A DNA stretch of 64,000 bases from the NCBI RefSeq assembly GCF_011038965.1, contig NZ_JAAKEB010000003.1, positions 62,001-126,000 of the forward strand, given 5' to 3'. Below are positions 1 to 64,000 of the stretch, in pieces. Within the stretch, counting starts at the first letter, position 1, and every line of letters begins with the position of its first letter. Source of the stretch: Adlercreutzia sp. ZJ141. Its GTDB lineage: Bacteria; Actinomycetota; Coriobacteriia; Coriobacteriales; Eggerthellaceae. A program made the translations under genes and the position numbers. The notes under the pieces were generated by a model. That model was not told the DNA's origin and searched no databases. It saw nothing but the letters and a program-made list of their open reading frames with translations.

Positions 1-1
1 T

Positions 2-454
2 GCCTACGGTTTGGAGCGCCTGACTATGTTCGTGCAGGGTGTGGACAGCATGTTCGATATCGTGTGGAGCCGCGGTGCCGACGGCGTGGAATTCACTTAC
101 GGCGATGTGTATTTGGAAAACGAGCGCCAGTACTCGACGTTTAACTTCGAGGTTGCTGACACTGACTTTTTGTTCCAGGAGTTCAACGACCGCGAGGCCG
201 AGTGCATGCGCACGCTTGAGGCGGGGCTGCCGCTGCCGGCTTACGACAGCGTGTTGAAGTGCTGCCACACGTTCAACCTGCTGGATGCGCGTGGTGTGAT
301 TTCTGCCACCGAGCGCATGGCCTACATCCTGCGCGTGCGCACGTTAGCTAAGGCGGTGTGTGCGTCGTACATGAAGCACGTGGTGGGTATCGAGGTTGAA
401 GACGATACGCCTGCATCTGCAACCGCTGAAGGGAAGGAGGCCGCTCGTGGCTAA
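2..454 (+). CDS. glyQ: glycyl-tRNA synthetase alpha subunit, C-terminal part
   Basis: The window opens inside this gene; the frame reads from base 2 with [16 protein letters not shown], which matches the conserved core of the bacterial alpha subunit. The alpha chain forms the catalytic half of the tetrameric (alpha2beta2) glycyl-tRNA synthetase that charges tRNA-Gly in the cytosol. About 150 residues are visible, roughly the last half of the protein, with an acidic tail after the conserved GIEVED region. The stop overlaps the glyS start by 8 bases, and the glyS ribosome binding site lies within the last codons, so the two subunits are translationally coupled. The 5' end and promoter are outside the window. 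Confidence 0.95.
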
Positions 455-2537
455 TCTGCATACGCTTGCCTTCGAGATAGGTACCGAAGAAATTCCCGCA
501 TTTGACCTGCATAGCGCCACAGGGCAGCTCGAGAAGCTGGTGCCCGCAGCACTTGATGCCGTACGTATCCCGCATGGCGATGTTTCTATCTACACTACTC
601 CGCGTCGCTTGATTGCGATCGTGGCCGATGTTGCAGATACTACAGAAGCCCTCGAAGAGGTGTTTCGCGGCCCGTCGGCAAAGATTGCGTTCGACGAGGC
701 GGGTAACCCCACAAAGGCCGCCATTGGTTTCGCGCGCGGCAAAGGTGTCGACGTTGCCGATTTGGTGCGTCGCGAGGAAAACGGTACAGATTACGTATTC
801 GCTACCCGCACGGTGGCGGCGAGTGATGTGGCTGAGCTTCTGCCCAGCGTGCTGCGCGGCGTTATCGAGGATATCTCGTGGCCGAAGTCGTGCCGCTGGG
901 GTGCTACGCGCGAGTACTTTTCGCGTCCGGTGCGCTGGCTGGTGGCGATGCTTGACGAGCGTGTGATCCCGGTGGAGTTCGCCGGCCTTACTGCGGGCAA
1001 CCTTACCTATGGTCATCGCTTCTTGGCACCTGGCCCGCACGAGGTAAAAACTGCTTCTGACCTGCTGTCTGTGGTGGAAGCGGCGCACGTGGTTACTAGC
1101 GAAGCGGCGCGTGAGGCTGCCATTCGTGCTGGCGTGGCGCTTGCGGAGCGTGCAACCGGCGCTCGTGCCGAGCTGCCGGCAAAGACGTTGCTTGAAGTGG
1201 TGAACCTCTGCGAGCAGCCTACTGTTTTGGTAGGCACTTTCGACGAGGAATTCCTGCGCGTGCCAGAAGAGATTATCGTTGACGCCATGCTCATGCATCA
1301 ACGTTACTTCCCGCTGTATAACGAGGCGGGCAAGCTTACGAATAACTTCATCGTGGTGAGCAACGGCAATCCGGAATGCGCTGCTACTATCACACAAGGC
1401 AACGAGCGTGTGGTGCGCGCTCGCTTGTCAGACGCCAAGTTCTTCTATGAGGAAGACCTGAAACGTCCGCTTGAAGCGTACGTCGACCGGCTTGACGAAG
1501 TGGTGTTCCAGGAGAGCTTGGGCACCATGAAAGCGAAGACTGAGCGCACAGAGCGTGTGGTGAAAAAGTTAGCGGAAGCCGCCGAGCTGCCCGCCGATGA
1601 AGCGGCAGATGCGGTGCGTGCGGCGCATCTTGCCAAGGCTGACCTGGTAACCAATGCTGTGGTGGAGTTTACGAGCGTGCAGGGCATCATGGGTTCGTAC
1701 TACGCGCTCGCTTCGAACGAGCACGCGCGCGTGGCTCAGGCTATCGCCGACCACTACCGCCCGCGCTTCGCCGGCGACGAGCTGCCCGCTACCACGGTAG
1801 GCCGTCTGGTGGCGACTGCCGACAAACTTGACACCATCTGTGGTTTGTTCGCGGTGGGGCAAGGTCCCACGGGTTCATCCGATCCGTTTGCTTTACGCCG
1901 CAGCGCTATTGGCATCGTGAACATGCTGCAGGCGGGGCTTCCGGTGTCACTCGTGCAGGCAGTGGATGCTTCGCTTGCCACCTACCAAGACGCTGGAGTT
2001 CAATTCGACGTTGCGGCAGTGCGCGAGCAGGTGCTTGCGTTCTTCACTACGCGCACTACGGTAATGCTGCGTGACGGTGGTGCGTCGCAAGACACGATCG
2101 ACGCGGTGTTGGCATGCGACGTAGTAGAGCCGGTGGAGCTGGCTCGTCGCGTGAGTGCGCTCGAGGCGGCGCGCGCGAACGAGCCCGAAACGTTCGCCAA
2201 TTTGGCTACGGCGTTCGCTCGTGCGAACAACTTGCGCGATTCCAAGCTGGGTGTCGATGTTGACGAAAGCATGCTTTGCGAGGTTGAGCAGGCCTTAAGC
2301 TGCGCTGTTGCACAGGCGGAAGACCGCGCTCGGCGGGCGCTTGCGGAAAACGACTACGCGTGCGCTCTTACTGAGTTGGCGGCGCTGCGCAAGCCCATCG
2401 ATGAATTCTTCGAACAAATTATGGTCATGGATGAAAACGTGGCTGTGCGCGAGAATCGTTTGCGCTTGCTCAATCGTTTTGTGGCGGTGTTTGCTAACGT
2501 TGCCGACTTCGGTAAGATGGCTAAAGGTTCGAAGTAG
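447..2537 (+). CDS. glyS: glycyl-tRNA synthetase beta subunit
   Basis: Beta subunit of tetrameric glycyl-tRNA synthetase, 696 residues, the usual length for the family. It starts [18 protein letters not shown]; the [10 protein letters not shown] motif is the signature N-terminus. The reading frame stays open further upstream, but GTG at 447 is preferred because a strong site, GGGAAGGAGG at 431-440, lies just before it and it gives the canonical N-terminus. The body is the tRNA-synt_2f domain and the C-terminal part (about residues 580-690) is the DALR-type anticodon-binding region. The beta chain binds the tRNA while GlyQ carries out amino acid activation. It overlaps glyQ by 8 bases and is followed after two bases by the PPDK regulator gene. 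Confidence 0.96.
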
Positions 2538-2539
2538 GC

Positions 2540-3442
2540 ATGGGGAGTTTCCAGATTCGGGAAAACTCTACCGCACTGCCCACGATTCACGTGATCAGCG
2601 ATGCAACCGGAGCGACCGCACGCGCCTTGGCGCACGCGGTCGCTGGCCAATTCGGCGTAACGAACCCGAATGTCGAAGTGTTCTCACATGCGCGAACCTA
2701 CGACGAGATCGTCGGCTTCCTCAATGATCATTGCGCCTACCATGCCGAACAAGTTTCGGCGGGCCGAAACTTGGCGGGCGATGGTCGCATTCTGGTGTTT
2801 ATCACGCTCGTTGACGTCGATCTGTCGCGACGTGTCATGGAATACGCTGCATCGCGCGATGATATCGTGCTCATCGATTTTCTGTCGCGTCCTATTCAGG
2901 TGCTCTCCGACATGACTGGGCGTGAGCCCTCCATTACGCCAGGTGGCAGGCATGTTCCCGACAGCCACTACTTCGACCGCATCGACGCGATCGAGTTCAC
3001 TATCTCTCACGACGACGGCCGCAACCCGCAAGACCTCACAAAAGCCGATATCGTGCTCGTGGGTGTATCTCGCTCATCGAAGACGCCTACCAGTATTTAC
3101 CTGGCGCAGCAGGGCTACCGGGTTGCCAACGTACCGCTTGACCCTGCAACCGACCCGCCGAGCCAGTTGTTTGATGTTGACCGTACGCGCCTGTTCGGGC
3201 TTATGACCACACCCGATGTGTTGGTGGGTATTCGGCGACGACGTCTTGGGCGCGCGCAAGCTGCAGCGTCCTCCTATGCTGACGAAGCATACGTGTATGA
3301 CGACTTGGAACACGCTCGTGCGCTTATGCGCCGTCTCGGTTGCATTGTGGTACACACCGAGAACAAGGCCGTTGAGGAAACCGCGCAGGAGATTTTGCGT
3401 TACTATGGAACTGTTCACCCACCTTCGGATATGATGGGGTAA
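2540..3442 (+). CDS. pyruvate, phosphate dikinase regulatory protein (DUF299)
   Basis: Bifunctional kinase/phosphorylase of the DUF299 (PDRP1/PpsR) family. It inactivates PPDK by ADP-dependent phosphorylation of a threonine next to the catalytic histidine, and reactivates it by Pi-dependent dephosphorylation. Its 300 residues begin PTIHVISDATGATA, the family signature, and a P-loop-like GVSRSSKT lies near residue 174. The target enzyme gene ppdK follows after 63 bases, so the pair forms a regulator-target unit. The family includes both PEP synthase and PPDK regulators; the neighbour decides for PPDK. The Shine-Dalgarno site before ATG 2540 is weak, which fits coupling to glyS translation. Confidence 0.93.
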   Translation: MGSFQIRENSTALPTIHVISDATGATARALAHAVAGQFGVTNPNVEVFSHARTYDEIVGFLNDHCAYHAEQVSAGRNLAGDGRILVFITLVDVDLSRRVMEYAASRDDIVLIDFLSRPIQVLSDMTGREPSITPGGRHVPDSHYFDRIDAIEFTISHDDGRNPQDLTKADIVLVGVSRSSKTPTSIYLAQQGYRVANVPLDPATDPPSQLFDVDRTRLFGLMTTPDVLVGIRRRRLGRAQAAASSYADEAYVYDDLEHARALMRRLGCIVVHTENKAVEETAQEILRYYGTVHPPSDMMG

Positions 3443-3505
3443 TTCCATTTGCATTCGCATGCGGTGGGGTGTCTGAGAACGAGGAACTCGTTGAAGGAGA
3501 AGAAA

Positions 3506-6223
3506 GTGACCGAGGCAGTGAAGCGTGTTTACGCGTTCGGCAAAGATGCACAGGGTAACAACGTTACCGAGGGAAACACGAACATGAAGATGATTCTGGG
3601 AGGCAAGGGTGCGAACCTCGCCGAAATGGCCAACATTGGCCTGCCGGTTCCCCCGGGATTCACCATCACGTGTCAAACCTGCATGGAGTATTCGAATGCG
3701 GGCAACACGTGGCCCGAGGGGGCGCTCGACACTATTGCCGAGTATCGTGCCGATCTCGAGGCCCGTATGGGCAAGAAGATTGGCGACGCCGAAGATCCGC
3801 TGCTCGTGTCTGTGCGTTCCGGTGCGCCTATGTCTATGCCGGGTATGATGGACACCGTGCTTAATCTGGGCTTGAACGATCAGTCCATCAACGGTCTCAT
3901 CAAGCAGACGGAAAACCCGCGTTTCGCATGGGACTCCTACCGTCGCTTCATCCAGATGTTCTCCAACGTAGTTATGGGTCTCGACGGCGATCTGTTCGAG
4001 AATGCCATCACCGCCATGAAGAATGCGCGCGGCGCAGCATCCGACACCGATCTGACCGCTGAAGACCTGCAGCAGCTCGTTGCCGATTTCAAGCAGATCT
4101 TCGCTGAGAACGTGAGCGCCGAAGATTACCCGAGCCTTGTAGTGGACGGTCAGGTTGCCTTCCCGCAGGATCCCATGGTTCAGTTGAAGCTGGCCATCGA
4201 AGCTGTGTTTGGCAGCTGGGGTAACCCGCGTGCGGTGCTGTACCGCAAGCAGAACAAGATTGCCGACGATCTGGGCACTGCTGTAAACGTGCAGTCCATG
4301 GTATTTGGCAACAAGGGCAACACCTCAGCAACCGGCGTAGCCTTCACCCGCAATCCTGCGAACGGTGCCAAGGAATTCTACGGCGACTACTTGGTGAACG
4401 CCCAAGGAGAGGACGTTGTTGCTGGCATCCGCAACACCAGTCCCATCGCAGAACTCAAAAACGTTGAGGGTTTGGAAGAGGCAGGTCGTCAGCTCGAGGA
4501 TATCTTCGTCGTGTTGGAAAACCACTTCCGTGACATGTGTGATATCGAGTTCACCATTGAGCAGGGCAAGCTGTGGATGCTGCAAACCCGTGTGGGTAAG
4601 CGTACCGCCGCCGCCGCGCTTCACATTGCCATTGAGATGGAGAAAGAGGGCCTCATCACCAAGGAAGAGGCTGTCATGCGCGTCGACCCCGAGCAGCTTG
4701 ACCAGCTGCTGCACCCGCAGTTTGACAAGAGCGCAACCTACGACGTGCTCGCTCGCGGTCTGAACGCCAGCCCTGGTGCTGCGGTGGGCGAGGCTGTGTT
4801 CTCTGCCGCCGACGCTGTGGCTGCCGCCGAAGCGGGCCGCAAGTGCGTGCTGGTGCGTTGGGAAACGAACCCCGATGACCTTGCTGGCATGATTGCCGCC
4901 GAAGGTATTCTGACCAGCCATGGTGGTAAGACGAGCCATGCTGCCGTTATTGCCCGCGGCATGGGCGCTCCGTGCGTATGCGGCGTTGAAGCGCTGAAGA
5001 TCGACGCAGAAAAGAAGCAGGCTGCTGTTGCCGGTACCGACGTGGTTATCAACGAAGGTGACATGATCTCCATCGACGGTACGTCGGGTATTGTGGTGCT
5101 GGGCGCTGTTGAGCTGGTGCTTCCCGAGCTTACGGGCGATTTGGACACCATTCTCGAGTGGGCCGACGAATTCCGTACGCTGGGTGTTCGTGCCAACGCC
5201 GACAATCCGGCTGACGCGCAGCTCTCGCGCGACTTTGGTGCGCAGGGCATTGGCCTTTGTCGTACCGAGCACATGTTCTTGGGTGACCGCAAGCAGATTA
5301 TCCAGACGTTCATCTTGAACGAGGATGCTGCTGTTCGCGAAAAGGCTGTCGCCGACCTGTTTGAGGCTCAGACGGGCGATTTCTACGGCATGTTCAAGGC
5401 CATGGATGGTCTGCCGGTTATCGTGCGTCTGCTCGATCCGCCGCTGCATGAGTTCCTGGAGGACGCGCGTGCGCTCGACGTTGAGATTGCCAAGTTGGAA
5501 GCAACGGGTGGCGACGCTGCTGTTATCGCCCAGAAGCGTCAGCTGATGGAGCAGATCGACGGCTTCGCTGAGCAGAACCCGATGCTGGGCATGCGCGGCT
5601 GCCGCTTGGGTATTGTTTATCCTATCCTGCCGGTCATGCAGGTTCGTGCTATCGCCACCGCAATGGCGAAGCTGAAGAAGGAAGGTCTCGATCCGAAGCC
5701 CGAGATCATGATTCCGCTTGTGTCTGTTGAAGCTGAGCTTGCGAAGCTGCGCGGCGTTGCCGAGAAGGCTATTGCCGAGGTTGCCGAAGAGCAGGGTGTT
5801 GAGCTTGAGATTCCTATCGGCACCATGATCGAGCTGCCGCGTGCCGCCGTGACTGCCGACGAGATTGCTGCACATGCTGATTTCTTTAGCTTCGGTACCA
5901 ATGACCTCACCCAGACTACGTTCGGCTTCAGCCGCGACGACGTAGAGGCTGAGTTCGTTCCGCAGTATCTGGCCGAGCGCCTGCTGCCCTACAATCCGTT
6001 CGCAACTATTGATCCGGGCGTTGCTAAGCTCGTGAAGATGGGCGTTGAGCTGGGTCATGAGGGCAATGCCGATCTTATGTGCGGTGTGTGTGGCGAACAC
6101 GGTGGCGACCCCGATTCTGTGAAGACTTTCCATAAGATCGGGCTCGACTACGTGAGCTGCTCGCCGTACCGCGTGCCGCTGGCTCGCTTGGCTGCCGGAC
6201 AGGCTGCACTGGCCGACAAGTAA
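3506..6223 (+). CDS. ppdK: pyruvate, phosphate dikinase
   Basis: PPDK interconverts pyruvate, ATP and Pi with PEP, AMP and PPi; in anaerobes it commonly works in both glycolytic and gluconeogenic directions. The protein is 905 residues, full length for the family. Domains in order: ATP-grasp nucleotide-binding region (residues 1-350), swivelling phosphohistidine domain with GGKTSHAAVIARG (catalytic His near residue 478), and the C-terminal PEP/pyruvate barrel ending with CGEHGGDP, which carries the catalytic cysteine. The threonine just before the catalytic His is the expected target of the upstream DUF299 protein. GTG at 3506 is chosen over the longer frame because GGAGA lies at 3496-3500 and the protein then starts TEAVKRVYAFG, like its homologues. 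A terminator follows. Confidence 0.96.
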   Translation: MTEAVKRVYAFGKDAQGNNVTEGNTNMKMILGGKGANLAEMANIGLPVPPGFTITCQTCMEYSNAGNTWPEGALDTIAEYRADLEARMGKKIGDAEDPLLVSVRSGAPMSMPGMMDTVLNLGLNDQSINGLIKQTENPRFAWDSYRRFIQMFSNVVMGLDGDLFENAITAMKNARGAASDTDLTAEDLQQLVADFKQIFAENVSAEDYPSLVVDGQVAFPQDPMVQLKLAIEAVFGSWGNPRAVLYRKQNKIADDLGTAVNVQSMVFGNKGNTSATGVAFTRNPANGAKEFYGDYLVNAQGEDVVAGIRNTSPIAELKNVEGLEEAGRQLEDIFVVLENHFRDMCDIEFTIEQGKLWMLQTRVGKRTAAAALHIAIEMEKEGLITKEEAVMRVDPEQLDQLLHPQFDKSATYDVLARGLNASPGAAVGEAVFSAADAVAAAEAGRKCVLVRWETNPDDLAGMIAAEGILTSHGGKTSHAAVIARGMGAPCVCGVEALKIDAEKKQAAVAGTDVVINEGDMISIDGTSGIVVLGAVELVLPELTGDLDTILEWADEFRTLGVRANADNPADAQLSRDFGAQGIGLCRTEHMFLGDRKQIIQTFILNEDAAVREKAVADLFEAQTGDFYGMFKAMDGLPVIVRLLDPPLHEFLEDARALDVEIAKLEATGGDAAVIAQKRQLMEQIDGFAEQNPMLGMRGCRLGIVYPILPVMQVRAIATAMAKLKKEGLDPKPEIMIPLVSVEAELAKLRGVAEKAIAEVAEEQGVELEIPIGTMIELPRAAVTADEIAAHADFFSFGTNDLTQTTFGFSRDDVEAEFVPQYLAERLLPYNPFATIDPGVAKLVKMGVELGHEGNADLMCGVCGEHGGDPDSVKTFHKIGLDYVSCSPYRVPLARLAAGQAALADK

Positions 6224-6250
6224 ACAACGCACAAGCATTAGTCTGAATGA

Positions 6251-6285
6251 AAAAGGTGCGTCGTCTTCGAGCGGCGCACCTTTTT
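6251..6285 (+). terminator. rho-independent terminator after ppdK
   Basis: AAAAGGTGCG at 6251-6260 pairs with CGCACCTTTT at 6275-6284, with an imperfect inner stem around a TTCG-containing loop and a run of five T. It lies 28 bases after the ppdK stop and closes the glyQ-glyS-regulator-ppdK run. Confidence 0.85.
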
Positions 6286-6468
6286 GCATGGCATCGAGGA
6301 TTTGGCGACGCTATCGTTATACAATCGATTGCGAACATCGTCCGAAGTTACAAAGTCAGTGTAGGTTGCTTTCGTTGTTCGTTCACCAGCTTATTGAACG
6401 GGAAGCGAAGATATGTATCTGCGGTAGAATGGTTCAGAAGCGCGTATTGGTGGAACCGAGGTGAAACG

Positions 6469-7248
6469 ATGACTATGCACGATGCTTGCAATAGGGTAGT
6501 TTCATGGTGGCGCGATCTTGATGACAATGCGCGTGCTGTGGCGCTTGATACGTTTGCAGTGCGGTTTTCTTATAACTCTGGGAAGATCGAAAACGATGAG
6601 ATTACTTATCGCGACACGCATGAGGTGTTCGATAGGGATGGTGTGACATCGTACACCGGGAGCTTGCGTACGCTCTTTGAGATTAAAAACTCGAAAACGG
6701 CGTGGGAGTGGTTGCTTTTGTCGGTGCGCAACGGTGCCTTCATTGATGAAACTTTGCTGCTCGAGGCGCACCGTCTGCTAACTTGGGGTACTTACGATGA
6801 GGATCGATGGGCAAAAGGCGAGCGTCCGGAAACGTTCAAGCTTGGCGATTACGTGGTGGGCGCACGTGACACAGGAGCTGCTGCGTGCGACGTTCCGGAG
6901 GCGATTGACAACGTGCTTATTGAGATTCGGGAAGCGCTAAATGCTTCGAATGCCTCGAAGAACGCACTTGTTATCGCTGCGTACCTCCATGCACAGATTG
7001 CGCGTATTCATCCGTTCGCTGATGGAAATGGCCGGACAGCGCGATTGCTTGGGAATTTAGTTTTACTTACGCTGTGTCACCCGCCTATTTCTATTGATGA
7101 AGCCGATCGTCTTTCGTATTACGGTGCGCTCGATGCATTTGATGTGGATGGCGATCTGGACCCACTCATTAGCTTTCTTGAAGTAGAGTTGGTGAAGACC
7201 TGGGGTGAACGTGCTGGTTGTACTGGTCATACAGGGGGTTTGTCGTGA
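6469..7248 (+). CDS. Fic family protein, class II with inhibitory helix
   Basis: Fic-domain protein of 259 residues. Fic enzymes usually transfer AMP from ATP to a hydroxyl side chain of a target protein. The catalytic motif HPFADGNGRTAR is complete, starting at residue 181. An inhibitory helix motif SGKIEN (S37 to E41-N42) lies N-terminal of the Fic core, which places it in class II: the enzyme carries its own autoinhibitory segment and is often also able to reverse AMPylation. ATG 6469 is chosen over the upstream frame because GAGGTGAAACG precedes it and the upstream frame runs through the ppdK terminator. The next small gene overlaps its stop by GTGA. The target is unknown. Confidence 0.88.
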   Translation: MTMHDACNRVVSWWRDLDDNARAVALDTFAVRFSYNSGKIENDEITYRDTHEVFDRDGVTSYTGSLRTLFEIKNSKTAWEWLLLSVRNGAFIDETLLLEAHRLLTWGTYDEDRWAKGERPETFKLGDYVVGARDTGAAACDVPEAIDNVLIEIREALNASNASKNALVIAAYLHAQIARIHPFADGNGRTARLLGNLVLLTLCHPPISIDEADRLSYYGALDAFDVDGDLDPLISFLEVELVKTWGERAGCTGHTGGLS

Positions 7249-7478
7249 GAATATGGCAAGATGCAACTGGAGCACTCATCACTGACGAAGCGCTTGTTCG
7301 ATATATTGCGGCTTACGGAAGCTTAGAAGCAGCTGCGGCTGCAGGCAACGTGCGTCTGGTGGAATGTGGGCGAGAAAGTGGGTGTGATGAAATGAATCAC
7401 ACGCAATGCGATCAAGACCCTGCTTGCTCCGATGCAAGAGTTTTCCCGCGAACGCTGAAAGACTATTTGCTGCCGTAA
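7245..7478 (+). CDS. small protein co-transcribed with fic
   Basis: A 77-residue protein starting at GTG 7245, with the GTGA overlap to the fic stop and an ACAGGGGG binding site at 7231-7238. The sequence begins MRIWQDATGALITDEALVRYI, has an alanine-rich helix, then a cysteine-containing middle (CGRESGCDEMNHTQCDQDPAC) and ends FPRTLKDYLLP. I recognise no domain. Coupling to fic suggests it works with the Fic protein, perhaps as target, cofactor or modulator. The Fic protein already carries its own inhibitory helix, so a classical Fic antitoxin is not required. Function unknown. Confidence 0.6.
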   Translation: MRIWQDATGALITDEALVRYIAAYGSLEAAAAAGNVRLVECGRESGCDEMNHTQCDQDPACSDARVFPRTLKDYLLP

Positions 7479-7558
7479 GGATCATATTGCGCGCTTACAT
7501 ACACCGCGAGGGAGTACGCTACATGACACTGGCGAAAGCCGTTCGATAGGAGGGGTTT

Positions 7559-8512
7559 ATGACAAAGGCACGGTCGGGGAAGAGTGTTTCGGGAAAGACG
7601 CTTACGCCCTTTGCGCGCAGGGGTGCTTGTGTTGCCGGCGTTGCCGCAGGTGTGGCGGGCGCGGTTGCCGGGTTTGCTGCCGTACAAACGTTGCGTCGCC
7701 AGGATATTCACCTGATTCCGCATGCTCAAGCTGGCTTGGCGGTGGTGCGTACCGTGCGCGACGAAGCGGAAGAACCGGTGCGTGTTCTTTCGGTTGGGGG
7801 AGCATATCAGTCGGCCACGTATTTTGGGGAGCGCTGGCATGAACCCGTGCTCGAGTACTACCGTGCGTTCGATCATATGTTTGAGGCTGAACATGGTGAT
7901 GGAAACACCAACGGCAATGGTGATAAAGATGGAGAAGTCGCGCCATTTTGCATCCGTGACGTGCTGATGATCGGTGGCGGAGGGTGCGCGTGGCCTAAGC
8001 ACGTGCTCATGGGGCGGCCTGATGTGCACGTTGACGTTGTTGAGTCGGACCCGGTCATTATCGACGTTGCAAAGCGCTACTTCTATATGGACGAGCTTGT
8101 GCGCGTGCTGTGCGAACGAGAAGGCTCAAGCGATCGATTCCGCCTTATCAACGACGATGGCCTGGCCTACCTTGCCGGCTGCGAGCAACGCTATGACGCC
8201 ATTGTTAACGACGCGTTTTCCGGAAAAGCTGCAGCAGCTGATCTTGCCAGCGCAATGGGTATCCGAGCGGTGAAGAACCGCTTGAATCCCGGCGGTCTGT
8301 ATCTGGTAAATGTGGTAAGTGGCAGCGAGTGGCGTGAGTTTCGCCATCTTGTTCGCCTACTGAACGAGCTTGATCGCCAGTTCGCTTTTGCAGATGTTAT
8401 TCTGGCAACAGACGATAGGTTCAGCAACAAAGATAACTACCTGGTCATTGCATCAGATGCTAAATACCATTTTTCGGACGTCATACCAGTAGGCGGCGTC
8501 AAGCAACAGTAA
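7559..8512 (+). CDS. spermidine synthase-like SAM-dependent methyltransferase, membrane-anchored
   Basis: A 317-residue protein related to the spermidine synthase/SpeE-like fold. A hydrophobic Ala/Val/Gly-rich segment lies near residues 20-45 and looks like a membrane anchor. The Rossmann core follows: VLMIGGGGCAWPKHVL (glycine-rich nucleotide loop), VDVVESDPVIIDVAKRYF (acidic residue of strand beta2) and DAIVNDAFSG (the position of the catalytic acidic residue in spermidine synthases). There is an Asp/Gly/Asn-rich insert around residues 118-128. True polyamine synthesis is not established; many such proteins in this phylum are uncharacterised methyltransferases. Start ATG 7559 has a clear AGGAGGGG site. 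It converges with the endonuclease IV gene. Confidence 0.7.
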   Translation: MTKARSGKSVSGKTLTPFARRGACVAGVAAGVAGAVAGFAAVQTLRRQDIHLIPHAQAGLAVVRTVRDEAEEPVRVLSVGGAYQSATYFGERWHEPVLEYYRAFDHMFEAEHGDGNTNGNGDKDGEVAPFCIRDVLMIGGGGCAWPKHVLMGRPDVHVDVVESDPVIIDVAKRYFYMDELVRVLCEREGSSDRFRLINDDGLAYLAGCEQRYDAIVNDAFSGKAAAADLASAMGIRAVKNRLNPGGLYLVNVVSGSEWREFRHLVRLLNELDRQFAFADVILATDDRFSNKDNYLVIASDAKYHFSDVIPVGGVKQQ

Positions 8513-8595
8513 GGTACCTTTGACCGTCTGCTTCGTGTGCACGGACGCATAATAAACGCATGGGATACGACGTGCATCGTGACAGTGCTGTTTCG

Positions 8596-9498
8596 TTATT
8601 CGTCTGCGCGCATTTCTTTCAGCATGGCAATCTCTTGGGCCCATCCGTCGAGCGCATCGTGCGGGGTTTCTAAGAAAAACGGTAGATCGCGCAGTGCGGG
8701 GTGGTTGATAATGCGCGCAAATGCCGCCGCGCCAATGAATCCGCTGCCGATGACTTCGTGACGGTCCTTGTGTGATCCGAGCGGGTTTTTGGAGTCGTTC
8801 AGATGGATGGCGCGCAGGTTGCGTAGCCCCAGCGTTCGATCAAACTGTTCGAGCACATCATCGAGATCGTTTACGATGTCGTAGCCGGCATCCCATACAT
8901 GGCAGGTGTCCAGGCATACACCCACATGGTCGGACAACTCAATGCGCTCGATGATAGCGGCCAGCTCTTCGAACCGACCGCCGATTTCGGTTCCCTTTCC
9001 GGCCATAGTTTCCAATAGCAGCGTGGTGGTTTGTTGTGGTGCGAGCACGGTGTTCAAGGCATCGGCAATCTTACGAATGCCCTCGTTCGCACCTTGCCCT
9101 ACGTGGCATCCGGGATGCATGTTGTACAGCTGATGCGGCGTGTGTTCCATGCGCACGAGGTCATCGGCCAGCGTTTGCAGCGCGAACTCGAGTGTTTCCG
9201 GCTTTGCAGCTGCCGGGTTCATGGTGTAGGGGGCGTGTGCCAGAAAGCGTATGATCCCGTGCTCTTCGGCGAGCGCCTGAAACGATGCTATGTCGGCGGG
9301 GTCAATGGCCTTCGCGCGGCCGCCGCGGGGGTTGCGGGTGAAAAACTGGAATGTGTTTGCCCCGATGGAAGCTGCGTCTTTCGCCATACGCGCATAGCCT
9401 TTCGCACTCGAAAGGTGGCAACCGATAGTGAACTCAGAGCTGTGTGCCATCGAAGCCGATGTGGCAACCGGTGTGGTATCGGGGTTTTTCTCGAACAT
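8596..9498 (-). CDS. nfo: deoxyribonuclease IV (AP endonuclease)
   Basis: Endonuclease IV family, a zinc-dependent TIM-barrel AP endonuclease of base excision repair that cuts 5' of abasic sites. The 300-residue protein shows the expected order of metal-binding segments: [10 protein letters not shown] near the N-terminus, [75 protein letters not shown] and FFLETPHD at the end. ATG at 9498 is preferred over an upstream start 11 codons earlier because GGAAAGGAA lies 7-8 bases before it. It is divergent from the HD-domain gene. Confidence 0.93.
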
Positions 9499-9592
9499 GG
9501 CAGTTCCTTTCCGGCTCTGTAAGGCTTGCAAAATGACCGGTGACTTTTGAGGGTAAAGTATCAGTCACATCTAAAAGACCGAGGTCGCATTT

Positions 9593-9621
9593 TTGACATA
9601 TGAAGAGCGTATACTTACATT
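9593..9621 (+). promoter_or_regulatory. sigma-70 type promoter upstream of HD gene
   Basis: TTGACA at 9593-9598, a 17-base spacer, and TACATT at 9616-9621. It lies about 70 bases before the HD-domain gene in the gap divergent from nfo. A TATACT overlaps at 9610-9615 as an alternative -10. Confidence 0.6.
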
Positions 9622-9658
9622 GCCCGATGGAAAGGGCTTTCAGACTGAAGATGACGGT
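9618..9658 (+). repeat. 41-bp relic of the DUF3990 gene start
   Basis: This segment matches 10734-10774, which spans the leader and first codons of the DUF3990 gene, at 33 of 41 positions with no gap, including ATGGAAAGG and GAAGATGACGGT. The match extends weakly to the left (ATACT then CATTGC in both). It looks like the remains of a duplicated copy whose body has been lost. Confidence 0.6.
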
Positions 9659-9693
9659 CAGTTTACGCTACGCAGCATTGAAAGGAGTCTGGG

Positions 9694-10296
9694 ATGGCAA
9701 CTATGCAGGCCGGTATGACTCGAGAAGAGGCATATGCGCTTCTCGCTGCACACAACAAAGATGCGTTCCATATCGAACACGGTGAGACGGTTGAGCAGAC
9801 CATGCGCTACTTCGCCCGCAAGTTCGATCCTGAAAACGAGGAATTCTGGGGCATCGTAGGTCTTCTGCATGATCTGGATTGGGAAGAACACGACGACGAA
9901 CCCGAAAAGCACACGTTGTATGCCGCGCCGCTCATTGAGGCTGCGGGTGGCACGCCAGAGCTTGTGCGCGCTATCCAGTCGCACACCTCCGATTTCAATC
10001 CTGACCTGCCGAAACCTGAGTTGCAGATGGAAAAGATCTTATTTGCAACCGAAGAGCTTACCGGGCTTATCGGTGCGGCTATAGTCATGCGCCCGAGTAA
10101 TTCGGTGATAGACTTCAACGTGAAATCGCTCAAGAAGAAATTCAAGGACAAGCGCTTCGCCGCCGGCGTAAGCCGCGACGTTATTCGCAGCGGTGCCGAG
10201 ATGCTCGGCTGGGAGCTCGACGAGTTGTTCGCTCGAACTATAGAGGCCATGCAGTCCTTCGCTCCCGATCGCGATACGTTTGTGCCCGGAGAGTAG
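9694..10296 (+). CDS. HD-domain protein, putative phosphohydrolase
   Basis: A 200-residue HD superfamily protein. The metal-binding signature is seen as HIEHGETVEQTM followed by VGLLHDLDWEEH (the HD pair) and a later IQSHTSDF histidine; a conserved acidic residue occurs in ILFATEELTGLI. Proteins of this family are often annotated as hydrolases of unknown substrate; close relatives in Firmicutes are small stand-alone HD proteins of 185-200 residues. ATG 9694 follows GAAAGGAG with good spacing. It is transcribed alone or with the small hypothetical gene downstream. The substrate cannot be inferred. Confidence 0.78.
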   Translation: MATMQAGMTREEAYALLAAHNKDAFHIEHGETVEQTMRYFARKFDPENEEFWGIVGLLHDLDWEEHDDEPEKHTLYAAPLIEAAGGTPELVRAIQSHTSDFNPDLPKPELQMEKILFATEELTGLIGAAIVMRPSNSVIDFNVKSLKKKFKDKRFAAGVSRDVIRSGAEMLGWELDELFARTIEAMQSFAPDRDTFVPGE

Positions 10297-10403
10297 AAAC
10301 CACCCACGACAGAGTCACAGCTAATGTCATTAGGCTAAGTATCACTGTGACGCATCTAAGGAACAGAAATAGTCCGCGCTCCCACAATAAGACAGGAAAC
10401 AAA

Positions 10404-10703
10404 ATGATTGAAATCACCCGCGATAACTTCGAAAGCATCGAATTAAGGGGACGCCGTTATCAATACAGGGGGTTAACGTTTTCATTAGAGAGTGAGCTCG
10501 ATACATGGTCTTGCGATGTTTGGCTTGATCTGCCCAAAGAGTTACGTGATCAACTACATGATAAAGGTGTGCCATATAAGTGGCAGTTTAATGCAGGTTC
10601 ACTGCCTGACCCAAACTATCGACTTGCTGTTGAGGAATTAATGGATTACGTTGATGGGATATTTGAGCACATTGAGACTTCATCTAATTCTGCGGATGAC
10701 TAA
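10404..10703 (+). CDS. hypothetical protein
   Basis: A 99-residue acidic protein starting MIEITRDNFESIELRGRRYQYRG. ATG 10404 is chosen over the longer frame because ACAGGAAAC precedes it with good spacing. No domain is recognised, though the alternating hydrophobic pattern in the first half (RYQYRGLTFSLE, WSCDVWLDLP) suggests a beta-rich N-terminus and a helical end. The sequence is less GC-rich than its neighbours. It precedes the DUF3990/DUF3791 pair by 54 bases and could belong to the same accessory block. Confidence 0.6.
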   Translation: MIEITRDNFESIELRGRRYQYRGLTFSLESELDTWSCDVWLDLPKELRDQLHDKGVPYKWQFNAGSLPDPNYRLAVEELMDYVDGIFEHIETSSNSADD

Positions 10704-10757
10704 GTAGCTTCTTCCTGCCGAAAGGGATACTGGCATTGCACAATGGAAAGGATTTTC

Positions 10758-11216
10758 ATGTCGAAGATGACGGTTTACCACGGGAGCGGGGTGACGGTTC
10801 CTCATCCGGAAGTCCGCGTTGGACGGTACACGAAAGACTTCGGTTCGGGGTTTTATTGTACTATCATTCGCGAACAGGCCGAACGTTGGGCGAAGCGATT
10901 TGACACTCCCGTCGTCAACACATACACGGTGCATTTTGGTTCCGATCTGGACATTCTCAACTTTCATGAGATGACAGAGGAATGGCTCGATTTTATTATT
11001 GCGTGTCGGCATGGTGAGCCTCATTGTCATGATATCGTGATCGGCGCGATGGCGGATGACCAAATATACAACTTCGTATCGGACTATCTTGATGGGTCTA
11101 TCACGCGAGAGCAATTCTGGGTGCTTGCGAAGTTTAAATATCCTACTCATCAAATCGCCTTTTGCTCGCAGAAGGCACTCCGTTGTCTCGAGTTCGTTTC
11201 AAGTGAGAGGGCGTGA
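10758..11216 (+). CDS. DUF3990 family protein (ADP-ribosyltransferase-like)
   Basis: A 152-residue protein opening MTVYHGSG and carrying DFGSGFYCTIIREQAERWAKRF, the hallmark YHGS...DFGxGFY...A..WA pattern of DUF3990. These proteins resemble the ADP-ribosyltransferase fold and usually occur next to a small partner gene, as here, so a toxin-antitoxin role is plausible but unproven. ATG 10758 follows GGAAAGGA with good spacing. The stop overlaps the region of the next start by a few bases. A second, longer DUF3990 protein with a different partner lies at 43702-44334. Confidence 0.8.
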   Translation: MSKMTVYHGSGVTVPHPEVRVGRYTKDFGSGFYCTIIREQAERWAKRFDTPVVNTYTVHFGSDLDILNFHEMTEEWLDFIIACRHGEPHCHDIVIGAMADDQIYNFVSDYLDGSITREQFWVLAKFKYPTHQIAFCSQKALRCLEFVSSERA

Positions 11217-11218
11217 TC

Positions 11219-11674
11219 ATGGAGGGAAGGGAAAGTGAGCGAGCGAATGCCATTTTCTTCACGTGCAGTCTCATTGACTACATAGCGAGGAAGACAACCA
11301 ATCGTCGAAGCGATGTGGCCAACGCGCTTGGAGTGAAGCGTATCGGCAAGATAATCGAGCTTGCAGATGTGTATCACAGTGACAACATTGATGCTGTGAG
11401 CGATTCATTTATCGAAGATGCTGGTATTTCTGCGGGTTGTTTCGATAATGTATCCTCAGCTCGCTATGCAGTTCCGAGCCACTGGGATATCGGAAAAGTG
11501 TACAAGCGTTTGGTGATTAACATTGCTGAAGATGAACAGGTATGTGATGAGGAAGCGGTTCTGCGCGCATACAATTCACCTGTGAGCAAACTCATTGACG
11601 ACTACAACAGCAGTTTCTTCTACGAGTCACCGCAAGCTATTTTTGTAGCATACAAGTACGGCGAACTGGATTAG
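11219..11674 (+). CDS. DUF3791-like partner of DUF3990
   Basis: A 151-residue protein whose first 75 residues (IFFTCSLIDYIARKTTNRRS...VANALGVKRIGKIIELADVYHSD) resemble DUF3791, a small helical family regularly found beside DUF3990. The remaining half has no recognised domain, so the protein is longer than a typical 70-residue DUF3791. ATG 11219 sits 8 bases after GAGAGG; a GTG at 11213 overlaps the previous stop but lies too close to that site. It may be the immunity or antitoxin partner of the upstream protein. Confidence 0.68.
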   Translation: MEGRESERANAIFFTCSLIDYIARKTTNRRSDVANALGVKRIGKIIELADVYHSDNIDAVSDSFIEDAGISAGCFDNVSSARYAVPSHWDIGKVYKRLVINIAEDEQVCDEEAVLRAYNSPVSKLIDDYNSSFFYESPQAIFVAYKYGELD

Positions 11675-11725
11675 CGTCTGCCGTCGTGCTTCTCTTGCTT
11701 TTGCTTGCAGTCGTTCTGCTCGAAA

Positions 11726-12526
11726 CTATTCCGAGCTCGGATGTTCGGTGTGGGCATTTGCGTGCTCGATGTCATCCAGTGTGATGGCGGGGTGGTGGTA
11801 CTGGAAGCGATTGCGCAGGCTCGGCAGCTTGACGCGGGTGGCATGCTGCGGGCACCAGTGCAGACATGTGTAGCAAGCTGCGCAGTTCGTGCCGTGTTCT
11901 GCAGTGCCGTTTGCTATGCGAATGTTGCCGGTTGGGCACGCTCGCGCGCAATCGCCGCATCCATTACAGGCATTGGTGATCTCAAAGCGCTTCATAGCGT
12001 TTAAGTGTCCCAAACGTTTCGTTCCATAATAGAACGAGCTTTCGATGAAGTTACGTTTTGGTGGTTTGCCGACGGACGTGAAGTTGACTGTGCGCGAACT
12101 CACCTCTCGCGCGATGTTTGTCACGTGAGACGGTGCGTCGGCGAGGCGCTCGGCGTTTTGTTCGTGGCTGCTTTGGATGCAGTTGCCGGGCATTTGCAGG
12201 TTGAATGCCCCTGAGAGCTTCGCGTTGTTTGCGCAGAGCGCTGCGTCGATATTCTCGAACGAGTTCTTGCTGACTCCACGGCTTGAGGTCATTACCGCGA
12301 AGGCGTAGCAGTTGGGACGCACGAGCAATTTCAGTAGGAATTCCTTGGCGATCCAAGGAATGTCGTTCATATAAGTGGGGAATACAAAGCCGACAACGTT
12401 GTCATTGCAGATGACGCGCTCTGTGCTGCGATACGAGATGATACCTTCAACAGGTTCGTTAAGAGCCGAGCCCAGCTCGCGTGCCGCCCAAAGCGAGTTT
12501 CCCGTTCCTGAGAAGCAGTAGATCAT
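11726..12526 (-). CDS. EFR1 family ferredoxin (flavodoxin-ferredoxin fusion)
   Basis: A 266-residue electron-transfer protein. The N-terminus MIYCFSGTGNS is the FMN phosphate-binding loop of a flavodoxin-like domain (residues 1-160). The C-terminal part has two 4Fe-4S motifs, CNGCGDCARACP and CAACYTCLHWCP. This architecture defines the EFR1 family, common in anaerobic Firmicutes and Coriobacteriia, whose redox partner is usually unknown. ATG 12526 is chosen because AGAGAGG lies 8 bases upstream; a start 7 codons earlier has no site. It converges with the DUF3791-like gene. The CNGCGDCARACPTGN segment has all four ligands, so the protein looks functional. Confidence 0.85.
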   Translation of the reverse strand: MIYCFSGTGNSLWAARELGSALNEPVEGIISYRSTERVICNDNVVGFVFPTYMNDIPWIAKEFLLKLLVRPNCYAFAVMTSSRGVSKNSFENIDAALCANNAKLSGAFNLQMPGNCIQSSHEQNAERLADAPSHVTNIAREVSSRTVNFTSVGKPPKRNFIESSFYYGTKRLGHLNAMKRFEITNACNGCGDCARACPTGNIRIANGTAEHGTNCAACYTCLHWCPQHATRVKLPSLRNRFQYHHPAITLDDIEHANAHTEHPSSE

Positions 12527-12573
12527 AGCGTTTAACCTCTCTTGCATGCGCCGTTCGAAGGCCTATTATCGCA

Positions 12574-14355
12574 CTACGATAACGTGGATGTCGTAACCGC
12601 CGCCACGTCTTTCCCCGAGAAGGCCAGACCCCATAGGCGCACCGTGGTGCCTGCGGGCAGATCGGCAGCGTAGTTGCGGTCGGAAATCTGGGCGAGGGCA
12701 GTAGTGGCCAGGGCAGGCAGGTCGGTGGACTCTGGGGAGCCGGGCCGTGCCCACTTCACCTCGACCAGCACCGCTGGGCCTCTGTCCGTCTCCTCAGGCG
12801 TCACGCGCACGTCGAAGCGTCCACGGCCGGCCTCGCGGTTTGAGACAGGCGTATCGTAACCACGCATGTTGAACAGAAGCCCCAGCACGAGCATGTGATA
12901 GCTGTTCTCGGACGCAAGGTCGTAGTAGCTTGGTGCTCGCAGCAAAATGTCGGCAAGCTCGGCGGTTACTCCGTCTTCGTCGCCCTCCGCAAAAGCCCGG
13001 TGCAGCGCCGCCAGGCGGTCGCGCCCGCCAGACAATTGGGTGAAGCGGTCAATTATTTCGCCACGATACAGCTGCGCTATCTCTTCGTTGGGAATGCGCA
13101 AAGGACGCAGACGCCGGGTCATTCCCGGTAAGGACGTATCGTCGGTAGTCAAGTATCCAGCGAGGTATAGCATGCTCCAAAGCGCTCCCTCGCGAACTCC
13201 CACATCAGGAAACACTACGCTTGTGTCCAATGGTTCTTCCACTGTGCCGCTGGGCTCCAGCAGTCGGTAGAGCTTCCCCAGCGTCGCTTCGTCGGCATCG
13301 CGCACCATGTCGGCGAGCACGCCATTGCCCGAGGTGTTGCCCCAGTAAACATCAGCCACACATTCGTGGTTGAAATAGCTCAGTACACTCCAGGGGTTGT
13401 ATACGTCCACATTCCCGAATCGATAGCCGTCGTACCACGTGCGGGCCTCATTAAGGCCTTCCGTTTGACTACGGTATGTCGCTAGGGCATCCACTTCCGC
13501 CTGAGTGAATCCGTAGCGCTCGTCTGAAGCGACATTCAGAGACGTGTCCACGCGAAGATTGTTTAAATCCGAGAAGATGGACTCCTTCGAAATGTGCTGT
13601 ACCCCGGTGAGCACCGCAACGGCCAGAGCGTTATTATCCTTAAGGGCACCGGTAAGCCAGCCTTTAAGGAAAGCTACCACCTCGTCGTAGTAGCCGTAGG
13701 TGTAGCCAGCCATGACCGGCGCATCATACTCGTCGATGAGCACGACTACCTGCCTGTTGTGATGCTTTTGCAGTAGCTGAGTGAGGAAGAGAAGCGACGC
13801 GGCATAATCGGCATCGCTAGCTTTCCCCGCAACAATACGACCGAAGCGCTCTTTCTCAGTATCGTTTAATGCATTGCTGTTAAGCAGATAGCCATGGCGC
13901 CCGTACTCCATGGATAACGCCGCCTTCACGACGCCGTACCCAAGATCCCAATCGGCCTTCTTTACATCATTGAACGAGAAGCGCACTACCGGATAGGCAC
14001 CGCAGTGTTCACGAAAGCGCCCGTCTTCGGCATCCCATATGGCAAGTCCCTCGAAAAGGGGGCGCGGATCGGCCGCATTCGGGCTGCCCAGCACGGGGGC
14101 TTCCAAGAAGGTTTGAAGCATGTCGAGGTTAAGCGACTTACCGAATCGGCGCGGGCGGCAGTACAAATTCGAGGTTCCCGGCATGCGGAGCACGTCGGCT
14201 ATGAGCAGTGATTTGTCAATGAACACGTAGTTTTCCATCACCATGCGGAAGTTGCTCACCCCGATGGGCAGCGCCTTGCGTCCCGTCAGGTCTGACAAGC
14301 GCACACTGCCCACCCGGTAGATGCCGTTTTCGTAAGTTGCTGTTGTGTCTGCCAT
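12574..14355 (-). CDS. AAA-ATPase-like protein with C-terminal PD-(D/E)XK nuclease domain
   Basis: A 593-residue protein of the large AAA-ATPase-like/DUF1703 group. A Walker A-like segment CRPRRFGKSLNLDML lies near residues 65-80, VVLIDEYDAPVMAGY (Walker B region) near residue 205, and the C-terminus carries GRFDVRVTPEE...VLVEVKWAR, the acidic residues and lysine of a PD-(D/E)XK nuclease. Start ATG 14355 has a perfect GGAGGT 8 bases upstream. These genes are typically multi-copy, strain-variable and of unknown role. The last 29 codons of a second copy survive at 17914-18000 in the same orientation, so this family has expanded and decayed locally. Confidence 0.82.
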   Translation of the reverse strand: MADTTATYENGIYRVGSVRLSDLTGRKALPIGVSNFRMVMENYVFIDKSLLIADVLRMPGTSNLYCRPRRFGKSLNLDMLQTFLEAPVLGSPNAADPRPLFEGLAIWDAEDGRFREHCGAYPVVRFSFNDVKKADWDLGYGVVKAALSMEYGRHGYLLNSNALNDTEKERFGRIVAGKASDADYAASLLFLTQLLQKHHNRQVVVLIDEYDAPVMAGYTYGYYDEVVAFLKGWLTGALKDNNALAVAVLTGVQHISKESIFSDLNNLRVDTSLNVASDERYGFTQAEVDALATYRSQTEGLNEARTWYDGYRFGNVDVYNPWSVLSYFNHECVADVYWGNTSGNGVLADMVRDADEATLGKLYRLLEPSGTVEEPLDTSVVFPDVGVREGALWSMLYLAGYLTTDDTSLPGMTRRLRPLRIPNEEIAQLYRGEIIDRFTQLSGGRDRLAALHRAFAEGDEDGVTAELADILLRAPSYYDLASENSYHMLVLGLLFNMRGYDTPVSNREAGRGRFDVRVTPEETDRGPAVLVEVKWARPGSPESTDLPALATTALAQISDRNYAADLPAGTTVRLWGLAFSGKDVAAVTTSTLS

Positions 14356-14486
14356 GAGCAATTACCTCCACGCGTCAAGTCGCTCGCAAACGCGATTGTG
14401 TCCCGTCCCAGGGCAATCCCATCATACCAGAGCATACGCACTCCGAAGCGTTTGCACGTTTGAAGGGGAGCGTGTGACAACAGGGC

Positions 14487-14684
14487 ATTTCGTGGAGAAT
14501 CACCTCCCTGATGCTACCCACATTACCACGTTTTCGCCAAGAATTGCAGTCTTGAACCGCGCCCTCCTTCGCGGTATTAGGCATTATCTGCGATTTGAAA
14601 GGGGTGTTGCACATGGACGCAAACATATGGCTCGCCACGAGAATGCTTGTCAGAACAGAAGGCGAGCGCGCAAGGTCCGTCTAA
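14487..14684 (+). pseudogene. relic of DUF6323 gene leader and start
   Basis: Bases 14487-14630 repeat 18128-18270, the upstream region and first codons of the DUF6323-like gene. The conserved promoter (TTGAAC 14552-14557, 17 bases, TATTAG 14575-14580) and ribosome site (GAAAGGGG) are kept. The reading frame MDANIWLATRML from ATG 14613 then diverges and stops at 14684. The rest of this 330-base gap holds only the upstream region of the ATPase gene. Confidence 0.7.
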
Positions 14685-14698
14685 GCCTACTTCCCCTG
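14651..14698. repeat. 48-bp repeat, copy 1
   Basis: CAGAACAGAAGGCGAGCGCG and the following bases through TACTTCCCCTG match 16386-16432 with few differences. The right end includes the stop codon of the XRE-membrane gene. The two copies bracket the XRE/PAP2 pair and look like the footprint of duplication and deletion. Confidence 0.65.
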
Positions 14699-15289
14699 GA
14701 AGATGAAGAAGCCTTTTGCCACCAGCAAGGCGAAGCAGATGATGCCTGCATACGGCTGCCTGGAAGCGATGAATACCGCGACGCCCGCGATCGAGAGGAT
14801 CATGCCCGCAGCAAGCAAACCCTTGGCCCACGCCGTCTTGTCGAGGTTGGCCGCAATCAACTCGAGCGCACCTTCCATAACCGTGGCGCAGATAAGCACC
14901 GCGAACACGGCCTTCAGCCAGGGGCTGATGCTGGTTAGATCCGCCAGTGCCACTGCGGCGTCGGAGTCCGCGCCGTTGCCGAAGACGGGTACGAACAGAA
15001 GCACAACAAGCAGCACGTCGAGCACGCCGCAGATAAGGGAGCGGTACCTGCCGGCAAGCTCCCTCTTGTCCTCGTCTGCTGCCGCGACGAGCTCGTCTGG
15101 ACATACGAGCTCATCTATGGACACGGAGAAGAACTGGGATAACTCCTTGAGCGAGTCGATGCTCGGATAGCCCCTGCCCGACTCCCACTTCGACACCGCC
15201 GTTCGGGAGACGTAAAGGGCCCGTGCGAGCTCTTCCTGCGTGAGCGACCGCGCCCGCCTTAGTTCCTGCAGCTTCTCGCAAAATTCCAT
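14687..15289 (-). CDS. XRE family regulator with C-terminal membrane domain
   Basis: A 200-residue protein with an N-terminal helix-turn-helix (LQELRRARSLTQEELARALYVSRTAVSKWESGRGYPS, residues 6-45) followed by a charged linker and four hydrophobic stretches (residues 83-103, 122-140, 153-172 and 177-196). It is therefore predicted to be a DNA-binding protein tethered in the membrane. Related membrane-bound XRE proteins are common in Firmicutes and Actinobacteria and often control a neighbouring membrane gene. Its start overlaps the end of the upstream PAP2 gene by 31 bases, so both are in one transcript, PAP2 first. Confidence 0.8.
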   Translation of the reverse strand: MEFCEKLQELRRARSLTQEELARALYVSRTAVSKWESGRGYPSIDSLKELSQFFSVSIDELVCPDELVAAADEDKRELAGRYRSLICGVLDVLLVVLLFVPVFGNGADSDAAVALADLTSISPWLKAVFAVLICATVMEGALELIAANLDKTAWAKGLLAAGMILSIAGVAVFIASRQPYAGIICFALLVAKGFFIFQGK

Positions 15290-15990
15290 TCTCGTCCTTC
15301 CGTGTTAGGCTTTGCTCTTTTTCGATCCGCGAACGTGACGGCCGACAGGTACATCGCGAACAGCCCGGCCGCCAAAAGAGCCGCTCCGACGATGTCCGTC
15401 GCCCAATGGACGCCCGACACCAGCCGTCCGAGCACCATGAGTGCCGAGAACGCGGCCACGAACGCCGTTGTGACACTCCTGAGAACGGGACTTTTCGCTC
15501 TGCGGTCGACCTGGTACTTCAGTGTCGGCATGACGCTTAAGACCAGAAGTGTCGTAGAAGAAGGATACGACGCTTCCATCATCCCGTCTATGGGCACGGG
15601 GCGGTAATTGATCGGGATCATTTCGAAGATCAGGTACCCGAAGATAACGAAAAGGTAATAGGCGCCCAGCAGAAGGAGGTCCGCGTCCACCTGAAGTAGG
15701 CTCCTTCTCCTGACCAGCTGCGCAGCGCCCAATGCGCCGAAACACGCGCAGATCGCGATGGGCACCAGGCCGAGCCAGTCCGTGATCGTGTAAAGCCCCA
15801 TGTGCACGCCTGTCAGCTCGTGGAACCACACATTGAACGTCGCGAAGCCAACGTCCGTCCCGTTTTGGCCAACGGGACGGACGTCCACGCATTGGGCGAG
15901 CGCAGTCCACAGCGCGAAGGTGGCCAGTAGCCCCATCCCCGCGATCAGTTCTTTTCCTCCTGCGTTGCGTTTGCTTGTTGTATTCGGCAC
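15259..15990 (-). CDS. PAP2 family membrane phosphatase
   Basis: A 243-residue integral membrane protein of the PAP2 (phosphatidic acid phosphatase type 2) superfamily, probably removing phosphate from a lipid phosphate. The three active-site motifs are visible in order: INYRPVP (motif 1, with Arg), SYPSSTT (motif 2, PSSTT in place of PSGH) and RLVSGVHWATDIVG (motif 3 with His and Asp). Loss of the motif 2 histidine is notable and could lower or change activity. GTG 15990 is preferred because GAAGGGAAG lies 8 bases upstream. It is followed by an overlapping membrane-bound XRE regulator. Confidence 0.78.
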   Translation of the reverse strand: MPNTTSKRNAGGKELIAGMGLLATFALWTALAQCVDVRPVGQNGTDVGFATFNVWFHELTGVHMGLYTITDWLGLVPIAICACFGALGAAQLVRRRSLLQVDADLLLLGAYYLFVIFGYLIFEMIPINYRPVPIDGMMEASYPSSTTLLVLSVMPTLKYQVDRRAKSPVLRSVTTAFVAAFSALMVLGRLVSGVHWATDIVGAALLAAGLFAMYLSAVTFADRKRAKPNTEGREWNFARSCRN

Positions 15991-16243
15991 GTGCACCACT
16001 TCCCTTCGTCTCGCTGAGGGAAACGCTGACTGGCGGCGTCGTGCCACGCCTGTGTGAGGCTGGCGGGATTAATCGGCATTTCCCTTGATGCGAGATCGAA
16101 GGTAGGAGGTGCGGGCGGCGTTGGAAAGAGCCGCAACGTCGCATCGACGATACGTTCCGTGTCTCACGCCGTTTTCCAGGCGTTTTGCTCAAATGCCGCA
16201 GTTTGCGAGATTCGGCGTCAGCGGCATCTCTGGTGTATGTAGT

Positions 16244-16399
16244 CTAGCCGCAGGAAACGAAACCGTGCTGGCCGAAGCAGTTTGTGTCATCCCGTTCTTC
16301 GTAATCGACGGCCTGATCTGCCTTGCCGTGGGCTGTGCCACCTATCTTCCGAAGTCCATCCGCGCCCTTGATGCGGATACCGGCTCAGACAGAAGGTGA
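16244..16399 (+). pseudogene. C-terminal fragment of a membrane protein
   Basis: The frame ending at 16399 reads with one clear hydrophobic helix (AVCVIPFFVIDGLICLAVGC) and a polar tail ending DTGSDRR. No plausible start with a ribosome site precedes it, so it appears to be the 3' remnant of a lost gene. The 16.0-16.24 kb stretch before it shows nothing recognisable. Confidence 0.45.
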
Positions 16400-16432
16400 G
16401 CGCGCAAGATTCGCCCGAACCTACTTCCCCTG
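16386..16432. repeat. 48-bp repeat, copy 2
   Basis: Second copy of the repeat at 14651-14698. It ends in CTACTTCCCCTG, which in copy 1 is the end of the XRE-membrane gene, so here it marks the 3' tip of a vanished second copy of that gene. Nothing else is recognised between 16433 and 16594. Confidence 0.6.
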
Positions 16433-16594
16433 TGACAATAGACGTAGCATTTTGTCACACGAGTGACGGTCTCCAATTGCGGACGGTGCGGACGGCACAG
16501 CGGCTGGTACCAGAGAGGTAAAGGGAGGGATTCCATAACAAAATGGACGGTGTTCGGTTGGTTTAACTGTTGCACGAGAGTCGGAGTCGATAGA

Positions 16595-16686
16595 TTACCT
16601 ATAGGTAAGATATAGCGGATTTCAAACAATATCTTACGCATAGGTATGATACTATGAACTCGACGAATTACCATACCTATATGTAA
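16595..16686. promoter_or_regulatory. three evenly spaced HipB operators
   Basis: Three related palindromes lie upstream of hipB: TTACCTATAGGTAA (16595-16608, perfect), TTACGCATAGGTAT (16634-16647) and ATACCTATATGTAA (16673-16686). Their centres are exactly 39 bases apart. The last is 13 bases before the hipB start. Even spacing and a perfect first box point to cooperative binding and autoregulation by HipB, as in other hipBA operons. Confidence 0.75.
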
Positions 16687-16699
16687 GAATCGGGCTCAC

Positions 16700-16945
16700 A
16701 TGAACATAAGTCGCGACCAGATATTGGCGCAGGGTACGCACGTGACAAAGGTGGCCATCATAGGCGCAGCTCTTCGTCAGCGTCGAAAGAAGTTAGGGTA
16801 CACGCAGGAAGACGTCGCTGACATGCTGGGGTTCAGTCCACGGCTGGTAGGAGAAATAGAACGCGGCAGAGAGACGGTAGGGATCGGCAAAATCCTGCTC
16901 TATGCAACAGCAATGGGTATCGACATTGTCGCGTTCGAGAGGTAG
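16700..16945 (+). CDS. hipB: HipB-like XRE antitoxin
   Basis: An 81-residue helix-turn-helix protein (IIGAALRQRRKKLGYTQEDVADMLGFSPRLVGEIERGRETVGIGKILLYATAMGIDI), the size and pattern of HipB. HipB binds operators upstream of its own operon and neutralises the HipA kinase. The gene is intact, five bases before the hipA frame, and has three candidate operators upstream. An ATG at 16700 begins MNISRDQIL without an obvious ribosome site; a GTG at 16742 (VTKVAIIG) is an alternative. Because hipA is deleted internally, HipB here is an orphan regulator that may now act elsewhere. Confidence 0.8.
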   Translation: MNISRDQILAQGTHVTKVAIIGAALRQRRKKLGYTQEDVADMLGFSPRLVGEIERGRETVGIGKILLYATAMGIDIVAFER

Positions 16946-16950
16946 CGCTC

Positions 16951-17887
16951 ATGGCAAACCAAGACCTTATCGTATATCGCGAGTACTGCGGCAGCTTCGA
17001 AGAGGTGGGACGCGTGGTGTCTACCGAGGAAGGCGTTAGCTTCTCTTACTCCGACAGCTATCTTCAAAACGAAACCGCTCAGTCGATTTCCCATGTGTTT
17101 CCTTTGCGGGAAGGGGCTTTCCCTTCTAGCGAGGCGACATCATTTTTCGAAGGTATATTGCCGGAGGGAAGCATGCGGAAAAGCCTGAGTCGCGCTTTTC
17201 ACGCCAATATCGGCGACATACACTCTTTTCTGGAGCACTTGAACAACGAATCTGCTGGTGCGTTGGTATTCAAGACCGACGGGGAACCACCAAGTGCAAA
17301 TCGCGGATATCTTCCTTTGGATGAGGGTGATCTTGGGCGTTTTACGGAACACCCGAGAGAATTTGCGCCGCGCGCCGCACACCGTTCAAGGCTGTCTTTG
17401 GCGGGAGCTCAGATGAAGGTAGGCCTCTTCTTTGATGACGCGCAAAACAGCTGGTTTTATCCGGAAGGATCAGCTCCTTCAAGCCATATTGTCAAAGCAT
17501 GCGACGGTAGTTTCCCTCACCAAACAATCAACGAAGCTATTTGTATTTTGGAGCGAGGATTGGTCGTCGCGAGAGGTGTCGCCGCTGTACGACATTACCT
17601 GCACAACAATCTACCCTGAGGTAGATAGAGAGATGGGGGTTTCGTTCGGACGTTCTCGCCGTATAGACAAAGTAACACGTGACGACGTTTTGACGACTGC
17701 CCGGTCTTGTGGAGTTGGCGAAAAGTTCGCCAACAACGAGCTTAATGAGCTTTTGGAGACATTTCCCGATGCCTTAAAAAAAGCCACCGACCTTGTTTGT
17801 AAAGATGGTTTTCTGGCGGCTCAGAGCGTGGGAGAAAACATTGGGGAAAGCTTCAAAGAGCGACGGGAACTCCTTTGCCGTGATTAA
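16951..17887 (+). pseudogene. hipA: hipA toxin kinase, internally deleted
   Basis: The first 222 codons read like a HipA-family serine/threonine kinase: HipA_N region, then SLAGAQMKVGL and the lobe DGSFPHQTINEA. The C-terminal region (SPLYDITCTTIYPEVDREMGVSFGRSRRIDKVT) is present but in another frame, joined around 17545-17580. The stretch that should hold the catalytic and metal-binding residues, expected between NEA and PLYD, is missing, so the gene lost its active centre by deletion and shifted frame; the first frame ends at 17619. A more deleted copy lies at 19474-19720. Confidence 0.8.
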
Positions 17888-17913
17888 TAGAGGATGCGAA
17901 TAGCGTGTGCGCA

Positions 17914-18000
17914 TTACGACAATGTTGCTGGTGAGACTGCTGTAATTGTTGTAACCGCCGCCACGCCTTTCCTTGAAAAGGCCAAGTCCCACAGGTGCGT
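17914..18000 (-). pseudogene. 3' relic of a second AAA/PD-(D/E)XK ATPase gene
   Basis: Twenty-eight codons plus stop read THLWDLAFSRKGVAAVTT...TLS, matching the end of the ATPase at 12574-14355 (VRLWGLAFSGKDVAAVTTSTLS). Upstream sequence of that copy is gone. From 18001 to 18127 nothing is recognised apart from a short repeat of CCTATTGTCACC. Confidence 0.72.
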
Positions 18001-18127
18001 CGAGGTGCCTGATGCTACTCACTCCGACCTGGGGAAAATGCGAAAGAATGCCCTGACCCTATTGTCACCTATTGTCACCCTGTATCAGGCATGGCGCAAG
18101 CACCTGACTCTACAACCACTGCAAAGG

Positions 18128-18220
18128 ATTTCGTGGAGAATCGCTCTCTGATACCGCCTACATTACCATTTTTGTGCCTGAAATTGCAGTCTTGAACTGC
18201 GCATCCCTTCGCGGTATTAA
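18128..18220 (+). promoter_or_regulatory. repeat-conserved leader and promoter of DUF6323 gene
   Basis: TTGAAC at 18192-18197, a 17-base spacer and TATTAA at 18215-18220 form a good sigma-70 promoter 32 bases before the DUF6323 start. The whole 140-base leader is also present at 14487-14630, where the -35 and spacing are kept and the -10 is TATTAG. Confidence 0.7.
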
Positions 18221-18252
18221 GCATTGTCAGCGATTTGAAAGGGATGGTGTGC

Positions 18253-18819
18253 ATGGACGCAAACGCATGGCTTTCGGCACCGGCGCGGACACGGGCGAAT
18301 TCGATGCTTGCCGAGGTGAACGGGCGGCTGGCCGCAGGAGGGCTGTCCATCTCATGCGAAGACGCCCGGATGCTTGCAGAGCGCAGAGACGAAGCGCTGA
18401 GAGAGACCGGACGGGTGGAGTTTGGGGTTCCCGCGATCGCGATCGTGACGGAGGCCGTGGCTACGTCGCCCTGCCTTTTACAAGATGGTCTTGCCCGCGA
18501 CCTGGCCGATCTACAGGACGCGTTCTATGCCATACGCGACGAGCTGCCGGCCGACGTGCCCGACACGGAGATTGCCGAGTCCCTGCGCGGCTGCCTGGAC
18601 GCATGGGGCGATGTCGCCACAGTCACTTCGATGCCATCAGATGAGATCATGCGCTTTTCCGCTGAATACGTGCGGGTGGCCGAAGCGGAGAACTATGAGA
18701 CGTACCGCATAACAGACGACGAGGGACACATATACACGTTCGACCCCGTCAAGTGGGACTACGACGAACAGGCCGACGGATGGAACGGAGAGGGATGGGC
18801 CGATGATTGGGACGATTAG
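18253..18819 (+). CDS. DUF6323-like protein
   Basis: A 188-residue protein. The segment EDARMLAERRDEALRETGRVEFG, then SPCLLQDGLARDLADLQDAFYAIRDEL and PDTEIAESLRGCLDAWGD, resembles DUF6323, a family found beside DUF6179 in anaerobic Firmicutes and Actinobacteria. The C-terminal 60 residues are acidic and tryptophan-rich (YRITDDEGHIYTFDPVKWDYDEQADGWNGEGW) and not typical of the family. ATG 18253 follows GAAAGGGATGG. The next gene overlaps by 17 bases. The family has no known function; the assignment is from pattern memory and should be treated as likely, not certain. Confidence 0.62.
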   Translation: MDANAWLSAPARTRANSMLAEVNGRLAAGGLSISCEDARMLAERRDEALRETGRVEFGVPAIAIVTEAVATSPCLLQDGLARDLADLQDAFYAIRDELPADVPDTEIAESLRGCLDAWGDVATVTSMPSDEIMRFSAEYVRVAEAENYETYRITDDEGHIYTFDPVKWDYDEQADGWNGEGWADDWDD

Positions 18820-19477
18820 CGGAAATGGGCTAGCACAGAGCCAGCGCATCCCCGACATCGGCAGGGCGTCGGAGGGCTTCGCCCACCTTATGGCGCACGT
18901 TGTCGACCTGTACTGCGCGGGCGGGTCATCAAGTATATCTACTCACGAAGCGCACGAGCTGGCAGCGTCAGTGGCTTACGTGCTTGGCATCGCCGACACC
19001 ACGCCCGACGAGACTGCCTGCATCCTTGACGTGGACGACCCTGTCGCGCTCTGGCACGAAGCCATTCAGGCGCTGGAAGGACGCACTGACGCTGTGCTGG
19101 CTCTCTGGCGCGAGGCGGTGGCGACCATGCCGCCCATTCGCAACGTCGCACTTCGCGATACCCTGGCAAGCCTGGGCAATATAAAGAAACGCTACAATGT
19201 GTACTTCGCCGCGCACGAGGTCCCTTGTGACATCGACTACCAGTTGAGTGTGCCTGTAGACCAAAGCCTCTTGGGACTCGACTACGTTGAAGTGTGGCTG
19301 GCGCAGCTCCTTGCCGAGACGCGCTGGATCGCACAATTCGATACGGCCAGCTGCGTGACTGTACTTGAGCGCGTCTGTCCTGACTATCGCGGCCTGCACG
19401 TAAATCTCTACGACCTGCTGCTTCCCCACGAGGGCAAGCTTGCACCCGCCGGAGCGGCCGCATCAAGAAGGACATGA
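18803..19477 (+). CDS. DUF6179-like protein
   Basis: A 224-residue protein with DLYCAGGSSSISTHEAHELAASVAYVLG near the N-terminus and YNVYFAAHEVPCDIDYQLSVPVDQSLLGLDYVEVWLAQLLAE in the middle, which recall the conserved YTxGESSS and AHEIPxxIDYPL...GIDYI motifs of DUF6179. It overlaps the DUF6323-like gene by 17 bases and has GGAGAGGG before ATG 18803. Such pairs are conserved but uncharacterised. Downstream, a third gene appears to have begun (MTLATEHYRSL) but its body has been replaced by a hipA fragment. Confidence 0.65.
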   Translation: MIGTISGNGLAQSQRIPDIGRASEGFAHLMAHVVDLYCAGGSSSISTHEAHELAASVAYVLGIADTTPDETACILDVDDPVALWHEAIQALEGRTDAVLALWREAVATMPPIRNVALRDTLASLGNIKKRYNVYFAAHEVPCDIDYQLSVPVDQSLLGLDYVEVWLAQLLAETRWIAQFDTASCVTVLERVCPDYRGLHVNLYDLLLPHEGKLAPAGAAASRRT

Positions 19478-19720
19478 CTCTGGCCACCGAACACTACAGG
19501 TCACTTATCGTATATCGCGAGTACTGCGGCAGCTTCGAAGAGGTGGGACGCATGGTGTCTGCCGGAGAAGGCGTCGGCTTCTCTTACTCCGACAGCTATC
19601 TTCAAAATGCCGCTGTACGACATTACTTGCATAACACTATCTCCTGAGGTGGATAGAAGAACGGGTGTTTCATTCGGACGTTCCTGCCGTATAGACAAAG
19701 TGACGTGCGATGATGTTTTA
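19474..19720 (+). pseudogene. second hipA relic fused to a foreign start codon region
   Basis: An open frame of 57 codons (19474-19647) starts MTLATEHYRSL, 4 bases into the DUF6179 stop, then continues as hipA codons (LIVYREYCGSFEEVGRMVS...SYLQN) and jumps to AAVRHYLHN, the out-of-frame C-terminal region. The remainder of the hipA C-terminus (PLYDITCITLSPEVDRRTG) runs on in another frame to about 19720. This is a hipA copy with an even larger deletion than the one at 16951. From 19720 to 19900 no gene is seen. Confidence 0.72.
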
Positions 19721-19921
19721 GTGAACGTTCGATTCGGTTCGTTTTGGATTGCTATATTTGAGCAACTGTCGGGTTGTAGCCAAGCTGCTTCCACCGCCGA
19801 ATTTCTGCCAGATTGTCACCGAACTCCCGTCGATCCCCGCCGAACCATTTCTCAATTCGTCTTCAATTCGTGAAATCGCGATGGCGAGGGAAGTTCGGGC
19901 TTGTGCGACGCGCTTGCGTTG

Positions 19922-19927
19922 TACAAT
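19922..19927 (+). promoter_or_regulatory. -10 box for leaderless gtrA transcript
   Basis: TACAAT ends eight bases before the gtrA ATG and there is no Shine-Dalgarno site, so transcription should begin at or next to the start codon. A weak -35 (TTGTGC, 19901-19906) lies 15 bases upstream. Confidence 0.5.
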
Positions 19928-19935
19928 TTACGCCC

Positions 19936-20325
19936 ATGGGAAGATTGATTGCACAAATAATGAAATTCGGCGTGGTGGGCGTGTTAGCGTTCGTCATTGA
20001 CTACGGTTTGTTGGTGCTGCTCACCGAGCTTTTCGGCATACCGTATTTAGTGTCGGCTACTATTTCGTTTACGGTGTCAGTAGTGTTCAATTATCTGGCG
20101 TCCATGCGCTACGTGTTCTCACACAAGCAAGGTATGAGCCGCTGTCGCGAGTTTATTATCTTCGTGGTGCTGTCGGTTGCGGGCCTTCTTATTAACAATG
20201 CGTGCCTGTGGGCGGGAACTGACCTTTTGGGCATCGATTATCGCATTACTAAGTTTGCGGCTACTGCGGTGGTTATGGTATGGAATTTCGTCACGCGGAA
20301 GAAGTTTTTAGACGGCGGGAAGTAG
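19936..20325 (+). CDS. GtrA family membrane protein
   Basis: A 129-residue polytopic protein with four predicted helices (FGVVGVLAFVIDYGLLVLL, YLVSATISFTVSVVFNYLA, FIIFVVLSVAGLLINNACLW, FAATAVVMVWNFV) and the typical GtrA signatures FNYLASMRYVF and WNFVTRKKF. GtrA-like proteins are thought to help move polyprenyl-linked sugars across the membrane, for glycosylation of cell-envelope polymers. ATG 19936 is selected because it follows a -10 box closely (leaderless arrangement); the longer frame upstream crosses the hipA relic tail. It marks the right edge of the unstable island. Confidence 0.82.
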   Translation: MGRLIAQIMKFGVVGVLAFVIDYGLLVLLTELFGIPYLVSATISFTVSVVFNYLASMRYVFSHKQGMSRCREFIIFVVLSVAGLLINNACLWAGTDLLGIDYRITKFAATAVVMVWNFVTRKKFLDGGK

Positions 20326-20437
20326 CGGCGTACAATGGTGCACAGATTTCCATTGAGCAGCGCGATCCGTCAGAGGTGGAACCGTCGAACGGGGGAGTGA
20401 AGGCACTCGGCAGGCAGAGGGGGTTAGGAGCTTCATC

Positions 20438-21481
20438 ATGCGCATCATCTACCGCGAAGATCAAGAGGCGCGCGAACACGTTGTGCTTGACCCGGCGGCG
20501 ATGTTCGCGGACAAATCGGAGGGGCGCGACCGATCAACTGAACCCGACATCTTGCGCAACGATTTCCAGCGCGATCGCGACAAGGTTTTGCATACGAAGT
20601 CGTTTCGGCGGTTGTCGCACAAGACACAGGTGTTTCTTGCGGCCGAGGGCGACCACTTCCGCACGCGGCTTACACACACGCTGGAAGTGGCGCAGATTGC
20701 CCGCACCATTGCCCGCGCGCTGGGATTAAACGAGGATCTAACCGAGGCTATTTCGCTCGGTCACGACTTAGGGCACACGCCGTTCGGACATACCGGCGAG
20801 GAAGCGCTTGCTCGCTCAATCGCGCGACATCGGGGAATGTCACCCGACGACCCTCGTGTGCATCTGCTCTACCAACACAACGTGCAGAGCCTGCGCGTTG
20901 TTGAGGTTATCGAGAACGGTGGCAAGGGGCTCAACCTCACGCCCGAGGTGCGCGATGGTATTGTGAACCACACAGGCGACTTGCGTGCCGAGAGCATGGA
21001 AGGCCGCATTGTTGCTACGGCCGACCGCATTGCGTATGTGAACCACGACATTGACGACGCTATTCGCGCTGGCATCTTGAGCGAGAACGACCTGCCTGCA
21101 TCCACGCATCGTGTGCTCGGACCTGATCATTCCTCGCGCATTGAACGGTTGGTGCTCGACATGGTGTCAACTTCGGCGGATGCGGGCGAGATTGCCATGA
21201 GTCCTGCGGTATGGGACGCGATGATGGAGCTGAGGCGTTTCCTGTTCGAACGCGTGTATTACGCGCCGGTGGTGGTGGCCGAGGTGGGCAAGGCAACCCG
21301 GCTCATCGACTGTTTGTTTGACTATTACGTTTCTCATATGGATGACGTGCCCGAGGAATACCGAGCCATATCTGGAGGCGATGACTTGCGTGCGGTGACA
21401 GACTACATTGCTGGCATGACCGACCGTTACGCGAAAACCCAGTTCCATAGCTTGTTCTCGCCCTCATCCATTGGGTTTTAG
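20438..21481 (+). CDS. dgt: deoxyguanosinetriphosphate triphosphohydrolase-like protein
   Basis: A 347-residue HD-family dNTP triphosphohydrolase, which hydrolyses dGTP or other dNTPs to the nucleoside and triphosphate. Motifs: RDKVLHTKSFRRLSHKTQVF, HFRTRLTHTLEVAQIARTIARALGLN (first His), EAISLGHDLGHTPFGHTGEEAL (HD pair), and ADRIAYVNHDIDDAI (last metal-binding Asp). It belongs to the shorter, type 2 class of about 340 residues. ATG 20438 has TTAGGAGC upstream. It probably helps set the dNTP pool; in many Actinobacteria this gene lies next to dnaG, which is not the case here. Confidence 0.92.
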   Translation: MRIIYREDQEAREHVVLDPAAMFADKSEGRDRSTEPDILRNDFQRDRDKVLHTKSFRRLSHKTQVFLAAEGDHFRTRLTHTLEVAQIARTIARALGLNEDLTEAISLGHDLGHTPFGHTGEEALARSIARHRGMSPDDPRVHLLYQHNVQSLRVVEVIENGGKGLNLTPEVRDGIVNHTGDLRAESMEGRIVATADRIAYVNHDIDDAIRAGILSENDLPASTHRVLGPDHSSRIERLVLDMVSTSADAGEIAMSPAVWDAMMELRRFLFERVYYAPVVVAEVGKATRLIDCLFDYYVSHMDDVPEEYRAISGGDDLRAVTDYIAGMTDRYAKTQFHSLFSPSSIGF

Positions 21482-21513
21482 GGATAGCTGCCTGTAAGGT
21501 CGCCTCGGGTTTT

Positions 21514-21537
21514 GTGCGGGTGTGACAACACCCGCAC
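21514..21537 (+). terminator. hairpin after dgt
   Basis: GTGCGGGTGT (21514-21523), loop GACA, ACACCCGCAC (21528-21537): a perfect 10-bp stem 33 bases after the dgt stop. It lacks a T run. It is followed by a tandem CGGCTTGTAAC repeat (about 21547-21570). Confidence 0.45.
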
Positions 21538-21608
21538 GCCAGCAATCGGCTTGTAACCGGCTTGTAACCGGCGTTTCCGTGGGGTTGTTCTACACAGGAT
21601 CAAATATC

Positions 21609-21636
21609 TTGCTCACATGCTCAAAACCGCTATAAT
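21609..21636 (+). promoter_or_regulatory. promoter of azlCD, leaderless type
   Basis: TTGCTC (21609-21614), a 16-base spacer and a perfect TATAAT (21631-21636). The azlC GTG begins eight bases after the -10, so the transcript is expected to start at or just before the start codon, without a usable ribosome site. Confidence 0.65.
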
Positions 21637-21644
21637 CGGGGGCT

Positions 21645-22373
21645 GTGATTTCTCGCGATGACATACGACAGTCGTTTCAGGCGGCGTTTCCTATCATGTT
21701 GGGGTACGTCGCTATTGGCATACCCTGTGGCATCTTAAGCAACTCTATTGGTATGAACGCCCTGCAGGTGTTTGTCATGTCGATCGTGTTCTACTCGGGC
21801 GCCGGCCAGTTCATGATTCCTAACATGTGGATTGCCGGTGCTCCCATGGCTTCCATCATCGCCAGCGTGTCGTTGGTGAACACGCGCCAAATGCTGTATT
21901 CCGCGGCCTTCGCGCCGGTGTGTCGAACGGCGAATAAGCTGCTGTCGTTCATGTTTGCAGCGTCGGTAACCGACGAGAGCTACGGCGTGAATGTGATCAA
22001 GTTTGAGGAAGGCGGCTGGACGGTGGCGCGAGCCACAATGGTGAATGCCTTCTCCAATAGCTCATGGACGCTTTCGAATGTGCTGGGCGTGCTGGTGGGC
22101 GACGCTATTGGTATCCCGCTTGCTGTGGCCGCCTTCGCTATGACCTCCATTTTCATTTGCCTGCTGCTTGATCAGAAGATGACGCCGTCGAACGTGGTTG
22201 CCATCGTGGTGGCGTTCGTAGGCGTGTTTGTGTGTAAGTGCGTGGGGCTTTCTGGCCCGGCCATTCTCATTGGTGCGGTTTGTGGTGTGGTGGCGGCCAT
22301 GGTGTTCGCAACGGTTCGGGGCGAGTCGCTTCACGGTGAGGCCGACGGTAGCAGGGAAGCGGAGGTGAGCTAG
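21645..22373 (+). CDS. azlC: AzlC family branched-chain amino acid exporter subunit
   Basis: A 242-residue membrane protein of the AzlC family, the large subunit of the AzlCD branched-chain amino acid exporter. It shows SFQAAFPIMLGYVAIGIPCGIL at the N-terminus, FYSGAGQFMIP and SLVNTRQMLYSAAFAP, the typical conserved motifs, and about eight hydrophobic segments. GTG 21645 is the only start close to the promoter and gives the family N-terminus ISRDDIRQSFQAAFP. The small subunit gene azlD begins directly after the stop. Export relieves excess leucine, isoleucine, valine or analogues; the real substrate of this pair is not known. Confidence 0.9.
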   Translation: MISRDDIRQSFQAAFPIMLGYVAIGIPCGILSNSIGMNALQVFVMSIVFYSGAGQFMIPNMWIAGAPMASIIASVSLVNTRQMLYSAAFAPVCRTANKLLSFMFAASVTDESYGVNVIKFEEGGWTVARATMVNAFSNSSWTLSNVLGVLVGDAIGIPLAVAAFAMTSIFICLLLDQKMTPSNVVAIVVAFVGVFVCKCVGLSGPAILIGAVCGVVAAMVFATVRGESLHGEADGSREAEVS

Positions 22374-22712
22374 ATGGAACCAATGGGTTGGACTCAGTTT
22401 TTCATCGTGTTCGCCTGCTGTTCGGTGACTATGATCATCTGCCGCGTGGCACCGCTCTTTTTGCTGAAGGGCCGTGCGTTACCTGAACAGGTTGAGCGGG
22501 CGCTGGGCTTTATCCCACCGGCGGCGTTTGCGGCGCTTGTGGCCAACGACCTGCTGTCGCCGAACATGTTCGATGCGGGCTTGTGGCCAGCGGCTATTCC
22601 CTTGCTTGCCGCAGCCGTGGTGGTAGTGGTTGCGAAGCGTACACATTCGCTTCTGTGGTGCGGCATTGCGGGTGTTATCGCGTATGCGCTTCTGATGGCC
22701 ATTCCGCTGTAG
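22374..22712 (+). CDS. azlD: AzlD family small subunit
   Basis: A 112-residue membrane protein of the AzlD family with hydrophobic segments at residues 7-25, 41-62, 68-90 and 92-110. It carries MIICRVAPLFLLKGRALPEQVERALGFIPPAAFAAL, the conserved N-terminal half of AzlD. It starts at the base after the azlC stop, with GGAGGTGAGC before it, and is expected to form a complex with AzlC for branched-chain amino acid export. Confidence 0.88.
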   Translation: MEPMGWTQFFIVFACCSVTMIICRVAPLFLLKGRALPEQVERALGFIPPAAFAALVANDLLSPNMFDAGLWPAAIPLLAAAVVVVVAKRTHSLLWCGIAGVIAYALLMAIPL

Positions 22713-22780
22713 TGCCGGCGAATTGGTAAGATGTGACACGCACCGCGTGCCACCGTGCACGTGGAAGCGTGCCGTGTGCT

Positions 22781-22890
22781 GCGGCTCGAATAAGCTGTCC
22801 GTTGCGGCTCGAACAAACCACTCGTCGCGGCCCTGCCAACAAGCCGCCTGTCGAGGCTTTGCAAACAAGCTGCCTGTTGTGGCCCGATAC
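22781..22890. repeat. degenerate tandem repeat upstream of glnA
   Basis: Five diverged units begin at 22781, 22804, 22827, 22853 and 22879 with GCGGCTCGAA, GCGGCTCGAA, GCGGCCCTGC, GAGGCTTTGC and GTGGCCCGAT, and share AACAAGC(T/C)G downstream. Unit lengths are 23, 23, 26 and 26 bases. The array fills most of the gap between azlD and glnA and ends at the probable glnA promoter (TATGAT, 22893). Confidence 0.6.
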
Positions 22891-22918
22891 TATATGATCG
22901 AAAGTGAGGCGTAGGCGC

Positions 22919-24268
22919 ATGCCGTCGAATCCCGATCAGGATTTCGTCCTGAAAACCATCAAAACTCGCGATGTCCATTTCGTGCGTTTCTGGTTCACCG
23001 ACGTGCTGGGTGCCATGAAGTCGTTCGCTGTCATACCCAGCGAGATGGAGGATGCGTTTTCGGTAGGAATGGGTTTCGATGGCAGTTGTATCAACGGTTT
23101 TTCCGGTATGCAGGAATCCGACATGCTTGCATTTCCCGATGCTTCAACGTTTCAAGTACTGCCGTGGCGTCCGTCTGATAACGCGGTAGCGCGCATGTTC
23201 TGCAGTATTCGCACGCCCGATGGGCGCGCGTTTGAGGGCGACCCGCGCTTCGTACTTAAGCGCATGGTAGACAAGGCAGCTCAGATGGGTTACGTGTTCA
23301 ACGTTGGACCCGAGGTTGAGTTCTATTACTTCGCGAACGCGAGCGCAACTGCCCCCGAGCCGCTTGATCGCGGTGGCTACTTCGATCTGACCAGCCTCGA
23401 TTCCGCCAGCGACCTGCGACGTGATACCGTACTTATGCTCGAGCGCATGGGCATTCCTGTGGAATACAGCCACCATGAGGCCGGCCCCAGCCAAAACGAA
23501 ATCGATTTGCGCTTCACCGACGCGCTGTCCATGGCTGATGCCGTGATGACGTATAAGCTGGTGGTGAAGGAAGTCGCCATGAAGCATGGCGTGTACGCGT
23601 CGTTTATGCCTAAGCCGCTTTCCGATGCGCCGGGAAGCGCCATGCACGTTCATCAGAGCTTGTTCGATATGGACGGAAACAATGCCTTCTTCGACACAAA
23701 TGATCCGCAAGGTTACGGTCTTTCGACGCTTGCCAAGCACTACTTGGCAGGTCTTTTGAAGTACGCGCCGGAGTTTTGCCTGGTCACCAATCAGTACGTG
23801 AACTCCTACAAGCGCTTGACCGCAGGCGGCAACGCGCCGACGTATCTGTCATGGGGCCGTTCTAACCGTTCGACGCTCGTGCGTGTGCCAGGGTATCGCC
23901 CCGGAAATGAGTCGGCGTGTCGTATCGAGTTGCGCAGCCCCGATCCGGCAGCGAACCCTTATCTGGCATTTTCGGTTATGCTGGCGGCGGGCTTGCGCGG
24001 TATCGAAGACAAACTTGAACTCGTGTGTCCTGTGGAAGGTCAAGACTTGTTCCGCTACTCGCGTCAGGAACTGCGCGAACAAGGGCTTCGCACGCTGCCT
24101 GAGAGTCTGGGCGAGGCAATTGATCTGTTTGCCGCATCCGATCTCATGCGTGAGACACTCGGCGATCACATCCATTCCTACCTAGTCGACACGAAGCGGA
24201 AAGAATGGAGCGACTATCAGGGGTTCGTTTCGCAATGGGAGCGCGATCGCTTCCTCGCCGTGTTGTAG
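22919..24268 (+). CDS. glnA: glutamine synthetase type I
   Basis: Glutamine synthetase (GS-I), 449 residues, which makes glutamine from glutamate, ammonia and ATP. Seen: FVRFWFTDVLG, GFDGSCINGF, VGPEVEFYYF (metal-binding glutamates), EAGPSQNEIDLRF, GSAMHVHQSLFD, LTAGGNAPTYLSWGRSNRSTLVRVPG, RIELRSPDPAANPYLAFSVMLAAG. The length fits the GS-I alpha type without the adenylylation loop; I see no NLYxLPPEE motif, so control is probably transcriptional or by feedback. ATG 22919 is preferred; GTG at 22904 is possible. An atypical OmpR-type regulator gene follows by 12 bases. Confidence 0.94.
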   Translation: MPSNPDQDFVLKTIKTRDVHFVRFWFTDVLGAMKSFAVIPSEMEDAFSVGMGFDGSCINGFSGMQESDMLAFPDASTFQVLPWRPSDNAVARMFCSIRTPDGRAFEGDPRFVLKRMVDKAAQMGYVFNVGPEVEFYYFANASATAPEPLDRGGYFDLTSLDSASDLRRDTVLMLERMGIPVEYSHHEAGPSQNEIDLRFTDALSMADAVMTYKLVVKEVAMKHGVYASFMPKPLSDAPGSAMHVHQSLFDMDGNNAFFDTNDPQGYGLSTLAKHYLAGLLKYAPEFCLVTNQYVNSYKRLTAGGNAPTYLSWGRSNRSTLVRVPGYRPGNESACRIELRSPDPAANPYLAFSVMLAAGLRGIEDKLELVCPVEGQDLFRYSRQELREQGLRTLPESLGEAIDLFAASDLMRETLGDHIHSYLVDTKRKEWSDYQGFVSQWERDRFLAVL

Positions 24269-24280
24269 GCGGGAGGGAAG

Positions 24281-24964
24281 GTGCAACCCATGCAACGCAA
24301 GACAGTTATTTTTGTGGCGGACAGCCTGGACAACGCACATAAGTTCCAACAGGTGCTTTCGTATTTAGATGTAGATGTAGTGGCGGGCTCGTCGATGCAG
24401 TTTAAAAAGCTGCTGGTGCAGCATGCCGGTGCCGATCTGGTTATCTACGAAATGCGTGCCGACGCAAGTGCCGATGTGTCGCATATCGAGCAGACTATTT
24501 TGGAAGATACGCAAGCGGCGCTGCTAGTTATTCTATCGAGCGATCAGCTAGCTGATTTCCGTCTTCCGTTGCAGCTGAAGAGCGATTTCGTGGTACGCGG
24601 TGCAACGAGTGAGGAATGTACAGCGCGCATTCGGCAGCTTTTGTGGCCGGGCAACGAGTCGTCATCGTCGGACTATATATCTATCGACGGCATGACGGTG
24701 AACTTGGCAACCTATCAGGTGTCGGTTGGTGGCGAACCGCTCGACCTTACGTATTTGGAATATGCTCTGCTGTCGTTTTTGGTTACGCATCCGGGTCGCA
24801 CGTATTCGCGCGATGCGCTGCTTCGCCGCGTGTGGGGTTTTGACTATTACGGCGGGTCGCGCACGGTTGACGTACACGTGCGTCGCGTTCGAGCGAAGCT
24901 TGGCCCCGAGTTGGCACAGCGCTTAGAAACGGTGCGCGGCGTCGGGTATTTGTGGAACGCATAG
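24281..24964 (+). CDS. atypical OmpR-type response regulator (GlnR-like)
   Basis: A 227-residue regulator with an N-terminal receiver-like domain (residues 1-125) and a C-terminal winged helix (SIDGMTVNLATYQVSVGGEPLDLTYLEYALLSFL...VHVRRVRAKLG...VRGVGYLW). The receiver lacks the phosphorylation pocket: where LLD with the acceptor Asp is expected it has LVIYEM, and the usual late lysine is absent. Orphan, unphosphorylated OmpR-type regulators next to glnA are typical of actinobacterial GlnR, which controls nitrogen assimilation. No histidine kinase is encoded nearby. GTG 24281 and ATG 24290 are both possible starts behind GGAGGG (24272-24277). Confidence 0.8.
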   Translation: MQPMQRKTVIFVADSLDNAHKFQQVLSYLDVDVVAGSSMQFKKLLVQHAGADLVIYEMRADASADVSHIEQTILEDTQAALLVILSSDQLADFRLPLQLKSDFVVRGATSEECTARIRQLLWPGNESSSSDYISIDGMTVNLATYQVSVGGEPLDLTYLEYALLSFLVTHPGRTYSRDALLRRVWGFDYYGGSRTVDVHVRRVRAKLGPELAQRLETVRGVGYLWNA

Positions 24965-25052
24965 GGCTATAGAAGCACGATGCGCGCCGCGATGGTGGTA
25001 AGCATGCATATACTGAAAGCCGCAAGACGCAAAGCGACGGAGGTTTGTTTTC

Positions 25053-27680
25053 ATGCCTAAAAAAGTGGCTGTCATTGATGGTAATTCTCTCATGCATCGC
25101 GCGTTTCATGCGGTGCCGCCTACCATGAACGCTCCCGATGGGCGGCCGACGAACGCTGTGTTCGGCTTTCTGTCAATGCTGCTCAAGTTCGTGGATGTGG
25201 CTGCACCCGACGCCATTGTGTGTGCGTTCGATGCTGGGCGTCCGAAGGTTCGCACCGAGGCACTTGCCCAGTACAAGGCGCAACGCCCGCCGATGGATGA
25301 GAGTCTGAAAACACAGTTTCCCATCATTGAAGAGCTGCTCGTCGCTATGAATGTGCCGGTTGTGCGCGTGGATGGTTGGGAAGGCGACGATGTGTTGGGA
25401 ACGATATCGGCTGAAGGTGAGCGGCTCGGCTATCAAACGCTGCTCGTGTCGGGCGACAAGGACGTCTATCAGCTGACGAGTGAACTCACGCGCGTGGTCA
25501 CCACCAAGAAGGGTATCACCGACATTGCCGTGTATGGTCCCAAAGAGGTGTTCGAGCGCTACGGTGTCACGCCCGAGCAGTTCCCCGACTTCTTAGGATT
25601 GATGGGCGACTCATCCGACAACATTCCTGGCGTTCCTGGCATTGGTGCGAAAACTGCTTCCAAATTGCTTTCGCGTTTTGGAAGCCTCGAGGGTATCTAC
25701 GAGCACATTGACGAGCTGAAGGGTAAGCAGAAAGAGCACCTGGTTGACAACGAGCAGGCGGCATACTTGAGCCGTGAGGTGGCAACTATCGTGCGTGACC
25801 TTACCGTCGAATGCGATCTTGAGCAGGCGTCGTTTCCCTCCTTTGATCCCAAGGCGGTGGCAGAGGCCTTTGGTGAGTATCGGTTGAATTCCCACCTGGC
25901 GCGCATTCTGAAGCTCGTGGGGCAGGAACCCGTGAAGAAGTCGGCGGAGCTTTCTTGGGAACCTGTAATGCATGGCGAGGATGCATGGGAGTTGCTGCGC
26001 GCTGCGTGCGAGGGCGCAGAAACGGTGGGTGTGGCGTTCGCTGAGCCGGAACAGACAACGCTTTTCGGTGGCGAAGTAGTGTTTGCGGTAAACTCGAGTG
26101 CTGGCACTGCTGTGTTTGATGGCGACGACGGGCTTCGCGCGTTTGCTGACGTGGTGGGTCGGTGTCGCTTCGCCTCGCTCGATGTGAAGTCTGATCTACA
26201 CCGCATCTTTCCGGCCGATTCGCTGTCGGAAACACTCATCGGAGAAAAAGAGCTGTTTGATGCCGATTTCTTCGACCTGGGGCTAGCTGCGTATGTGCTC
26301 AATTCGTCGCAGTCGGCTTATTCGCTCGATGCGCTGCTGGAAGAATACGCGGGTGGTTGCATACCCGAGGCGAAAACTGATGCCGATCGAGCCGTCTTGG
26401 CGGCCGCGGCGTCGCGAACGCTAGTTGACCCGCTTGTCAGCGCGCTTCGCCGTGATGGCAGCCTTTCGACGTATACCGATATCGACCTGCCGTTGGTACC
26501 CGTGCTCGCTTGTATGGAGCGCACGGGGGCCGCTATCGACACGGATCGTTTGGCTGAGCTTGGTCGCTCGACGGGCGAAGAACTCGAATCACTGCGGACG
26601 ACTATTCATCAGGCGGCGGGCGAGGAATTCAATATCGATTCACCTAAACAGCTTGGGCATGTGCTGTTCGATGTACTGGGTCTTCCCGCCAAGAAGAAGA
26701 CGAACCGGGGGTATTCAACCGACGCCAGTGTGCTCAAGGAGCTCGTTTCGGTTCATGAGTTGCCCGCGCTGGTGCTGCGTTATCGCGAGCTGGCAAAGAT
26801 CAAGTCGACCTACATCGATGCGCTGCCGGCTATGCGGGCAAGTGATGGGCGCGTGCACACGTCGTTTAATGAAACGGTTACAGCGACGGGCCGTTTGTCG
26901 TCGTCGAACCCGAACCTACAAAATATTCCTGTGCGCACCGACTTCGGACGTCAGATTCGCGAGTGTTTCGTGCCGCTTGAACAAGGAAGCCTCTTTTTAT
27001 CGGCTGACTACTCGCAGATTGAGCTGCGGTTACTTGCGCACCTGTCGGCCGACGAGCACCTGGTGGCCGCGTTCAATTCAGGTGAGGACTTCCATGCCAG
27101 CACCGCCGCGCGTGTGTTTGGGCTGCCGGTTGATCAGGTGACACCAACGCTGCGAAGCCGCGCGAAGGCCGTAAACTTCGGCATTGTGTATGGTCAGCAG
27201 GCGTATGGCCTCTCACAAAGCTTGGATATTCCCTTTGGTGAAGCAAAGAACATGATCGACCGCTATTTCGAGGCGTATCCGGGCGTGCGCGCTTATTTGG
27301 ATGAAACCGTGAATCAGGCGAAGGAGAACGGTTACGCCGAAACGATGTTCGGTCGCAAGCGACACATTCCCGAACTGCGCGCGAGCAATGCCACGCAGCG
27401 CGGGTTCGGTGAGCGTACAGCCATGAACCATCCTATGCAGGGAAGTGCAGCCGATATCATAAAGCTAGCTATGTTGGAAGTGGCCCGTCGCTTGCGCGAA
27501 GAAGGCTTCCGCGCAAAGTTGCTTCTGCAAGTACACGACGAACTGGACTTCAGCGTGCCAGCTGACGAGGTAGATGCCTTGACTCGCATGGTCACTGACG
27601 TCATGCAAAACGTCGTTTCGCTGCGCGTGCCCCTGGTGGTAGACGTATCAGCTGGCACCACCTGGGCCGAAGCCCACTAG
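25053..27680 (+). CDS. polA: DNA polymerase I
   Basis: An 875-residue family A polymerase for Okazaki fragment processing and repair synthesis. N-terminal 5'-3' exonuclease (residues 1-290): KKVAVIDGNSLMHRAFHA, VDGWEGDDVLGTI, GDSSDNIPGVPGIGAKTA. A central 3'-5' exonuclease-like domain follows, in which I cannot find the DxE metal-binding residues, so proofreading is probably absent. The polymerase domain (from about 500) has motif A SADYSQIELRLLAHLS, motif B RSRAKAVNFGIVYG and motif C LLQVHDELDFSVP. Start ATG 25053 has GGAGGT 9 bases upstream. It stands alone between glnR-like and rplU. Confidence 0.96.
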   Translation: MPKKVAVIDGNSLMHRAFHAVPPTMNAPDGRPTNAVFGFLSMLLKFVDVAAPDAIVCAFDAGRPKVRTEALAQYKAQRPPMDESLKTQFPIIEELLVAMNVPVVRVDGWEGDDVLGTISAEGERLGYQTLLVSGDKDVYQLTSELTRVVTTKKGITDIAVYGPKEVFERYGVTPEQFPDFLGLMGDSSDNIPGVPGIGAKTASKLLSRFGSLEGIYEHIDELKGKQKEHLVDNEQAAYLSREVATIVRDLTVECDLEQASFPSFDPKAVAEAFGEYRLNSHLARILKLVGQEPVKKSAELSWEPVMHGEDAWELLRAACEGAETVGVAFAEPEQTTLFGGEVVFAVNSSAGTAVFDGDDGLRAFADVVGRCRFASLDVKSDLHRIFPADSLSETLIGEKELFDADFFDLGLAAYVLNSSQSAYSLDALLEEYAGGCIPEAKTDADRAVLAAAASRTLVDPLVSALRRDGSLSTYTDIDLPLVPVLACMERTGAAIDTDRLAELGRSTGEELESLRTTIHQAAGEEFNIDSPKQLGHVLFDVLGLPAKKKTNRGYSTDASVLKELVSVHELPALVLRYRELAKIKSTYIDALPAMRASDGRVHTSFNETVTATGRLSSSNPNLQNIPVRTDFGRQIRECFVPLEQGSLFLSADYSQIELRLLAHLSADEHLVAAFNSGEDFHASTAARVFGLPVDQVTPTLRSRAKAVNFGIVYGQQAYGLSQSLDIPFGEAKNMIDRYFEAYPGVRAYLDETVNQAKENGYAETMFGRKRHIPELRASNATQRGFGERTAMNHPMQGSAADIIKLAMLEVARRLREEGFRAKLLLQVHDELDFSVPADEVDALTRMVTDVMQNVVSLRVPLVVDVSAGTTWAEAH

Positions 27681-27958
27681 CGGCACGAGTGGTACGAGCA
27701 GACGTAGGCGAACTTTTTTCATGTTTGGCGAAGATTTACTTTCGTATTTGGCGATTTGTAGTGATTTGTAGTAGGAAAAAACCATAAGTTTCTCTTTTGT
27801 GGGCGGGGGTTTTCTGGTACCATGCAAACGTTGCGCCCAAATGGGCACAGCGTAGGAAGAGCGCGATGATACACGCGGACCGTGCAAACCGCTTTGGCAA
27901 CATGCTACGGACACGTTGACAAGTTATCGCCATGCGACTTTTCATACAAGGAGAAAAC

Positions 27959-28342
27959 ATGTACGCAATCGTGAAAACGGGCGGCAAGCAGTATAAGGTT
28001 GCCGCAGGCGACAGGATCAACATCGAGAAGATCGATGCTGAGGTTGGCGCCACAATCGAGCTCGAGGCAATTTGCATTGTTGACGGCGACAAGGTTGAAG
28101 TTGACCCCGCCAAGGCTGCGCAGACGAAGGTGACCGCGGTCATCATCGAGCAGTTCAAGGGTGACAAGCAGCTGATCTTCAAGTTCAAGAAGCGCAAGAA
28201 CTACAAGAAGCTGCGCGGTCATCGCCAGCGTCTGACCCGTGTTGAGATCGAATCTGTCGGTGCTGATAAGGCCCCTAAGAAGGCCGCAGCGAAGAAGGCT
28301 GAGGTTTCCGCTGAGGAACCTGCAGCCGCCGATGCCGAGTAA
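27959..28342 (+). CDS. rplU: 50S ribosomal protein L21
   Basis: Ribosomal protein L21, 127 residues, starting [18 protein letters not shown], the invariant N-terminus, and containing [23 protein letters not shown]. The last 25 residues form an Ala/Lys/Glu extension seen in several Actinobacteria. ATG 27959 follows AAGGAGAAAAC; the longer upstream frame has no support. The 278-base gap upstream holds a likely -10 TACCAT (about 27819) and a GCCCA-AA-TGGGC hairpin; an L21 leader could lie here but I cannot confirm it. Operon rplU-rpmA. Confidence 0.96.
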
Positions 28343-28359
28343 GCGAAGGAGGGATAGTC

Positions 28360-28623
28360 ATGGCACATAAGAAAGGTCTTGGCTCTACTCGAAACGGTCG
28401 CGATTCCCATTCGAAGCGACTTGGCGTGAAGATGTTCGCCGGTCAGAAGGTGCGCACCGGCAACGTTATCGTCCGCCAGCGCGGCACGCACATCCATCCG
28501 GGCGAGAACGTCGGCCGTGGTGGCGACGACACGCTGTTCGCCCTGTGCGACGGTACGCTCGAGTTCACGCGCGGGCAGAAGCGCCGTGTTCACGTGCGTC
28601 CCGAAGTTGAGGCCGAGGCATAA
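28360..28623 (+). CDS. rpmA: 50S ribosomal protein L27
   Basis: Ribosomal protein L27, 87 residues, [29 protein letters not shown], which begins directly at AHKKG without the cleaved N-terminal extension known from Firmicutes. It sits near the peptidyl transferase centre. GAAGGAGGG lies just before ATG 28360, 17 bases after rplU. It is followed by a strong terminator. Confidence 0.97.
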
Positions 28624-28652
28624 CTCGTCTTCAACGATATCGTATGATTTCG

Positions 28653-28683
28653 AGTGCCCCCTGCGCATCAGGGGGCACTTTGC
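28653..28683 (+). terminator. terminator after rpmA
   Basis: AGTGCCCCCTG (28653-28663), loop CGCAT, CAGGGGGCACT (28669-28679), followed by TT. The perfect 11-bp stem lies 30 bases after the rpmA stop. Confidence 0.85.
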
Positions 28684-28735
28684 ATAGTGCGCCGAGTGCG
28701 GGTGTCTGTGCCTGATGTGCAAATGAAGCGTTTGA

Positions 28736-30156
<1,421 letters not shown>

Positions 30157-30157
<1 letters not shown>

Positions 30158-31350
30158 TGGGTGGCTGTGAGCAAGCGGTTGCGCGGCCGACTGATTGTGA
30201 AGGTATCGGTTCGTGTTCGCAAGGTGGCGATGTTCGTCGGCGGCGTCTCGTCGTGAAAATAGGGTCCTCGACGCTAACTACGTCGGAAAGTAAGGTTGAC
30301 TACACGTTTCTGTCGTCAGTTGCCGATCAGGTTTCCCGCGTTCGCGAGGCGGGGTGGGATCCTGTTATCGTTACGTCGGCAGCTATTGCGTGCGGGCTTG
30401 AAGCCATGGGCATTGAGGTGCGGCCGAAGGACATGCCCAGCCTTCAGGCGGCTGCGTCGGTTGGTGCAAGCGTGCTTTCGTCTGCGTACTCCCGCGCGTT
30501 TTCCGCATACAGTGTAGGAACGTCGCTTGTGCTGCTCACGCGGCGCGATACAGCCGATCGCACGGCCTACCTGCACGCACGCGACACCTTCAACCGGCTG
30601 TTGGAGCTTGGTGTGGTTCCTATTGTGAACGAGAATGACACGGTGTCGGTTGAACAAATTCGCTTTGGCGACAACGACACGTTGGCGGCTTTGGTGGCGT
30701 GTCTTATCGATGCTGATCTGATGGTTATTATGTCCGACATCGACGGACTCTATGATGCGAATCCCCACACGTGTCCCACGGCGCGTCTGATCGAGCAGGT
30801 TGGCGCCATCACGCCCGACATCATGTCGGTTGCAGGAGGCGTGGGGTCGTCGGTAGGGTCAGGTGGCATGGTTACCAAAATCAAGGCCGCGCGTGTGCTT
30901 ACGGTGGCGGGCATCCCCATGGTCATCTGCCATGGGCGCACGCCCGACTGCATTGTGGACGCTGCCGCAGGTAAGCGCATCGGTACGCGGTTCACGGCGG
31001 AGAAAAAGCCGCATGAGGTTACGGCGAAAAAGCTCTGGATCGCGCTCGCCGATTCTCCACGAGGGTCGCTTATGGTGGATGCGGGCGCAAAAGCGGCGCT
31101 CATTGACAAGGGTAGCTCGTTGCTTGTCGTTGGTGTGTGTGGTATGGAAGGGCGCTTCTTGGAAGGCGACATTGTGGACATAAAGGACACGACCGGGCAC
31201 GTGTTTGCCCGCGGTCGTGTGCGTGCCGATGCCGACCTGGTTGATCTTGCTGTTGGGAGAGCTCGCGCACAGCTGCGTGCGAACGCCATTCTGGCACAGT
31301 TGGCCGATCGCGAGCTCGTTCATCGCGACGAGCTGGTAGTGTTTGAGTAA
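30157..31350 (+). CDS. proB: glutamate 5-kinase
   Basis: Glutamate 5-kinase, 397 residues, which phosphorylates glutamate at the gamma carboxyl as the first step of proline synthesis. Amino acid kinase domain: RRLVVKIGSSTLT, VTSAAIACGLEAMG, PIVNENDTVSVEQIRFGDNDTLAALVA, SDIDGLYDANP, GGMVTKIKAARVLTVAGIPMVI. A C-terminal PUA domain spans about residues 300-390. The start overlaps the obgE stop as TAATG with GAGGAG upstream; this gives an N-terminal extension of about 28 polar residues before the kinase fold. proA follows after 88 bases. Confidence 0.94.
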
Positions 31351-31438
31351 CTATCAAAGGCTCTCGCTGACGTGGTAGGAAACCGGTGAGTGTGACATTT
31401 GATAAATCTGGAAACCGGCGCAGCCGAAAGGGGGCAAC

Positions 31439-32728
31439 ATGGGTGTTGAGGAAGAGGTGCGCGCGTTAGCGCTGCGGGCGCGCGACGCAAGCGTGGCACT
31501 GGCCGCTGCGAGTGGTCAGGCGCGCAACGATGCCCTTTCCGCGATGGCTTCGGCGTTGCGAGAGCATGTGGCAGACGTTGTTGCGGCAAACGAGCGCGAC
31601 ATGGAAGCTGCTCGTAAGATGGGCACGTCTGAGGCGATTCTCGACCGGTTGATGCTTGATGCGGCGCGCGTGGATGCCATGGCGTGTGCGCTTGAGGAAT
31701 TGTGCGAGCTTGGCGATCCGCTTGCGTGTGTGCAGGCGCAGCGTACGCTGTACAACGGCATTGAGCTTACGCGTGTGAGCGTGCCACTTGGCGTGGTTGC
31801 TGTGGTCTACGAGGCACGGCCGAACGTGACGGCCGATGCGGCGGGCATTTGTGTGAAGTCCGGCAATGCGGTCGTGCTGCGCGGCGGCAGTTTGGCGGCG
31901 CACTCGAACGAGGCTATCGCACGGGTGCTGTCTGAAGCGGCGGCAAGCGTTGGTTTGCCAGCCGATGTTGTTTGCGCTATCACTACTACCGACCGCGCAG
32001 CGACCGACGCACTTATGCAGCTACACGGCATAGTCGACGTGCTTATTCCACGTGGAGGGGCGGGGCTTATCCGCCACTGCGTGGAATGCTCGAAGGTGCC
32101 GGTCATCGAAACGGGTACAGGCAACTGCCATGTGTATGTGCACGAAACTGCCAATCTTAACATGGCGCGCGACATCGTGGTGAACGCGAAGTGCCGCCGT
32201 TTCGGTGTGTGCAACGCCGCTGAAACGCTGCTCGTAGATACGTCAGTTGCACATGAGTTTTTGCCAGATGTGCTTGCGGCGCTCGCCGAGCGCGGTGTGC
32301 TCGTGCATGGTGATGAGACGGCATGCGCCTGCGCGTTGGCGGCGGGCAACAACGTGCGCTGCGTGAGCGCATCCGAGGACGACTGGGCTACCGAGTATCT
32401 CGCACCTGAAATCGCGGTGAAGTGCGTTTGTGGTGTCGATGAGGCCATCGCGCACGTGAATCGCTACGGCACGAAGCATTCCGAAGCCATTGTTGCAGAT
32501 GAAGCGTCTGCAGCGGGTGCGGCGGCCATTGAGGCGTTTCTGGCACGGGTTGACGCGGCAGCGGTGTATGCGAACGCGTCGACGGCGTTTACCGATGGTG
32601 GGCAGTTCGGCTTGGGAGCTGAGATCGGCATTTCCACGCAGAAGCTGCATGCGCGCGGGCCGTTTGCGCTTGATGCGCTCACCTCATACAAGTACGTGCT
32701 GCGCGGCAACGGACAGGTGCGCGCATAG
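31439..32728 (+). CDS. proA: glutamate-5-semialdehyde dehydrogenase
   Basis: Gamma-glutamyl phosphate reductase, 429 residues, NADPH-dependent second enzyme of proline synthesis. Seen: VPLGVVAVVYEARPNVTADAAGICVKSGNAVVLRGGS, VIETGTGNCHVYVHETANL, and the catalytic cysteine region NAKCRRFGVCNAAETLLVD; the end carries STAFTDGGQFGLGAEIGISTQKLHARGPFAL. ATG 31439 has GAAAGGGGG upstream. The nadD start overlaps its stop (TAGTG). Confidence 0.95.
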   Translation: MGVEEEVRALALRARDASVALAAASGQARNDALSAMASALREHVADVVAANERDMEAARKMGTSEAILDRLMLDAARVDAMACALEELCELGDPLACVQAQRTLYNGIELTRVSVPLGVVAVVYEARPNVTADAAGICVKSGNAVVLRGGSLAAHSNEAIARVLSEAAASVGLPADVVCAITTTDRAATDALMQLHGIVDVLIPRGGAGLIRHCVECSKVPVIETGTGNCHVYVHETANLNMARDIVVNAKCRRFGVCNAAETLLVDTSVAHEFLPDVLAALAERGVLVHGDETACACALAAGNNVRCVSASEDDWATEYLAPEIAVKCVCGVDEAIAHVNRYGTKHSEAIVADEASAAGAAAIEAFLARVDAAAVYANASTAFTDGGQFGLGAEIGISTQKLHARGPFALDALTSYKYVLRGNGQVRA

Positions 32729-33453
32729 TGGATACCCTTTTTGATGGTGTGGCCGACGTTGTGGTGAGCCAACGCTTCGAGCGGTTAGGGGCCGATGGTG
32801 CACTGCGGCGTTTAGGTATCATGGGTGGTACGTTTGATCCTGTTCATGTGGGGCACGTGGCGTGTGCTGACGAAGTGCGCCGCATCTGCAGGCTCGATGC
32901 CGTACTGCTTGTTCCTGCAGGTGTGTCGGTGTTCAAGAAGGGCCGCGATGTTGCGCCAGCTGCACACCGCTTGAACATGTGCCGCTTGGCCGTTGCCGCA
33001 CACCCAGGGCTTGACGTGAGCGCCATCGAGGTTAACCGTCCCGGTGACTCTTACACTTCAGACACGTTGCGGCAGCTGCGGGCGCACTACCCTAAAAACG
33101 TGGAACTTTTCTTCATCGTTGGGGCTGATGCAGCGTTAACACTTGGTAGCTGGCATGAACCCGAAGCTATTGCGCGCGCGGCGCGCATCATCGCTATGAC
33201 GCGTCCAGGGCATATCGTGGCGCCGGAGTGCCGGGCGAGTCTTACGGTGCAAGGCTTCTGTGTCGATTACGTACGCGTGGCCGATTATCCCGTGTCGTCG
33301 AGCGCCATTCGCGAAAAGCTTGCGAAGGGCGAATCGGTTCGCGATCTGTTGGCGCCAAACGTGTATGATTACGTGAGCGCGCACGGCCTGTACCGTTGCG
33401 CAGGCGAATGGAAAGCGAAGCAATGTGGCAAGGGGGGTGCGGTGCGTGGCTGA
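32728..33453 (+). CDS. nadD: nicotinate-nucleotide adenylyltransferase
   Basis: NadD, 241 residues, makes nicotinate adenine dinucleotide from nicotinate mononucleotide and ATP in NAD synthesis. The nucleotidyltransferase signature GIMGGTFDPVHVGHV lies at residues 30-44, preceded by an unusual 28-residue N-terminal extension; VGADAALTLGSWHEPE and the C-terminal DYPVSSSAIREKLAKGESVRDLLAPNVYDYVSAHGLY motif (ISSTxIR equivalent) are present. The GTG start overlaps the proA stop; a start nearer the GIMGG motif cannot be excluded. It overlaps yqeK by 8 bases. Confidence 0.92.
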   Translation: MDTLFDGVADVVVSQRFERLGADGALRRLGIMGGTFDPVHVGHVACADEVRRICRLDAVLLVPAGVSVFKKGRDVAPAAHRLNMCRLAVAAHPGLDVSAIEVNRPGDSYTSDTLRQLRAHYPKNVELFFIVGADAALTLGSWHEPEAIARAARIIAMTRPGHIVAPECRASLTVQGFCVDYVRVADYPVSSSAIREKLAKGESVRDLLAPNVYDYVSAHGLYRCAGEWKAKQCGKGGAVRG

Positions 33454-34231
33454 TGTAGGCAAGCGAAAGAAGCGAGCGTCAAAGCGCAGCGCGTGCGTCG
33501 AGCGTGCTTCCAAAAGAGCGAGCATGTGTGCCACCGATCCTCAAACCGCTTTCGGTGTATTGGGCACGCATGATCCCGACGCCCTGTCTGACGAGTTTTT
33601 CTGCGCGCGTAAAACCGAGCTTTCTGGGCGTGTGGGGAAGAAGCGCTTCGCTCATGTTATGGGCGTGGTGGAAACCGCTGAGTGCCTGGCGCGTGAGTAT
33701 GGGGCCGATATTGCGATGGCGCGTCTGGCTGCGCTGCTGCACGATTGGGACAAGGCGTATGATGATGACGGCATTCGAGCTCGCGCGCGTGAGTTTGGCG
33801 TAGATGCTGAGGTGCATGCCGATATGATGGAGTCGATGCCTCAACTGCTGCACGGTCCAACTGCCGCAGCGGCGCTCGCCGCAGAGTACCCCAGCATTCC
33901 GAACGAGGTGCTCCAAGCGGTGCGGCTTCATACGACAGGAAGCGTTTGTATGACCGACCTCGACATGATTGTGTACGTAGCGGACATGATCGAGCCGGGC
34001 CGGTGCTATGACGGACTCGATGAGCTGCGGGCTCTCGTGGGGCGCACGTCGCTCGAAGAGTTGTTCGTCGCTTCATTCGCACATGTGATGCGAATGCTGG
34101 TCAGACGAAGGAAACTGCTGTACACGCCCACGGTGGGCGTATGGAACCATTATATGATGCGGGCCCGCAAGCGAGCTTCTGCTGAGCAGAGTGCCATTGC
34201 GTACGCATCACAAGGAAAGGATAACCGGTGA
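33446..34231 (+). CDS. yqeK: YqeK-like HD-domain Ap4A hydrolase
   Basis: A 261-residue HD protein of the YqeK family, symmetrical diadenosine tetraphosphate hydrolases. HD residues: KRFAHVMGVVETAECLAREYG, LAALLHDWDKAY (HD pair), LHGPTAAAAL, VRLHTTGSVCMTDLDMIVYVADMIEPGRCYDG (last metal Asp). YqeK genes lie between nadD and rsfS in many Gram-positives, as here. The N-terminal 45 residues are basic and unconserved (GKRKKRASKRS). GTG 33446 is chosen for its AAGGGGGG site; GTG 33437 is possible. It overlaps rsfS by 4 bases. Confidence 0.9.
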   Translation: MADVGKRKKRASKRSACVERASKRASMCATDPQTAFGVLGTHDPDALSDEFFCARKTELSGRVGKKRFAHVMGVVETAECLAREYGADIAMARLAALLHDWDKAYDDDGIRARAREFGVDAEVHADMMESMPQLLHGPTAAAALAAEYPSIPNEVLQAVRLHTTGSVCMTDLDMIVYVADMIEPGRCYDGLDELRALVGRTSLEELFVASFAHVMRMLVRRRKLLYTPTVGVWNHYMMRARKRASAEQSAIAYASQGKDNR

Positions 34232-34749
34232 CCAAAAAGCAAACAAACGAGGCACCTTCGCGCGAGTGTGCCCTCATTGCTGCGAAGGCGGCTAATGCGA
34301 AGAAAGCGACTGACATCATGGTGCAGGAGGTGCGCGAGCTGATCGGCGTCACCGACTACTTCGTTATCGCCACCGCACGCAACGACCGCCAGGTGAACGC
34401 CATTATCGACGAGGTTGAAGAAAAGCTGCGTGTTGACGGTGGGGTGAAGCCTCTGCATCGCGAGGGAACGCAGGATGGTACCTGGGCGCTGTTAGATTAC
34501 GGCAACATTGTTGTCCATGTGTTCCAGCCCGAAACACGCGAGTTCTACCGCCTTGAGGATCTGTGGAATGACGCTCCTGTTATCGACTTGGCGGCCGAAG
34601 CGGGGCTTGTTGATGTCGAGTACTCCGATCGCATCGCAAAGATGCTCGATCGGCGCGAGCCTGCCGCCAATGTCGCCGATGTCGCTGATGCTGGTAAGCC
34701 TGCTGCCGATCGCCAGGCGGTGCCTGCTGAAAGCGTTGCTGGGGAATAG
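34228..34749 (+). CDS. rsfS: ribosome silencing factor RsfS
   Basis: RsfS/Iojap protein of 173 residues. It binds L14 on the 50S subunit and blocks subunit joining under starvation. Core (residues 10-115): ECALIAAKAANAKKATDIMVQEVRELIGVTDYFVIATARNDRQVNAI, HREGTQDGTWALLDYGNIVVHVFQPETREFYRLEDLW. A 45-residue Ala/Asp-rich tail is unusual. The GTG start overlaps the yqeK stop by GTGA, with AAGGAAAGG upstream. murJ follows after six bases. Confidence 0.93.
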   Translation: MTKKQTNEAPSRECALIAAKAANAKKATDIMVQEVRELIGVTDYFVIATARNDRQVNAIIDEVEEKLRVDGGVKPLHREGTQDGTWALLDYGNIVVHVFQPETREFYRLEDLWNDAPVIDLAAEAGLVDVEYSDRIAKMLDRREPAANVADVADAGKPAADRQAVPAESVAGE

Positions 34750-34755
34750 CCAGTC

Positions 34756-36465
34756 ATGACGCGCTTGTCTGCCAAACCGTCCGCGCCCAACGCCCGTAGT
34801 GCATCGAGCGCGGAGGTGGTCAAGCCCGCCGACGATGTTGCTGCAGTAGGGTCGTCAGCGGCGCTTATCAGCGTGTGCGTGCTCGTGTCGCGCATTACGG
34901 GTTTTCTGCGCACGTGGGCTATGGCTTTCGCCTTAGGCGCCACGCTGTTGTCGAGCTCGTATCAGGTGGCCAACACGCTGCCGAACATGCTCTACGAGAT
35001 GGTTGTGGGGGGCATGTTGGTTACGGCGTTTCTGCCGGTGTACATGTCGGTCAAGAAGCGCTTGGGCAACGATGCGGGCAATGACTACGCATCGAACCTG
35101 CTCACCATCGTGGTGGTGCTGCTCGGCGCAGCGTCGCTTCTGTGTATGGTGTTTCCGGGTGTGGTCATCTACACGCAGAGCTTTCTGTCTGACCAGGCCG
35201 AAATGGCGCAGTCGGTGTTCTTTTTCCAGTTCTTCGCCATTCAAATTGTGTTCTATGGTATCAGTGCCATTCTGTCGGGGCTGCTCAACGCCAATCGCGA
35301 TTACTTGTGGTCCTCTATTGCCCCTGTGGCGAATAACCTTATCGTTATTGTAACCTTCGTAGCGTATGCAGCCCTCGCACCGCGCGCGCCCGAAGTGGCG
35401 CTCTACATTATTGCTATCGGCAACCCGGCGGGTGTTATCGTGCAGGCGCTCATGCAATGGCCCGCGCTCAAGCGCAACGGCATTCGTTTGCGTCCGCGCA
35501 TCAATCTGCATGATCCGGCGTTGCGTGAAACGGTGAGTATCGGTGTGCCGGCTGTGTTTGTGATGCTTTGTTCGTTTGTGGTGGTGTCGGTGCAGAATGC
35601 GGCATCGTACGCATTCACCGATAGCGGGCCGTCCATTATTGCGTATTCTCGCTTGTGGTTTACGCTGCCGTACGCATTTTTGGCGGTGCCTATTACCACC
35701 ACGATGTTCACCGAGCTTTCGGATATGCAGGCGGAAGGCAACATCGAAGGCGTGAAGCGCGGTATTGTGAGTGGGACGAACCAAATTCTGTTCTTCATGA
35801 TTCCATTTGCCTTGTATCTGGCGGTATTCTCGCTGCCGCTTGTTACGCTGTACCACGTGGGGGCGTTTTCGCTCGACAGCGTGTCGACCATCGCGAGCTT
35901 CCTTGCGGTGTTTGCTGTGGCGCTGCCGTTTTACGCTGTGTTCACCTACATGCAGAAGGTGTGTAGCAGCTTGCGTATTATGCACCTTTTTGCTGCCTTC
36001 AACGTGTTGGCGGGTGCGGCGCAGATCGTGGTGACGCTTATTGCTGCTTCTCGGCCTGATGTGTTTCCCATCGAAACGATCGCCCTTGCTGAAGGACTCT
36101 TCTACTTCATCGGCGAGGCGTGTGTGTTTGTGTACCTGCGCCGACGCTTTGGCGGGCTGGGCATGCGCTCGACCGCACGCGCCACGTGCCAGGCTCTGCT
36201 ATTCGGCGGGTTGGGTGCGGCGGCCGCAGCTGGGGTGCTCTATGCGCTGCAGTTGGTGTTTGGGCCGCTGTCGGGTTCGATCTCGCAGGCGTTTCTCTAC
36301 ATTGTCGTAGGGGGTCTGGTAGCGCTTGTGGTCACGTTCGGACCTGCTATGAAGCTAGGCGTGCCCGAGGCGGCGTTCGTGTCGAACATCGCGGGTAAGG
36401 TCGCTGGGCGTTTCGCACACAAAGCGCATCGCGGTCGTCATGCGCGAGGAAATGACCGCCGATAG
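34756..36465 (+). CDS. murJ: murein biosynthesis integral membrane protein MurJ
   Basis: A 569-residue polytopic protein of the MurJ/MviN family, the lipid II flippase of peptidoglycan synthesis. The conserved start of the fold, SVCVLVSRITGFLRTWAMAFALGA, lies after a 35-residue polar N-terminal tail, followed by YQVANTLPNMLYEMVVGGMLVTAFLPVY and about 14 hydrophobic helices. The C-terminal tail is basic (AHKAHRGRHARGNDRR). It is the last gene of the obgE operon; a terminator follows. The ribosome site is weak, fitting coupling to rsfS. Confidence 0.92.
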   Translation: MTRLSAKPSAPNARSASSAEVVKPADDVAAVGSSAALISVCVLVSRITGFLRTWAMAFALGATLLSSSYQVANTLPNMLYEMVVGGMLVTAFLPVYMSVKKRLGNDAGNDYASNLLTIVVVLLGAASLLCMVFPGVVIYTQSFLSDQAEMAQSVFFFQFFAIQIVFYGISAILSGLLNANRDYLWSSIAPVANNLIVIVTFVAYAALAPRAPEVALYIIAIGNPAGVIVQALMQWPALKRNGIRLRPRINLHDPALRETVSIGVPAVFVMLCSFVVVSVQNAASYAFTDSGPSIIAYSRLWFTLPYAFLAVPITTTMFTELSDMQAEGNIEGVKRGIVSGTNQILFFMIPFALYLAVFSLPLVTLYHVGAFSLDSVSTIASFLAVFAVALPFYAVFTYMQKVCSSLRIMHLFAAFNVLAGAAQIVVTLIAASRPDVFPIETIALAEGLFYFIGEACVFVYLRRRFGGLGMRSTARATCQALLFGGLGAAAAAGVLYALQLVFGPLSGSISQAFLYIVVGGLVALVVTFGPAMKLGVPEAAFVSNIAGKVAGRFAHKAHRGRHARGNDRR

Positions 36466-36519
36466 TGTCCCATGTACGCGGGAATAACCGTTGCCAATGA
36501 TTCATGCGCGCAAAAACAA

Positions 36520-36575
36520 CCGCCGCTCAGGAAGCACTGATATGAGGTTCCTGAGCGGCGGGGATTGGGTTTTTC
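36520..36575. terminator. bidirectional terminator between murJ and DUF1846
   Basis: CCGCCGCTCAGGAA (36520-36533) pairs perfectly with TTCCTGAGCGGCGG (36548-36561), flanked by CAAAAACAA on the left and TTGGGTTTTTC on the right. It can stop transcription from both convergent genes. Confidence 0.88.
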
Positions 36576-36620
36576 TGTTTCGGCAGCGCTTCTCTGGCGC
36601 GTTCGGTTGTCTGACTATTG

Positions 36621-38102
36621 TTACTTGTGGTACAGGCGGCGCTGCTCGTATTTTGGCTCGCAGCACACGTTGATGCCCAGCGTGCGGTACAGGTGCTCGT
36701 CGGCCGATGAGATGATCACGCTGAAGAACGCGTCGCACCCGCGCAGCTTGTCGGCGTGCTTGATGCATTCTTCGGCTAGAGGGTTCGTCACTGAACTGAG
36801 CGACAGCGCGATAAGCGTCTCATCGGAATGCAAGCGCGGGTTGCCGGCGTGCAGGTGCTCGGTTTTCAAATGGGAAATGGGCTCGATGGCTGAATCCGAC
36901 AGTACGTGCAGGTCGTCGTTTAAGCCGGCGACTTCCTTCAACGCATTCAGCAACAGCGACGATGCTGCGCCCATCAAATTCGACGTTTTGCCGGTGATCA
37001 CCGACCCGTCGGGCAGTACCATGGCACCCGCGGGGGACCCTGTGGCTTCTTCTTTCAGTAAAGCGGCGCTTCGTGCGGGCGAGAAGTTCGAGTTCACGCC
37101 CGCTTGATTCATGAGCAACTCGAGTTTTTGCACGTTCTCCTGGCCAACACCGGTGCGCTTTACATCCACTGCTGCTTTGAAGTAGCGGCGCACGATCTCC
37201 ATTTTCGATGCCTCGCGACACGCCTCGTCGTCGACAATGCCGAAGCCCGCCATGTTCACGCCCATGTCGGTGGGCGATTGGTAGGGGCTTTCTCCGACGA
37301 TCTTGTCCATCATGGCCTTGAGCACCGGGAACACCTCGATGTCACGGTTGTAATTCACGGTGGTTTCGCCATAGGCTTCGGCATGGAACGGGTCGATGGC
37401 GTTCGCGTCGTCAAGGTCGACCGTTGCTGCCTCGTACGCGATGTTCACCGGATGCGACAGCGGCAGATTCCAGATGGGGAACGTTTCGTACTTCGCATAG
37501 CCCGCGCGCACGCCGCGCTTGTACTCGTGGAAGAGCTGGCTTAAGCAGGTAGCCATTTTGCCTGATCCAGGGCCAGGAGCGGTTACCACCACGAGCGGGC
37601 GCACGGTTTCCACGAAGTCGTTTTTGCCGAAGCCCTCGTCCGATACGATGTGATCGATGTCGTAAGGGTAGCCGGCAATAGGGTAGTGCAGGTGGCTTTT
37701 CACGCCCAGTGCATCGAGTCGCTTACGGAACGCATCGGCGTCGGGCTGGCCAGCGTAGCGGGTGATGACCACGTTGCTGACGAGAAATCCCATGCTGCGC
37801 AGGTTGTCCATGAGCCGCAGCACGTCCTCGTCGTAGGTGATACCTAAATCACCCCGCACCTTGCTTTTCTCAATGTCGTTGGCGTTGATGGCGATAATGA
37901 TCTCCACGTCGGCTGACATGCTTTGCAACATGCGGATTTTCACATCAGGTTCAAAACCGGGTAGCACGCGGCTGGCATGGTAATCGTCGAAGATCTTGCC
38001 GCCGAATTCCAGGTACAGCTTGCCGCCGAATTGCGCTACACGCTCGCGAATGTGCTCGGCCTGCATGGTGATGTACTTGTCGTTGTCGAACCCGATTCTC
38101 AT
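36621..38102 (-). CDS. DUF1846 family protein (UPF0371)
   Basis: A 493-residue protein matching the full length of DUF1846. It begins MRIGFDNDKYITMQAEHIRERV and contains YLEFGGKIFDDYHASRVLPGFEPDVK, VVVTAPGPGSGKMATCLSQLFHEYKRG and YAKYETFPIWNLPLSHPVNIAYEAATVDLDD, all family hallmarks. The GPGSGKM loop suggests nucleotide binding. Members are conserved in Gram-positives; structures show an ATP-dependent-like fold but no physiological reaction is established. ATG 38102 is chosen for the GGCAGGG site and fit with homologues; the frame upstream is basic and unlike protein. A TATAAT (minus strand, 38278-38283) may be its -10. Confidence 0.92.
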   Translation of the reverse strand: MRIGFDNDKYITMQAEHIRERVAQFGGKLYLEFGGKIFDDYHASRVLPGFEPDVKIRMLQSMSADVEIIIAINANDIEKSKVRGDLGITYDEDVLRLMDNLRSMGFLVSNVVITRYAGQPDADAFRKRLDALGVKSHLHYPIAGYPYDIDHIVSDEGFGKNDFVETVRPLVVVTAPGPGSGKMATCLSQLFHEYKRGVRAGYAKYETFPIWNLPLSHPVNIAYEAATVDLDDANAIDPFHAEAYGETTVNYNRDIEVFPVLKAMMDKIVGESPYQSPTDMGVNMAGFGIVDDEACREASKMEIVRRYFKAAVDVKRTGVGQENVQKLELLMNQAGVNSNFSPARSAALLKEEATGSPAGAMVLPDGSVITGKTSNLMGAASSLLLNALKEVAGLNDDLHVLSDSAIEPISHLKTEHLHAGNPRLHSDETLIALSLSSVTNPLAEECIKHADKLRGCDAFFSVIISSADEHLYRTLGINVCCEPKYEQRRLYHK

Positions 38103-38411
38103 ACGTCCCTGCCTTCTATGTCGCTTGCGTTGAGTGCCTGCGTTTGCGCTCCGTTTTTCTGGGGCGCGTGCGGTGCGTGCGGTAACACCACGGTACCACC
38201 AACGCGCCGTAGTGTTGCTGCCTGTTGCCGCGTCCCTGTCGCACCCTTGTCTGCACCCCTGCGTTTGCATCGAGCGAATTATAACGCAAGCCGCCGCGCT
38301 GGTTGTTGCCGGTTGGTTTCCAAGGTTGCGGAGGTTGCAAAGACGAAACGCTCAGGAAGAGCTCAGGAGCGAATAAGTGAATCAGCGTTGATGTGGGAAA
38401 CGTGTTGTGTA

Positions 38412-38470
38412 TTGCATCATACACCCATGGGGTATATGCTTACTGCGAAATAGATACCCCAAGGGGGTTT
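38412..38470 (+). promoter_or_regulatory. csoR-copA promoter with two CsoR-type operators
   Basis: Two G/C-tract palindromes, ATACACCCATGGGGTAT (38419-38435) and ATACCCCAAGGGGGTTT (38454-38470), match the CsoR operator style. The first overlaps a promoter (TTGCAT 38412-38417, 17 bases, TATGCT 38435-38440). Binding of apo-CsoR would block transcription, and copper release it. The rest of the 38103-38411 gap shows no gene. Confidence 0.8.
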
Positions 38471-38484
38471 AAGAAAGGATGAGC

Positions 38485-38883
38485 ATGAGCGAGATTCGGG
38501 AAACGAAAGAGAAGGCGGCTGAAGCCGCGCCTTGTGAGAACACCGCGCAACAAGCAGGCACTGCGCAGCAAACTGCCGGTGAGGCGCAGCAGTGCGGTTG
38601 CCATCACAAGGCGACCCCGCGCAGCGACGAGTTTAAGGCCGACTTGCAGCGGCGGCTGAATCGGGCTATCGGGCAGCTGGGTGGCGTGAAGAATATGCTG
38701 GACGACAACCGCTACTGCGGCGATGTGCTCGTGCAGCTGGCTGCAGCGGAAAGCGCGGTGCGCAGCGTGTCGATGATGCTGTTGCAAGATCATATGGAAA
38801 CCTGCGTTGTTGAGCAGATTCGACAGGGAAATGACGAGGTGGTTACCGAAGCTATGCAGCTCGTCAAGCGTTTTGCCCGGTAA
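38485..38883 (+). CDS. csoR: CsoR family copper-sensing repressor
   Basis: A 132-residue metal-sensitive repressor. The DUF156/CsoR helix bundle (residues 47-132) has the Cu(I) ligand set C-H-C: C78 in DNRYCGDVLVQL, and H103 and C107 in QDHMETCVVEQI. The first 45 residues are unstructured and contain an extra CGCHH cluster, which might bind metal. ATG 38485 is preferred over 38479 because AGAAAGGA is then well spaced. It is 10 bases upstream of copA and lies behind two CsoR-type operators, so it should autorepress the operon and release it with copper. Confidence 0.92.
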   Translation: MSEIRETKEKAAEAAPCENTAQQAGTAQQTAGEAQQCGCHHKATPRSDEFKADLQRRLNRAIGQLGGVKNMLDDNRYCGDVLVQLAAAESAVRSVSMMLLQDHMETCVVEQIRQGNDEVVTEAMQLVKRFAR

Positions 38884-38893
38884 GGAGACCGAC

Positions 38894-41740
38894 ATGGGAT
38901 CTGTGAGACAAACGTTTGACGTGACGGGCATGACGTGCGCGGCGTGCTCGGCTCGCGTTGAGAAGACGGCAAACGCCGTTGCGGGCGTTGACAGTGCGGT
39001 AGTGAATTTGTTGAAGAACTCGATGGAGGTTGACTACGACGGCTCGCCGGACACTGTTGCCGCCTTGTGCGCTGCCATAGAGAAGGCGGGCTACGGTGCA
39101 GCTCCGCGTGCGAATACGAACACCGCCGATGTCAGCGCGGGCATAGGTGCGGGATTGGTTGTGTCTGCGCCCCAGCCCACGAACGCTGCTACAGCCGAGG
39201 CGAAGAAGGTGCGTACACGCCTTGTCGTGTCCCTTGCGTTCTGCATACCGCTCTTCTACTTGTCTATGGGCCACATGTTTGGCTGGCCGCTGCCAAGTGC
39301 TTTTATGGGCGAGCGCAACGTGTTTGCCTTCGCATTCACCCAGTTTTTATTGCTGTTGCCTATTCTGTTCGTGAACTTCAAATTCTTCCGTGTGGGTACG
39401 ACTGCGCTCATTCACGGTGCACCGAACATGGACACACTCGTGGCGCTGGGGTCGGCCGCTTCAACTGTGTACGGTGTCTGTGGGTTGTACGGAATCGGGG
39501 CAGCATTGGGGGCAGGGGATAGTGCAGCTGCCCGTCAGGTTGCCATGACTATGCTGTACTTCGATTCGGCGGGTACGATACTTACGCTCATTACGCTGGG
39601 CAAGTTCTTTGAGGCCCGCGCGAAGGGCAAGACCACCGACGCCATAACCAAGCTCATGGATCTGTCGCCGAAAACCGCCACACGCTTGGTGAACGGCGTG
39701 GAAGAGCAGGTGTCGGCGGCAAGTGTTCGTGTGGGTGACGTGCTGGTAGTCCGAGCAGGAGAAAGTGTGCCGGTCGACGGCGTGGTACTTGATGGAGCGG
39801 GTGTGGTCGACGAGTCGGTAATCACGGGCGAGAGCGTGCCGGTGGAAAAGGCCGCAGGCGCGCCGGTGACGGGTGCAACGGTGAACCGTTCGGGGTGGTT
39901 TACCATGCGTGCTGAGCGCGTGGGGGCAGACACCACGCTGGCGGGTATTATCCGGCTGGTTGACGAGGCCACCAGCTCGAAAGCTCCCATTGAGAAAACA
40001 GCCGACAAGATAGCTGGTGTGTTCGTGCCGGCAGTTATCGGCATCGCACTTATTTCGTTTGCCGTGTGGATGCTGCTGGGGTCGGGGCTGTCTGTTGCGC
40101 TTAATCACGCTATTACGGTGTTGGTTATATCGTGTCCGTGTGCGCTGGGTCTGGCAACGCCAACAGCTATTATGGTAGGCACCGGCCGCGGTGCGTCGTG
40201 TGGCATTCTGGTGAAATCGGCCGAGGCGCTTGAGGTGGCGCATGGCGTGCGCACGGTGGTGTTGGATAAGACAGGCACCATAACGCAGGGAACACCCCAG
40301 GTGACCGACGTGTTCGCGCAGGGCGTATTCGTAGCGGCGCAGGGCGTGCAGGAAACGCAGGGCGCTCAGGGCGAAGACGAGGCCACGGCTGCAAAAGCTG
40401 GGCAAGCGCAGGCGACGCTACTTTCGCTGGCGCTGTCGCTTGAGGCGAAGTCGGAACATCCGCTTGGCCAGGCGATAGTAGCCTACGCGCAAGCCTGTGG
40501 AGCTGTCGCGCAACCCGCCGACGGATTCGAGCAGGTGCCGGGCCGGGGTGTTCGGGCCACGGTAGGCGGTCGTATGTGCCTGGCCGGCAATGCGCGCATG
40601 ATGGAGGAAGCCGGTGTTACTGTGTCGGCGTGTGAAGGCGCGGCCGAGGCGTTGGCTGACGACGGCAAGACGGTGTTGTACTTCGCGAGCGATGATGTGC
40701 TTGTAGGTGTAATTGCCGTAGCCGATGTGGTGAAGCCGACGAGCGCTGCGGCCATAGCCGAGCTGCGCCGTATGGGTGTATCCACCGTCATGCTTACGGG
40801 CGACAATGAGCGAACGGCGGCGGCGATCCAGCGTGCAGTGGGAGCAGATAGGGTGATCGCTGGCGTGATGCCACACGACAAGGAGCGAGTGGTTCGCGAG
40901 CTGTCGCAAGCAGGCACGGTCGCCATGGTTGGTGATGGCATCAACGACGCGCCCGCCCTTGCACGTGCCGATGTAGGTATTGCCATTGGTGCTGGCACCG
41001 ATATCGCTATCGAGAGTGCCGACATTGTGCTCATGCATAGCGATCTTGCTGATGTTCCGGCCGCAATTTCGCTGTCGCGCGCGACGCTGCGCAACATCAA
41101 GCAGAACCTGTTCTGGGCGCTTATCTACAACGCTATTTGCATACCGGTTGCCGCGGGCGCGCTTGCATGGGCGGGTATCAACTTGAACCCCATGATCGCG
41201 GCTGCTGCCATGAGTATGAGCTCGGTGTGCGTGGTTAGCAATGCCCTGCGATTGCGAGCGTGGAAGCCCCAGCGTGTGACTGCGACATCCGCGTCGGCAC
41301 CCGCGCAAGTGCCTGCAACGCAGACGTCCGCAACGCAAGTGCCCGCAGCACGGACGTCCGAGACGCACCCCGCGAGCGAAGCGAGCTGCGAGGCTCAGGC
41401 GCAGCTTACAACCGATCGATGCAAGGACCAGCAAAGGGAACAGGAGAGCTCACCGCGCATTTCAGCGGGAACGCTTTCTGCGGACGCTTCGCTTGATGCG
41501 TCCGATAAAGCAATCGAGAAGAAGGAGACAACTATGGAAAAGACACTTAAGGTTGAAGGCATGATGTGCATGCACTGTGTGGGCCACGTGAAGAAGGCGC
41601 TCGAGGGTATTGAGGGTGTACAGGAGGCCGTGGTCGACCTCGATGCTGGCACGGCAAAGGCGCTGCTCTCATCCGATGTAGCTGATGATGCGCTTATCGC
41701 CGCCGTGGTTGATGCCGGCTACGAAGCCACAATGGCATAG
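38894..41740 (+). CDS. copA: copper-exporting P-type ATPase with C-terminal HMA domain
   Basis: A 948-residue P1B-type ATPase that exports Cu(I). N-terminal HMA domain with MTCAACS (C15, C18); membrane CPC motif in VISCPCALGLATPTAI (about residue 415); phosphorylation site LDKTGTITQGTP (about residue 458); ATP-binding HPLGQAI; MLTGDNERTAAAI and MVGDGINDAPALARADVGIAIG. After the last helix comes a long Thr/Ala/Pro/Gln-rich linker, then a second HMA domain (GMMCMHCVGHV). The linker and C-terminal HMA domain are unusual. A start codon with its own ribosome site precedes that domain (separate entry). ATG 38894 has TAAGGAGAC upstream. Confidence 0.94.
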   Translation: MGSVRQTFDVTGMTCAACSARVEKTANAVAGVDSAVVNLLKNSMEVDYDGSPDTVAALCAAIEKAGYGAAPRANTNTADVSAGIGAGLVVSAPQPTNAATAEAKKVRTRLVVSLAFCIPLFYLSMGHMFGWPLPSAFMGERNVFAFAFTQFLLLLPILFVNFKFFRVGTTALIHGAPNMDTLVALGSAASTVYGVCGLYGIGAALGAGDSAAARQVAMTMLYFDSAGTILTLITLGKFFEARAKGKTTDAITKLMDLSPKTATRLVNGVEEQVSAASVRVGDVLVVRAGESVPVDGVVLDGAGVVDESVITGESVPVEKAAGAPVTGATVNRSGWFTMRAERVGADTTLAGIIRLVDEATSSKAPIEKTADKIAGVFVPAVIGIALISFAVWMLLGSGLSVALNHAITVLVISCPCALGLATPTAIMVGTGRGASCGILVKSAEALEVAHGVRTVVLDKTGTITQGTPQVTDVFAQGVFVAAQGVQETQGAQGEDEATAAKAGQAQATLLSLALSLEAKSEHPLGQAIVAYAQACGAVAQPADGFEQVPGRGVRATVGGRMCLAGNARMMEEAGVTVSACEGAAEALADDGKTVLYFASDDVLVGVIAVADVVKPTSAAAIAELRRMGVSTVMLTGDNERTAAAIQRAVGADRVIAGVMPHDKERVVRELSQAGTVAMVGDGINDAPALARADVGIAIGAGTDIAIESADIVLMHSDLADVPAAISLSRATLRNIKQNLFWALIYNAICIPVAAGALAWAGINLNPMIAAAAMSMSSVCVVSNALRLRAWKPQRVTATSASAPAQVPATQTSATQVPAARTSETHPASEASCEAQAQLTTDRCKDQQREQESSPRISAGTLSADASLDASDKAIEKKETTMEKTLKVEGMMCMHCVGHVKKALEGIEGVQEAVVDLDAGTAKALLSSDVADDALIAAVVDAGYEATMA
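41534..41740 (+). CDS. copZ: putative CopZ chaperone translated from within copA
   Basis: In-frame internal start within copA: ATG 41534 preceded by AAGGAG (41522-41527) at ideal spacing. The product, 68 residues MEKTLKVEGMMCMHCVGHVKKAL..., is a complete stand-alone HMA copper chaperone with the C-x-x-C metal site and the length of CopZ. It could be made in addition to the fused form. Inference: an ancestral copA-copZ gene pair became fused by loss of the stop codon, and the copZ start has been kept. Confidence 0.6.
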   Translation: MEKTLKVEGMMCMHCVGHVKKALEGIEGVQEAVVDLDAGTAKALLSSDVADDALIAAVVDAGYEATMA

Positions 41741-41797
41741 TTGCCGTTAGCTGTTTGCTGCGAGCTTGCTTCTCGACTGTTCCGTCGAGTGACGCCT

Positions 41798-41837
41798 GCC
41801 GTCACCGCTGCCGTTGTTGCTTGCGGTGACGGCTTTT
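41798..41837 (+). terminator. terminator after copA
   Basis: GCCGTCACCGC (41798-41808) pairs perfectly with GCGGTGACGGC (41823-41833), followed by TTTT. It lies 58 bases after the copA stop. Confidence 0.88.
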
Positions 41838-41868
41838 CGTTTCGCGGCGCTATGATGAAACTCAGAGC

Positions 41869-42098
41869 AAGACGGCTTTGGTCAGTGTTTCCTTAACAGA
41901 AGGTATGTTTCCTTGTTATTTTTGGTATAGGATACGTACTTTACGGAAACGCTGATCAATTCCGCCAGCCCCGCGCAGACGGGACGGCGCCTGACGGTCT
42001 CAGACCTCGTTTGCGCACGTCAGTGTGCGCTCTCGGTCTTCGACCGCCAGCCATCCGCCCCGCCCGCGCGGGACAAGACGGCTTTAATCAGCGTTTCC
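41869..42098. repeat. palindromic repeat element
   Basis: Bases 41945-42098 form a 154-base imperfect palindrome centred at 42021.5. Outer arms GGAAACGCTGAT (41945-41956) and ATCAGCGTTTCC (42087-42098) pair perfectly, the apex GCGCAC-GTCAGT-GTGCGC (42013-42030) pairs perfectly, and most of the bases between pair allowing bulges. A third arm, AAGACGGCTTTGGTCAGTGTTTCC, lies at 41869-41892 in the same orientation as the right arm (AAGACGGCTTTAATCAGCG...). It has no open frame and fills most of the 400-base gap between copA and the DUF6273 gene. Confidence 0.75.
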
Positions 42099-42141
42099 TT
42101 GGCAAGCATCAAAGCAAGCGTTTGATTCTGGGAGGTTCTCG

Positions 42142-43011
42142 ATGGGGTTTGTGTGCGATATTTGCGGCGGCAACGACGTGATGAAGGTCGATGGCGCATT
42201 TACCTGTCTTGGGTGCGGGGTGCGATATTCGGCTGAAGAAGTTCGCAAGATTGTTTTAGGAAGGGACGCGTCGGCAACTTCGACACCGACATCTTCTCCG
42301 AGTGGTGTCGCAGTTGGTAATGTGTCCGAAAATGCGGTGACCGCCACACCTTCCCGCATTGGTCAGACGGTGCAATTCGGCCGATTCGTGCAAGATGCGT
42401 CTGACGACGCTGTTGCCGGCCAGGTTGCAGCCAGCCGCACAGCAAGCATCGCCGCTGCAAAAAAGGAATCCGCGTCGTTTGAACCCGAACCGATCGAATG
42501 GACGATCGTGGCCGAGGGCGCCGATTGTGAGCTGTTGCTCGCCACACACGCCCTTGCCGCACGGGCGTACAATCTCGACAACGATGTCGTCACGTGGGAG
42601 ACATGCGGCGTGCGCGTGTGGCTGAATGGGAAGTTTCTCGACAGCGCATTTACCGATGACGAACAGGCGCTCATGGTGTGCGCCGACGTGGAAAACCCCG
42701 ACAACGCAGGTTATGGCACAAGTGGCGGCGCACACACATCCGATAAGGTATTCGTTCTGTCGGTCGATGAGGCGAAACGGCTGCTTGTAACCGACGATGC
42801 TCGCCTGTGTCGTCCTACGCGTCATGCGAAAGCAACTGGTGCATGGGAAAACGAGATGGGCTATACCCGCTGGTGGCTGCGCTCTCCGGGCTTCATGCAG
42901 AACATGGCAGCGTATGTCGACACCAACGGTGAAGTGCAATGCCAAGGCATCTTCGTGGACAACGCGGGCTGCACGGTGCGTCCCGCAATCTGGCTGCGCA
43001 AGCGCAGCTAG
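42142..43011 (+). CDS. zinc-ribbon protein with DUF6273-like domain
   Basis: A 289-residue protein. The N-terminus is a zinc ribbon with four cysteines (C5, C8, C22, C25 in VCDICGGN...TCLGCG), followed by a Ser/Thr/Ala-rich linker. The C-terminal half (WTIVAEGADCELLLATHALAARAYN..., TWETCGVRVWLNGKFLDSAFTDDEQALM, WWLRSPGF, AYVDTNGEVQCQGIFVDNAGCTVRPAIWLR) matches the DUF6273 pattern, a lectin-like or sulfatase-modifying-like fold common in gut bacteria. Function is unknown. ATG 42142 has TGGGAGG upstream. The 265 bases after it hold no gene; GATTACT and AGTAATC form a possible hairpin near 43053-43085. Confidence 0.8.
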   Translation: MGFVCDICGGNDVMKVDGAFTCLGCGVRYSAEEVRKIVLGRDASATSTPTSSPSGVAVGNVSENAVTATPSRIGQTVQFGRFVQDASDDAVAGQVAASRTASIAAAKKESASFEPEPIEWTIVAEGADCELLLATHALAARAYNLDNDVVTWETCGVRVWLNGKFLDSAFTDDEQALMVCADVENPDNAGYGTSGGAHTSDKVFVLSVDEAKRLLVTDDARLCRPTRHAKATGAWENEMGYTRWWLRSPGFMQNMAAYVDTNGEVQCQGIFVDNAGCTVRPAIWLRKRS

Positions 43012-43277
43012 GGCGGCGGATCTCGCGTGGGGTAGCTTCTAGCGATTACTCCAGGGACGTTTCGTCTCCTTGTGTAGTAATCTCTCGCGGTTGACTATCG
43101 GCTCCAATGGCTTGTGATCACACCCCTCTTCAATAGGTGTGAGCTGCGCTTCTTCGAAAGATGACACGTTCTCTTCTACATGAGTTAAACTAGCAAAGCT
43201 GGAGAGGTGCGAATGATATTCTGTGATAAAGAGAACAGGGGTACAGGACTATTTGCATGACCCAGATGAACCATAAT

Positions 43278-43724
43278 CTAGCAAGGGTGTTCTCGCAGTA
43301 AAGAAAGCTCCTTCAAGTTTTCGATGGCCATCTCGGCATCGAGCGTGTGCATACCGAGATAGGCTCCCCCCATGGTCTCGGCATCGGCCGTGGCGTAGAT
43401 GTCGCGGCTCGTTTCCCCGGTGAGGTAATGCCAAAACCGATAGAGGTAACCGCTCCAGTACATAGGCTCGCTTCCCCATATAGAGCCTGCGAATGACAGC
43501 CCACCGACCTCGTCATTGAGCTCTTCGAGAAGGTACTCCTCGCCAGCCCACTGAAGGAAGTCGAAGGTTTCGTCCATACGGCGTGCAACATTGCTGTTCA
43601 TGAAGGCGGCAATAAAAGCTGGGCAGTCATAGCCCTGCTCGCGGGCACGCTCGAAGAGCCGACCCTGTATGTCACACAGTTGCCGCTGATCGAGGCGAAG
43701 GTCAGCCAAGGGGAACACCGCCAT
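43278..43724 (-). CDS. conserved partner protein of DUF3990
   Basis: A 148-residue protein starting MAVFPLADLRLDQRQLCDIQGRLFERA. I recognise the pattern FMNSNVARRMDETFDFLQWAGEEYLLEEL...YWSGYLYRFWHYLTGETSRDIYATA...YLGMHTLDAEMAIENL from proteins that sit directly after DUF3990 genes in many Clostridia, but know of no established name or function. It overlaps the DUF3990 stop by 23 bases and has no ribosome site of its own, so translation is coupled. In a toxin-antitoxin interpretation this would be the antitoxin or a targeting partner. Its sequence is unrelated to the DUF3791-like partner at 11219. Confidence 0.68.
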   Translation of the reverse strand: MAVFPLADLRLDQRQLCDIQGRLFERAREQGYDCPAFIAAFMNSNVARRMDETFDFLQWAGEEYLLEELNDEVGGLSFAGSIWGSEPMYWSGYLYRFWHYLTGETSRDIYATADAETMGGAYLGMHTLDAEMAIENLKELSLLREHPC

Positions 43725-44334
43725 TCAGAATCTCGTCGAAGAACAGACCATCTCTGCGATGCGCACGGCATATGCGCTCGGCCAAAGCCACTCCCTCGGC
43801 TCGGTTCGCTTCGCTCGCGGCGATGAGTTCCGTGCGCTCGGTCTCGTCGATGGTTCTCTCGTCAATAACGTGGATGGCATCGCAAGCCGCTTGGGTGAGG
43901 GCGACGACTTGGTTTCCCAACTGCAGGGCAGAGAGACATTGCACGAGGGCGACATCGGTGATTTCTCCGTTGAAGAAACGGTCGAGAACGACAAACATTC
44001 GATCATTGGCTATGGGGCCGATGGCGACATCTGCTCCTGCGAGAGCGCTTGCTGCCTTCTCGTAGATTTCCGTGCCGCGCGCCTGCTCCATTTTGCCGCG
44101 GTAGTAGGCGACAACGAGTGCCCAGAGGGAATCCGCTTCGAACTCGCGAACATCGAGGTTGTCGAGGTCGAGTTCCACCGTGTAGAGGCGCGCCTCGGGA
44201 AAGTCGCAGATAAGGGTGAGCGGCTGCTGGGGATTTGTGCCCAGATAGAATCCTTTGCCGAAGTCGCACCGGTCGCGGCTGATAGGCGCAATGGAGCCTT
44301 CGAGGCCGTGGCGCGAGCCGTGGTACAAAATCAC
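43702..44334 (-). CDS. DUF3990 family protein (ADP-ribosyltransferase-like)
   Basis: A 210-residue protein opening MILYHGSRHGLEGSIAPISRDRCDFGKGFYLGTNPQQPLTLICDFPEARLYTVELD, a clear DUF3990 pattern with an ADP-ribosyltransferase-like fold. It is about 60 residues longer than the protein at 10758, with a helical C-terminal region. GTG 44334 is preceded by a perfect AGGAGG. A TATACT (minus strand, about 44374-44379) is a likely -10. It is the first gene of a two-gene unit. Target and activity are unknown. Confidence 0.78.
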   Translation of the reverse strand: MILYHGSRHGLEGSIAPISRDRCDFGKGFYLGTNPQQPLTLICDFPEARLYTVELDLDNLDVREFEADSLWALVVAYYRGKMEQARGTEIYEKAASALAGADVAIGPIANDRMFVVLDRFFNGEITDVALVQCLSALQLGNQVVALTQAACDAIHVIDERTIDETERTELIAASEANRAEGVALAERICRAHRRDGLFFDEILNGGVPLG

Positions 44335-44520
44335 GAAGACCTCCTAACACCTAAGAACGAATGATGCAGGTAAAGTATAGAGGATTCTCGAACAGTTTAC
44401 TCGCTCGAATCTGGCCTAAGCTCCGTGTTGCGAAATCGTCGCCGAAAGCATCGCTTCCGAAAAGGAAAAAGCAGCGGAGACGCTCGCCCTTGCAATAAAA
44501 TGACAAAAGCTGACAATATG

Positions 44521-44534
44521 TTACTTATAGGTAA
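44521..44534. promoter_or_regulatory. HipB-operator-like palindrome
   Basis: TTACTTATAGGTAA differs at one base from the perfect HipB box TTACCTATAGGTAA at 16595. Its context, ATG-TTAC...GTAA-CAT, extends the palindrome. It lies 60 bases upstream of the pyrG fragment and could be a distant HipB target or a trace of a former hipBA copy. The rest of the 44340-44580 gap holds no gene. Confidence 0.5.
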
Positions 44535-44580
44535 CATTTTTGAGCGACCCGTTGGTGTACTCCATCCCATGATATGCCGT

Positions 44581-44936
44581 GGCGGCACCGTGCAGGTGAT
44601 CCCGCACGCGACGAACGCCATTGTTGAGCGAATCGAGCGCATCGGCGTGCAAACGGGGGCCGATATCGTCATCCATGAGATCGGCGGCACCATCGGCGAC
44701 ATCGAGATCCAGCCGTTTATCGAAGCGTCTCGCCAATTCAAGGCGCGCCGCGGTCCGGGTGAGGTGTGCTTCGTGCATGTGACCTTGGTTCCTTATATCG
44801 CTGCAGCTCACGAGGTGAAAACAAAGCCCACCCAGCACTCTGTGAAGGAACTTCGCAGTTTAGGCGTGCAGCCCGATTTCATCGTGTGTCGCAGCGATCA
44901 TGACATAGATGAGCACATGCACGCGACGTCCTGTTA
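44581..44936 (+). pseudogene. pyrG: internal fragment of CTP synthase
   Basis: The frame reads [100 protein letters not shown], which is about residues 105-225 of the roughly 540-residue CTP synthase. The N-terminal ATP-binding loop and the whole glutamine amidotransferase domain are missing, and the frame stops soon after RSDHDID. The preserved codons show no internal stop, so the truncation is recent or selection persists. It lies directly upstream of xerD. CTP synthase is normally essential, so an intact copy is expected elsewhere. Confidence 0.85.
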
Positions 44937-44966
44937 GCCTCGGTCTTCGTTACGCCTGATGTGACC

Positions 44967-44996
44967 TTAACAGCTTTGAACAACGCGTGGTACCAT
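44967..44996 (+). promoter_or_regulatory. promoter of xerD, leaderless type
   Basis: TTAACA (44967-44972), an 18-base spacer and TACCAT (44991-44996). The xerD ATG begins six bases after the -10 and no Shine-Dalgarno site exists, so the transcript is probably leaderless. Confidence 0.5.
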
Positions 44997-45002
44997 GGGT
45001 GC

Positions 45003-45989
45003 ATGGCAAGCGAGAAGAACAAGGGAAGCGTCGGTGCGCGTCGGCGGTGCGATGCGCAGCTTCGTGACGAGGCTGCGCACGGCGCTATGCACTTTCAGGT
45101 TGACGAATACCTGGCGCATCTGTCTGTTGAGCGCGGGTATTCGTCGAATACCGTTGATGCATACCGGCGCGATCTTTTCGACTACGCCACGTTTCTCGCA
45201 GATAATGGCGTGATGGATGCCACTTGTGCCACGCGCGAAAACCTCATTGACTACGAGGCGTCACTTATAACGCGCGGGTATGCTGCTGCAAGCGTGAAGC
45301 GGCGAGTGGCGGCACTCAAAGGTTTTCACAAGTTTCTGGTTCGCGAAGGGAACACATCAACTGATCCCGCAAGCGGTATGGCTCTGCCGAAAACACCCGA
45401 GAAGTTGCCCGACGTGCTATCCATCGACCAAGTATGCCGTATGCTCGATGAACAGCCCACCGATTCGTCAGCCGCACTGCGTAACCGTGCGCTGCTCGAG
45501 GTGCTGTATGGATGCGGCCTGCGCGTGAGCGAGTGTGTGGGTCTCGATCTGGGTGACGTATTTCTACAAGAGGGCTTTCTGCGCGTTATGGGCAAGGGCG
45601 GCAAGGAGCGCATTGTGCCTATCGCCGGCGCCGCGTTGCGCGCGCTGACCGCGTACCTCAGCGACGGCCGTCCTGCGCTCGCTCGATCTGCTGCGGTACC
45701 GGTGGCTGCCGTATTCTTGAACGCACGAGGGGGGCGCTTGTCGCGGCAGTCGGTGCACGCAATTGTCGCGCGTGCAGGTAGAGAAATTGGCGTGGCGAAT
45801 CTGCATCCCCACACGCTGCGTCACTCGTTCGCCACGCATTTGCTCGAAGGTGGCGCCGATTTGCGTGCCATCCAAGAGATCCTCGGGCATGCCGACATCT
45901 CAACTACGCAAATCTACACTCACGTAAACCGTGCACACATGCGCGACGAATACCTAGCAGCCCACCCCCGCGCCAAGCTGTTCGAGTAG
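45003..45989 (+). CDS. xerD: tyrosine site-specific recombinase XerD
   Basis: A 328-residue tyrosine recombinase of the XerC/XerD family, acting with XerC at dif to resolve chromosome dimers. SAM-like N-domain (residues 30-120: VDEYLAHLSVERGYSSNTVDAYRRDLFDYATFL) and a catalytic domain with Arg in GCGLRVSECVGLD, Lys in GKGGKERIVPI, HTLRHSFATHLLEGGADLRAIQEILGHADISTTQIYTHV supplying His, Arg, His and the nucleophilic Tyr. Length and the single genomic-type context favour XerD over a mobile-element integrase. ATG 45003 gives about 28 extra polar residues before the family N-terminus. The pyrG fragment lies just upstream. Confidence 0.9.
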   Translation: MASEKNKGSVGARRRCDAQLRDEAAHGAMHFQVDEYLAHLSVERGYSSNTVDAYRRDLFDYATFLADNGVMDATCATRENLIDYEASLITRGYAAASVKRRVAALKGFHKFLVREGNTSTDPASGMALPKTPEKLPDVLSIDQVCRMLDEQPTDSSAALRNRALLEVLYGCGLRVSECVGLDLGDVFLQEGFLRVMGKGGKERIVPIAGAALRALTAYLSDGRPALARSAAVPVAAVFLNARGGRLSRQSVHAIVARAGREIGVANLHPHTLRHSFATHLLEGGADLRAIQEILGHADISTTQIYTHVNRAHMRDEYLAAHPRAKLFE

Positions 45990-46106
45990 CAGGTTGTGCG
46001 GCGCCGCATCATGGGGGAGAACGACGTTAAGTCGGATGCATTGATGTTCTGGAAAGACGCGAAGTACTACCTAATGATATTGATTATATATACAGGAGAG
46101 ACATTC

Positions 46107-46140
46107 GCTTTCGGTCACGCTCATGCGTGACCGAAAGCGC
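46107..46140 (-). terminator. perfect 15-bp hairpin abutting merR stop
   Basis: CGCTTTCGGTCACGC (46107-46121), loop TCAT, GCGTGACCGAAAGCG (46126-46140), directly adjacent to the merR stop codon. It lacks a T run on either side, so it may work as a transcript-end stabiliser instead of a classic terminator. The 46010-46106 stretch is AT-rich without a gene. Confidence 0.6.
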
Positions 46141-47037
46141 TTACTCGGCAAATTGCAGATAAATCGAGGGCGTATCACGATCTCGCTTGATAGGATCGCA
46201 ATACTCTATTACTCCCTCACACGGAACCCAGCCTTGGTACACGCTGGAGTACTCGCCATCTTCACGCTTGCGCATATGGACCATGCGGGCAAAAGGTGAG
46301 CCAGTAAGCTTTAATCCATGTTCCTCCATAAAGCGGAACGACGGCTCGAACATATCCAGACACAGCTCTTTATCGGAGCCCGACAGGAAAAAGGTACTCA
46401 AGCATTTTTGCGTAGGAATAACCACGACGCCGCAATCGGGATCCTCACTTTGCCGCTTGAATTCCTCGAGCCGTTCCGCATGCAAATGCCGCGTTTCTAT
46501 CATCAAGCCGTAACGTAAATTGCCCTCGCCTTTTGGCGGATAGTCGAAAATACCGGCAGAAGCCGCATAAGGGACGCGATCAATCCATTGACGATACAGG
46601 TCAATCTTTTCGTCTAAGATGTTATAACTACGCTGCGCGTCCACAAACAGAACAGTAGGAGAATAGGCCAGACGGAATTTATTGATATTGAGAGCACAAT
46701 CTGCCACCAAACGCTTATCTAGTCGCAATTGTTCCAAGATATGGTTTTGATGGCGAATAGATTCTTCTAATTCGGCTTCCTTTTGTTTAAGACTTCTTAA
46801 AAGCACATCGAAATCTTCTTCTTGGAGTGCAGCAGTGGTCTCAGATAAGGAGTAACCGTATTTCCTGAACATACGCGTTCGGATGAGTATATGCAAATCC
46901 CAAGCGGTGTATAAACGGTATCCGGAACCAGGATCCTTCTGGGGATTGATAATGCCTTCCCGTTCGTAATATCGAATAGCTTCTGAAGAAATGCCCATTA
47001 AATCGGAAATCTTACCGATCTTGTAACGTTTACGCAT
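46141..47037 (-). CDS. MerR family transcriptional regulator with GyrI-like effector domain
   Basis: A 298-residue regulator. The MerR helix-turn-helix lies at the N-terminus (YKIGKISDLMGISSEAIRYYEREGIINPQKDPGSGYRLYTAWDLHILIRTRMFRKYGYSL, residues 5-65), a long coiled-coil helix near residues 80-115, and a GyrI-like ligand-binding domain follows (residues 130-298). It thus resembles BmrR-type activators that sense small organic molecules. It is the last gene of the minus-strand run and the best candidate to recognise the three CTCAA-N5-TTGAG promoters in this cluster. AAAGGGGATTCT precedes ATG 47037. Confidence 0.88.
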   Translation of the reverse strand: MRKRYKIGKISDLMGISSEAIRYYEREGIINPQKDPGSGYRLYTAWDLHILIRTRMFRKYGYSLSETTAALQEEDFDVLLRSLKQKEAELEESIRHQNHILEQLRLDKRLVADCALNINKFRLAYSPTVLFVDAQRSYNILDEKIDLYRQWIDRVPYAASAGIFDYPPKGEGNLRYGLMIETRHLHAERLEEFKRQSEDPDCGVVVIPTQKCLSTFFLSGSDKELCLDMFEPSFRFMEEHGLKLTGSPFARMVHMRKREDGEYSSVYQGWVPCEGVIEYCDPIKRDRDTPSIYLQFAE

Positions 47038-47079
47038 AGAATCCCCTTTCCCTCGCAGAATAATTCGATACCGCCTTGT

Positions 47080-48153
47080 TTACACCTGCCGAAATAACAG
47101 ACCTTTCGACTCCACAGAATGCGTAACCACACCATCGTGTTCTAGTTGAGAGAGATGTGAAATGGTTTCTCCCAAGGAAAAGTACTTCTGCTTGAGCGGC
47201 CAATCATCCCAGTTCGAAATAGGACTGCGCCATGAAACCCCTTTCGCGATTTCTACTACATTCGCCGGACCTTCACGCAATACCTGCCTCACTTCTTCCC
47301 CTCGCAAGGCATGATGATTGACTAACTCTATGACGCGTTGGGAAACATTATCGATATTATCCCGATGTCCCGTTAAGCACAAAGACACCTCCAATTTTGA
47401 CAGTTTCTCCGCCGACTGAATGTAGCTAGCGAGCACGTTATCGCCCAAAGCAAAAGATACCACTACAGGTGTGATTCTTGCCAAAATCTGGTCGCCGGAA
47501 ATGAGTATTTTATCCCGTTCGTCGTAGAGACATAGGTGGTCAGGAGAGTGCCCCGAAGTGCGAATGACTCGAAACACCCTGCTTCCTCGCATAAACAATT
47601 CTCCATCACCCAGAACAACAGGCGTCACGTCGCTATAGGGTATCAGCACTTCATCCATGTCGCTGTAGTCTATACTGCGACTGAGGATTTGCCGACGCTC
47701 TTCCTGAGTGACGGGAGGTTTGTCGCAACCCTCAGGCAGCAGTTCATAACCGCCTGACATCCATTCTTGAAAACCCCGATTATGAACGTGATACTCTTTG
47801 AGCAATTGATAAAATCCACCGAAACCTGCATAGAATGTCGTCGATGGACGCTTCACCCTATTAACCAAGCCGCAATGGTCGGGGTGACCATGGGTGAAGA
47901 ATATATCGACATCATCCCAAGAAAGATCTAACGCGCGCAAGCCCTCTGTCAAAGCCTCGTAGCATTCACGCATGTCAAAACCAAGATCGATGACTAAAGG
48001 ACGCGAACCTTCCATGACTACATAGGAGTTAAGCACCTTTAAAGGGTTGCCCGGCATTGGTATGCAGATACGATAGATATTATTTCCTACTAGCTCAGGC
48101 ACGCCAAACTCATACGTCGCTTTCGTGTTTTTACGCCATTGCCTGTTTGCCAT
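47080..48153 (-). CDS. MBL-fold metallo-hydrolase
   Basis: A 357-residue metallo-beta-lactamase-fold protein. The metal site THGHPDHCG gives the H-x-H-x-D-H motif (H88, H90, D92, H93), with TSGHSPDHLCLY and ISGDQILARITP supplying the later His and Asp. The C-terminal 60 residues form a winged-helix-like LACTB2-type tail. Such proteins commonly hydrolyse thioesters (glyoxalase II-like) or other esters. Within this CoA-dependent cluster, thioester cleavage is a fair guess but unproven. GGAAGGAAA precedes ATG 48153. A hairpin at 48183 separates it from etfA. Confidence 0.82.
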   Translation of the reverse strand: MANRQWRKNTKATYEFGVPELVGNNIYRICIPMPGNPLKVLNSYVVMEGSRPLVIDLGFDMRECYEALTEGLRALDLSWDDVDIFFTHGHPDHCGLVNRVKRPSTTFYAGFGGFYQLLKEYHVHNRGFQEWMSGGYELLPEGCDKPPVTQEERRQILSRSIDYSDMDEVLIPYSDVTPVVLGDGELFMRGSRVFRVIRTSGHSPDHLCLYDERDKILISGDQILARITPVVVSFALGDNVLASYIQSAEKLSKLEVSLCLTGHRDNIDNVSQRVIELVNHHALRGEEVRQVLREGPANVVEIAKGVSWRSPISNWDDWPLKQKYFSLGETISHLSQLEHDGVVTHSVESKGLLFRQV

Positions 48154-48182
48154 AGGAAATTTCCTTCCTCGTATGCACGAAA

Positions 48183-48207
48183 GGGCATCCGCGCAAAACG
48201 GATGCCC
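48183..48207 (-). terminator. hairpin between etfA and MBL gene
   Basis: GGGCATCCG (48183-48191), 7-base loop, CGGATGCCC (48199-48207); followed on the minus strand by TTTCGTG. It could attenuate transcription from etfA into the hydrolase and merR genes. Confidence 0.65.
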
Positions 48208-48233
48208 AAAACTATTCGCTTAACACCTAGAAA

Positions 48234-49121
48234 TTAGAGCTTCGCGATGATTTCGGGAAGAACGGTCTTCAAGTCGCCCACCAAGCCATAGTCGGCTTGC
48301 TCAAAGATTGGAGCGTTATTATCCTTATTGATAGCGATGATGGTCTTAGCGGTATTCACGCCAACCATATGTTGCATCTGACCAGAAACGCCAATGCCCA
48401 CATACACTTCAGGAGAAAGCATTAAGCCGGAAACACCAATGTAGGTTTCACGGGGCATCCAATTCACGGCTTCGGTCAGAGGACGAGTGCAGCCTACTTC
48501 CGCATCCATCTTTGCAGCCAGATCGTGCGCCATCTGAAGATCAGCCTCATCTGTGAAGCCACGGCCCGCAGCGATGATATTCTTAGCGACAGTTAGATCT
48601 ACGCCTGCAGGAGGAAGAGCCTCGCGACTGCGCAGCTTCACAGTATCGTCTGCGATATAAGCAATCTCTTCAACAACGTCGCTACCCGAAGGCTGAACGT
48701 CACCGAAGATGGAAGGTGTAGCAGTAAAGATTGCAATGTCGCCAACAGATTTGGTTTTGCGGTTGGCGATACCACCAAAGAATAGGCTCGTAGCAGCAGC
48801 ACCTTCGATGCTCTTGGCGTCGGTGATAACGGAAACGCCCTGCTTGGAAGCCACCTTACCAGCAATAACCTTCATGCGTCGCGTAGGTTCTACCAGTACG
48901 ACTTCGGGGGCTTTGGTGTCGATCAGTTCGGATACCGTAGCAGCTGCAGACTCAACCAGGGCATCCACAGGAACGGTAATGGCATACACGGCATCGGCAA
49001 TTCCCGCAATGCGGGTGGCTTCGCTCAGGGAAACGAGCGCTACCTCATTGCCCAGAGTACGAGCACCAGCGCACAGGCCACGAGCGCCCTTTTCGGTTTC
49101 TGCAATAACAAAAATACTCAT
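48234..49121 (-). CDS. etfA: electron transfer flavoprotein alpha subunit (FixB-like)
   Basis: ETF alpha subunit of 295 residues. The N-terminal half is the alpha/beta domain (ISVFVIAETEKGARGLCAGARTLG), the C-terminal half is the FAD-binding domain with AAGRGFTDEADLQMAHDLAAKMDAEVGCTRPLTEA, YIGVSGLMLSPEVYVGIGVSGQMQHMVGV and FEQADYGLVGDLKTVLPEI. With EtfB it forms the FAD-carrying electron carrier that joins an acyl-CoA dehydrogenase to a FixCX-type dehydrogenase. Start ATG 49121 lies after GGGGGCC; the gene is 12 bases after etfB. Confidence 0.94.
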   Translation of the reverse strand: MSIFVIAETEKGARGLCAGARTLGNEVALVSLSEATRIAGIADAVYAITVPVDALVESAAATVSELIDTKAPEVVLVEPTRRMKVIAGKVASKQGVSVITDAKSIEGAAATSLFFGGIANRKTKSVGDIAIFTATPSIFGDVQPSGSDVVEEIAYIADDTVKLRSREALPPAGVDLTVAKNIIAAGRGFTDEADLQMAHDLAAKMDAEVGCTRPLTEAVNWMPRETYIGVSGLMLSPEVYVGIGVSGQMQHMVGVNTAKTIIAINKDNNAPIFEQADYGLVGDLKTVLPEIIAKL

Positions 49122-49133
49122 TTTTCAGGCCCC

Positions 49134-49886
49134 CTATCGAATAGCCTCAGCGACAGCCGCGACGAACTTGTCGATATCGCCATCGGTACCGGCGTCAAAC
49201 AGCATTTTCTTGCGGGGCGCAGGCTCGGGTGCCAGCGTCTCCATAACTTCAGCGCCTCGGACAACGGTAGCGCCGTCGATCTTCGTCACTGGCTTCTTGC
49301 CAGCCTGCATGATGTCGCGCATGCCGCAGATGCGAGGCAAAGCGATGTCGGGGACAACGGATACGACAGCAGGAAGGGCAATCTCCACCACTTCCTTCTC
49401 GGCTTCCAAGATGCGCTCGGCAACCAGAGCTGAGCCTTCGAAAGAAATCTTACTGACAGCGGTCACGACGGGCAGACCCAAAGCCTCGGCAAGCTGAACG
49501 TCAACCTGCTGAGCGTAGATATCAGCCGAACCATCACCGCAGATAACAACATCAGCAGCTAGGTCTTTCACAGTAGGAGCCAATGCTTCAGCGGTGGCTT
49601 TCGCATCCAAGTCAGCGTAATCATCATTCATGATTAGAGTCAGAGAATCCACGCCACGAGCCAGGATGTTCTTGTTATTTTTGGTGTCGTCGATGGAGGG
49701 GGTTCCGGCAGAAACAACGATGTGGGTAGCGCCTTTCTCGGCTGCGACTAAAGAACCGGCTTCGATGGCATTCAGGTCATAGGTGCTCACCGTGGGGCGA
49801 GCCTTGGAATAATCCAAGGTGCGGTCTGAGGCGATCTGGATGTCTTGGTCGTCGCAGACAATCTTTGCAACAGTAACGATATTCAT
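49134..49886 (-). CDS. etfB: electron transfer flavoprotein beta subunit (FixA-like)
   Basis: ETF beta subunit, 250 residues, MNIVTVAKIVCDDQDIQI...RPTVSTYDLNAIEAGSLVA, with VVICGDGSADIYAQQVDVQLAEALGLPVVTAVSKI, which binds AMP or a second FAD in bifurcating types. ATG 49886 is chosen over a TTG two codons earlier because AAGGTTG is then suitably spaced. It lies between the dehydrogenase and etfA, the usual FixBA/CaiA neighbourhood. Whether this ETF bifurcates cannot be decided from sequence alone here; pairing with FixC and FixX suggests it may. Confidence 0.94.
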   Translation of the reverse strand: MNIVTVAKIVCDDQDIQIASDRTLDYSKARPTVSTYDLNAIEAGSLVAAEKGATHIVVSAGTPSIDDTKNNKNILARGVDSLTLIMNDDYADLDAKATAEALAPTVKDLAADVVICGDGSADIYAQQVDVQLAEALGLPVVTAVSKISFEGSALVAERILEAEKEVVEIALPAVVSVVPDIALPRICGMRDIMQAGKKPVTKIDGATVVRGAEVMETLAPEPAPRKKMLFDAGTDGDIDKFVAAVAEAIR

Positions 49887-49906
49887 AATCAATCAACCTT
49901 CATCTA

Positions 49907-51067
49907 CTAGTTGCGAGCGTACTTTTTGATGATCTGGCGACCAGCAATGTGGACCATGATCTCATCGGTGCCGCCCCCAAACTGAGAACCGCGGGCATCA
50001 ATCCACAAACGGCCCACGCAAGACTCAGTGGTATAGCCGATACCGCCCATAATCTGTAAGGCTTCGGAGCAAACCCAGGTAGACTGCATAGAGATATAGC
50101 GCTTGGCAAGAGCACTATCTAGGCGAACGGACATGCCCTGATCGAATTCCCAAGCGGTCTTCAACAGCAGGCTCTCCATGGTCTGAACGGCAATCTCCAT
50201 ATCGGTGAGCTTCTGCTGGATAAGCTGGAAGCTGCCGAGGGTCTTACCAAATGCCATGCGCTGGCCGGCATACGCGGCCGCTTCTTCCAAGGCAGCTTTA
50301 GCCAAGCCTAAGGAATGAGAGGCCAGCATGATGCGTTCCAGCTCGAAGTTCTTCATAAGCTGTAAAAAGCCCTTGCCTCGCTCACCCAAAAGGGCCGTCT
50401 CGGGAATAACAACGTTGTCCAGATAAACCTCGGAGAAGTTAGTGATTTGCTGGCCGATCTTGTGCAAAGGAGCAAGCGTCACACCTTCTTGCTTGGGGTC
50501 GATAATCCACATGGACATGTTTTTGTTTTCGCGGGCAGGATCTTCGTCTTTGGCGATGACTAGCATGAAGGGAGCGGTCTCGGCCAAAGAAACCATGGTT
50601 TTGGTGCCGTTCAAGGTCACCGTGCCATCGCCGTTCCAATGGGCGGTAGTAGTCATACCCTGATTATCGGAGCCTGCACAAGGCTCAGACAGGGCCAAAG
50701 AATAAGCTTGCTCACCAGTTTCCTCATAGTATTTCATGGCTACGGCCATCAGCTCGGGAGAGGCGAACTCGGACATATCGAACATAGCCAAGCCGTAAGA
50801 CATGAAGGGCATGGTAGCCTTGGCGCTCTTGATAAGTTCGGTCACAACCAGAGCTAGAGTCACCGCATCAGAGGAAACTCCGCCGTACTCTTCGGGAACG
50901 AACATATAACCGAAGCCAGCATCCAGGTATGCCTTACGCACGTCCTCATCGATGTATCGCTGGTTATACCACTTTTTGATTTTCTCTTCGGGGCACTCGC
51001 GAGCTACAAACTCACGCAGATTCTCAAGCATGAGCTCCTGCTCGTCGGTAATACTAAAATCAATCAT
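49907..51067 (-). CDS. acyl-CoA dehydrogenase, CaiA-like (probable enoyl-CoA reductase)
   Basis: A 386-residue acyl-CoA dehydrogenase fold flavoprotein. FAD and substrate regions: ALSEPCAGSDNQGMTTTAHWNGDGTVTLNGTKTMVSLAETAPFMLV, ERIMLASHSLGLAKAALEEAAAYAGQRMAFGKTLGSFQLIQQKLTDME, EALQIMGGIGYTTES. The C-terminus reads GSQFGGGTDEIMVHIAGRQI, where many dehydrogenases have the catalytic Glu in a YEGT motif; here that position is Gly. With EtfAB next door it probably acts in the reducing direction on an enoyl-CoA. ATG 51067 has GGAGGAAG upstream. A MerR-type box lies 80 bases upstream. Confidence 0.9.
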   Translation of the reverse strand: MIDFSITDEQELMLENLREFVARECPEEKIKKWYNQRYIDEDVRKAYLDAGFGYMFVPEEYGGVSSDAVTLALVVTELIKSAKATMPFMSYGLAMFDMSEFASPELMAVAMKYYEETGEQAYSLALSEPCAGSDNQGMTTTAHWNGDGTVTLNGTKTMVSLAETAPFMLVIAKDEDPARENKNMSMWIIDPKQEGVTLAPLHKIGQQITNFSEVYLDNVVIPETALLGERGKGFLQLMKNFELERIMLASHSLGLAKAALEEAAAYAGQRMAFGKTLGSFQLIQQKLTDMEIAVQTMESLLLKTAWEFDQGMSVRLDSALAKRYISMQSTWVCSEALQIMGGIGYTTESCVGRLWIDARGSQFGGGTDEIMVHIAGRQIIKKYARN

Positions 51068-51145
51068 TTCTTCCTCCTTTTGGTACAAGCCTGTGATGAA
51101 AAAGTATCCATTGCGTTTGAAGGTCGGGATGGGCCTCACACCTGC

Positions 51146-51176
51146 ATGTTCCGCCCTCAAATGCTTTGAGAGTCAA
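51146..51176 (-). promoter_or_regulatory. MerR-type promoter for the dehydrogenase-etfBA unit
   Basis: On the minus strand: TTGACT (51171-51176), a 19-base spacer holding the palindrome CTCAA-AGCAT-TTGAG (51156-51170) and GAACAT as -10 (51146-51151). The box overlaps the stop codon of the acyl-CoA ligase gene. It matches the two boxes at 57186-57291. Confidence 0.75.
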
Positions 51177-52872
51177 GGGGTGAAAGCAAGTTTCTGACGG
51201 ATTCTTTCTCCTCTCGCTTCCGCAGTAAAACGCGGTCTTGCTTTCGATTATGAGTAGTCGGAATCACATCAATGAACTCGATATATTTCGGAACCTTATA
51301 AGCAACCAAACGCTTTTTGCAGTAGGTGCGCAACTCGTCTTCGGTTGCAGTAAGACCCCTTTTCAGAACAACAAACGATTTGGGACGTTCTCCCGAATAG
51401 GCGTCGGGGACGCCTATGGTGCAAGCATCGGCTACGGCCGGATGGGTCATAAGACACTCGTCGATATCTTTGGGAAAAACATTAAAGCCGCTTACGACAA
51501 TCATGTCCTTTTTACGATCCACGATGTAAAAGAACCCCTCTTCGTCCATGTAGCCGATATCGCCGGTATACATCCATCCGCCACGGATTGCCTTTGCAGT
51601 CTCTTCGGGATTGTTCCAATAACTCTTCGCAATCTGCTTGCCACGAAAGATGATCTCGCCGCGCTCGCCAGGAGCGCAAGGCGCCAACCCGTTTTGAGGA
51701 TCGACGATGAGCATGTCGATGCCGCTTATAGGAACCCCGATGCTGCCTAGCTTCCCTCCTGTAAGCACGGGATTAGCGCTCACAAAGCCAAAACTTTCGG
51801 ACATGCCGTAGCTTTCAGTGAAGCACGCATTTGTACTGGATTCTAGAATGCTCAGCGTTTTCAAGGAGATAAACGAGCCGCCGAAAATCACAAAATCCAA
51901 ATCATGGTACGAACATGTCGATAAACGCTCATCAAGACTTACGCGGTGAAGCAGCGTGGGAAGCGTTGCCCACATGGTGGGATGGTATTTTTCAAAGGAG
52001 TCGATGATTTCGTCGCAGTGTACGCCCTCTGCAAAGATACAACTTCCTCCGCATATAATCTGCCAATGTACACCATAGTTGATACCCATGATGTGCGTTA
52101 GAGGCATGCAGATGAGTACGCTGGGGTCGGGCTTTGTCAAAGCGGGAGCCGCCCAATGATGCATGGTTTTGATTTCTCGCACCATTTCACCTTGAGTTGC
52201 GCAAACACCCTTGCTTACGCCGGTGGTTCCGCCAGTGAACAGCAAAATTGCATTATCCGAGGGGAGTACCTCAACCGAAGGCTCACATGCAGAAGCCTGA
52301 CTCAGCAGCTGCTTGTAACAATATACGATTGCTGTTCCTGTCGATTCTGGCTGATCAGATGGTCGATCGAGTACGATAACTGAACGAACCGAAGGGCATT
52401 TTCCCGTCTTTAAGGCGTCTAGTATTTTATTAATGTGCTCTTGTTCGATAATCACAACGCTCGATGAAACAGTATTAATCGAACCGCATATTTCATAACT
52501 AGTACAGCGCTGATTATAGGCAGCAGCCACTAAACCCGTTTTGTAGCAAGCCATGAAGCCATAGATGATTTCCGGCCGGTTCGATACCACCAAGCTAACG
52601 CGATCTCCCTTCTTCAAACCAAGGGCGAGCAGAGCATTGCCGAGACGGTTTGCCTGCATATCGGCCTCTTCGCGCAGAATCACCTGATCTCCGAAGTAAA
52701 TAAAGGGATCGCGACGCGCGCGATCAACAAGATCGATCATCGTCTGCTTAATGGTGGTAGTAGGAACTTCGTAGCTCCTGTCAACCGCTGTATCATACTG
52801 CTTCGTCCAAAGGGGGTTGCATTGCTTAACTGCTTGCTCTATCAATGAAAAGCTATCTTGAGAGTCGTTCAT
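51157..52872 (-). CDS. acyl-CoA ligase, CaiC-like
   Basis: A 571-residue AMP-forming acyl-CoA synthetase, resembling CaiC-type crotonobetaine/carnitine-CoA ligases. Motifs: LLFTGGTTGVSKGVCAT (ATP loop), YGMSESFGF, GWMYTGDIGYMDEEGFFYIVDRKKDMIVVSGFNVFPKDIDE and the C-terminal THNRKQDRVLLR with the catalytic lysine region, in which the usual TGK is changed to NRK. It primes the cycle by ATP-dependent activation of the acid. AGAAGGTAC precedes ATG 52872. The substrate cannot be told from the sequence. Confidence 0.88.
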   Translation of the reverse strand: MNDSQDSFSLIEQAVKQCNPLWTKQYDTAVDRSYEVPTTTIKQTMIDLVDRARRDPFIYFGDQVILREEADMQANRLGNALLALGLKKGDRVSLVVSNRPEIIYGFMACYKTGLVAAAYNQRCTSYEICGSINTVSSSVVIIEQEHINKILDALKTGKCPSVRSVIVLDRPSDQPESTGTAIVYCYKQLLSQASACEPSVEVLPSDNAILLFTGGTTGVSKGVCATQGEMVREIKTMHHWAAPALTKPDPSVLICMPLTHIMGINYGVHWQIICGGSCIFAEGVHCDEIIDSFEKYHPTMWATLPTLLHRVSLDERLSTCSYHDLDFVIFGGSFISLKTLSILESSTNACFTESYGMSESFGFVSANPVLTGGKLGSIGVPISGIDMLIVDPQNGLAPCAPGERGEIIFRGKQIAKSYWNNPEETAKAIRGGWMYTGDIGYMDEEGFFYIVDRKKDMIVVSGFNVFPKDIDECLMTHPAVADACTIGVPDAYSGERPKSFVVLKRGLTATEDELRTYCKKRLVAYKVPKYIEFIDVIPTTHNRKQDRVLLRKREEKESVRNLLSPLDSQSI

Positions 52873-52942
52873 GGATTGTACCTTCTACCTCTGAACACGT
52901 TTTCAATTCGCACGTCCCCTTGGAATCGTGCGGGAACTTGGC

Positions 52943-54205
52943 CTATTCCTCTTCAGAATTGATCTTTTTCCCGAAATAGAATGCCAAGTAACCGATGAGG
53001 AAAGTGACGAACATCATGCCAATGCCGATGGAAAGCGTTAGCGTGTAACTGCCTGTGATGTCGATGATCGCACCCCAGATCGCGGACGTGAATGCAGAGC
53101 TTAAAGTGGCCACTGTGGACACCACGCTAAATACTCGGCTGTAGTCTTTGGAACCAAAGATTCCGCGGGTCATCAAAGAGGTGGTAACCGTGGCGCCAGC
53201 AAAGAAGATACCATAGAAAAAGCCGCCGATGTACAGGAAGTAGATCCCCGATCCTCCTAAGAACGTCATAACCGAGATGCCGATGATGCCGCAAGCAACA
53301 GCCGTCACCACACCCATTTTGACATTGATGTCATTAATGTAGCCAAGCAGCAGCTTACCAATCATTTGACCTACCATGATGGCGGAAGACACAGTTGACG
53401 CGGCGAAGATCCCAAACGCTAGTGATGAGACATATGAAGGAATATAGTAGTTTAGGGTGATTCCCACATCCATCATGCCTGCGTAAAGCGCCACCAGCCA
53501 TAATGCCGGAGTACGGAGCGCCTGATTGAACATGATTCCCTTTACTGGCGAAACAATACCTTCCTCGGGAACAGACTCCTTATTCTTCGCACTTACCCAA
53601 GGCGCCAGACTCATGTCTTCGGGCTTATTACGAATTAGGAAAATAGCACTTGGAAGACCAACAAGGGCGGTAATCAGGCAAAAGACCAGATACCCCGTGC
53701 GCCAACCGAAGTTCTCAATAACCCAACCACCCAGAGGATTAAATACAACAGCGCCCACACCGGTAAAGCACAGGCAGATACCGACAAAGAAGCCTACTCG
53801 ATCCTTAAACCAACGGTCGATCATGGTGGGAACCATCAAATAGAGCAAGATGGAGTTGGCGCAGCCGATAAGCACGCCAGAGCAATAGAACTGCCATATA
53901 TAGTTGTAAACCGACATGAGCGAAATGCCCACCGAAACCATGGCGCAGCACCCCGTAAGAACCCACCGCGCGTTAAAGCGATGGAGTATTTTGCCGCCGA
54001 AAATCATAGAAACGGCCATTGCTAAATATTGAACAGACATATAGGTGCCAAAGGCGCCCGCACTAATACCTAAGTCGGTACCGGCAGGCGTATAAAAAAT
54101 GCCCATGGTGTTAAAAGAAAGCGTCACAGTGGAAAAACAAATGGCGCAGCATGCAGCAAACACCAGAAAACCCCGATGGATACGATGACGTTGAACTTCG
54201 ACCAT
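52943..54205 (-). CDS. MFS transporter, OFA-type (first copy)
   Basis: A 420-residue major facilitator with about 12 helices, of the oxalate/formate antiporter (OFA) type: HRGFLVFAACCAICFSTVTLSFNTMGIFYTPAG, GKILHRFNARWVLTGCCAMVSVG, LMVPTMIDRWFKDRVGFFVGICLCFTGVGA. OFA carriers often exchange an organic acid for its product. ATG 54205 follows GAAAGGACTCTC; the longer frame is not supported. It is clearly related to the second carrier at 54452, so the cluster has two paralogous carriers. Possible roles are uptake of substrate or exchange for reduced product. Confidence 0.86.
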   Translation of the reverse strand: MVEVQRHRIHRGFLVFAACCAICFSTVTLSFNTMGIFYTPAGTDLGISAGAFGTYMSVQYLAMAVSMIFGGKILHRFNARWVLTGCCAMVSVGISLMSVYNYIWQFYCSGVLIGCANSILLYLMVPTMIDRWFKDRVGFFVGICLCFTGVGAVVFNPLGGWVIENFGWRTGYLVFCLITALVGLPSAIFLIRNKPEDMSLAPWVSAKNKESVPEEGIVSPVKGIMFNQALRTPALWLVALYAGMMDVGITLNYYIPSYVSSLAFGIFAASTVSSAIMVGQMIGKLLLGYINDINVKMGVVTAVACGIIGISVMTFLGGSGIYFLYIGGFFYGIFFAGATVTTSLMTRGIFGSKDYSRVFSVVSTVATLSSAFTSAIWGAIIDITGSYTLTLSIGIGMMFVTFLIGYLAFYFGKKINSEEE

Positions 54206-54410
54206 GAGAGTCCTTTCTGTTGCGATAATCGTAAGGGGAACAAAAGGAATAGGTGAGGAGAAGCTGTTCATCAGATGGGATACGCTCTGTTATGTCGCCC
54301 TATCCATTCTGATGAGAAGCTTTTCCGGAAACGATCACAGTCAGGTAACTTTGGGGAATACGCTTTTAGCACCGTCCTACCCGCTTAAGCTACAACTGCA
54401 ATAGAAGAAG

Positions 54411-54442
54411 ATCCCCAACCCCACAAGAGTGGGGTTGGGGAT
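54411..54442 (-). terminator. terminator between the two MFS genes
   Basis: ATCCCCAACCCCAC (54411-54424), loop AAGA, GTGGGGTTGGGGAT (54429-54442): a perfect 14-bp stem just after the second carrier's stop. On the minus strand it is followed by CTTCTTCTATTG. It separates the caiB-MFS unit from the downstream genes. Confidence 0.82.
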
Positions 54443-54451
54443 GATGCTTAC

Positions 54452-55744
54452 TTAGCGCTTTTCGCGAGGAAGCTTCTTTGCAACAGCAAGGCCGCCGAAT
54501 GCGAAGACGAAGGCTATAATCATGATGGTGATGTCGGTCAGGTAAGCACCGGTGAAAGATCCGGTAACATCCTTGATAACGCCCCAGATAGTCGAACCAA
54601 AAGCTGCAAACAGCGCGCAAACGCCTGTGATGTATGCGTAAATCTTTGAGTAGTCTAGATTGCCGAAAGCAAGGCGTGCGATAGCGGGCGTTGTAGTGGT
54701 AGCAGAAGCGAAGAAAACGCCGAACAACGCACCGCCGACATACGCCAGATAAATGTTTGCCCGAACGCCCCAGAGGACCAAAGCCAATCCAACGATACCA
54801 GAAAGCAGGCCGAAGATAACAGAGCCTTGAACGGATTTGTCATTGGTCCAACCCAAAACAACCTTGCCAATTAGGGAGCCGAACATAACAACAGAAGAAA
54901 GAGTTGCACCAACCATCATAGGGTCGGCACCGCCAATCAGGGTGGGATCCAGAGACTTTACGTAGCTGGGCAGATAGAAGTTCATGGTAAGGCCGAAGTT
55001 AACACAGGCGGCATAGACGGCGATAAGGATCAAAGCGACAGGCTGCTTCAGGGCGGTACCGACGGTAACGCCTTCAACAACAGCGGATTTTGCAGCATCT
55101 GCCGCAGCAGCTTCGGCAGCAGCATCATAGCCGACAGGCATGAGACCCTTGTCTTCGGGGCGGCTCGCAATAAGCAACGCACAAGGAATGCCCACGACCA
55201 GGGTAATAGCAGCGTAGACCATGTAAGCAGTGTGATAGCTGGAGGAGGTGATGATAGAGGTGGCGATGGGGCTGAATGCCATACCGCCGATACCGGTCAT
55301 TGCCATACCAATACCGACCAGAGTGGAGACATTGCGCTTAAACCAACGGCCAAACATAACGGGAACTAGCAGATACAGAATAATAGAGTTGCCAACGCCC
55401 AGCAAAACACCAGCAACGTAGAACAGAATGATAGTGGTCGCCTGGGCCATGATAACGAACGCCACGCCTATACAGGCAACGCAAGCGGTCAAAACCCAGC
55501 GAGCATTAAGTTTATCGAACAAGCGGCCAACCTGCAGGATACACAGGCACACGAACATCGACAGGTAAACGATGGTCATGTACATACCAACTGCAGCAGA
55601 ACTGCCGCCTGTTAGCTCAGCGGCAACCGAAGTATAGAAAACAGAGGCTGCATTAAAGGTAAAGCAGCACGGGAACAACATGATGAGACAGGAAGCGATA
55701 AACACTACCCAACCGTAGTGAAAACCACTCTTTTGTTCGGTCAT
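54452..55744 (-). CDS. MFS transporter, OFA-type (second copy)
   Basis: A 430-residue major facilitator with about 12 helices and an OFA-like N-terminus: FHYGWVVFIASCLIMLFPCCFTFNAASVFYTSVAAELTGG, LQVGRLFDKLNARWVLTACVACIGVAFVIMA, YLLVPVMFGRWFKRNVSTLVGIGMAMTGIGGMAFSP. The loop GYDAAAEAAAADAAKS is alanine-rich. It follows the CaiB-like gene and is followed by a strong terminator. ATG 55744 has GAAAGGC upstream. Two paralogous carriers could separate import of substrate and export of product. Confidence 0.86.
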   Translation of the reverse strand: MTEQKSGFHYGWVVFIASCLIMLFPCCFTFNAASVFYTSVAAELTGGSSAAVGMYMTIVYLSMFVCLCILQVGRLFDKLNARWVLTACVACIGVAFVIMAQATTIILFYVAGVLLGVGNSIILYLLVPVMFGRWFKRNVSTLVGIGMAMTGIGGMAFSPIATSIITSSSYHTAYMVYAAITLVVGIPCALLIASRPEDKGLMPVGYDAAAEAAAADAAKSAVVEGVTVGTALKQPVALILIAVYAACVNFGLTMNFYLPSYVKSLDPTLIGGADPMMVGATLSSVVMFGSLIGKVVLGWTNDKSVQGSVIFGLLSGIVGLALVLWGVRANIYLAYVGGALFGVFFASATTTTPAIARLAFGNLDYSKIYAYITGVCALFAAFGSTIWGVIKDVTGSFTGAYLTDITIMIIAFVFAFGGLAVAKKLPREKR

Positions 55745-55890
55745 AATGAAGCCTTTCTTTGTCGTAGACTTACCCCTCTTTGTGGGCAAGCCCTCATAAA
55801 AACTACGTAGAAGCCCATCCCTAAGCAACCAACGTATCTGAGGTTTCGGAGCCGAAGATTCGCAAGCCTTAAGCTCCTACAACGGTAAAA

Positions 55891-57123
55891 CTAACGGGAG
55901 AGGGACAGATCCCAGTCTTTGTTGATAACGCCCTTGTCGTAGAAGGTTTTAATTTGCTCGTCGGTGTATCCGAGCTCGTGCAGAATCTCTTCGTTGTTCT
56001 CGCCGAAACTGGGAGCTGGACGCCACACACGACCGGGATTGTTCTTAAACTTGGGCAACGGACCCACAGCACGCAGCTTCGTGCCTTTAACGGTCTCCCA
56101 TTCCTCGATAACATGGCGAGCCTGAACGTGGGGGTTGTTTTCGACGTCTTCCCAGCTGTTCACCTTGGAAACAGGTGCGCCACCGGCCAACATTTCAGCT
56201 TCCGCCTCGTCGCAGGTGCGCTCCAACAGCCAGGCGCGTAGAGCAGCCTCGAATGCCTTGCCAGACTCCGATTCGACGTTGTACAAGCCGATCTTCGCTG
56301 GGAACAGTTCTGAGCCGTACTCCAAACCGATGACTTTGCATACCTTTTCCAGCGTGGAAGCGCCAGAGAAGCAGCAGTACAGGATTTTGCCATCTTTACA
56401 GGGAAAACCGCCCCAGCCCGCAATCATGGACTTTTCGCCCGTCTTAGGGAATTCCTTATGGAATGTGAAGTAGTCGGTAGCGAAGATAGAGCAACGCATC
56501 ATAAGCTCATACTGGGCAACGTCGATAGATTCACCCTTGCCCGTGCGCTGTGCGTTGTGGACGCCAGCCAAGCAAGCCATTGCCGTCCAGATAGCAGTAA
56601 TATAGTCGGCAACGTAAGGGCCTACGGCATAGGGAGGAGTAGCACCGCCGTTCTGGTTTTCCCACATGTAACCAGAGAATGCCTGAGCTGTTGCGTCAAA
56701 GCCCCCACGGGTTACGTACTCGGGCAGACCGGTTTGGCCATAGCCGGAAATGTGGGCGATAACCAACTTGGGGTTCACTTCCCACAAGGTTTCATCGGAA
56801 AGATTCAAGCGATCAAACTGGCCGCCTTTCGAGGACTCGATGAAAATATCGGCATCCTTCACCAAATCAAGAACGATCTGACGACCCTCTTCGGACCTCA
56901 AGCGAATGCCTATGGCGCGCTGGTTGCGGCGCTCAGACTCAGGCTGTATGTTGTGAAGCGTACGGGTATAGTCAGGAGCGTCTGCGTTTTCAATCCAAAC
57001 AACATCAGCACCATACTCGCTAAAAAAGGTTGGACCCAAAGGACCCGCCAGAGATGAAGATGCGTGTACAACCCGCAGGTCGTTCAGCAAACCGAATTCT
57101 GGCTTTGCTTGATTTTTCCACAT
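55891..57123 (-). CDS. CoA transferase, CaiB/BaiF family
   Basis: A 410-residue class III CoA transferase. LGPTFFSEYGADVVWIENADAPDYTR, NQRAIGIRLRSEEGRQIVLDLVKDADIFIES, HISGYGQTGLPEYVTRGGFDATAQAFSGYM are family signatures; D143 in GGFDATAQ is in the place of the catalytic Asp of the family (position inferred by motif). It would move CoA from the reduced product to fresh substrate, so activation costs no ATP after the first round. ATG 57123 follows AAAGGAG. It is the first gene of the minus-strand arm and has its own MerR-type promoter. Confidence 0.9.
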   Translation of the reverse strand: MWKNQAKPEFGLLNDLRVVHASSSLAGPLGPTFFSEYGADVVWIENADAPDYTRTLHNIQPESERRNQRAIGIRLRSEEGRQIVLDLVKDADIFIESSKGGQFDRLNLSDETLWEVNPKLVIAHISGYGQTGLPEYVTRGGFDATAQAFSGYMWENQNGGATPPYAVGPYVADYITAIWTAMACLAGVHNAQRTGKGESIDVAQYELMMRCSIFATDYFTFHKEFPKTGEKSMIAGWGGFPCKDGKILYCCFSGASTLEKVCKVIGLEYGSELFPAKIGLYNVESESGKAFEAALRAWLLERTCDEAEAEMLAGGAPVSKVNSWEDVENNPHVQARHVIEEWETVKGTKLRAVGPLPKFKNNPGRVWRPAPSFGENNEEILHELGYTDEQIKTFYDKGVINKDWDLSLSR

Positions 57124-57185
57124 AGAAACTCCTTTTCTATTACCTGAGATAACCGTCAGCGATGATTTCTCCACCGCTTACCGAG

Positions 57186-57216
57186 AGTGTAAAACCTCAA
57201 ATCGCTTGAGAGTCAA
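57186..57216 (-). promoter_or_regulatory. MerR-type promoter for the CaiB-like gene
   Basis: Minus strand: TTGACT (57211-57216), spacer of 19 bases with CTCAA-GCGAT-TTGAG (57196-57210), -10 TACACT (57186-57191). A long 19-base spacer with a central palindrome is the classic MerR-activated design. Confidence 0.82.
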
Positions 57217-57260
57217 CGCCATTCGTTGAGAGAAGAATCGGAAGTTTTTCAAATTTCCCG

Positions 57261-57291
57261 TTGACTCTCAACCGTTTTGAGACTTGAAAAT
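57261..57291 (+). promoter_or_regulatory. MerR-type promoter for fixC
   Basis: Plus strand: TTGACT (57261-57266), 19-base spacer with CTCAA-CCGTT-TTGAG (57267-57281), -10 GAAAAT (57286-57291). It is divergent from the CaiB-like promoter; the two -35 boxes are 44 bases apart. Confidence 0.75.
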
Positions 57292-57358
57292 GGCAAACGA
57301 GATGCGGAGCGCAAAAAGAAACGGGCATCTCGCAACAGCAGAGAAAGAAGGAGATGGT

Positions 57359-58675
57359 ATGGAAGAGCGCGATTTCGACGTTATCGTCGTGGGCGCTGGC
57401 TGCGCTGGGGCAGTAGCCGCATACGTCGCCGCCAAGCAAGGCAAAACAACCTTGCTTATCGACCGCGGCGAATATGCCGGTGCGAAAAACATGACCGGCG
57501 GTCGTATGTACGCTCACGCATTGAAGAAAGTCATCGCCAAATACGAGGGCGAAGACTTTGACTGGGAAAACGACAATCCCTTTGAGCGTAAGATCACTCA
57601 TGAGCGCTTATGTTTGTTAGACCCTCAAAGCGCTGTAACCTTTGACCACAGCTCTGACAACCTGCGCAAGCCCACCAGCGATTCCTATTCGGTTCTGGCG
57701 ACCACGTTGGATCAGTGGCTGTGTGACAAAGCGGAAGAAGCGGGTGCCGAATTGATCTTCGGTATCCCCGTAGAAGAGTTAGTCAAAGATGAATCGGGCG
57801 CCATCATCGGCATCCGTGCAGGCGAAGACACCTTTACCTGTCATGCGGTCATCTTGGCTGAAGGTCAGAATGCTCTGCTAGCGGAGCGATCCTTGGGCGT
57901 TCCTCGCACCAAGGACAATCAAATGGCGGTAGGTATCAAGGAGGTCTTCGAGCTTGACTCCAAGACTATCGAGGATCGCTTTCTGTGTCCTGAAGGCGAA
58001 GGCGCAGCCATGCTGTTCGTCGGTGACTGCACCCATGGCGTTGTAGGCGGCGGCTTCCTATACACCAACAAGACTTCTATCTCCCTGGGCCTGGTGGCAA
58101 CTATCAAGGAGCTCTCAGAATCTGACACCACCATTTACCAGGCGTTCGACGATTTTAAGAAGCACCCGGCGGTAGCCCCTATCATCCGCGGTGCCAAGAT
58201 GGTCGAGCACTCTGGTCATATGGTGGCAGAAGGTGGCTACAACTCCATCCCTGAGACCTGCTACGATGGCTGCCTCATTGCAGGCGACGCTGCCAATCTG
58301 TGTATGAACCTAGGTTATCAGGTGCGTGGCTTGGATTTCGCTACCGCCACTGGCCAGTTCGCTGCCGAAGCGGTCTGTGCCGCAATCGACGCCGAAGATG
58401 TCTCCAAAGCCGGTCTAGCATCGTATAAAGTAGCGATGGATAGCTCTTTCGTAACACAAGATATGCGCACCTTCAAGGATTGGCCCTCCACCATGGAGCA
58501 TTGGGAGAGCATGTTTACTGACTATCCCAAGATGCTGGGCGAAATATTCGACTGCTTATTCGTTGTCGATGGCAAGCCCCAAGAGCATCTGGTGAAGCGT
58601 CTGATGCCCATTATCAAGAAGCGCGGCCTGTTTAAGACCGGCAAAGAAATCATGAAGGCGGTGAAATCTCTCTAA
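57359..58675 (+). CDS. fixC: FAD-dependent oxidoreductase FixC-like
   Basis: A 438-residue flavoprotein of the FixC/ETF-quinone oxidoreductase family. FAD-binding DFDVIVVGAGCAGAVAAYVAAKQGKTTLLIDRG, GAKNMTGGRMYAH, AVILAEGQNALLAERSLG, GCLIAGDAANLCMNLGYQVRGLDFATATGQFAAEA. It exchanges electrons between EtfAB and a quinone or ferredoxin-like partner. ATG 57359 is chosen for AAGGAG at 57348-57353; the longer frame crosses the promoter. fixX follows, overlapping the stop (TAATG). Confidence 0.92.
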   Translation: MEERDFDVIVVGAGCAGAVAAYVAAKQGKTTLLIDRGEYAGAKNMTGGRMYAHALKKVIAKYEGEDFDWENDNPFERKITHERLCLLDPQSAVTFDHSSDNLRKPTSDSYSVLATTLDQWLCDKAEEAGAELIFGIPVEELVKDESGAIIGIRAGEDTFTCHAVILAEGQNALLAERSLGVPRTKDNQMAVGIKEVFELDSKTIEDRFLCPEGEGAAMLFVGDCTHGVVGGGFLYTNKTSISLGLVATIKELSESDTTIYQAFDDFKKHPAVAPIIRGAKMVEHSGHMVAEGGYNSIPETCYDGCLIAGDAANLCMNLGYQVRGLDFATATGQFAAEAVCAAIDAEDVSKAGLASYKVAMDSSFVTQDMRTFKDWPSTMEHWESMFTDYPKMLGEIFDCLFVVDGKPQEHLVKRLMPIIKKRGLFKTGKEIMKAVKSL

Positions 58676-58986
58676 TGAAGACGTTAAGGCCTATCACATG
58701 CCGAGTTGACGAGTTGATTTCGGTCGACAAGTTTGCCGTTGATGAGGAAAATGCCCATATTGAATTGGCTTGCGACAGCCTTTCCGAGCTTGATGCTGTC
58801 GAATTCGGTAAGCTAATCCGCGTCTGTCCCGCTGGACTGTATCGCGAAGACGAAAATGGTGAACGTGCCTTTGATTACGCTGGTTGTCTAGAATGCGGTA
58901 CCTGCCGTATTGCCTGCGCAGACACTATCGTAAAAAAATGGAATCAGCCCTCCGCATTCTGCGGTGTTTCGTATCGCTTCGGCTAG
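58675..58986 (+). CDS. fixX: ferredoxin-like protein FixX
   Basis: A 103-residue ferredoxin-like FixX subunit. Cysteine motif: RVCPAGLY and CLECGTCRIACADTIVKKWNQP, giving ligands for one 4Fe-4S cluster. The TAATG overlap to fixC implies translational coupling. FixX binds FixC and passes electrons. The protein ends in FCGVSYRFG, typical of FixX, so it is full length. Confidence 0.9.
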   Translation: MKTLRPITCRVDELISVDKFAVDEENAHIELACDSLSELDAVEFGKLIRVCPAGLYREDENGERAFDYAGCLECGTCRIACADTIVKKWNQPSAFCGVSYRFG

Positions 58987-58997
58987 ATTCATCAGCT

Positions 58998-59171
58998 ATG
59001 GAAAGTCGCAACTCACTTGAGGCTGATAAACGCGATTATGAGCGTGTCATGCAGTTACGCGACGCCCATGGAAAGCTCTGCTATCGGTGTACGGGATGTA
59101 ACCGTTGCACCTTCGGAGTAGAGCTCAGCAAAAGAAAGGCCGCTCGTTTAGCTTCCTCCCTCCGACAATAG
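58998..59171 (+). CDS. small tetra-cysteine protein after fixX
   Basis: A 57-residue basic protein, MESRNSLEADKRDYERV..., with four cysteines in the regular spacing C28-x2-C31-x2-C34-x2-C37 (CYRCTGCNRC) within 10 residues. It follows fixX by 11 bases in the same transcript but lacks a clear ribosome site. The cysteine spacing could hold an iron-sulfur cluster or zinc, and I know no family. It may be an accessory of FixCX. Confidence 0.5.
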   Translation: MESRNSLEADKRDYERVMQLRDAHGKLCYRCTGCNRCTFGVELSKRKAARLASSLRQ

Positions 59172-59288
59172 GCTGTCCCCGTTACCCTGCTATCTTCTGA
59201 AGAAAACGGAATAATGGGCTTATTGTCCAAAACGGTGAGATGCATGTTGTCTTGTGTTGAATGGAACGGCTGACAGCAAGGGTTTTCG

Positions 59289-59340
59289 GACTCCGGCCAT
59301 CCATCCTACGTTAGCGGGATGGATGGCCGGAGTCAGTGTT
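59289..59340 (+). terminator. 18-bp hairpin closing the fix unit
   Basis: GACTCCGGCCATCCATCC (59289-59306) pairs perfectly with GGATGGATGGCCGGAGTC (59317-59334), followed by AGTGTTTTCC. It lies between the convergent small cysteine protein and DUF2442 genes. Confidence 0.8.
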
Positions 59341-59343
59341 TTC

Positions 59344-59778
59344 CTAGGCGAGGGTGGGGTTGCCGTATTCTCGCTCCATGGCTTCGCGTGTAACGATCCA
59401 TTGCTTCCCGTATTTCCGTACGTCAACTCCAGGGACTATCTTGCCGTACGAGACAGCCTTCCTCAGCGTTGATTCGCTGAGTTCCCAAAGCTCGCTGGCG
59501 TCAGCAAAGGACATTAGGCCGTCGAAGGGTGTCTGCACTTCCGTCCCGTTGTTCCACAACTCATCGCAGGAGAGGTCGATGTCGTCGCTCCAGACGATAC
59601 CGTATCCTCCTACGTCAACTTCCACGCTGCTGAACAGATGCTCGTCCGCAAGAGGTGCGAAAGCGTCGAGACGATCCAGGAGGGGAACGATGCCATATAG
59701 CTTCGTCGTGCCGTTCGTAAACTGCACCGAAAGTTTCAAACCGGGAAGCGCTGTTACGTTTTTGACCTTGTGGAACAT
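59344..59778 (-). CDS. DUF2442 protein with C-terminal helix-turn-helix
   Basis: A 144-residue protein. The N-terminal half (FHKVKNVTALPGLKLSVQFTNGTTKLYGIVPLLDRL...LFSSVEVDVGGYGIVWSDDIDLSCDELW) is DUF2442; the C-terminal half (FADASELWELSESTLRKAVSYGKIVPGVDVRKYGKQWIVTREAMEREYG) is an excisionase-like helix-turn-helix. DUF2442 and DUF4160 genes commonly sit together and are suspected toxin-antitoxin pairs. AGGAGATAATT precedes ATG 59778. The added HTH suggests the DUF2442 partner also controls transcription. Confidence 0.85.
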   Translation of the reverse strand: MFHKVKNVTALPGLKLSVQFTNGTTKLYGIVPLLDRLDAFAPLADEHLFSSVEVDVGGYGIVWSDDIDLSCDELWNNGTEVQTPFDGLMSFADASELWELSESTLRKAVSYGKIVPGVDVRKYGKQWIVTREAMEREYGNPTLA

Positions 59779-59787
59779 AATTATCTC

Positions 59788-60105
59788 CTAGTCTAGGGGG
59801 TCGAGCTTCTTGAACTCCTGGGTTTCCCACATCGTTAGAAGGTCTTCCCGATTACGTGATATCCACTCCCTCACCATGCTTGCTGCCCTGTCGGGAAATC
59901 CGCCATCGATGAGCGCGCCCGTTCTGATGTCGAATGCGGCGGCGTCCTCGCCGTAGATTGTATGGATTCCGTCCCTTGTTTCCGGGGCGTTTTCCCATGC
60001 ACACGCTTTCTTAACAAACGCTTCGACGCTCGTCGGTTGGCGGTTTTCGGGCGTTTTCTCACATGATGGGGCACCCGTCTCACCGTCCACAACATATGGT
60101 GTCAT
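59788..60105 (-). CDS. DUF4160-like protein
   Basis: A protein of about 105 residues whose C-terminus GGFPDRAASMVREWISRNREDLLTMWETQEFKKLDPLD matches the end of DUF4160. The expected N-terminal MPKYFEFNGY-like segment is replaced by an unrelated polar region. ATG 60105 (MTPYVVDGE) is chosen with low certainty; the frame stays open to about 60189 without a better ribosome site. DUF2442 follows after nine bases. Confidence 0.6.
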   Translation of the reverse strand: MTPYVVDGETGAPSCEKTPENRQPTSVEAFVKKACAWENAPETRDGIHTIYGEDAAAFDIRTGALIDGGFPDRAASMVREWISRNREDLLTMWETQEFKKLDPLD

Positions 60106-60129
60106 TTCGCTTCGGCAGGGTTCGCCGCG

Positions 60130-60163
60130 TGGCATCGTAATGGAATCGTAGGGCATGAAATGG
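60130..60163 (+). promoter_or_regulatory. candidate MraZ boxes
   Basis: TGG/GGG trinucleotides recur in direct orientation at 60130 (TGGCATCGTAA), 60141 (TGGAATCGTA), 60151 (GGGCATGAAA) and 60161 (TGGGACAAAA) with a 10-11 base period. Arrays of TGGG-N5-like boxes upstream of mraZ are the binding sites of MraZ in other bacteria. Confidence 0.5.
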
Positions 60164-60183
60164 GACAAAAAGGCATGGAATTC

Positions 60184-60212
60184 TTGCAAAGTGGCATAGG
60201 TTTGCGTAGAAT
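60184..60212 (+). promoter_or_regulatory. promoter of mraZ
   Basis: TTGCAA (60184-60189), a 17-base spacer and TAGAAT (60207-60212), about 50 bases before the mraZ start and 20 bases after the last MraZ box. Confidence 0.75.
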
Positions 60213-60260
60213 GATGACCAGTCGGAAAGGGCGCGTTGCGTCAATGGATGAAGGAAGCGC

Positions 60261-60746
60261 GTGAGCGAAAACGTCGAAAAGGAAGCGGCATCGGCAGTGC
60301 ACACCACAACGGTGCGCCTGAACGGTGAGTATCGCTTCAAGATCGACAGCAAAGGTCGCATGTCGCTGCCTGCGAAATTCCGCAAGGTCCTAACCAACGA
60401 ACTTGTAGTCGTTCGCGAGCCGGAAGATGAATGCTTGTACGTTTTCCAGCCCGATGATTACGAGAATTGGATCGATGAGCTGTTTAAAGAGCGCTTCAAC
60501 GGCTTTAACAAGACAAGCCGTAAGCAAAAAGTGCTCATGCGCAAGCTGAAGGCGCGCGCTCGTAGCGTTGATATCGATTCATCGGGGCGCATCATGCTTC
60601 CAGCAGATGCGCGCGAGGAAGTTGGCATTGATGGCGAGGTTGTCGTACTCGGTTCCACCGGTTACTTCGAGATCTGGGATCCCCAGGCCTACGATGAGAT
60701 GATGAACGACGAGGAAATCAGCCTGTCCGATTTCATGACCGACTAG
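60261..60746 (+). CDS. mraZ: division/cell wall cluster regulator MraZ
   Basis: A 161-residue MraZ transcriptional regulator, with two SpoVT/AbrB-like repeats. First: GEYRFKIDSKGRMSLPAKFRKVL; second: ARSVDIDSSGRIMLPADAREEVGI. It represses its own dcw operon by binding upstream repeats. The N-terminal 20 residues are an extension beyond the typical MraZ. GTG 60261 follows ATGAAGGAAG. The gene is followed after four bases by rsmH. Confidence 0.95.
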   Translation: MSENVEKEAASAVHTTTVRLNGEYRFKIDSKGRMSLPAKFRKVLTNELVVVREPEDECLYVFQPDDYENWIDELFKERFNGFNKTSRKQKVLMRKLKARARSVDIDSSGRIMLPADAREEVGIDGEVVVLGSTGYFEIWDPQAYDEMMNDEEISLSDFMTD

Positions 60747-60750
60747 AACC

Positions 60751-61707
60751 ATGACAAGCGAATATCGGCATATACCGGTCCTGCTAACCGAGTGCATCGA
60801 ACAACTCAAACTAGAACCGCAGCATACGTTCGTTGATATGACACTCGGTTATGCAGGGCATTCATTCGAAGTTGCGAAGCTCCTTGGTCCGGACGGCACG
60901 CTTATTGGCATCGATCAGGACGAGCAGGCACTTGCCTTTGCCTCGTCGAAACTCGGGACGCTGCCGGAAGGCTCGCGCCCGGCCATCGAGCTCATACGTA
61001 GCAACTTCGGCGATTTAGACACCGCCCTTTTAGGGGCCGAGGTGCCGGGAATCGACGCGGTTCTGTTCGATCTCGGTGTCTCGTCCGTGCAGATCGACAC
61101 GCCGTCGCGGGGCTTCTCCTTCAAGGAAGACAGCCCGCTTGATATGCGGATGGATCCGGGGAAACAAACCCTAACCGCAGCAGAGATCGTTAACACTTAC
61201 AACGCAGCAGATCTCACCCGGATCATTCGAACCTACTCCGACGAGAAATGGGCGAGCCGTATTGCCTCCTTCATCGTGAAGGCTCGCGAACAGGCTCCCA
61301 TTGAGACGAGCTTTCAGCTGGTCGATATCATAAAGGCAGCCATCCCGGCATCGGCGCGCCGCGCCGGCGGTCATCCAGCAAAGCGTACGTTTCAGGCACT
61401 GCGCATTGAAGTGAACGCCGAGCTTGACGTACTTAGGCGCGGTTTGGAAGCGGCCATTCGGTGGCTGAACCCTGGCGGTCGGATCGTGGTGATGAGCTAT
61501 CACTCGCTTGAGGATCGCATTGTGAAGGAAACCTTCGCAGCGATGGCGAACCGATGCACCTGCCCGCCTGATTTACCCCTGTGCGTCTGCGGTAGACAGC
61601 CGATACTCGATATTGTGACAAGAAAGCCCATCGTGGCTTGCGAAGACGAGGTGAAACGTAACCCTCGCGCGCGCAGCGCCAAGCTGCGGGTCGCGCAAAA
61701 GCGTTAA
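60751..61707 (+). CDS. rsmH: 16S rRNA (cytosine(1402)-N4)-methyltransferase RsmH
   Basis: RsmH (MraW), 318 residues, methylates N4 of C1402 in 16S rRNA with SAM. Family motifs: YRHIPVLLTECIEQL, HTFVDMTLGYAGHSFEVAKLLG, GIDQDEQAL, GVSSVQIDTPSRGFSFKEDSPLDMRMD, HPAKRTFQALRIEVNAEL and VMSYHSLEDRIVKETF. The cysteine-rich stretch CTCPPDLPLCVCGRQPI near residue 270 is usual for RsmH. ATG 60751 is four bases after mraZ with no strong ribosome site, so it is probably coupled. Confidence 0.95.
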   Translation: MTSEYRHIPVLLTECIEQLKLEPQHTFVDMTLGYAGHSFEVAKLLGPDGTLIGIDQDEQALAFASSKLGTLPEGSRPAIELIRSNFGDLDTALLGAEVPGIDAVLFDLGVSSVQIDTPSRGFSFKEDSPLDMRMDPGKQTLTAAEIVNTYNAADLTRIIRTYSDEKWASRIASFIVKAREQAPIETSFQLVDIIKAAIPASARRAGGHPAKRTFQALRIEVNAELDVLRRGLEAAIRWLNPGGRIVVMSYHSLEDRIVKETFAAMANRCTCPPDLPLCVCGRQPILDIVTRKPIVACEDEVKRNPRARSAKLRVAQKR

Positions 61708-61801
61708 CAAGCAACGAGCACCAACTTAAGCACTAACCACGCACTAAGCGTGAATAACGGCCCACCGAAACGAAGCTGAAACGAAGAAAGGGGGACAGCC
61801 C

Positions 61802-62293
61802 ATGGGCGCAGCACCGGCATATTCTGCATACGCACAGCGTCAGGCGGCGCGGTCCTCCCAGTGGGCTCCAGCTCGCACCACGCGCGACCGTATTGATGTC
61901 GTACCGGGTCGTCGTGCGCACACTACACATCCCGTGCCGCAACAGTCGAGTGCTGTGTTCGTGGCGAAGGTGGTTGCTGTTGTGCTGTTGGTGGTGGCGG
62001 TTATGGGTATTGCCCGCATCGCGCTGACCACCGCAACCGTTACGACGTCTATTCAGTCACAGGAACTGTCGAGTCAGATCGAGGACGCCCGTTCCAACGG
62101 TGTGGCGCTCGAGGCCTCGCAAACGGTGCTTGCTAGTTCGACTCGCGTCAAGAACATGGCGACTGGCCTTGGTATGGCAGCTCCCACATCGGTTGAAAAC
62201 CTAACGCTTCCCGAAGACGTAGTTGCCACCGACGCCAATGGCGCACTGTCGCTTTCCAAGAGCCTCGACCGCGTGGCAAACGCCGGAGAGTAA
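61802..62293 (+). CDS. FtsL-like cell division protein
   Basis: A 163-residue single-pass membrane protein. A 50-residue cytoplasmic N-terminus rich in Ala/Arg/Pro precedes one hydrophobic helix (AVFVAKVVAVVLLVVAVMGIARIAL, about residues 52-75), followed by a coiled-coil stretch (SIQSQELSSQIEDARSNGVALEASQTVLASSTRVKNMATGLGMAAP). Position between rsmH and the PBP gene and this architecture identify it as the FtsL/septum-component equivalent, although FtsL sequences diverge strongly. ATG 61802 has AAAGGGGG upstream. Confidence 0.78.
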   Translation: MGAAPAYSAYAQRQAARSSQWAPARTTRDRIDVVPGRRAHTTHPVPQQSSAVFVAKVVAVVLLVVAVMGIARIALTTATVTTSIQSQELSSQIEDARSNGVALEASQTVLASSTRVKNMATGLGMAAPTSVENLTLPEDVVATDANGALSLSKSLDRVANAGE

Positions 62294-62301
62294 GTTCGAG
62301 C

Positions 62302-64000
62302 ATGGCTGCCAGACACAACACGCCTCGCAGGTCAGCGGGCCGGCGGGGGCAATCACCTTCACGTCAGCGAGCTTCTCGCGATCGCCGCAGTCAGGCGTCG
62401 TCTGTTATGCGCTTTGAAAACGACTCGAATCGCACAGCGTGGATTCTCCTCGTGTTTGTTATTTGCGCCCTTGTGCTGGTGGGGAGGCTATTCTTCTGCA
62501 GTGTTATCCAAGCACCCGAGTATTCAGCAATCGCCGAAGATATACGCAAGGTTGATCTGGTTGATGAGCCGAGGCGCGGTACGATCTACGACCGTAATGG
62601 AAATGTGCTCGCCATTAGTGTCGATGCGACTACAGTGTACGCTAATCCCAGCGAGATCAAAGACATTGACGCCACAGTGGCCGCGCTTGTGGAGTGTTTG
62701 GGGGGCGACGAGGATGCCGAAGAGGCGTACCGCGCCAGCCTGATGGGTCCAGGCATCAACTTCTCCTACGTGAAGCGCAAAGCCGATGTTAATGACGCAC
62801 AAAAGCTTGAAGAAAAGAATCTTCCCGGCATCTACTTCCTCGAAGACACACGTCGCGAATATCCTTACGGCCAGGTGGCGGGGCAGATCATCGGCTGCTG
62901 CAGCATTGAAGCAGACCCGGAAGCGAACCGCGAGTACTACAAAGGACTCTGCGGCCTTGAACAGCAATACGACAGTATATTAAGCGGAACTCCGGGCAGG
63001 TACGCCGCTGAGCGTGGTGCCGACGGCACCCCCATCGCCGGGGGCGTGAAAGAAGACACGCCAGCAGTCGACGGCCAAGACATCGTCATATCTATCGACG
63101 TTGAGCTGCAGCAGGCTGCCGAAGAGCGCTTACTTGCGGGTGTAGAGCAGATGGGCGGTTCGAGTGGCACTGCGGTGGTTATGGACGGTGCTACCGGGGA
63201 GCTGTATGCGTGCGCTTCGCTTCCGCTGTTCAACCCGGCCGATCGCAGTGAGATTGAAGAGGGAGCCACGCAGCTGAAAGCCGCTAGCTACTTGTTTGAG
63301 CCCGGTTCGGTGTTTAAGACGGTTTCCATGATGAGTGCGCTCGAGTCGGGTGCGTATGGTCCCGATGATCAGGTGTTCTGTCCAGCTACCATTGAGGCTG
63401 ACGGCTATCAGGTGTCCGACGCTCACGAGCGAGGGGATGCTACCTTCACCGTGCGCCAGATTCTTGACCAGTCATCGAACGTTGGCATATCGCTGATAAC
63501 CGAGAAGGCTGGTTTCGACACGCTCAACGACTCCATCAGGCGCTACGGTTTCGACAAGCTCACCGGTGTTGACTATCCGGGCGAGCAGCTCGGCTATTTG
63601 CTCGACTTTGATCAATGGTCGCACATCGCTGGATGGAACATCGCGTTTGGGCAGGGGATTTCAGTCAACGCATTGCAGGTGACCCGCTTTTTCGGTGCGT
63701 TGGTCAACGAAGGCACTGCATGCACTCCGCACTTCTTGGTAAGCTTGCCGCAATCGGGTGAGCAGCCGCAATATGCCACCGAGGATATCGTCGAAAATGA
63801 CGAGGCGCTGCCCACTATTCAGAGCATGCTGCAGACGGTAGTCAGCGACGGCACGGGCAAGATGGCTGCGATCGATGGATTTGAGGTTGCTGGTAAGACC
63901 TCCACTGCCGAGATCTACGACGAAGAGAACGGCGGCTACCGAAAGGGTGTCTACACGTTGTGCTTTTCGGGATTTCTTGCCAACTCGTCCAGTCAGTTGG
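62302..64000 (+). CDS. penicillin-binding protein (FtsI/SpoVD type), 3' end beyond window
   Basis: Class B PBP, transpeptidase for septal peptidoglycan, cut by the window edge after 566 codons. A basic Arg/Ser-rich 50-residue tail, one membrane helix (TAWILLVFVICALVLVGRLFF) and then the dimerisation domain starting VDEPRRGTIYDRNGNVLAIS. Active site: SxxK in EPGSVFKTVS, SxN in DQSSNVGIS. The third motif reads AGKTSTAE, KTS where KTG or KSG is usual. ATG 62302 is 8 bases after the FtsL-like stop without a clear ribosome site. Confidence 0.92.
   Translation, partial: MAARHNTPRRSAGRRGQSPSRQRASRDRRSQASSVMRFENDSNRTAWILLVFVICALVLVGRLFFCSVIQAPEYSAIAEDIRKVDLVDEPRRGTIYDRNGNVLAISVDATTVYANPSEIKDIDATVAALVECLGGDEDAEEAYRASLMGPGINFSYVKRKADVNDAQKLEEKNLPGIYFLEDTRREYPYGQVAGQIIGCCSIEADPEANREYYKGLCGLEQQYDSILSGTPGRYAAERGADGTPIAGGVKEDTPAVDGQDIVISIDVELQQAAEERLLAGVEQMGGSSGTAVVMDGATGELYACASLPLFNPADRSEIEEGATQLKAASYLFEPGSVFKTVSMMSALESGAYGPDDQVFCPATIEADGYQVSDAHERGDATFTVRQILDQSSNVGISLITEKAGFDTLNDSIRRYGFDKLTGVDYPGEQLGYLLDFDQWSHIAGWNIAFGQGISVNALQVTRFFGALVNEGTACTPHFLVSLPQSGEQPQYATEDIVENDEALPTIQSMLQTVVSDGTGKMAAIDGFEVAGKTSTAEIYDEENGGYRKGVYTLCFSGFLANSSSQL

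Follow-up and report, generated by a model that had tools for sequence, protein, structure and literature searches.

What controls the acyl-CoA redox genes that cluster in this part of the Adlercreutzia sp. ZJ141 genome? The window (the whole 64,000-nucleotide stretch of DNA analysed here) contains three promoter-like sequences that a preliminary description had recognised as a matching set, and which it proposed to be a regulon of the MerR-family protein encoded in the same cluster. We asked whether the three sequences are operators of that protein, and if so what they are likely to switch on.

Three promoter boxes and the genes behind them

Each of the three predicted promoter/operators spans 31 nt and has the same layout: a –35 hexamer TTGACT, the palindrome CTCAA-N5-TTGAG inside a 19-nt spacer, and a –10 hexamer. 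Box 1 lies upstream of the CoA-transferase operon on the minus strand (57186..57216; read from 57216 to 57186, TTGACT CTCAAGCGATTTGAGGTTT TACACT). Divergent from it, on the plus strand and upstream of fixCX, is box 2 (57261..57291; TTGACT CTCAACCGTTTTGAGACTT GAAAAT), while box 3 (51146..51176, minus strand; read from 51176 to 51146, TTGACT CTCAAAGCATTTGAGGGCG GAACAT) lies upstream of the acyl-CoA dehydrogenase operon and covers the stop codon of the ligase gene (51157-51159). The preliminary description had placed all three correctly to the base and on the right strands, and we find, as it did, the 19-base spacer with its palindrome in every box and the overlap of the third with the ligase stop. 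The –10 hexamers are weak, agreeing with the consensus at three or four of six positions.

The box is rare. In the whole genome (2.29 Mb, 98.6% complete) there are three exact occurrences of TTGACTCTCAA-N5-TTGAG, all of them in the cluster, against 0.0006 expected from base composition; the genome scan called for by the preliminary description thus shows that the box is not widespread upstream of unrelated genes. Allowing up to three mismatches, the window holds four matches (0.34 expected), one being a true box read on its opposite strand, and none of 100 shuffled windows reached four. At the same tolerance the genome adds one site with a single mismatch, located in a glycosyltransferase-like gene, together with three-mismatch sites that occur at the level of a reversed-pattern control (5 forward, 8 reverse). 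Beyond the true boxes, sites with at most one mismatch in the present genome (C1:62960) and in three others (G037, G049 and G175), have neither a MerR gene nearby nor a –10 at 19 nt and were set aside as chance occurrences; a perfect palindrome at 4454 was rejected as a further box because no –35 adjoins it. Pairwise identity among the three boxes is 68-77% over 31 nt and falls to 22-30% in the 40 nt on each side. Since the flanks are unrelated, the boxes are not a recent duplication or a copied segment, and on the flank comparison together with the genome counts we reject an origin by chance or as a repeat.

Reading away from box 1 on the minus strand, the genes are a class III (CaiB-like) CoA-transferase (55891..57123), two MFS transporters (transporter 2, 54452..55828, and transporter 1, 52943..54271) and an AMP-forming acyl-CoA ligase (51157..52872). 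Box 3 is followed on the same strand by an acyl-CoA dehydrogenase (49907..51067), the beta (FixA/YdiQ-like, 49134..49892) and alpha (FixB/YdiR-like, 48234..49121) subunits of an electron transfer flavoprotein (ETF), both recognised by Pfam and NCBIfam profiles, an MBL-fold metallohydrolase (47080..48153; Pfam Lactamase_B) that sits between etfA and merR, and merR itself (46141..47037). On the plus strand box 2 precedes a FixC-like ETF:quinone oxidoreductase (57359..58675) and a FixX-like ferredoxin (58675..58986), the latter named by position, its homologues following fixC in relatives in which the end of the cluster is intact. The likely start of the CoA-transferase is the ATG at 57123 and not the GTG at 57174, which is about 5 nt from the predicted transcription start; for fixC the ATG at 57359 is likely, and the dehydrogenase ATG at 51067 has AGGAGG just 5' to it. 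All three likely starts have good Shine-Dalgarno sequences and leave leaders of roughly 55-75 nt.

Membership of the CoA-transferase in class III is clear (PF02515, 277.4 bits against a cut-off of 23.3). Its nearest model is the L-carnitine CoA-transferase CaiB (NF002914), at 379.8 bits and below the equivalog cut-off of 413; the dehydrogenase likewise scores 477.8 bits against its nearest NCBIfam model, PRK12341, below the equivalog cut-off of 537. With both enzymes under their cut-offs, assignment of a substrate from family names was rejected. In gene content the cluster resembles the caiTABCDE-fixABCX and ydiOPQRSTD systems of E. coli, with which it shares a CaiB-type CoA-transferase, acyl-CoA dehydrogenase, ETF, FixCX and a ligase; it differs from them in its sub-equivalog scores, in having two MFS transporters and a MerR, and in that there is no CaiT or CaiD among the identified genes.

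No terminator-like site was found on the minus strand between box 3 (51176) and the end of merR, so merR is probably part of the boxed transcript. By position, then, the boxed set would comprise the CoA-transferase, both MFS transporters, the ligase, the dehydrogenase, ETF, the MBL-fold gene, merR and fixCX. The preliminary description had taken the boxes to mark an inducible core consisting of the CoA-transferase, fixCX and the dehydrogenase–ETF unit. Those genes are indeed boxed, but by position the boxes serve the whole cluster rather than a core of it, and the whole gene set for handling a carboxylic acid is probably induced together.

The regulator and its orthologous clusters

The MerR-family protein, the predicted binder of all three boxes, is the only one encoded in the window, as had been noted. 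It consists of an N-terminal helix-turn-helix (HTH; Pfam MerR_1, PF13411, 49.3 bits against a cut-off of 21.6), a 42-residue helix (residues 76-117) of the kind that forms the antiparallel dimerisation helix of the family, and a C-terminal domain at about residues 119-276. The helix and the C-terminal fold are taken from an AlphaFold2 model built from six orthologues (pLDDT 79.9, pTM 0.62). Over residues 1-274 the model matches BmrR (3iao; Foldseek E 1.6e-14, Z 14.9), residues 119-276 match E. coli GyrI (1jyh; Z 10.1), and the C-terminal half matches the C-terminal domain of EcmrR (6wl5; Z 9.7). The predicted fold is thus BmrR-like and supports the GyrI-like effector domain previously proposed, even though this domain is invisible to Pfam, which finds the HTH alone and no GyrI-like match at E 0.001; at the sequence level, PDB entries align chiefly with the HTH half. 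A search for related loci with the single MerR sequence as query returned none, distant homologues being recovered with an alignment as query, and no relatives were found in viral contigs.

Searches of 138 genomes of the family and, with a profile, of 398 of the class Coriobacteriia identified a MerR orthologue in six: the present genome, G040 (51-53% identity), Ca. Rubneribacter avistercoris (G023), Ca. Aveggerthella excrementigallinarum (G112), Parvibacter caecicola DSM 22242 (G017) and an uncultured Parvibacter (G139). All six carry the CoA-transferase, MFS, ligase, dehydrogenase, etfBA and fixCX genes in one neighbourhood (that of G112 ends inside fixC, at the end of its contig), and in all six, the window and five of five relatives, the box stands 70-100 nt ahead of the CoA-transferase gene. 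The box is exact in G023, has one mismatch in G112 and two in G040, G017 and G139. A second, exact box precedes the dehydrogenase of G040, in the same place as box 3 and wholly intergenic; overlap with the ligase stop is therefore not what preserves the sequence of box 3, and coding constraint as its cause can be ruled out.

Two other genomes, G174 and G049, encode an orthologue of the CoA-transferase (at least 57% identity, the next being at most 46%) with further genes of the cluster beside it. Both lack the MerR orthologue, and no box turns up, even at four mismatches, in the 20 kb surrounding each CoA-transferase gene. The box accordingly accompanies the regulator in 6/6 clusters that have it and 0/2 that do not (Fisher p = 0.036), in a small sample of eight clusters from one family that are not phylogenetically independent. 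Absence of the box from orthologous clusters, which would have told against a regulon, is not what we find: every cluster that keeps the MerR orthologue keeps the box. This co-occurrence, combined with the promoter geometry, supports the proposal that the MerR of the cluster would control the three promoters as one regulon.

Box number follows operon structure. In G023, G112, G017 and G139 a single box heads one run of genes ending in fixCX; G040 has two boxes and the present genome, the only one in which fixCX lies on the other strand with its own box, has three.

Several smaller observations concern these loci. Among the genes recognised in the G174 cluster are only the CoA-transferase, MFS, ligase and dehydrogenase. 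The CoA-transferase orthologue of G049 (G049:C1:77332-78552) contains one in-frame TAG, and this locus, having neither MerR nor box, is possibly a decayed cluster. In the few flanking reading frames scanned beside the two MerR-less clusters, the only alternative regulator was an Xre-type HTH gene near that of G174. The orthologous clusters of G040, G023, G112, G017 and G139 yielded no homologue of the MBL-fold gene; weaker homologues lie near two more distant CoA-transferase loci (L146 and L158). A contig-end fragment in G159 (C166:3037-3280) encodes a close MerR orthologue (63-64% over 76 residues), and the CoA-transferase orthologue not found in that genome is probably missing through an assembly gap.

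The box beyond the cluster, and other explanations

The box also adjoins distant homologues of the regulator, in a Sporomusaceae genome (L084, 35% identity), in Thomasclavelia saccharogumia (L087) and in four Clostridia MAGs (L095, L096, L097 and L100); none was found near six other distant homologues (L086, L089, L091, L093, L094 and L098). Within the Eggerthellaceae, six box-like sites outside the cluster (L148-L153) have another MerR gene no more than about 2.5 kb away and four (L154-L157) have none nearby. A hexamer with A at its second and T at its sixth position stands 19 nt after the –35 in 21 of 21 MerR-linked boxes, each of which thereby carries its palindromic operator inside a spacer of the 19-20 bp typical of the family, and in 0 of 4 unlinked look-alikes. 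At no other spacing is this pattern shared by all the linked boxes. For sites outside the window with at most one mismatch the corresponding counts are 7/7 and 0/4 (p 0.003), the sites having been chosen by their box and not by their –10. Because the –10 pattern is tied to MerR linkage, we conclude that the element is a MerR-type promoter whose use extends beyond one regulator.

Three promoters, two of them divergent, might be supposed to be nothing more than ordinary promoters, or a repeat arisen by chance or duplication, that answer to no specific regulator. By a generic sigma-70 scan the region is not enriched in promoters, and for that reason promoter matches alone prove little. Nevertheless, three exact sites against 0.0006 expected, unrelated flanks, and the recurrence of the box at the same place in other genera together with its absence where the MerR is missing make this explanation barely credible. 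A different concern is raised by the wider use of the box: since other MerR proteins use it in other genomes, the box by itself cannot name its binder, and at least two MerR paralogues are encoded elsewhere in the present genome (contigs C2 and C3). One of these could work the boxes while the MerR of the cluster has some other target. However, no box within three mismatches occurs near either paralogue, their recognition helices differ from those of the box-linked MerRs, and presence of the box tracks the cluster MerR across the eight clusters; we regard control by a paralogue as very unlikely.

The mode of action can be questioned in the same way. MerR proteins are described, in a passage of PMC9909328, as normally repressing and as becoming activators upon a trigger, and the boxes overlap the promoter, so that the protein might be mainly a repressor relieved by its ligand. 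A spacer of 17 nt would suit a pure repressor, whereas the 19-nt spacing is strict in 21 promoters and the –10 hexamers are weak. The strict spacing makes most sense if the spacer is remodelled, and simple repression is therefore an unlikely account. The reading that we prefer, and consider very probable, is that the three boxes serve as operators for the BmrR-like MerR encoded at 46141-47037, which would be activated by a ligand and act through the 19-bp spacer to switch on three transcripts.

A proposed ligand-responsive switch and its relation to known systems

A 19-bp spacer exceeds the length that the sigma factor recognises best; regulators of the MerR family, once they have bound their ligand, compensate by kinking and untwisting it, which restores the alignment (PMC8113463, PMC7722741, PMC1526738). 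By analogy, a MerR dimer would sit on CTCAA-N5-TTGAG, flanked by a good –35 and, 19 bp from it, a weak –10; binding of a ligand to the GyrI-like domain would cause the regulator to kink and untwist the spacer and so render the promoter usable by RNA polymerase. Three transcripts would be induced together: CoA-transferase–MFS–MFS–ligase, dehydrogenase–ETF–MBL–merR, and fixCX. As merR itself is in a boxed operon, positive autoregulation is likely, the second transcript supplying the feedback. As ligand, the acid that is imported, or the CoA ester formed from it, is the most likely candidate, given that the boxed genes would jointly take this acid up, activate it and convert it by redox chemistry.

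The closest parallels are BmrR and EcmrR, the latter studied on a test scaffold TTGACC-CTCCCCTAAGGGGAGGGTT-TAGATT (PMC8113463). The window boxes share with theirs the 19-bp spacer, half-sites that occupy positions 7-11 and 17-21 when the first –35 base is position 1 (centre 14) and the outer CTC/GAG, and the predicted fold of the MerR resembles BmrR over residues 1-274 (Z 14-15). They differ in that CTCAA/TTGAG replaces CTCCC/GGGAG, the inner bases having become AA/TT, in that identity between the proteins is only about 15%, and in that the boxes front acyl-CoA redox genes and not a multidrug pump. Regulons of the metal-sensing family members MerR, CueR, CadR and ZntR likewise have a palindrome within a 19 or 20 bp spacer, and the site may recur at several promoters under one regulator (Permina et al. 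2006, PMC1526738); there, however, the effector part is a short metal-binding tail rather than a GyrI-like domain (assigned here by fold), and the regulator gene usually belongs to a divergon rather than lying inside a boxed operon. No published account of the regulon was found in the literature searched. It is a new, well-supported example of a well-known type of switch.

Most relatives have one box heading a single operon, and the present genome would represent a state in which that operon has been split, with a box on each piece. A more far-reaching reading, which we offer tentatively, is that a drug sensor of BmrR fold has been turned into a sensor of an enoate or acyl-CoA intermediate, inducing a CaiB/dehydrogenase/ETF/FixCX pathway in Eggerthellaceae, autoregulated and acquiring a new operator with each split of the operon. 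Clusters with one, two and three boxes in any case provide a natural series for how control by a regulon may be kept during the break-up of an operon. A previously unassigned Eggerthellaceae acyl-CoA redox cluster is now linked, by prediction, to a single regulator with a precisely defined operator; its substrate can therefore be sought as an inducer with a simple reporter.

Some minor features of other loci and of the transcripts are worth recording. In L095, L097 and L100, promoters with TTGATTCTCAA-N5-TTGAG diverge from the MerR gene and have TACAAT or TATACT as –10 at 19 nt. The similar MerR proteins at L148, L151 and L153 form a second conserved set in three Eggerthellaceae, with boxes of the form TTGACCCTC(A/G)AC-N4-GTTGAGGGT about 2-2.5 kb from the MerR gene. 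In the window a strong 14-bp hairpin with a weak T-tail (54411-54442, minus strand; –35.1 kcal/mol for the segment, z –4.0) lies between the two MFS genes and may attenuate control of MFS transporter 1 and the ligase from box 1, and a 19-bp terminator-like hairpin 3' of fixX (59289-59334, plus strand) is the likely end of the fixCX transcript.
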